A DNA stretch of 13,003 nt from Bacteroidota bacterium (GTDB lineage Bacteria; Bacteroidota; Bacteroidia; Flavobacteriales; Flavobacteriaceae). The notes beneath the pieces were generated by a model. That model was given only the letters and a program-made list of their open reading frames with translations, was not told the DNA's origin and searched no databases. This document shows positions 1 to 13,003 of this stretch, one piece after another (the first letter of the stretch is position 1; the number at the start of each line of letters is the position of its first letter). The stretch covers positions 1 through 13,003 of the forward strand of contig JAHZIZ010000165.1 in the NCBI GenBank assembly GCA_022601215.1, given 5' to 3'. Made by a program: the position numbers and the translations under genes.

Positions 1-596
1 AAGAACGCCAACGTCTAGCTAGCGACCTTCATGACAGCGTAGGAGCCACCTTAGCAGCAGCCAAACTGCAATTTGATCATCTTTCCAACAACAAAGAGAA
101 AATAAACACCATGGAAGAGCTTTTTGTAAAAACTGGCGACCTTTTAGATCAGGCATATACCGAAGTGCGTTCAATGGCACATCTAAAAAATAGTGGTGTC
201 ATCGCCAAAAAAGGATTGCTTCCTGCTGTAGAGAAATTAGCAAAAAATGCTTCCACTACAGATGGATTGCAAATTGAGGTTCAAGATTTTGGTCTTACCG
301 AGAAATTAGAAGGTTCACTAGAAATTTCCATATTTAGAATCATTCAAGAGTTAGTGACTAACATTATCAAGCATGCCCAAGCCAGCGAAGCCAATATTTC
401 GATAACCCAACACGAAGACACCATAGCAATCATTATAGAAGATAACGGTCGAGGGTTTAACACACGGCTTCAAAGTATTAACGATGGAATGGGACTATCA
501 AGCATTGAAAAACGTATTGAACATCTTGAAGGTTCCCTAGAAGTTGACTCTACACCTGGAAGGGGCACAAACATTTTAATTGACATTCCATTATGA
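1..596 (+). CDS. Sensor histidine kinase, HisKA_3 / NarX-DesK type, 3' part only
   Basis: The reading frame is open from base 3, so the gene begins upstream of the window; the ATG at 111 is internal. The first visible residues form the HisKA_3 dimerisation box, ERQRLASDLHDSVGA, with the phospho-accepting His encoded at 30-32. An HATPase_c domain follows: N-box ELVTNIIKHA (Asn codon at 360), G1 box DNGRGF (441-458), and G2/GTG region GMGLSSIEKRIEHLEGS followed by TPGRGTN. The sensor half is missing; in Bacteroidota such kinases often carry TPR repeats and one membrane helix, but this is not visible here. It should autophosphorylate in response to an unknown signal and phosphorylate the next gene product. 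The stop codon overlaps the next ATG (ATGA), indicating translational coupling of a cognate pair. The family call is secure; the signal is unknown. Confidence 0.95.
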   Translation, partial: ERQRLASDLHDSVGATLAAAKLQFDHLSNNKEKINTMEELFVKTGDLLDQAYTEVRSMAHLKNSGVIAKKGLLPAVEKLAKNASTTDGLQIEVQDFGLTEKLEGSLEISIFRIIQELVTNIIKHAQASEANISITQHEDTIAIIIEDNGRGFNTRLQSINDGMGLSSIEKRIEHLEGSLEVDSTPGRGTNILIDIPL

Positions 597-1219
597 TAAC
601 AGTTGCAATTGCAGAAGACCATCAATCACTTGTAGACGGAATTTCCCTATTGCTGAAATATGAGGAAGACATCTCCATTATAGGCACAGCAAATGATGGC
701 GAAGAACTCTTATCCGTGGTGAGAAGAAAACAACCTAAGGTGGTGTTAACAGACATTAAAATGCCTAAAAAGGATGGAATTTCAGCGACCACAATCATTA
801 AAAAAGAATTTCCTCACATTAAAGTTATCGCATTTAGTATGTTCGATCAAGAAGAAGCTGTACAGCGCATGCTCAAAGCAGGCGCAGATGGCTATTTGCT
901 GAAAAACTCCCCATTGGAAGAAGTACTCGCAGCCATTAAAAGTGTAGCAGCCGGCACACCCTATTTCGATGCTACTATCGACCTAACCAGTATCTCTCTG
1001 GCTTCAGAAAAAGGGAAAGAGAAACCTTTACTTTCGAAAAGCGAGCGTGAAATACTTCGTTTAATTGGGCAGGGGAAAACCACAAGTGAAATTGCCAATC
1101 TCCGTTTTACCGCTGTTTCAACCGTAGAGAAACACCGTAAAAATATGATCCGAAAATTAGGACTTTCGGGTAAAGGAGAGTTGTTACGCTATGCATTAGA
1201 AAAGAAATACGACTTCTAA
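593..1219 (+). CDS. NarL/LuxR-family response regulator
   Basis: This 208-residue protein has the standard two-domain layout. The receiver domain (about 1-120) shows the acidic pair E8/D9, the phospho-acceptor D54 in VLTDIKMP, S82 and K104. After a short linker comes a LuxR/GerE helix-turn-helix (about 147-205) with SKSEREILRLIGQGKTTSEI and the recognition helix VSTVEKHRKNMIRKL. It is expected to be phosphorylated by the overlapping kinase, dimerise and bind inverted repeats as a transcription activator. Directly after it begins a set of four identical-looking operators (first at 1222-1239) with NarL-type geometry, making this protein one of two candidates for their activator, the other being the orphan LuxR protein at 2199-2594. 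The start is fixed by the 4-base overlap with the kinase stop. No key receiver residue is missing. Confidence 0.95.
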   Translation: MITVAIAEDHQSLVDGISLLLKYEEDISIIGTANDGEELLSVVRRKQPKVVLTDIKMPKKDGISATTIIKKEFPHIKVIAFSMFDQEEAVQRMLKAGADGYLLKNSPLEEVLAAIKSVAAGTPYFDATIDLTSISLASEKGKEKPLLSKSEREILRLIGQGKTTSEIANLRFTAVSTVEKHRKNMIRKLGLSGKGELLRYALEKKYDF

Positions 1220-1221
1220 AT

Positions 1222-1239
1222 ATACCCTCTATTGGGTAT
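1222..1239. promoter_or_regulatory. Operator 1 of a four-site family (ATACCC-N6-GGGTAT)
   Basis: A perfect inverted repeat, ATACCCTCTATTGGGTAT, lies just after the response regulator stop. Its inner 16 bases (TACCC-N6-GGGTA) fit the 7-2-7 heptamer spacing known for NarL-family sites. It ends exactly 22 bases before a TAnnTTTA box (1262-1269), which centres it near -42, the position of an activator that contacts RNA polymerase. There is no T-run, so it is not a terminator. Binding by the local regulators is inferred. Confidence 0.8.
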
Positions 1240-1261
1240 GGTCTGCTCACCATCCACATGG

Positions 1262-1269
1262 TACATTTA
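1262..1269 (+). promoter_or_regulatory. -7 box of the promoter for the 1287 gene
   Basis: TACATTTA matches the Bacteroidota -7 consensus TAnnTTTG at all but the last base. It starts 23 bases after the last base of operator 1, the same offset as in the three related promoters. Transcription should begin around 1273, leaving a short leader before the ATG at 1287. No -33 TTG is evident, which fits an activator-dependent promoter. Confidence 0.65.
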
Positions 1270-1286
1270 TTCTCTAAAATGCAACC

Positions 1287-2144
1287 ATGAAAAATGTATC
1301 CAAAGTAATTTCGTTGATGAGTATTATGCTTATCGCAATGTCATCTTTTAGTCAAGGCAAAGTCGCTAGTACAAGAAACATCATATCTACCGAAGTAGGC
1401 ACTACACAATTTATGAATATAGCCACTGATGGAAATAGAGTTTCACAAGACAAAACTCCTATTCAGAAATATTTAATGATCGACGAAATTTCGCTGTATG
1501 GAGCTGGGAATATTCTTGGACTGGTAACCGCTTCAGAAGACATCGAAGAGAACGCAGCTCCTACAGGTAGTATAGGGCTTAACATGAAATCAGACAAATT
1601 GACGATTGATTTGTTCTATTCATTAAACGCTAAGCAAAAGGTCACTATAAACACCCTAGCTCAATTTGGTAACACCCTGATAAACCCAAATATTGGTGGA
1701 CACGCCTTTACACTTCATATTACGGGACAATACAATCAATATGTTGGCTTTCAATCAAGTTTTCGAGTTTCAGATAACATCTATGTTCTAAACGAAGAAG
1801 AAATAGACGCCTCTCCTATTGCTTTGCGATTTGGTGGCTATGTCCGCCCATTTACTTTTCCAGATTCTGCCAACGGTAACGAAATTCAGGTATCATTATC
1901 TCTTGATTTTACTCATAGAAATGTACTAGGAGATTTCAGAAATGTTACGCGTGAAGTTGAAGGAAAAACACTAGGCCGCAGCTACAATAGTCTTGATCTT
2001 ACGTTGAGCACTTATTTAAATGATGTTCGCATTTATGCTCAAGGTACATTTAGTAAAAAAGGAGAATTTCTAATTCCAGGATATAGTGGAGCGCAAATTA
2101 CTTTAGGGCTTGATGTCTCAGGAGATCTGATCTCTTTAAAATAA
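1287..2144 (+). CDS. Secreted, probably outer-membrane-associated protein of unknown function
   Basis: I do not recognise the family. The 285-residue protein starts with a signal peptide (hydrophobic stretch ISLMSIMLIAMSS, likely cleavage after SFSQ near residue 22). The mature part is rich in alternating polar/hydrophobic stretches (for example SKIDLF-like segments around 105-115, HAFTLHITGQYNQYVGFQSS around 139-158, and EIQVSLSLDFTHRN around 199-212). This suggests a beta-rich fold, possibly a small beta-barrel or a peripheral outer-membrane protein, but the C-terminus (DLISLK) lacks the usual terminal aromatic residue. It has its own promoter with operator 1, so it should be controlled together with 2199, 2660 and 4142. 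It sits between the response regulator and the orphan LuxR gene, suggesting a target or a modulator of the signalling pathway. The function remains open. Confidence 0.8.
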   Translation: MKNVSKVISLMSIMLIAMSSFSQGKVASTRNIISTEVGTTQFMNIATDGNRVSQDKTPIQKYLMIDEISLYGAGNILGLVTASEDIEENAAPTGSIGLNMKSDKLTIDLFYSLNAKQKVTINTLAQFGNTLINPNIGGHAFTLHITGQYNQYVGFQSSFRVSDNIYVLNEEEIDASPIALRFGGYVRPFTFPDSANGNEIQVSLSLDFTHRNVLGDFRNVTREVEGKTLGRSYNSLDLTLSTYLNDVRIYAQGTFSKKGEFLIPGYSGAQITLGLDVSGDLISLK

Positions 2145-2146
2145 AT

Positions 2147-2164
2147 ATCCCCTTCATAGGGTAT
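2147..2164. promoter_or_regulatory. Operator 2 (ATCCCC-N6-GGGTAT)
   Basis: The downstream half GGGTAT (2159-2164) is identical to that of the other three sites; the upstream half ATCCCC differs from ATACCC at one base. It begins 3 bases after the 1287 gene stop and ends exactly 22 bases before the TAGTTTTG box at 2187. It should control the orphan LuxR gene. Confidence 0.75.
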
Positions 2165-2186
2165 TTTACAATACTCAAACCTCACT

Positions 2187-2194
2187 TAGTTTTG
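2187..2194 (+). promoter_or_regulatory. -7 box of the orphan LuxR gene promoter
   Basis: TAGTTTTG is a perfect match to TAnnTTTG and stands 22 bases after operator 2. It ends only 4 bases before the ATG at 2199, so transcription should begin at or within a base or two of the start codon, predicting a leaderless mRNA. Confidence 0.75.
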
Positions 2195-2198
2195 GGGT

Positions 2199-2594
2199 AT
2201 GAGTTCACTTAAAAAAATCTTAGATGTCATTCATCAAGCGCGGGAACAAGAGCATTCTTTAAACCTTGAAGACACCTTAACCTTATTTGATGCTGTAAAG
2301 CATATTTCACAAGACAGAGCGCTTATTGAAAAAGCTATTTACCTCATATTTCTGATAAAAAAACAGGAACCAAATCTTGACAGACTTACCCATAGAGAAA
2401 ATGAAGTTTTTCGGTTAGTTGGACTGGGGTTCACATCAAGAGAAATTGCCGATCTTCTGTCCATAAGTGAAGCTACAGTGAGCACGCATAGAAAGAAAAT
2501 TATAAAAAAACTGAAACTGGCTGGCGCAGGTCAACTTCAGAAATTAGCCTATCAATATACCAATTCTCAACTCTCAAATAAATATACCCTCTAG
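2199..2594 (+). CDS. Orphan LuxR-type DNA-binding regulator without receiver domain
   Basis: This small protein has 131 residues. Residues 1-60 are predicted helical and match no receiver or ligand domain I know. Residues 63-118 form a LuxR/GerE helix-turn-helix (LTHRENEVFRLVGLGFTSREIADLL, recognition helix EATVSTHRKKIIKKLKL), similar to that of the response regulator at 593-1219. No phosphorylation site is visible, so its activity is probably set by its amount or by a partner. It has its own operator/promoter (operator 2), and operator 3 overlaps its last codons and stop. This layout suggests a relay or feed-forward step: the response regulator turns on this gene, or this gene activates itself. 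No in-frame ATG, GTG or TTG occurs near the start other than the ATG at 2199, so the leaderless start is the only plausible one. Confidence 0.9.
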   Translation: MSSLKKILDVIHQAREQEHSLNLEDTLTLFDAVKHISQDRALIEKAIYLIFLIKKQEPNLDRLTHRENEVFRLVGLGFTSREIADLLSISEATVSTHRKKIIKKLKLAGAGQLQKLAYQYTNSQLSNKYTL

Positions 2595-2601
2595 CGGGTA
2601 T
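2584..2601. promoter_or_regulatory. Operator 3, overlapping the LuxR gene stop
   Basis: The perfect inverted repeat ATACCCTCTAGCGGGTAT covers the last codons and the TAG (2592-2594) of the orphan LuxR gene. It ends exactly 22 bases before TACTTTTA (2624-2631). It should drive the PEGA/beta-barrel operon. The upstream arm and the spacer start (ATACCCTCTA) are identical to operator 1. Confidence 0.8.
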
Positions 2602-2623
2602 TTCACACAGGCATTCCTTCCCA

Positions 2624-2631
2624 TACTTTTA
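2624..2631 (+). promoter_or_regulatory. -7 box of the 2660-4005 operon promoter
   Basis: TACTTTTA matches TAnnTTTG apart from the last base and lies at the fixed 22-base distance from operator 3. The predicted start near 2635 leaves about 25 bases before the ATG at 2660. Confidence 0.65.
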
Positions 2632-2659
2632 CTCCATAACTAAATTAATTCAAATTAAA

Positions 2660-3346
2660 ATGAAAAAACTAGTATTGTATTTAGTCGTTATCATAATGGC
2701 TTCCCCACTGGCAAGTGCCAGCAACTCCCTTGAAGATTTTGGGAAAAAGAAAGTGGAATTAGGCACCTCAGAAGGAGATGCAGAAATCTACATCAATGGA
2801 AAATTAATAGGAAAAGGTTCTGCCGTTGTCACGGTACCAAGTGACGACTGCGTTACAGTTATTGCAAGGAAAGTAGGTTTTCTTACGGAACGTATTGAGT
2901 TTTGCAATAAAAAGAAAATGACAAAACCACCAAAGACCTATTATATTGAGATGCAGCGTGACGACGCGTACGACGCTTCTATCCAAACAGATATAGCCAA
3001 CGTAGATATTGAGGTAAAGGTAGATAAAATGGAAAAAGACAGAGCCTGGAAACTCATTAATCAAATTGTTCTTTCTTATATCGATGTTATTGAAATGACC
3101 GATAAAGAAACAGGATATCTTCGAACTGCATGGTCCTTAAAAACCTTTCGTCAAAATACAGTTCGCACGAGAATAATCATCAAGGAGTCCTCTTCTGACC
3201 CTCTGGTATACAAAATCAAGTTAGTTAGTGAAGCTTCCGGTTTACCCCTAGTAAGCGTTAAGAGCGACGAACTTTTTAAAGAATGGGATCGAGTATTAAG
3301 GAGTTATTCTGATGTTGTTTCAGAATTTCAAGCACGTATCAAATAA
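2660..3346 (+). CDS. Exported PEGA-domain protein with a C-terminal envelope domain
   Basis: The 228-residue product has an N-terminal signal peptide (hydrophobic VLYLVVIIMASPLASA, probable cleavage after ASA near residue 20). Residues about 33-80 look like a PEGA domain: GDAEIYINGKLIGKGSAVV, then a polar turn and VGFLTERIEF, ending in a strand. PEGA domains are small beta-sandwiches found on many bacterial envelope proteins. The C-terminal part (about 125-228; DRAWKLINQIVLSYIDVIEM, DKETGYLRTAW, RTRIIIKE, YKIKLVSEASG) recalls the helix-grip layout of BamC-like domains, but this is only a resemblance by eye. It is first in a probable two-gene operon with the beta-barrel gene 11 bases downstream and is controlled by operator 3. 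Likely role: a periplasmic or outer-membrane-associated structural factor; no specific function is assigned. Confidence 0.85.
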   Translation: MKKLVLYLVVIIMASPLASASNSLEDFGKKKVELGTSEGDAEIYINGKLIGKGSAVVTVPSDDCVTVIARKVGFLTERIEFCNKKKMTKPPKTYYIEMQRDDAYDASIQTDIANVDIEVKVDKMEKDRAWKLINQIVLSYIDVIEMTDKETGYLRTAWSLKTFRQNTVRTRIIIKESSSDPLVYKIKLVSEASGLPLVSVKSDELFKEWDRVLRSYSDVVSEFQARIK

Positions 3347-3357
3347 TTCAATCTAGT

Positions 3358-4005
3358 ATGAAACCGACCAAGATGATTATCTACTTCCTAATAGCATTTG
3401 TGCTATTAGGGATACAGAAACAAATCAACGCTCAAGACATCGCTCCTTCAGTCACGAATGGAAACGCTGGATACGAAGAAAGCAATAAACCCCTTAGAAT
3501 AGGGCTAAAAGTTGGCCTACCTTCAGTATACAGCATTAATTTAGAGTACGTCACACCATTATTGGACCAACGAGTAGCGTTCGCACTTGACTACTTACCT
3601 ATTGGATATTCTAATGAGGATTTATCACTCAAGTTGAGAAACTTTGAAATTGGATCCAATGTATACCTCAACGATACAGGAAAAGGATTATACGGAGCTA
3701 TTAGCTACTTCAAGTTCAATACAAGCGCAGACGTTAACGATGTTGATTTTGACAATGGAACATTCGGACCAGGAGAAACCTCTCTCAAATTTGGAACGTT
3801 CAATGTAAAATTAGGGGCAAAACTAGGGCGCACGTTTTACTTTAGAATAGAAGTAGGTTATGGTTTTGGAAAACTTCCTTCTGAATTAGTAATTACAAGC
3901 ACGGAAGGAATCGGAACCACGACAGAACCTATAGAAGATATTAGTGTCTTAGGAAAATCTGGACTCCCAGTTTTCAATTTTGGATTCGGAATTGGATTCT
4001 TATAG
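3358..4005 (+). CDS. Outer-membrane beta-barrel-like protein
   Basis: This 215-residue protein has a signal peptide (IIYFLIAFVLLG, likely cleavage after INAQ near residue 26). The mature part resembles small Bacteroidota outer-membrane barrels: alternating strands such as RIGLKVGLPSVYSINLEYVTP, RVAFALDYLPIGYS, FEIGSNVYLND, LYGAISYFKFN, FNVKLGAKLGRTFYFRIEVGYGFG, and a C-terminal strand FNFGFGIGFL ending in hydrophobic residues. The barrel call rests on strand pattern and ending, not on a recognised family motif. It starts 11 bases after the PEGA gene stop and has no separate promoter, so the two are almost certainly co-transcribed from operator 3. A physical partnership with the PEGA protein is plausible but inferred. 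A likely terminator follows at 4015-4057. Confidence 0.85.
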   Translation: MKPTKMIIYFLIAFVLLGIQKQINAQDIAPSVTNGNAGYEESNKPLRIGLKVGLPSVYSINLEYVTPLLDQRVAFALDYLPIGYSNEDLSLKLRNFEIGSNVYLNDTGKGLYGAISYFKFNTSADVNDVDFDNGTFGPGETSLKFGTFNVKLGAKLGRTFYFRIEVGYGFGKLPSELVITSTEGIGTTTEPIEDISVLGKSGLPVFNFGFGIGFL

Positions 4006-4014
4006 ACCATGAAG

Positions 4015-4057
4015 ATAGGGAGCATTCTGAAAACGAAAGCTTCCTATTCCAATTTTT
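4015..4057 (+). terminator. Probable terminator after the PEGA/beta-barrel operon
   Basis: ATAGGGAGC (4015-4023) pairs with GCTTCCTAT (4039-4047) over 9 bases, including one G-U pair, with a 15-base loop. A TTTTT run follows at 4053-4057. The gap between stem and T-run makes it weaker than the other terminators in the window. Confidence 0.5.
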
Positions 4058-4067
4058 CTCTATTGAA

Positions 4068-4085
4068 TTACCCGCTAATGGGTAT
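4068..4085. promoter_or_regulatory. Operator 4 (TTACCC-N6-GGGTAT)
   Basis: TTACCCGCTAATGGGTAT has the invariant downstream GGGTAT and an upstream arm that differs at one base; the inner TACCC-N6-GGGTA core is perfect. It ends exactly 22 bases before TAGCTTTA (4108-4115). It should control the lipoprotein gene at 4142. Confidence 0.8.
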
Positions 4086-4107
4086 TTCATTCAGAGTCAT
4101 CAAAACC

Positions 4108-4115
4108 TAGCTTTA
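4108..4115 (+). promoter_or_regulatory. -7 box of the 4142 lipoprotein promoter
   Basis: TAGCTTTA fits TAnnTTTG apart from the last base, at the fixed 22-base offset from operator 4. The expected transcription start is near 4119, giving a leader of roughly 23 bases. Confidence 0.65.
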
Positions 4116-4141
4116 TACCAAACTAATAAACCAAAATTCTT

Positions 4142-5218
4142 ATGTTTAAAATTAACTACTTATTACCCGTATTATTATTCTTATCCCTCTTTCTAGTATC
4201 CTGTGAAGAGGAAGAAGATCCGGATCCAGAACCAGAGCAAGTATCCGTGAATGAAACTTCTATAATACCAACAAGCACCTCTGGAAGACCAAATAACTAT
4301 TTAGGTTGCATCGAAATATCTAGTCGAATCACGACTATTCAAGTTTGGGATCATGGTCAGATTGACGGAGACATTGTATCAATCATAGCCAATGGAAACA
4401 CCATTGTTAATCAACAAGTTCTAGACGGACCGAGCAATCCTATTACAGTAGATTATGATTTTGGTTTCAACGGCTTTAATTATGTCACCCTTTTTGCACA
4501 TAATCTTGGAGACCTTCCGCCCAACACCTGTACCATTTCAATTAACGGTGTAGAGTTTATTCTGGAGGCCAATTTAGATGCCAATGGCTCTGTAGATGTG
4601 ATAGTCGAAGGCTATGGGGTAGATTGCAGTGATGCTGGAACCGATGGCGGTGGAGGCGGTGGAGACGGTTCCTCAACAGGAGACTTGCTCTTTTGGACAG
4701 ACCAAGACTATGGGTGCGGTCCCATTTCAGTTTCATTAAGCGGAGTTGGAAACAGCACGATAAATGGGTTTTACAGTAATGGCACACCCAACTGCAATGC
4801 AACTGGAGCCGGAGGAAACTTCAGCAATTTAAATGCTGGAACCTATTCTTTCACTGCAAGTTGTAATGGCATTGATTGGGATGGTTCTGTTACGGTAGAA
4901 GAAGGAGGATGTACAACACAACAACTCACTTCCAACGGCGGAGGCGGAGGCGGAGGCAGCGGCAATGGAGATGTTAAATTCTGGATCAATCAAGATTTTG
5001 GTTGTGGCCCAATCTCAGTCAATGTAACTGGCGTAGGTGGATCAACTATTACTGGTTTCTTCGGAAGTGCACCGGCATGCAGCAACACAGGAGGAGGTGG
5101 AAACTTCAACAACTTACCTGAAGGTAATTACTCATTTACCGCGAGTTGCTCAAGTCTTAGCTGGAACGGAACAATCACTATTACTGAAGACAGTTGTCTT
5201 CAATTTCAACTAAACTAA
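4142..5218 (+). CDS. Probable surface lipoprotein with two Cys-rich repeat domains
   Basis: The 358-residue product begins with a lipoprotein signal ending in lipobox LVSC (Cys21), followed by CEEEEDPDPEPE. Acidic residues right after the cysteine resemble the surface-export signal described for Bacteroidota lipoproteins, so an outer-face location is likely. Residues about 34-162 form a first domain with three cysteines (56, 130, 162). Then come two tandem copies of an about 82-residue domain (180-262 and 276-357), separated by glycine-rich linkers (six Gly at 169-174, seven Gly at 266-272). Each copy keeps four cysteines (192/218/241/257 and 288/313/336/352) and the motif GCGPISV...G...SFTASC, suggesting two disulfides per domain. 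I do not recognise the domain. It is transcribed from operator 4 and ends before a strong terminator at 5263-5297. Confidence 0.85.
   Translation: MFKINYLLPVLLFLSLFLVSCEEEEDPDPEPEQVSVNETSIIPTSTSGRPNNYLGCIEISSRITTIQVWDHGQIDGDIVSIIANGNTIVNQQVLDGPSNPITVDYDFGFNGFNYVTLFAHNLGDLPPNTCTISINGVEFILEANLDANGSVDVIVEGYGVDCSDAGTDGGGGGGDGSSTGDLLFWTDQDYGCGPISVSLSGVGNSTINGFYSNGTPNCNATGAGGNFSNLNAGTYSFTASCNGIDWDGSVTVEEGGCTTQQLTSNGGGGGGGSGNGDVKFWINQDFGCGPISVNVTGVGGSTITGFFGSAPACSNTGGGGNFNNLPEGNYSFTASCSSLSWNGTITITEDSCLQFQLN
4679..5212 (+). repeat. Tandem duplication encoding two Cys-rich domains
   Basis: Copy A is 4679-4927 and copy B 4967-5212, separated by a Gly-rich linker. The aligned protein copies share G-D-x-x-F-W, Q-D-Y/F-G-C-G-P-I-S-V, G-V-G-x-S-T-I-x-G-F, G-G-N-F-x-N-L, G-x-Y-S-F-T-A-S-C and W-x-G-x-x-T. 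Synonymous differences are frequent, so the duplication is old rather than recent. Confidence 0.85.
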
Positions 5219-5262
5219 TTTGTATTAGCCATTATTATGTTTTGTTAGTTTCTGTTTAAAAG

Positions 5263-5297
5263 AGACCTCCTCTTCAAGAATACGGAGAGGAGGTTTT
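5263..5297 (+). terminator. Intrinsic terminator after the 4142 gene
   Basis: ACCTCCTCTTC (5265-5275) pairs with GGAGAGGAGGT (5284-5294) over 11 bases with one G-U pair and an 8-base loop, followed by TTTT. It separates the 4142 gene from the lipoprotein gene at 5338, so the latter needs its own promoter or read-through. Confidence 0.75.
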
Positions 5298-5337
5298 ACC
5301 AAACACCAACAAAGACATTAATTATATCTATTTAACT

Positions 5338-6453
5338 ATGACAACATTAAAACTCAATTTTAGAACAACAGCTTCAGTGCTTTTTTTAAGCATCCTTTTC
5401 ATATTTGCCACAGCCTGTGGCGGCGATGACGACGGTGATATTCAAGAGGAAGAGCAACAAATGGAAGAAGAAGCACAGCAGGAAGAACAAACAGTACTAA
5501 ACCCAAATGAGGTGATTAACGGGCTCATCATCGAAAACAGTACTCTCATTAACGGAAATGCACCTCAAGCAAATGGTGTAGTATCGCTTAATCCTGTTAA
5601 TACTTCCACCGCCTTACAAAACGAAGGTTTCGAGATAGAATTAAACTCATTGGATGATATTTCAGGAGTGTATCTCATTATAGAAAACACAGACGGTCAA
5701 CCTGCTGATTCATATTTAGACATTCCATTATCGCAACCGTTCACTTCAGAAACAAATCCCAAAAAAGGAATTTTTGGACGTCAAAATTCAAACAGCCAAA
5801 GACCTCTATCTACGTTGTTGAACATCGGTTTTGACGCGTCCATTCCTGTCGGAATTTTTTGTTACTCAATCTGTGTGTATGACAGCAATGGAAACATTAG
5901 TCTTCCACAACAAGTCTGTGTCACTGTCCAATCGTGGGGGGGTAATATCAATGCAGCAGGCAACTGGCAATTAACAAGATATCAAGAAAATTATGACGGC
6001 ATGAATGTGGATGTTGGTCTCAATCAACAATACTGTTTTCCTGAAACGTTATTTTGCAATAACGGTGGGACCGTGAACACTGAATACTGTAGCACCTGGG
6101 ACTATTTTAATTTTGACATGTCTGCAGATGGAACCTATTCTATTTCTATTAGAGAACTTGATACGGACCCTGATTACGAGCAAACTACTAGCACATGTAC
6201 AGAAGTTATTGTTTCTGGTTATTACGAATATACCTCAACAGGGCAATGGGCCTTTAATGATTCTGACAACAGGTTGGTGTTAGTTGAATACGGTTTTGAA
6301 TATGATGAGAATGGAGAAACAGATTCGGGTACTTATGGCACTGGAAATGGCGAAGTGGTATTTGATGATCCCGTAAACATTAATGGAAATAACATGATAC
6401 TAACCATAGATGATTTTGACGATGAGCTCATCATCTATACATTCGAAAAATAA
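5338..6453 (+). CDS. Probable surface lipoprotein with acidic tether and lipocalin-like end
   Basis: The 371-residue protein has a lipoprotein signal with lipobox ATAC (Cys27) followed by GGDDDGD, again acidic as in surface-exported Bacteroidota lipoproteins. A tether of about 30 residues consisting mostly of Glu and Gln follows (about 35-52). Residues about 58-200 contain beta-rich segments (EGFEIELNSLDDISGVYLIIEN, SICVYDSNGNIS, QQVCVTVQSW) resembling an Ig-like fold. The C-terminal part (about 207-371; AAGNWQLTRYQ, SADGTYSISIREL, GYYEYTSTGQWAFNDSDN) has the W-x-L...G-T-Y...G-x-W spacing common in lipocalin-like lipoprotein domains; this is resemblance only. It follows the regulated lipoprotein gene but has no copy of the GGGTAT operator, and a terminator lies between them. 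A bidirectional terminator ends it. Function unknown. Confidence 0.85.
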   Translation: MTTLKLNFRTTASVLFLSILFIFATACGGDDDGDIQEEEQQMEEEAQQEEQTVLNPNEVINGLIIENSTLINGNAPQANGVVSLNPVNTSTALQNEGFEIELNSLDDISGVYLIIENTDGQPADSYLDIPLSQPFTSETNPKKGIFGRQNSNSQRPLSTLLNIGFDASIPVGIFCYSICVYDSNGNISLPQQVCVTVQSWGGNINAAGNWQLTRYQENYDGMNVDVGLNQQYCFPETLFCNNGGTVNTEYCSTWDYFNFDMSADGTYSISIRELDTDPDYEQTTSTCTEVIVSGYYEYTSTGQWAFNDSDNRLVLVEYGFEYDENGETDSGTYGTGNGEVVFDDPVNINGNNMILTIDDFDDELIIYTFEK

Positions 6454-6467
6454 ATTTAATCCATTAA

Positions 6468-6504
6468 AAAAACCTCCATCTGGCATGTCCAGAAGGAGGT
6501 TTTT
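6468..6504. terminator. Bidirectional terminator between convergent genes
   Basis: AAAAACCTCC (6468-6477) pairs with GGAGGTTTTT (6495-6504), with an inner stem TCTGG/CCAGA around a CATGT loop. The flanking A-run (6466-6472) and T-run (6500-6504) allow termination in both directions, serving the 5338 gene (+) and the M49 peptidase gene (-), whose stop is about 20 bases away. Confidence 0.9.
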
Positions 6505-6523
6505 AATTTTATTAAACGTCGTA

Positions 6524-8569
6524 TTAATTAACAGCTGGTAAGTTGCTGTAATCTTTACTGTAGTTTAACATTTGCTCAGAAAAACCTGCAGTGTTGTCTA
6601 TACTAAAACCTGTAATCTCTCCTGCGTCATTCATTTGCGGTACGATCACTGGATTTACAAAACCACTGTAAGGAGCAGATGTAAACTGCTTATTACGTTC
6701 CAATACTTCTGCGTGAATAGTCTGATCAACTTTCACTCCGTAGCCTTCTACTAACGCTTCAACGGCAGCATAATCTCCTTCCGATTTAATACGCTGTGTT
6801 TCTCTTAATAATTGGCCAAATAAATCGTGTAGCTTCGCATAGTCATTGATATTGAAGTAAGTTTTACCATCTCGGGTTACTTTTTCAATCACATTTTCTG
6901 CCTGCCCTTTTTCAAAAGCCCAAGCCGAAACCCATTGACGGTTACGCATATGTGCCTCTTCTACATCATCTCCAAGATTTAAACGAATTAATTGCGTCAT
7001 TAATCCATTTCGGATATATCCATCAAAAGCTGCTTTACCAACTTTCTCCCAATCTTCAACGAGTCCAAGTTCTTGCAATTTTGGATTGTATAAATAATAT
7101 AAGCCTACTAAATCTGCTCGACCTTCTTCTAAAGTAGATGCATAATTTTTAAGGGTTTCTTTAGTTTCACCAACGCCAGGGTTTAATTGTCCAGAAGCAT
7201 GACCAATTACCTCGTGCAAGGCTGTGTGCAATTTATCACCTAACTGACCGTGGGCCTCCTCCAAAGCTAACTCTTCCTCATCATGTACAAACTCTTGTAA
7301 TCGTCCAGAGCTCCCTGCATTATTATAAGCATGGATAATATTTCCTAAAGAAACGGACTTACTTCCTACAGCAGCACGAATCCAGTTAGCATTAGGCAGA
7401 TTAACACCAATAGGTGTACTAGGTGAAGCATCTCCAGCTTCTCCTGCTACGTTTACCACCTTGTAAGTTACCCCAACTACATTCTTCTTTTTATGGGCAT
7501 CCATTAAAGGGGAATTATCTTCAAACCATTGTGCGTTCTCCGACAAAACTTCCATCTTCTGTGACATATCAAAATCTTTAATCTGCACGATAGTTTCATA
7601 AGAACCTCTATATCCTAAAGGATCATTATATACTTCAATAAAACTATTGATATAATCAATATTCCCATCTGTGGCAGCTGTCCAAGCTACGTTGTAGTCA
7701 TCCCAAGTTTGTAAATCTCCAGTTTGATAATACTTAATTAATAACCCTAAAGCGTCTCCTTGCGCTTGGTTTTCAGCAACACCCTGTGCCTTTTCCAACC
7801 AAACAACAATTTTATCAATAGCAGCACCGTACAAGCCTCCCGACTTATAAACGCGCTCTTTTAACACCCCATTCTCTTTTACCAACTGAGAATTCAATCC
7901 ATAAGACAGAGGCTTGTCTGCATTAGGTGATTTCTTCTGTTTGTAGAAATTAACGACATCATCATTAGTAACATTTGGTCCATAAAAATTTACAGCAGAC
8001 AGTGCTACATTATCAACTCCTTTAGCCTGATTTACTTTCTTAGCATCTTTATCATTAAACAACACATCAAAAGCTTCTCCCTCTAACGTTGTATTAGTCG
8101 CAGCCAATAACTCTTTCAAGTAATCTGACGTAAACTCCGGTTTCATCTTATCATTAGAATAATGATGGTGAATTCCATTGGCAAACCACAGTCGTTTTAA
8201 ATACGTTTCAAACTGATTCCATCCCTCTACATTTTTATCACCTTCATAAGTGGTATAAATATTCTCGAAAGCTTTACGAATGGTTAAGTTATGGCGATAG
8301 TTTTGATCCCACATGATATCACGTCCCGCCAATCCGGCTTGCGTGAGATAGTAGACCAATTTTTGCTCTTTTAGAGTTAAGTCTTCAAATCCTGGGATTT
8401 GATAACGAAGTACTTTAATATCGTTAAATTGTTCTACTTGATAGTTAAAGGCTTCTTCTGTAGCGATTTGTGTCGTTTCTTCTTTAGGAGTTGCATCTTT
8501 TTTTACATCTCCACAAGAGAACAACATAAGGCTTCCAAGAGCCATTATGAAAAACTTGTTATGTTTCAT
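6524..8569 (-). CDS. Exported dipeptidyl-peptidase III-like (M49) zinc peptidase lipoprotein
   Basis: The 681-residue protein carries both hallmarks of peptidase family M49. The first is HEVIGH (452-457), giving zinc ligands H452 and H457 and catalytic E453. The second is EEGRAD (481-486), with E482 as the expected third zinc ligand. Length fits the family (about 670-740). Conserved surroundings include LHTALHEVIGHASGQL and YASTLEEGRADLVGLYYLYNP. The family removes N-terminal dipeptides from short peptides. Unlike the cytosolic eukaryotic enzyme, this one starts with a lipoprotein signal (LMLFSC, Cys19), so it should be anchored in the envelope, probably facing the periplasm since no acidic run follows the cysteine. 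A likely role is peptide breakdown for nutrition. A -7 box (8594-8601) lies upstream on the same strand. Confidence 0.92.
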   Translation of the reverse strand: MKHNKFFIMALGSLMLFSCGDVKKDATPKEETTQIATEEAFNYQVEQFNDIKVLRYQIPGFEDLTLKEQKLVYYLTQAGLAGRDIMWDQNYRHNLTIRKAFENIYTTYEGDKNVEGWNQFETYLKRLWFANGIHHHYSNDKMKPEFTSDYLKELLAATNTTLEGEAFDVLFNDKDAKKVNQAKGVDNVALSAVNFYGPNVTNDDVVNFYKQKKSPNADKPLSYGLNSQLVKENGVLKERVYKSGGLYGAAIDKIVVWLEKAQGVAENQAQGDALGLLIKYYQTGDLQTWDDYNVAWTAATDGNIDYINSFIEVYNDPLGYRGSYETIVQIKDFDMSQKMEVLSENAQWFEDNSPLMDAHKKKNVVGVTYKVVNVAGEAGDASPSTPIGVNLPNANWIRAAVGSKSVSLGNIIHAYNNAGSSGRLQEFVHDEEELALEEAHGQLGDKLHTALHEVIGHASGQLNPGVGETKETLKNYASTLEEGRADLVGLYYLYNPKLQELGLVEDWEKVGKAAFDGYIRNGLMTQLIRLNLGDDVEEAHMRNRQWVSAWAFEKGQAENVIEKVTRDGKTYFNINDYAKLHDLFGQLLRETQRIKSEGDYAAVEALVEGYGVKVDQTIHAEVLERNKQFTSAPYSGFVNPVIVPQMNDAGEITGFSIDNTAGFSEQMLNYSKDYSNLPAVN

Positions 8570-8593
8570 TTCTTCGTGATTATTGGTTTTCTA

Positions 8594-8601
8594 CAAATGT
8601 A
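8594..8601 (-). promoter_or_regulatory. -7 box for the M49 peptidase gene
   Basis: Read on the minus strand, this is TACATTTG, a perfect TAnnTTTG match, 24 bases upstream of the ATG at 8569. No TTG at -33 is seen. Confidence 0.65.
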
Positions 8602-8655
8602 ACAAAATAATAGGTGAGCGGAGACAGCTAAATGAAAGCGATAATTAAAATTAAG

Positions 8656-8663
8656 TATCTTAG
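8656..8663 (+). promoter_or_regulatory. -7-like box upstream of the SRPBCC gene
   Basis: TATCTTAG fits TAnnTTTG except at the seventh base and lies 25 bases before the ATG at 8689. Its position inside the longer possible reading frame beginning at 8632 argues that 8689 is the true start. Confidence 0.5.
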
Positions 8664-8688
8664 CCTTACCAACAAAAGCAACGTAACC

Positions 8689-9771
8689 ATGAAACTATTA
8701 AAATATATTTTCTTCCTTTTATTGATTGTCATTATTGGAGGTGCTGTCTACTTTGGCACCCAAGACGGAAGCTATAACATTATGGAAAGTAAGGTCATTA
8801 ATGCACCTAGTTCAGTTGTTTACAACAATGTTAATGATTATAAAAATTGGCCGGCTTGGAGTCCATGGCTGGAGAAAGATCCTGAAACGGTATTGACTTA
8901 TGGTACTTCTACTACTGGGAAGGATGCCAATTATGCATGGGAAAGTGACCATATGGAAGTTGGAAAAGGAAGTATGAAAACTATCGATGTAAAAGAAAAT
9001 GAATCCATACATCAAGAAATCATTTTTCATACCCCTATGGGTGAATCAAGAAGTGATGTTAATTGGCTATTCGAATCTACTACAAATTCTATGCAAACCA
9101 AGGTGAGCTGGGGTATGAAAGGCGAACAATCCTTCATGGAAAAGGTATTTATGTTTTTTCAAGAAGAAGATTTAGAAACTATGGTTTCTAAATCCTATCG
9201 GACCGGATTAGAAAAATTGGAGGACCAACTTCAAATAGAAATGAAAAAGTACAGTATTGAAGTGAAGGGAATGGCGGAGCACGGTGGGGGTTATTATATG
9301 TATGTAACTTCTTCGGCTAAAGGAGAAGAACTCTCAAGTAAAATGGGAACCATGTATGGCCAAATCATGAGCTTTATGGATACCCAACAAATTCAATCGT
9401 CGGGTATGCCATTTACCATTTATCATGAGACGGACGAGATGACAGGAAATATGATTCTTTCTGCTGGAATCCCAGTGAAAGAAAGAATTGATACACCAGT
9501 AGGAAGTTCCGTGTTATGCGGATATTTACAGCCGACTACAGCGATTAAAACTATATTAACTGGGAATTACGAAAACCTGCCAGAAGCCTATACTAAAGCA
9601 CAAGAATATATAAATAACAACAACTTACTAACTGATTCATCCAAAAAGATGTTCGAAGTCTATGCCAATGATCCAGGAGAGTTTCCAAATCCTGCCAATT
9701 GGCGTACTGAAATTTTTATTCCTGTCTTTAAAGACCTAAGAAGCAACCACCCAATTATTAACGGGAAATAA
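8689..9771 (+). CDS. Membrane-anchored SRPBCC plus GyrI-like ligand-binding protein
   Basis: From the ATG at 8689 the product has 360 residues. It starts with one transmembrane helix (about 5-23, LKYIFFLLLIVIIGGAVYF). An SRPBCC/polyketide-cyclase-like domain follows (about 34-178), marked by INAPSSVVYNNVNDYKNWPAWSPW. A GyrI-like (AraC effector-binding) domain occupies about 188-346, ending with the typical NWRTEIFIPV. Both folds bind small hydrophobic or cationic ligands in other proteins, but no DNA-binding part is present, so it is not itself a regulator of the AraC or MerR kind. An in-frame ATG at 8632 would add 19 residues before the membrane helix; I prefer 8689 because a promoter-like box lies between the two. 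It is translationally close to crcB (2-base gap). The ligand is unknown. Confidence 0.85.
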   Translation: MKLLKYIFFLLLIVIIGGAVYFGTQDGSYNIMESKVINAPSSVVYNNVNDYKNWPAWSPWLEKDPETVLTYGTSTTGKDANYAWESDHMEVGKGSMKTIDVKENESIHQEIIFHTPMGESRSDVNWLFESTTNSMQTKVSWGMKGEQSFMEKVFMFFQEEDLETMVSKSYRTGLEKLEDQLQIEMKKYSIEVKGMAEHGGGYYMYVTSSAKGEELSSKMGTMYGQIMSFMDTQQIQSSGMPFTIYHETDEMTGNMILSAGIPVKERIDTPVGSSVLCGYLQPTTAIKTILTGNYENLPEAYTKAQEYINNNNLLTDSSKKMFEVYANDPGEFPNPANWRTEIFIPVFKDLRSNHPIINGK

Positions 9772-9773
9772 GT

Positions 9774-10145
9774 ATGAAGCAACTTCTTTTAGTATTCATT
9801 GGTGGTGGTTTAGGAAGCTCACTGCGCTATGGTTTTGGCAAATACCTTAATAGTACGGCTACCGGAATTCCTTATGGAACCTTTGCTGCTAATATTATAG
9901 GGAGCTTACTCATTGGTATTATTTTGGGGATGGCTGCTAAAAACAGTATTCTATCTCAAAACACAACACTACTGCTAGCTACTGGTTTTTGCGGTGGTTT
10001 TACTACCTTTTCCACATTCGCTTATGAAAACCATGTTTTTTTGAAAAATGGAGATTTTGGAACATTTGCCTTATATACAATAGGTAGTTTTATCGTTGGT
10101 TTTGCGGCTGTATTCCTTGGAATTTGGCTTACCAAAATAGCCTAA
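9774..10145 (+). CDS. crcB: Fluoride channel CrcB/FluC
   Basis: The 123-residue protein has four predicted membrane helices and the family signatures: GGGLGSSLRYG near the N-terminus (10-20), GTFAANIIGSLLIG (35-48) with the conserved pore Asn40, and GFCGGFTTFSTFAYE (71-85). Phe79 and Phe82 correspond to the phenylalanine box that lines the fluoride path. Family proteins work as antiparallel dual-topology dimers that export fluoride from the cytoplasm passively. The gene begins 2 bases after the SRPBCC stop, so the two are probably coupled. I see no fluoride riboswitch upstream. Its stop overlaps the stop of the convergent DUF1684 gene by 4 bases, with no terminator between them. Length and motifs are complete. 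Confidence 0.95.
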   Translation: MKQLLLVFIGGGLGSSLRYGFGKYLNSTATGIPYGTFAANIIGSLLIGIILGMAAKNSILSQNTTLLLATGFCGGFTTFSTFAYENHVFLKNGDFGTFALYTIGSFIVGFAAVFLGIWLTKIA

Positions 10146-10768
10146 TGCTTCTCTACATACTTTACTCCTGCTTTAATAGCTACCTTTAAATCGTTTTCTT
10201 CAGGTGGAATAGGGCATGAATAGTTAGGGCTATAGGCGCAATATGGATTATAAGCTTTGTTAAAATCAATAATCATTGTTTTTCCTTCAGGAATTCTAGC
10301 ATCTACAAATCGGCCACCTCCATAACTATCCTCGCCATTGCTGGTATCAGTAAAAGGTAAAAATAGATAGTCCACATATTCGGGATCCTCCATAGGCGGG
10401 ACACTTTGATACAATGCTAATTGTAAAGATTCACCATTCAATTTAAAATGTGCCTCACCATATTTTACATAAACAGGAAGTCTGTCTGTAGTAGTAGGCA
10501 TTTCGAAAGGAGTTTCATCTGGAGTTCTCACAAAAACAGCTTCAATTCTATACGCTAAGTCGATGGCATAGAAAGGTAAACCTTTAAACAATTTAAAATC
10601 TTCCGGGGTAAGAATGGTAGTTTCAGCGGTAGCGAATTTCTCGTTTTCTTCGGCACGATAGGTTTCTATTTCCTGAATCATTTCTAAAGATGTCTGACTC
10701 AGTGTTAATTCAGAAAAACAAAAAAGGGTAAGGATAATAATGTATTTCAAAGTAAAATAAGTTTCCAT
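10142..10768 (-). CDS. Exported DUF1684 family protein
   Basis: The 208-residue product (from the ATG at 10768) shows the DUF1684 ending: DFNKAYNPYCAYSPNYSCP, then PPEENDLKVAIKAGVKYVE. The family is common in Bacteroidota and Actinobacteria; its biochemical function is unknown to me. A signal peptide is present (KYIIILTLFCFSELTLSQ). An in-frame ATG at 10858 would add 30 residues before the signal and run through the promoter region, so I reject it. The start is still uncertain: a -7-like box (TATCTTTA, minus strand, 10775-10768) abuts the ATG, so transcription may begin downstream of it; a TTG at 10750 would give a neat signal peptide beginning with KYIIILTLF. The gene converges on crcB with overlapping stops. 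Confidence 0.88.
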   Translation of the reverse strand: METYFTLKYIIILTLFCFSELTLSQTSLEMIQEIETYRAEENEKFATAETTILTPEDFKLFKGLPFYAIDLAYRIEAVFVRTPDETPFEMPTTTDRLPVYVKYGEAHFKLNGESLQLALYQSVPPMEDPEYVDYLFLPFTDTSNGEDSYGGGRFVDARIPEGKTMIIDFNKAYNPYCAYSPNYSCPIPPEENDLKVAIKAGVKYVEKH

Positions 10769-10775
10769 AAAGATA
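10768..10775 (-). promoter_or_regulatory. -7-like box abutting the DUF1684 start
   Basis: Read on the minus strand it is TATCTTTA, and its last A is the A of the ATG at 10768. If used, transcription would begin around 10764, leaving the TTG at 10750 as the usable start codon. Confidence 0.4.
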
Positions 10776-10794
10776 GTCGAATTAAAAATTTTAC

Positions 10795-10802
10795 TACATT
10801 TG
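10795..10802 (+). promoter_or_regulatory. -7 box of the leader-peptide/MFS transcript
   Basis: TACATTTG is a perfect TAnnTTTG match, placed 18 bases before the leader ORF ATG at 10821. It is the only convincing promoter box for the MFS gene at 10978, because the terminator at 10921-10956 leaves about 20 bases before that start. Confidence 0.7.
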
Positions 10803-10820
10803 AAGCAGATAAATAACAAA

Positions 10821-10892
10821 ATGAATAAACGTACATACTCATACCAGAGACAAACCACGGTGATTTACCGGGGCTGGAGATGTATGTATTGA
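10821..10892 (+). CDS. Short leader ORF (23 codons) of a putative attenuator
   Basis: The ORF starts 18 bases after a perfect -7 box and ends 28 bases before a strong terminator. The peptide (begins MNKRTYSYQRQ, ends YRGWRCMY) is rich in Arg (4), Tyr (4) and polar residues. It has no membrane or secretion feature. Its last part, the codons for Gly18-Trp19-Arg20, contains the segment GGCTGGA that can pair with the terminator's 5' arm. I read it as a regulatory leader peptide whose translation controls read-through into the MFS gene, as in B. subtilis bmrB-bmrCD. It could instead be a short stand-alone protein (the YRG...Y end loosely recalls YRGV-type small proteins), or the transcript could be a small RNA. 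Translation is not proven. Confidence 0.55.
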   Translation: MNKRTYSYQRQTTVIYRGWRCMY

Positions 10893-10933
10893 TGATATAA
10901 CTATCAACTAATTCGATATAAAAACGTCCAGCC
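10872..10933 (+). promoter_or_regulatory. Putative antiterminator pairing
   Basis: GGCTGGA (10872-10878, within the leader ORF) is perfectly complementary to TCCAGCC (10927-10933), the heart of the 5' arm of the terminator. The two structures exclude each other. A ribosome that reaches the end of the leader ORF would cover the first segment and favour termination; one that stalls early would leave it free and favour read-through into the MFS gene. The pairing is seen in the sequence; its use is inferred. Confidence 0.5.
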
Positions 10934-10956
10934 TAACCGCTGGACGTTTTATTTTT
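10921..10956 (+). terminator. Strong intrinsic terminator before the MFS gene
   Basis: AAAACGTCCAGC (10921-10932) pairs perfectly with GCTGGACGTTTT (10939-10950) around a 6-base loop, followed by ATTTTT. It lies between the leader ORF and the MFS start at 10978, leaving no room for a separate promoter, so it probably acts as an attenuator. Confidence 0.9.
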
Positions 10957-10977
10957 ATAACACTTTCAAGAAATAAC

Positions 10978-12201
10978 ATGAAAAAACTTTACACTAATTA
11001 TATAGCAAACTTTCAAGGCCTCTCTAAAGAGATATGGTTGCTATCACTAGTGACTTTTATAAACCGAGCCGGCGCAATGGTTATTCCCTTTTTATCCCTG
11101 TATCTCGTCAACGAAAAATGTTTTACACTCCCGCAAGTCGGTATTATAATGACGTGTTACGGAGTGGGATCGATGTTAGGAACCATTTTAGGAGGAAAAC
11201 TAACTGATAGGATTGGATATCACAAAGTAATAGTAGCCAGCCTATTCCTTGGTGGTATTGGGTTTATTGGCTTGCAATTTCTAGATACATTTTATGCACT
11301 CTGTTTAGGAGTATTTATTTTAATTCTCTTAGCAGATTCGTATCGTCCGGCTGTTTTTGTTGCGGCAGATGTGTATAGTAAACCCCAAAATGTAACACGC
11401 AGTATAGCTCTTATTAGACTTGCCATTAATATTGGTTTTTCTATTGGTATCGTAATGGGTGGGTTTTTAATTGCCCATGTGAGCTATGGCTCGCTCTTTT
11501 GGATTGACGGAGTGAGTTGCGTACTTGCATCCTTCTTACTGTTTAGTGTGCTTCAACCGAAAAAGAGAACCCCCGAGACTCCAAAAGAAATCGTTGAAAA
11601 AGAAGGTACTTCCCCGTATCGAAATGGACTGTACATTTTGCTATTTATAATTATGGTGTTGAGCAGTATCACTTTTATTCAATATTTCTCAGTATTACCT
11701 CTCTACTATGAAGAGGCGCATCACCTATCTGAAGACTTAATAGGATTACTACTCTTTGTCAATGGTGTCATAATCATTGTTTTCGAAATGCCATTAGTAG
11801 ATTGGATTGAACGTAAAAAAATACCTAAGACAACGGCGATATTATGGGGCCATATTTTCTTAGCACTAAGTTTTATAGTTCTAAATCTAACCACATGGAG
11901 TGGTGTTTTAGTCATTGGAATGATCTTGATGACTTTGGGTGAAATGATTGGCTCACCGTTTTCAAGCGCATTAGCATTATCTATGGCGCCAAAAGGCAGG
12001 AAAGGTAGCTATATGGGATTATTTAGCTTGAGTTTTTCTTTGTCTCATTTAATTGGTCACAATGCAGGAATGAATGTTGTAAATGAGTATGGATATGCTA
12101 CCAATTGGAATGTCATGTTTGGAATCTTAGTCTTGGTTTCCATACTTTCTATAATACTATATGTATATCTGAAAAAATCGCCTGATTATGATGACTACTA
12201 A
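10978..12201 (+). CDS. MFS transporter, DHA1-like drug-efflux type
   Basis: The 407-residue protein has 12 predicted membrane helices and MFS motif A between helices 2 and 3 (GGKLTDRIGYHKV, about 72-84, with D77). The second half carries a weaker equivalent loop (DWIERKKIPKT). The layout, with a central cytoplasmic loop around residues 195-215 (QPKKRTPETPKEIVEKEG), fits the drug:H+ antiporter 1 group, resembling MdtH-type proteins. Substrates cannot be predicted. No signal of truncation is seen. The upstream leader ORF, antiterminator and terminator suggest expression by induced read-through, which is typical of drug exporters responding to ribosome-targeting compounds. The stop at 12199-12201 is followed closely by the DJ-1-like lipoprotein gene. 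Confidence 0.9.
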   Translation: MKKLYTNYIANFQGLSKEIWLLSLVTFINRAGAMVIPFLSLYLVNEKCFTLPQVGIIMTCYGVGSMLGTILGGKLTDRIGYHKVIVASLFLGGIGFIGLQFLDTFYALCLGVFILILLADSYRPAVFVAADVYSKPQNVTRSIALIRLAINIGFSIGIVMGGFLIAHVSYGSLFWIDGVSCVLASFLLFSVLQPKKRTPETPKEIVEKEGTSPYRNGLYILLFIIMVLSSITFIQYFSVLPLYYEEAHHLSEDLIGLLLFVNGVIIIVFEMPLVDWIERKKIPKTTAILWGHIFLALSFIVLNLTTWSGVLVIGMILMTLGEMIGSPFSSALALSMAPKGRKGSYMGLFSLSFSLSHLIGHNAGMNVVNEYGYATNWNVMFGILVLVSILSIILYVYLKKSPDYDDY

Positions 12202-12205
12202 TTTG

Positions 12206-12213
12206 TATCTTCG
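12206..12213 (+). promoter_or_regulatory. Weak -7-like box before the DJ-1-like gene
   Basis: TATCTTCG resembles TAnnTTTG with a mismatch at the seventh base. It ends 4 bases before the ATG at 12218, so if it is used the mRNA would be nearly leaderless. Co-transcription with the MFS gene is the alternative. Confidence 0.35.
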
Positions 12214-12217
12214 GAAG

Positions 12218-12967
12218 ATGAAAAACATGGCAATCATAGGGGTAGTTCTTTTATTATTTTCTTGCGGAAATTCAGAGAAATTGGAGCCTAAAGAGCTAAT
12301 TATTCCTACAAAGGAAAAACAATTTCCAGTATTAGATTCTTCCAGATACAATGTAGGTTTTCTTATAATGGATGGGGTGTATAATACCGAATTGACTACC
12401 CCATTTGATATTTTTCAGCACACCGTTTTTCGAAAAAACATTAAAGCTATGAATGTGTTTACGGTGGCCGACAAGGATGACGCGGTGATTACATTTGAAG
12501 GAATGAGGATTGTACCCGACTACAATTATCTCACCGATAGCCTACCGAAAATTGACATCTTAGTGGTGCCCAGCGCTGAGCATCATCTAGATTCGGATTT
12601 GGAAAATAAAGCCATGATTGGGTTTGTTCAGCAAGTAGATAAAGAGGCCAAATTTATCACGTCACATTGTGACGGTGCTTTTGTTCTAGCCAAAGCTGGA
12701 TTATTGGAAGGCAAAGTAGCCACTACGTTCCCCAGTGATATTGATGCTATGCGTGTAATGTTTCCATCCTTGGATATTAGAAAAGACGTGCTATTTGTCC
12801 ACGATGGCAAATACATTACCTCCGCTGGCGGGGCTAAGAGCTTTGAAGCGGCTCTCTATTTGTCCGAATATTTATACGGAGAGCAAGTAGCGCAGTCTCT
12901 AGCAGGAGGCTTGGTCATTGACTGGGACTTAGCTTCTGTACCGCACCTTATTATTAAGCAGGACTAA
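12218..12967 (+). CDS. DJ-1/PfpI-fold lipoprotein
   Basis: From the ATG at 12218 the product has 249 residues. A short lipoprotein signal ends in LLFSC (Cys16), so the protein is exported and lipidated. Residues about 44-245 form a DJ-1/PfpI (class I glutamine amidotransferase-like) domain: VGFLIMDGVYNTELTTPFDIF (45-65) with E58 as the probable acidic partner, the nucleophile elbow TSHCDGAFVLAKAGLLEGK with Cys151, ATTFPSD (168-174) and the typical TSAGGAKSFEAALYL (201-215). It resembles the N-terminal domain of GlxA-like AraC regulators and isonitrile hydratase, but there is no DNA-binding part. Family members are usually cytosolic, so the lipobox is unusual. An upstream ATG at 12188 overlaps the MFS stop and would put 10 polar residues before the signal; I prefer 12218 (or 12227). 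The reaction is unknown. Confidence 0.85.
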   Translation: MKNMAIIGVVLLLFSCGNSEKLEPKELIIPTKEKQFPVLDSSRYNVGFLIMDGVYNTELTTPFDIFQHTVFRKNIKAMNVFTVADKDDAVITFEGMRIVPDYNYLTDSLPKIDILVVPSAEHHLDSDLENKAMIGFVQQVDKEAKFITSHCDGAFVLAKAGLLEGKVATTFPSDIDAMRVMFPSLDIRKDVLFVHDGKYITSAGGAKSFEAALYLSEYLYGEQVAQSLAGGLVIDWDLASVPHLIIKQD

Positions 12968-13003
12968 AGGGGTTTTATTTCATTGTTTTTCACGACTTGA
13001 GAT

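Follow-up and report, generated by a model that had tools for sequence, protein, structure and literature searches.

Four promoters in a 13,003-nt stretch of DNA from a marine flavobacterium (here called the window) carry the same inverted repeat at the same distance from the -7 box, which raises the question of which regulator reads this repeat and which genes it would place under common control. To our knowledge, little has been worked out about how transcription is activated in Flavobacteriaceae, binding sites are seldom tied to a regulator and to the position of the polymerase from sequence alone, and small RNAs linked to a named regulator are rare in this family. We consider it likely that the locus represents an autoregulated, locally clustered two-component regulon, in which a kinase/response regulator pair would activate sigma-A promoters by means of a rigid 7-2-7 operator.

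Palindrome, spacing and -7 box

Direct reading of the sequence placed the palindromes on the forward strand at 1222..1239 (ATACCCTCTATTGGGTAT), 2147..2164 (ATCCCCTTCATAGGGTAT), 2584..2601 (ATACCCTCTAGCGGGTAT) and 4068..4085 (TTACCCGCTAATGGGTAT), each followed by 22 bases and a box, TACATTTA (1262..1269), TAGTTTTG (2187..2194), TACTTTTA (2624..2631) and TAGCTTTA (4108..4115), respectively, just as the original prediction had described them; the pattern ACCC/CCCC-N6-GGGTAT, 22 bases and TAnnTTT(A/G) is present at all four places. The palindrome alone is unremarkable, as six copies with up to two mismatches were found in the window against 3.08 expected, and 23 of 200 shuffles reached six. Unlike the palindrome alone, its combination with the fixed distance and the box is unusual. 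Across 249 genomes of the family, the exact pattern gave 80 matches (a hand count of the rows listed), located in 46 of these genomes, whereas its reversed form gave 2; a scan of nine genomes of the genus, in which the first A was left free, rendered 18 matches against none, and 534 kb comprising the window and 46 loci of the neighbouring response regulator (RR) rendered 36 against none, 33 of them outside the window. In the genome to which the window belongs, the exact pattern was confined to the window itself, where three of the sites matched it fully and the remaining one deviated by a single base; with up to two mismatches allowed this genome was not enriched (58 matches against 92 for the reversed pattern). 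Only 2 of 48 distinct sites lay wholly within an open reading frame. Random scatter of site-box pairs and lack of conservation in relatives, the outcomes that would speak against the element, were not what we observed: counts were far above those of the reversed controls and concentrated at RR loci, and the element was conserved at orthologous promoters in relatives. Chance was also considered as its origin and was ruled out by the reversed-pattern, shuffle and free-spacing controls.

The distance between operator and box is rigid. When the spacing was left free from 12 to 32 bases, 40 of 52 matches fell at exactly 22, four at 21 and none at 23, a preference with a binomial p of 1.5e-42 assuming equal use of the 21 spacings. 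At the 46 loci chosen by the neighbouring RR alone, a relaxed box was located at 22 in 72 of 88 distinct palindromes, counted in either orientation and with the window excluded (76 of 92 with the window), each of the other offsets accounting for at most seven. Regarding the box itself, the TAnnTTTG element of Bacteroidota sigma-A promoters appeared as TAnnTTT plus A or G at the four window sites; among the 40 spacing-22 matches the last base was A 19 times and G 21 times, the pattern itself allowing only these two. The spacers had been described as unrelated, which was nearly right: at two sets of orthologous promoters the last 17 bases showed pairwise identities of 0.27-0.30, whereas the first five bases were T-rich, with identities of 0.57-0.63.

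PMC9723704 places the -7 box of F. psychrophilum at -12 to -5. If the box spans these positions, the operator centre is computed at -43.5 instead of the -42 first proposed, still near that position and, at a fixed 22 bases from the box, within the -41 to -45 range of a class II-like activator. The 7-2-7 geometry of NarL-type sites attributed to the operators does fit them, and RR, encoded next to them, belongs to the NarL type. With respect to the NarL heptamer consensus TACYYMT, as given in PMC4886647, TACCC and GGGTA agree, but positions 6 and 7 do not fully do so (TACCCTC, TACCCGC). The absence of a -33 TTG at the four window promoters also holds. Among 81 distinct strict sites TTG abutted GGGTA in 9, and at strict sites this triplet was no commoner in the -33 stretch than in an equal stretch further down (11 vs 19).

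The response regulator and the alternatives to it

Operator 1 lies two bases past the stop codon of the RR gene (593..1219, forward strand), the product of which is the proposed activator, and this gene follows that of a sensor histidine kinase (3..596, forward strand) with HisKA_3 and HATPase_c domains according to Pfam. As the kinase gene is cut at its 5' end by the contig edge, the promoter of this operon is not readable in the window; in many relatives, a further site precedes the kinase-containing operon, with a box that often lacks the first T and a spacing that is still 22. A full-length relative of the kinase (L120:4253-6004) is composed of TPR_12, HisKA_3 and HATPase_c, and hydropathy revealed one membrane span ahead of the kinase part in five relatives. 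RR combines a receiver (Response_reg) and a GerE helix-turn-helix in one protein (Pfam), and its partner kinase is of the HisKA_3 type both in the window and in the relative, features of the NarL/FixJ family. Its relatives in the PDB are VraR, DesR, NarL and DevR; the 25 NCBIfam models listed for RR all fell short of their cutoffs.

RR orthologues were detected in 56 of 249 family genomes (E<=1e-45). A palindrome was present within 1.2 kb downstream of 34 of the 41 RRs with at least 68% identity, the window RR included, against 4 of 1260 base-shuffled stretches, and behind only 7 of 22 RRs below that identity. Across genomes, RR orthologue and strict site were associated (both in 29, RR only in 27, site only in 17, neither in 176; p 2e-11), 27 of the 56 genomes with an orthologue lacking a strict site and 17 of the 46 site genomes lacking an orthologue. 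In one of the latter, G112, the site is accompanied by a partial RR match with 54% identity, which looks like a gene divided by the end of a contig. In G054, a site precedes an LP358-like gene and another a small RNA, yet the closest relative of RR there has no more than 36% identity.

It is a real possibility, even if a somewhat improbable one, that the operator is common to the family at large and recognised by several NarL/LuxR-type regulators, RR being one of them. In 16 of the 46 site genomes there is neither an RR orthologue nor a split copy, and the presence of sites beside other LuxR-type genes in G129 and G047 implies that several regulators may share the operator; moreover, the six sites of G094 have in common a different extended form, with ACCCTC in five and AGGGTAT in five. 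The strong local concentration of sites at the RR locus argues against this reading, which nevertheless is compatible with an RR regulon and widens it.

The window encodes a second candidate, HTH131 (2199..2594, forward strand), an orphan LuxR/GerE protein without a receiver domain. Pfam matches were limited to GerE and other helix-turn-helix families; the autoinducer-binding N-terminal domain of quorum-sensing LuxR proteins was absent. The THRK core of its recognition helix is invariant in 13 sequences (alignment A1), HRK being common to RR, and a site lies on either side of the HTH131 gene both in the window and in several relatives, as would be expected if HTH131 rather than RR were the main operator binder. 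We consider this unlikely, as spacing-22 sites persist behind RR in at least eight loci without a detected HTH131 (L123, L128, L133-L135, L138, L150 and L151 among them), and HTH131 has a narrower distribution than the sites: six strong matches (E<=1e-26) were found in 60 relatives, all within the genus, though at RR loci it also occurs in other genera, for instance Marinirhabdus and Dokdonia.

With RR as the favoured binder, the position of the site bears on the sign of its action. The site abuts or overlaps the -33 region, where a bound protein could block the polymerase; a repressor operator is nonetheless quite improbable, since TTG is absent from most of these promoters, so that basal activity should be low, and the box lies at a distance that is exact to the nucleotide, as expected for polymerase contact, whereas repression tolerates shifts in operator position. 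Finally, a role of the repeats as intrinsic terminators or RNA hairpins belonging to upstream genes is extremely improbable: folding of the palindromes as RNA is feasible (-5.0 to -7.4 kcal/mol), sites often come after stop codons with T-rich bases next in many relatives, and a consensus scan scored site 4 (forward strand) and site 3 (reverse strand) as terminator-like, with 9 in the region against 3.8 expected, but no window site has more than three consecutive T after GGGTAT (none at site 1), ACCC and GGGT stay fixed with no covariation, the broken pair of operator 2 recurs in relatives, and a terminator would not keep 22 bases to a -7 box.

Exported proteins, HTH131 and small RNAs as predicted targets

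All genes following the operators are on the forward strand. Promoter 1, with a predicted leader of 13 nt, precedes OMP285 (1287..2144), a 285-aa exported protein with a signal-peptide-like start. Operator 3 overlaps the end of the HTH131 gene, and promoter 3 (predicted leader of 24 nt) precedes P228 (2660..3346), a well conserved 228-aa exported protein with copies showing 64-84% identity to that of the window in a nine-sequence alignment (A2), and P215 (3358..4005), a 215-aa exported protein probably cotranscribed with P228. Promoter 4 (predicted leader of 22 nt) precedes LP358 (4142..5218), a 358-aa lipoprotein judged by its lipobox pattern; the operator was found directly ahead of LP358 relatives in 12 of 15 loci, window included. 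No family in Pfam or NCBIfam scored above its cutoff for OMP285, P228, P215, LP358 or LP371.

Promoter 2 differs in two respects. Operator 2 has C instead of A at position 3. A base other than A is also usual at this position in relatives, 10 of the 13 HTH131 promoters having one, compared with 3 of the 75 sites elsewhere (p 1.6e-8). In addition, the predicted +1 is the A of the ATG at 2199, and at 13 of 13 loci it falls on the HTH131 ATG within one base; the mRNA is therefore predicted to be leaderless. The original prediction included neither this putative leaderless mRNA, nor the weak distal half-site that recurs at operator 2, nor the small RNAs found elsewhere.

Outside the window, and also in the same genome, operator and box precede predicted small RNAs with two hairpins and a length of about 65-85 nt, most of them with a GGAG loop; one such predicted gene lies upstream of ruvB. 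Ten members have, by sequence and fold, their own promoter, no ORF and a terminator within about 100 nt. Their structure is conserved beyond the terminator, the pair counts resting on only four sequences each; these came from A6 and A7, two groups of four that exclude G073, the loop of which differs in length, and G000, which carries a bulge. In alignments A3-A6 the hairpin loop lengths differ and the arms were misaligned by MAFFT. No Rfam family matched the small RNAs above its cutoff. A pattern without the upstream operator half gave 10 matches in 66 genomes against 7 for its reversed form, not clearly above chance, and 6 of the 10 were full-operator cases. In 467 ORFs of RR loci, the loop complement CTCCYY (51 occurrences in all) had a density of 0.50-0.79 per kb at up to 60 bases from start codons vs 0.33 per kb at 60 to 150. 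We recognised no description of the operator or of these small RNAs in Flavobacteriaceae among the titles, openings of abstracts and text passages covered, which comprised few subscription papers and included the small-RNA section of PMC9723704.

The proposed circuit and its known counterparts

In the circuit that we propose from these sequences, a TPR-bearing HisKA_3 kinase would phosphorylate the adjacent NarL-type RR, a dimer of which would bind the 18-bp inverted repeat ATACCC-N6-GGGTAT and recruit the sigma-A polymerase from one fixed face, at promoters with a TAnnTTTG -7 box and mostly without a -33 TTG. Its targets would be exported envelope proteins and the orphan HTH131, the latter with a weak distal half-site; in relatives the kinase/RR operon itself would be a target, and a small RNA would be controlled in trans. 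The shared element probably allows the two-component system to induce envelope proteins in concert with a helper regulator and a small RNA.

According to PMC7419079 and PMC9314961, a single 7-2-7 site suffices for activation by NarL at E. coli yeaR-yoaG, and at ogt1052 a single site centred at -44.5 suffices with NarL or NarP. These promoters resemble ours in that one 7-2-7 inverted repeat sits immediately upstream of the -35 position. The ogt1052 centre is 32 bp from the -10 element (same sources); here the centre is at -43.5 and 31 bp from the box. They differ in being Proteobacterial -35/-10 promoters, in contrast to the Bacteroidota -7 box; here, unlike in the E. coli system, there is no known nitrate link, the targets are exported proteins and one position is repeated at many promoters. 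Another Bacteroidota two-component pair is FimS/FimR of Porphyromonas, in which FimR binds the mfa1 promoter directly and affects fimA via another gene; no operator motif was found in the passages of PMC1974823 covered. A relative's kinase partly matches the NCBIfam FimS model, over residues 147-360 only and with 35.5 bits against a cutoff of 600. The best solved relatives of RR, over nearly its whole length, are the NarL/FixJ proteins VraR and DesR, which come from a different phylum than the host of RR; compared with them, the sensor here has TPR repeats, at least in the relative scanned. In enterobacteria, RcsB, a NarL-family regulator, drives the short RNA RprA along with envelope genes, an arrangement similar to the one predicted here, with the difference that the present small RNAs match no Rfam family above cutoff.

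To the broader proposal we give slightly less than an even chance, namely that in marine Flavobacteriaceae one NarL-type regulator controls an entire stress circuit by means of one rigid promoter design, comprising exported proteins, a leaderless orphan LuxR-type second regulator and an undescribed family of 65-85-nt small RNAs with a GGAG-type loop on the first hairpin. If true, this circuit would be a Bacteroidota counterpart, independently reached, of the enterobacterial envelope regulators paired with repressing small RNAs. The operator-22-box rule itself predicts start sites, targets and a regulator across many genera, as well as a leaderless regulator mRNA and small RNAs under a named regulator.

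A promoter design with one spacing

The window is the entire contig C336, from a genome that is 80% complete in 467 contigs. It carries, in this order, a histidine kinase gene (3..596, +; the contig starts inside it), the gene of a response regulator (RR; 593..1219, +), and those of the exported protein OMP285, the 131-aa orphan LuxR-type protein HTH131 (2199..2594, +), the exported proteins P228 and P215, and the lipoprotein LP358. Reading the sequence confirmed the four palindromic operators of the original prediction, at 1222-1239 (5' of OMP285), 2147-2164 (5' of HTH131), 2584-2601 (5' of P228-P215) and 4068-4085 (5' of LP358), each exactly 22 bases from a TAnnTTT(A/G) box (1262, 2187, 2624 and 4108, respectively). 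The minus strand carries a 681-aa gene (6524-8569), presumably DPP3/M49-like; many RR loci have a relative of it in convergent orientation to the regulon.

The pattern ACCC-N6-GGGTAT-N22-TAnnTTT gave 80 exact matches (rows counted) in 46 of 249 family genomes, and its reversed version two. The genus, searched with the first A left free, yielded 18 matches vs none reversed (9 genomes, six of them positive). A phylum-wide sample of 296 genomes yielded 13, in 10 genomes, vs none. When the spacing was free between 12 and 32 (110 genomes), 22 bases accounted for 40 of 52 matches (37 of 49 without the three window matches), 21 for four and 23 for none. As the matches exceeded the reversed controls and the spacing was fixed at 22, the operator-22-box unit is, judged from sequence, a real promoter design. 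Six positive genomes of the phylum sample lay outside the family, all in the same class; in two genomes of one genus from another family of that class (loci L221 and L222) related proteins of 78 and 82 aa have the operator 15-18 nt ahead of them, so the design reaches beyond the Flavobacteriaceae. Conservation was compared in 11 HTH131 and 12 LP358 promoters (two of 13 HTH131 promoters, with a different spacing, were excluded); pairwise identity was 95-96% for the fixed operator bases, 93-100% for the TA/TTT of the box and 27-30% for the last 17 spacer bases.

According to PMC9723704, TAnnTTTG boxes of F. psychrophilum span -12 to -5, which would place the operator at -52 to -35, centred at -43.5. 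It thus occupies the position of the -33 element, which, as predicted, is missing from the four window promoters and is mostly absent elsewhere; a TTG directly adjoins GGGTA at 9 of 81 strict sites (exact operator, 22 bases and box). In E. coli, a single 7-2-7 site at -44.5 suffices for activation of ogt1052 by NarL or NarP, and at yeaR-yoaG NarL activates through a site that lies immediately 5' of the -35 element (PMC7419079). Because the operator position is close to that in these two cases, we interpret the RR as an activator which would contact the polymerase from one fixed position, and its promoters are proposed to work like ogt1052 under NarL. The domains of the RR place it in the NarL/FixJ family, and its closest solved structures are VraR, DesR and NarL; identity with FimS/FimR was ruled out by a model test. 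The suggestion that the operator itself is of NarL type held for the 7-2-7 geometry, but the heptamers match TACYYMT only in part.

Association with the response regulator

RR loci came from one scan of named genomes, in which the best 80 of 337 loci were kept. A set of 46 was used (L194 plus L120-L164, where the RR relatives come from Flavobacteriaceae or from records whose titles go no further than Flavobacteriales, Bacteroidetes or uncultured bacterium; 521 kb, window excluded). Strict sites numbered 33 in this set, and distinct palindromes with no more than one mismatch 88. A relaxed box stood at offset 22 for 72 of these 88, in either orientation, and at every other offset for at most seven; with the window added, strict sites numbered 36 vs none reversed. 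For 63 distinct RR proteins, the 1.2 kb after the stop codon of the RR gene contained a palindrome in 34 of the 41 cases with at least 68% identity and in 7 of the 22 below that value, as did 4 of 1260 base-shuffled control stretches; the 1.2-kb stretch is incomplete at a few loci that end sooner. In 32 of the 41 (counted by hand) the sequence of the recognition helix is STVEKHRKN, the others being STIEKHRKN, STVETHRKN, STIETHRKN or TTVETHRKN.

At many RR loci a further operator lies 5' of the kinase-containing operon (the window is cut short of that point), an arrangement that suggests autoregulation. The genes directly behind this upstream operator vary among relatives, the first in Aquimarina sediminis encoding a C39-like cysteine peptidase (Pfam PF13529; L126:2406-3476). 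In another genome, G179, a caspase-domain protein (PF00656; L054:1570-2406) lies behind an operator about 3.7 kb from the RR. The Rfam DUF805b motif was seen by two operator sites, above the cutoff at L031:1321-1356 and below it at L034:1703-1738.

Across the 249 genomes, 29 have both RR orthologue and strict site, 27 the orthologue only, 17 the site only and 176 neither. One of the 17, G112, apparently has its RR gene split at a contig edge. Genome G054 carries the operator before an LP358-like gene and before a small RNA, and its best RR relatives are only 36% identical. In site-bearing genomes that lack the orthologue, the operator is probably read by different proteins of the NarL or LuxR type. 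Six sites of one genome without the orthologue (G094; L214-L219) share a variant palindrome, with ACCCTC in five of six and AGGGTAT in five of six, a form that would suit a different regulator with an extended half-site of its own.

A predicted leaderless mRNA for HTH131

The second promoter (2187-2199) has its predicted +1 at 2199, on the A of the ATG that opens HTH131. Predicted +1 and start codon lie within one base of each other at all 13 loci (coinciding at 10, offset by +1 at two and by -1 at one), and the 13 N-termini align at the same Met; predicted leaders of 22 LP358, P228 and P215 promoters measured 15-27 nt, with one exception of 160. A geometry predicted to be base-exact in several genera has probably not arisen by chance. 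Leaderless mRNAs make up 5.5% of those examined in F. psychrophilum (PMC9723704). The predicted +1 also falls on the ATG for the upstream-operon operator in four relatives (L140:2329, L149:1004, L152:819 and L154:2268). At 10 of 13 HTH131 promoters the third operator base differs from A, vs 3 of 75 other sites with a box at 22, and therefore a weak distal half-site is a conserved feature of this promoter; its effect may be that HTH131 comes on later or requires a larger amount of activated RR.

Predicted small RNAs behind the operator

No ATG-started ORF of 45 codons was present within 110 nt at 27 of 112 distinct sites; a simple finder placed a terminator-like hairpin behind nine of these, a minority of the 27. 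G252 and G253 have a hairpin and then a terminator behind the box, with ruvB further downstream, and candidates were found in the same way in G054, G073 and Aequorivita todarodis (L131). Searching ruvB neighbourhoods (matched in 29 of 30 genomes) and 13 further stretches brought up candidates in G156, G251 and the window's own genome; nine of the 13 stretches had none. The copy in the window's genome (contig C352, ~13982-14110; L316:1483-1611, +) has the operator ATACCTATTATTGGGTAT, 22 bases and the box TAATTTAG, with a predicted RNA of 77 nt, two hairpins and a TTGAGGAG loop, ~2.4 kb upstream of ruvB.

The hexamer RRGGAG occurs in eight members found without requiring it (the window's genome, G156, G251, G252, G253, G054, G073 and Aequorivita). 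A pattern requiring it matched six times vs none reversed (397 genomes): in G054 and G073, found before; in G202 and G599, where the loop motif is a selection effect, both having been found only by requiring the hexamer; and in G578 and G704, without the hairpin-and-terminator layout. As departures, G076 has the hexamer in the terminator loop, two G087 loci and one G060 locus have TTGGGG, and G255 has no GGAG. In the window, 3' of LP358 (5262-5300), an inverted repeat (CCTCCTCT/AGAGGAGG) followed by TTTTA is terminator-like by eye and happens to include GAGGAG, the same hexamer.

In 10 members the stability of the first hairpin, terminator excluded, exceeded that of dinucleotide shuffles, with a mean z of -2.39 and a combined p of 4.6e-8 (a value that treats the members as independent, G252 and G253 being close); three were not significant individually. 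The hexamer was at least 4/6 unpaired in all 10 predicted RNAs. The hairpin arms vary with pairing kept, with 96.9% of cells paired and two-sided changes at 4 of 8 pairs in one group, and 88.9% and 8 of 9 pairs in a second, each count coming from four sequences with the structure taken from those same sequences. Rfam returned no family for the small RNAs at 16 loci (E<=0.5), and weak sub-threshold matches only for the copy in the window's genome.

A literature search that included few subscription papers yielded no description of the operator or the small RNAs in Flavobacteriaceae. The activator type and its position are of a known kind. What sets the present case apart is their occurrence at promoters that mostly lack a -33 element, with one spacing recurring from genus to genus, and the tie of the operator-22-box design to a predicted leaderless regulator mRNA and predicted small RNAs.
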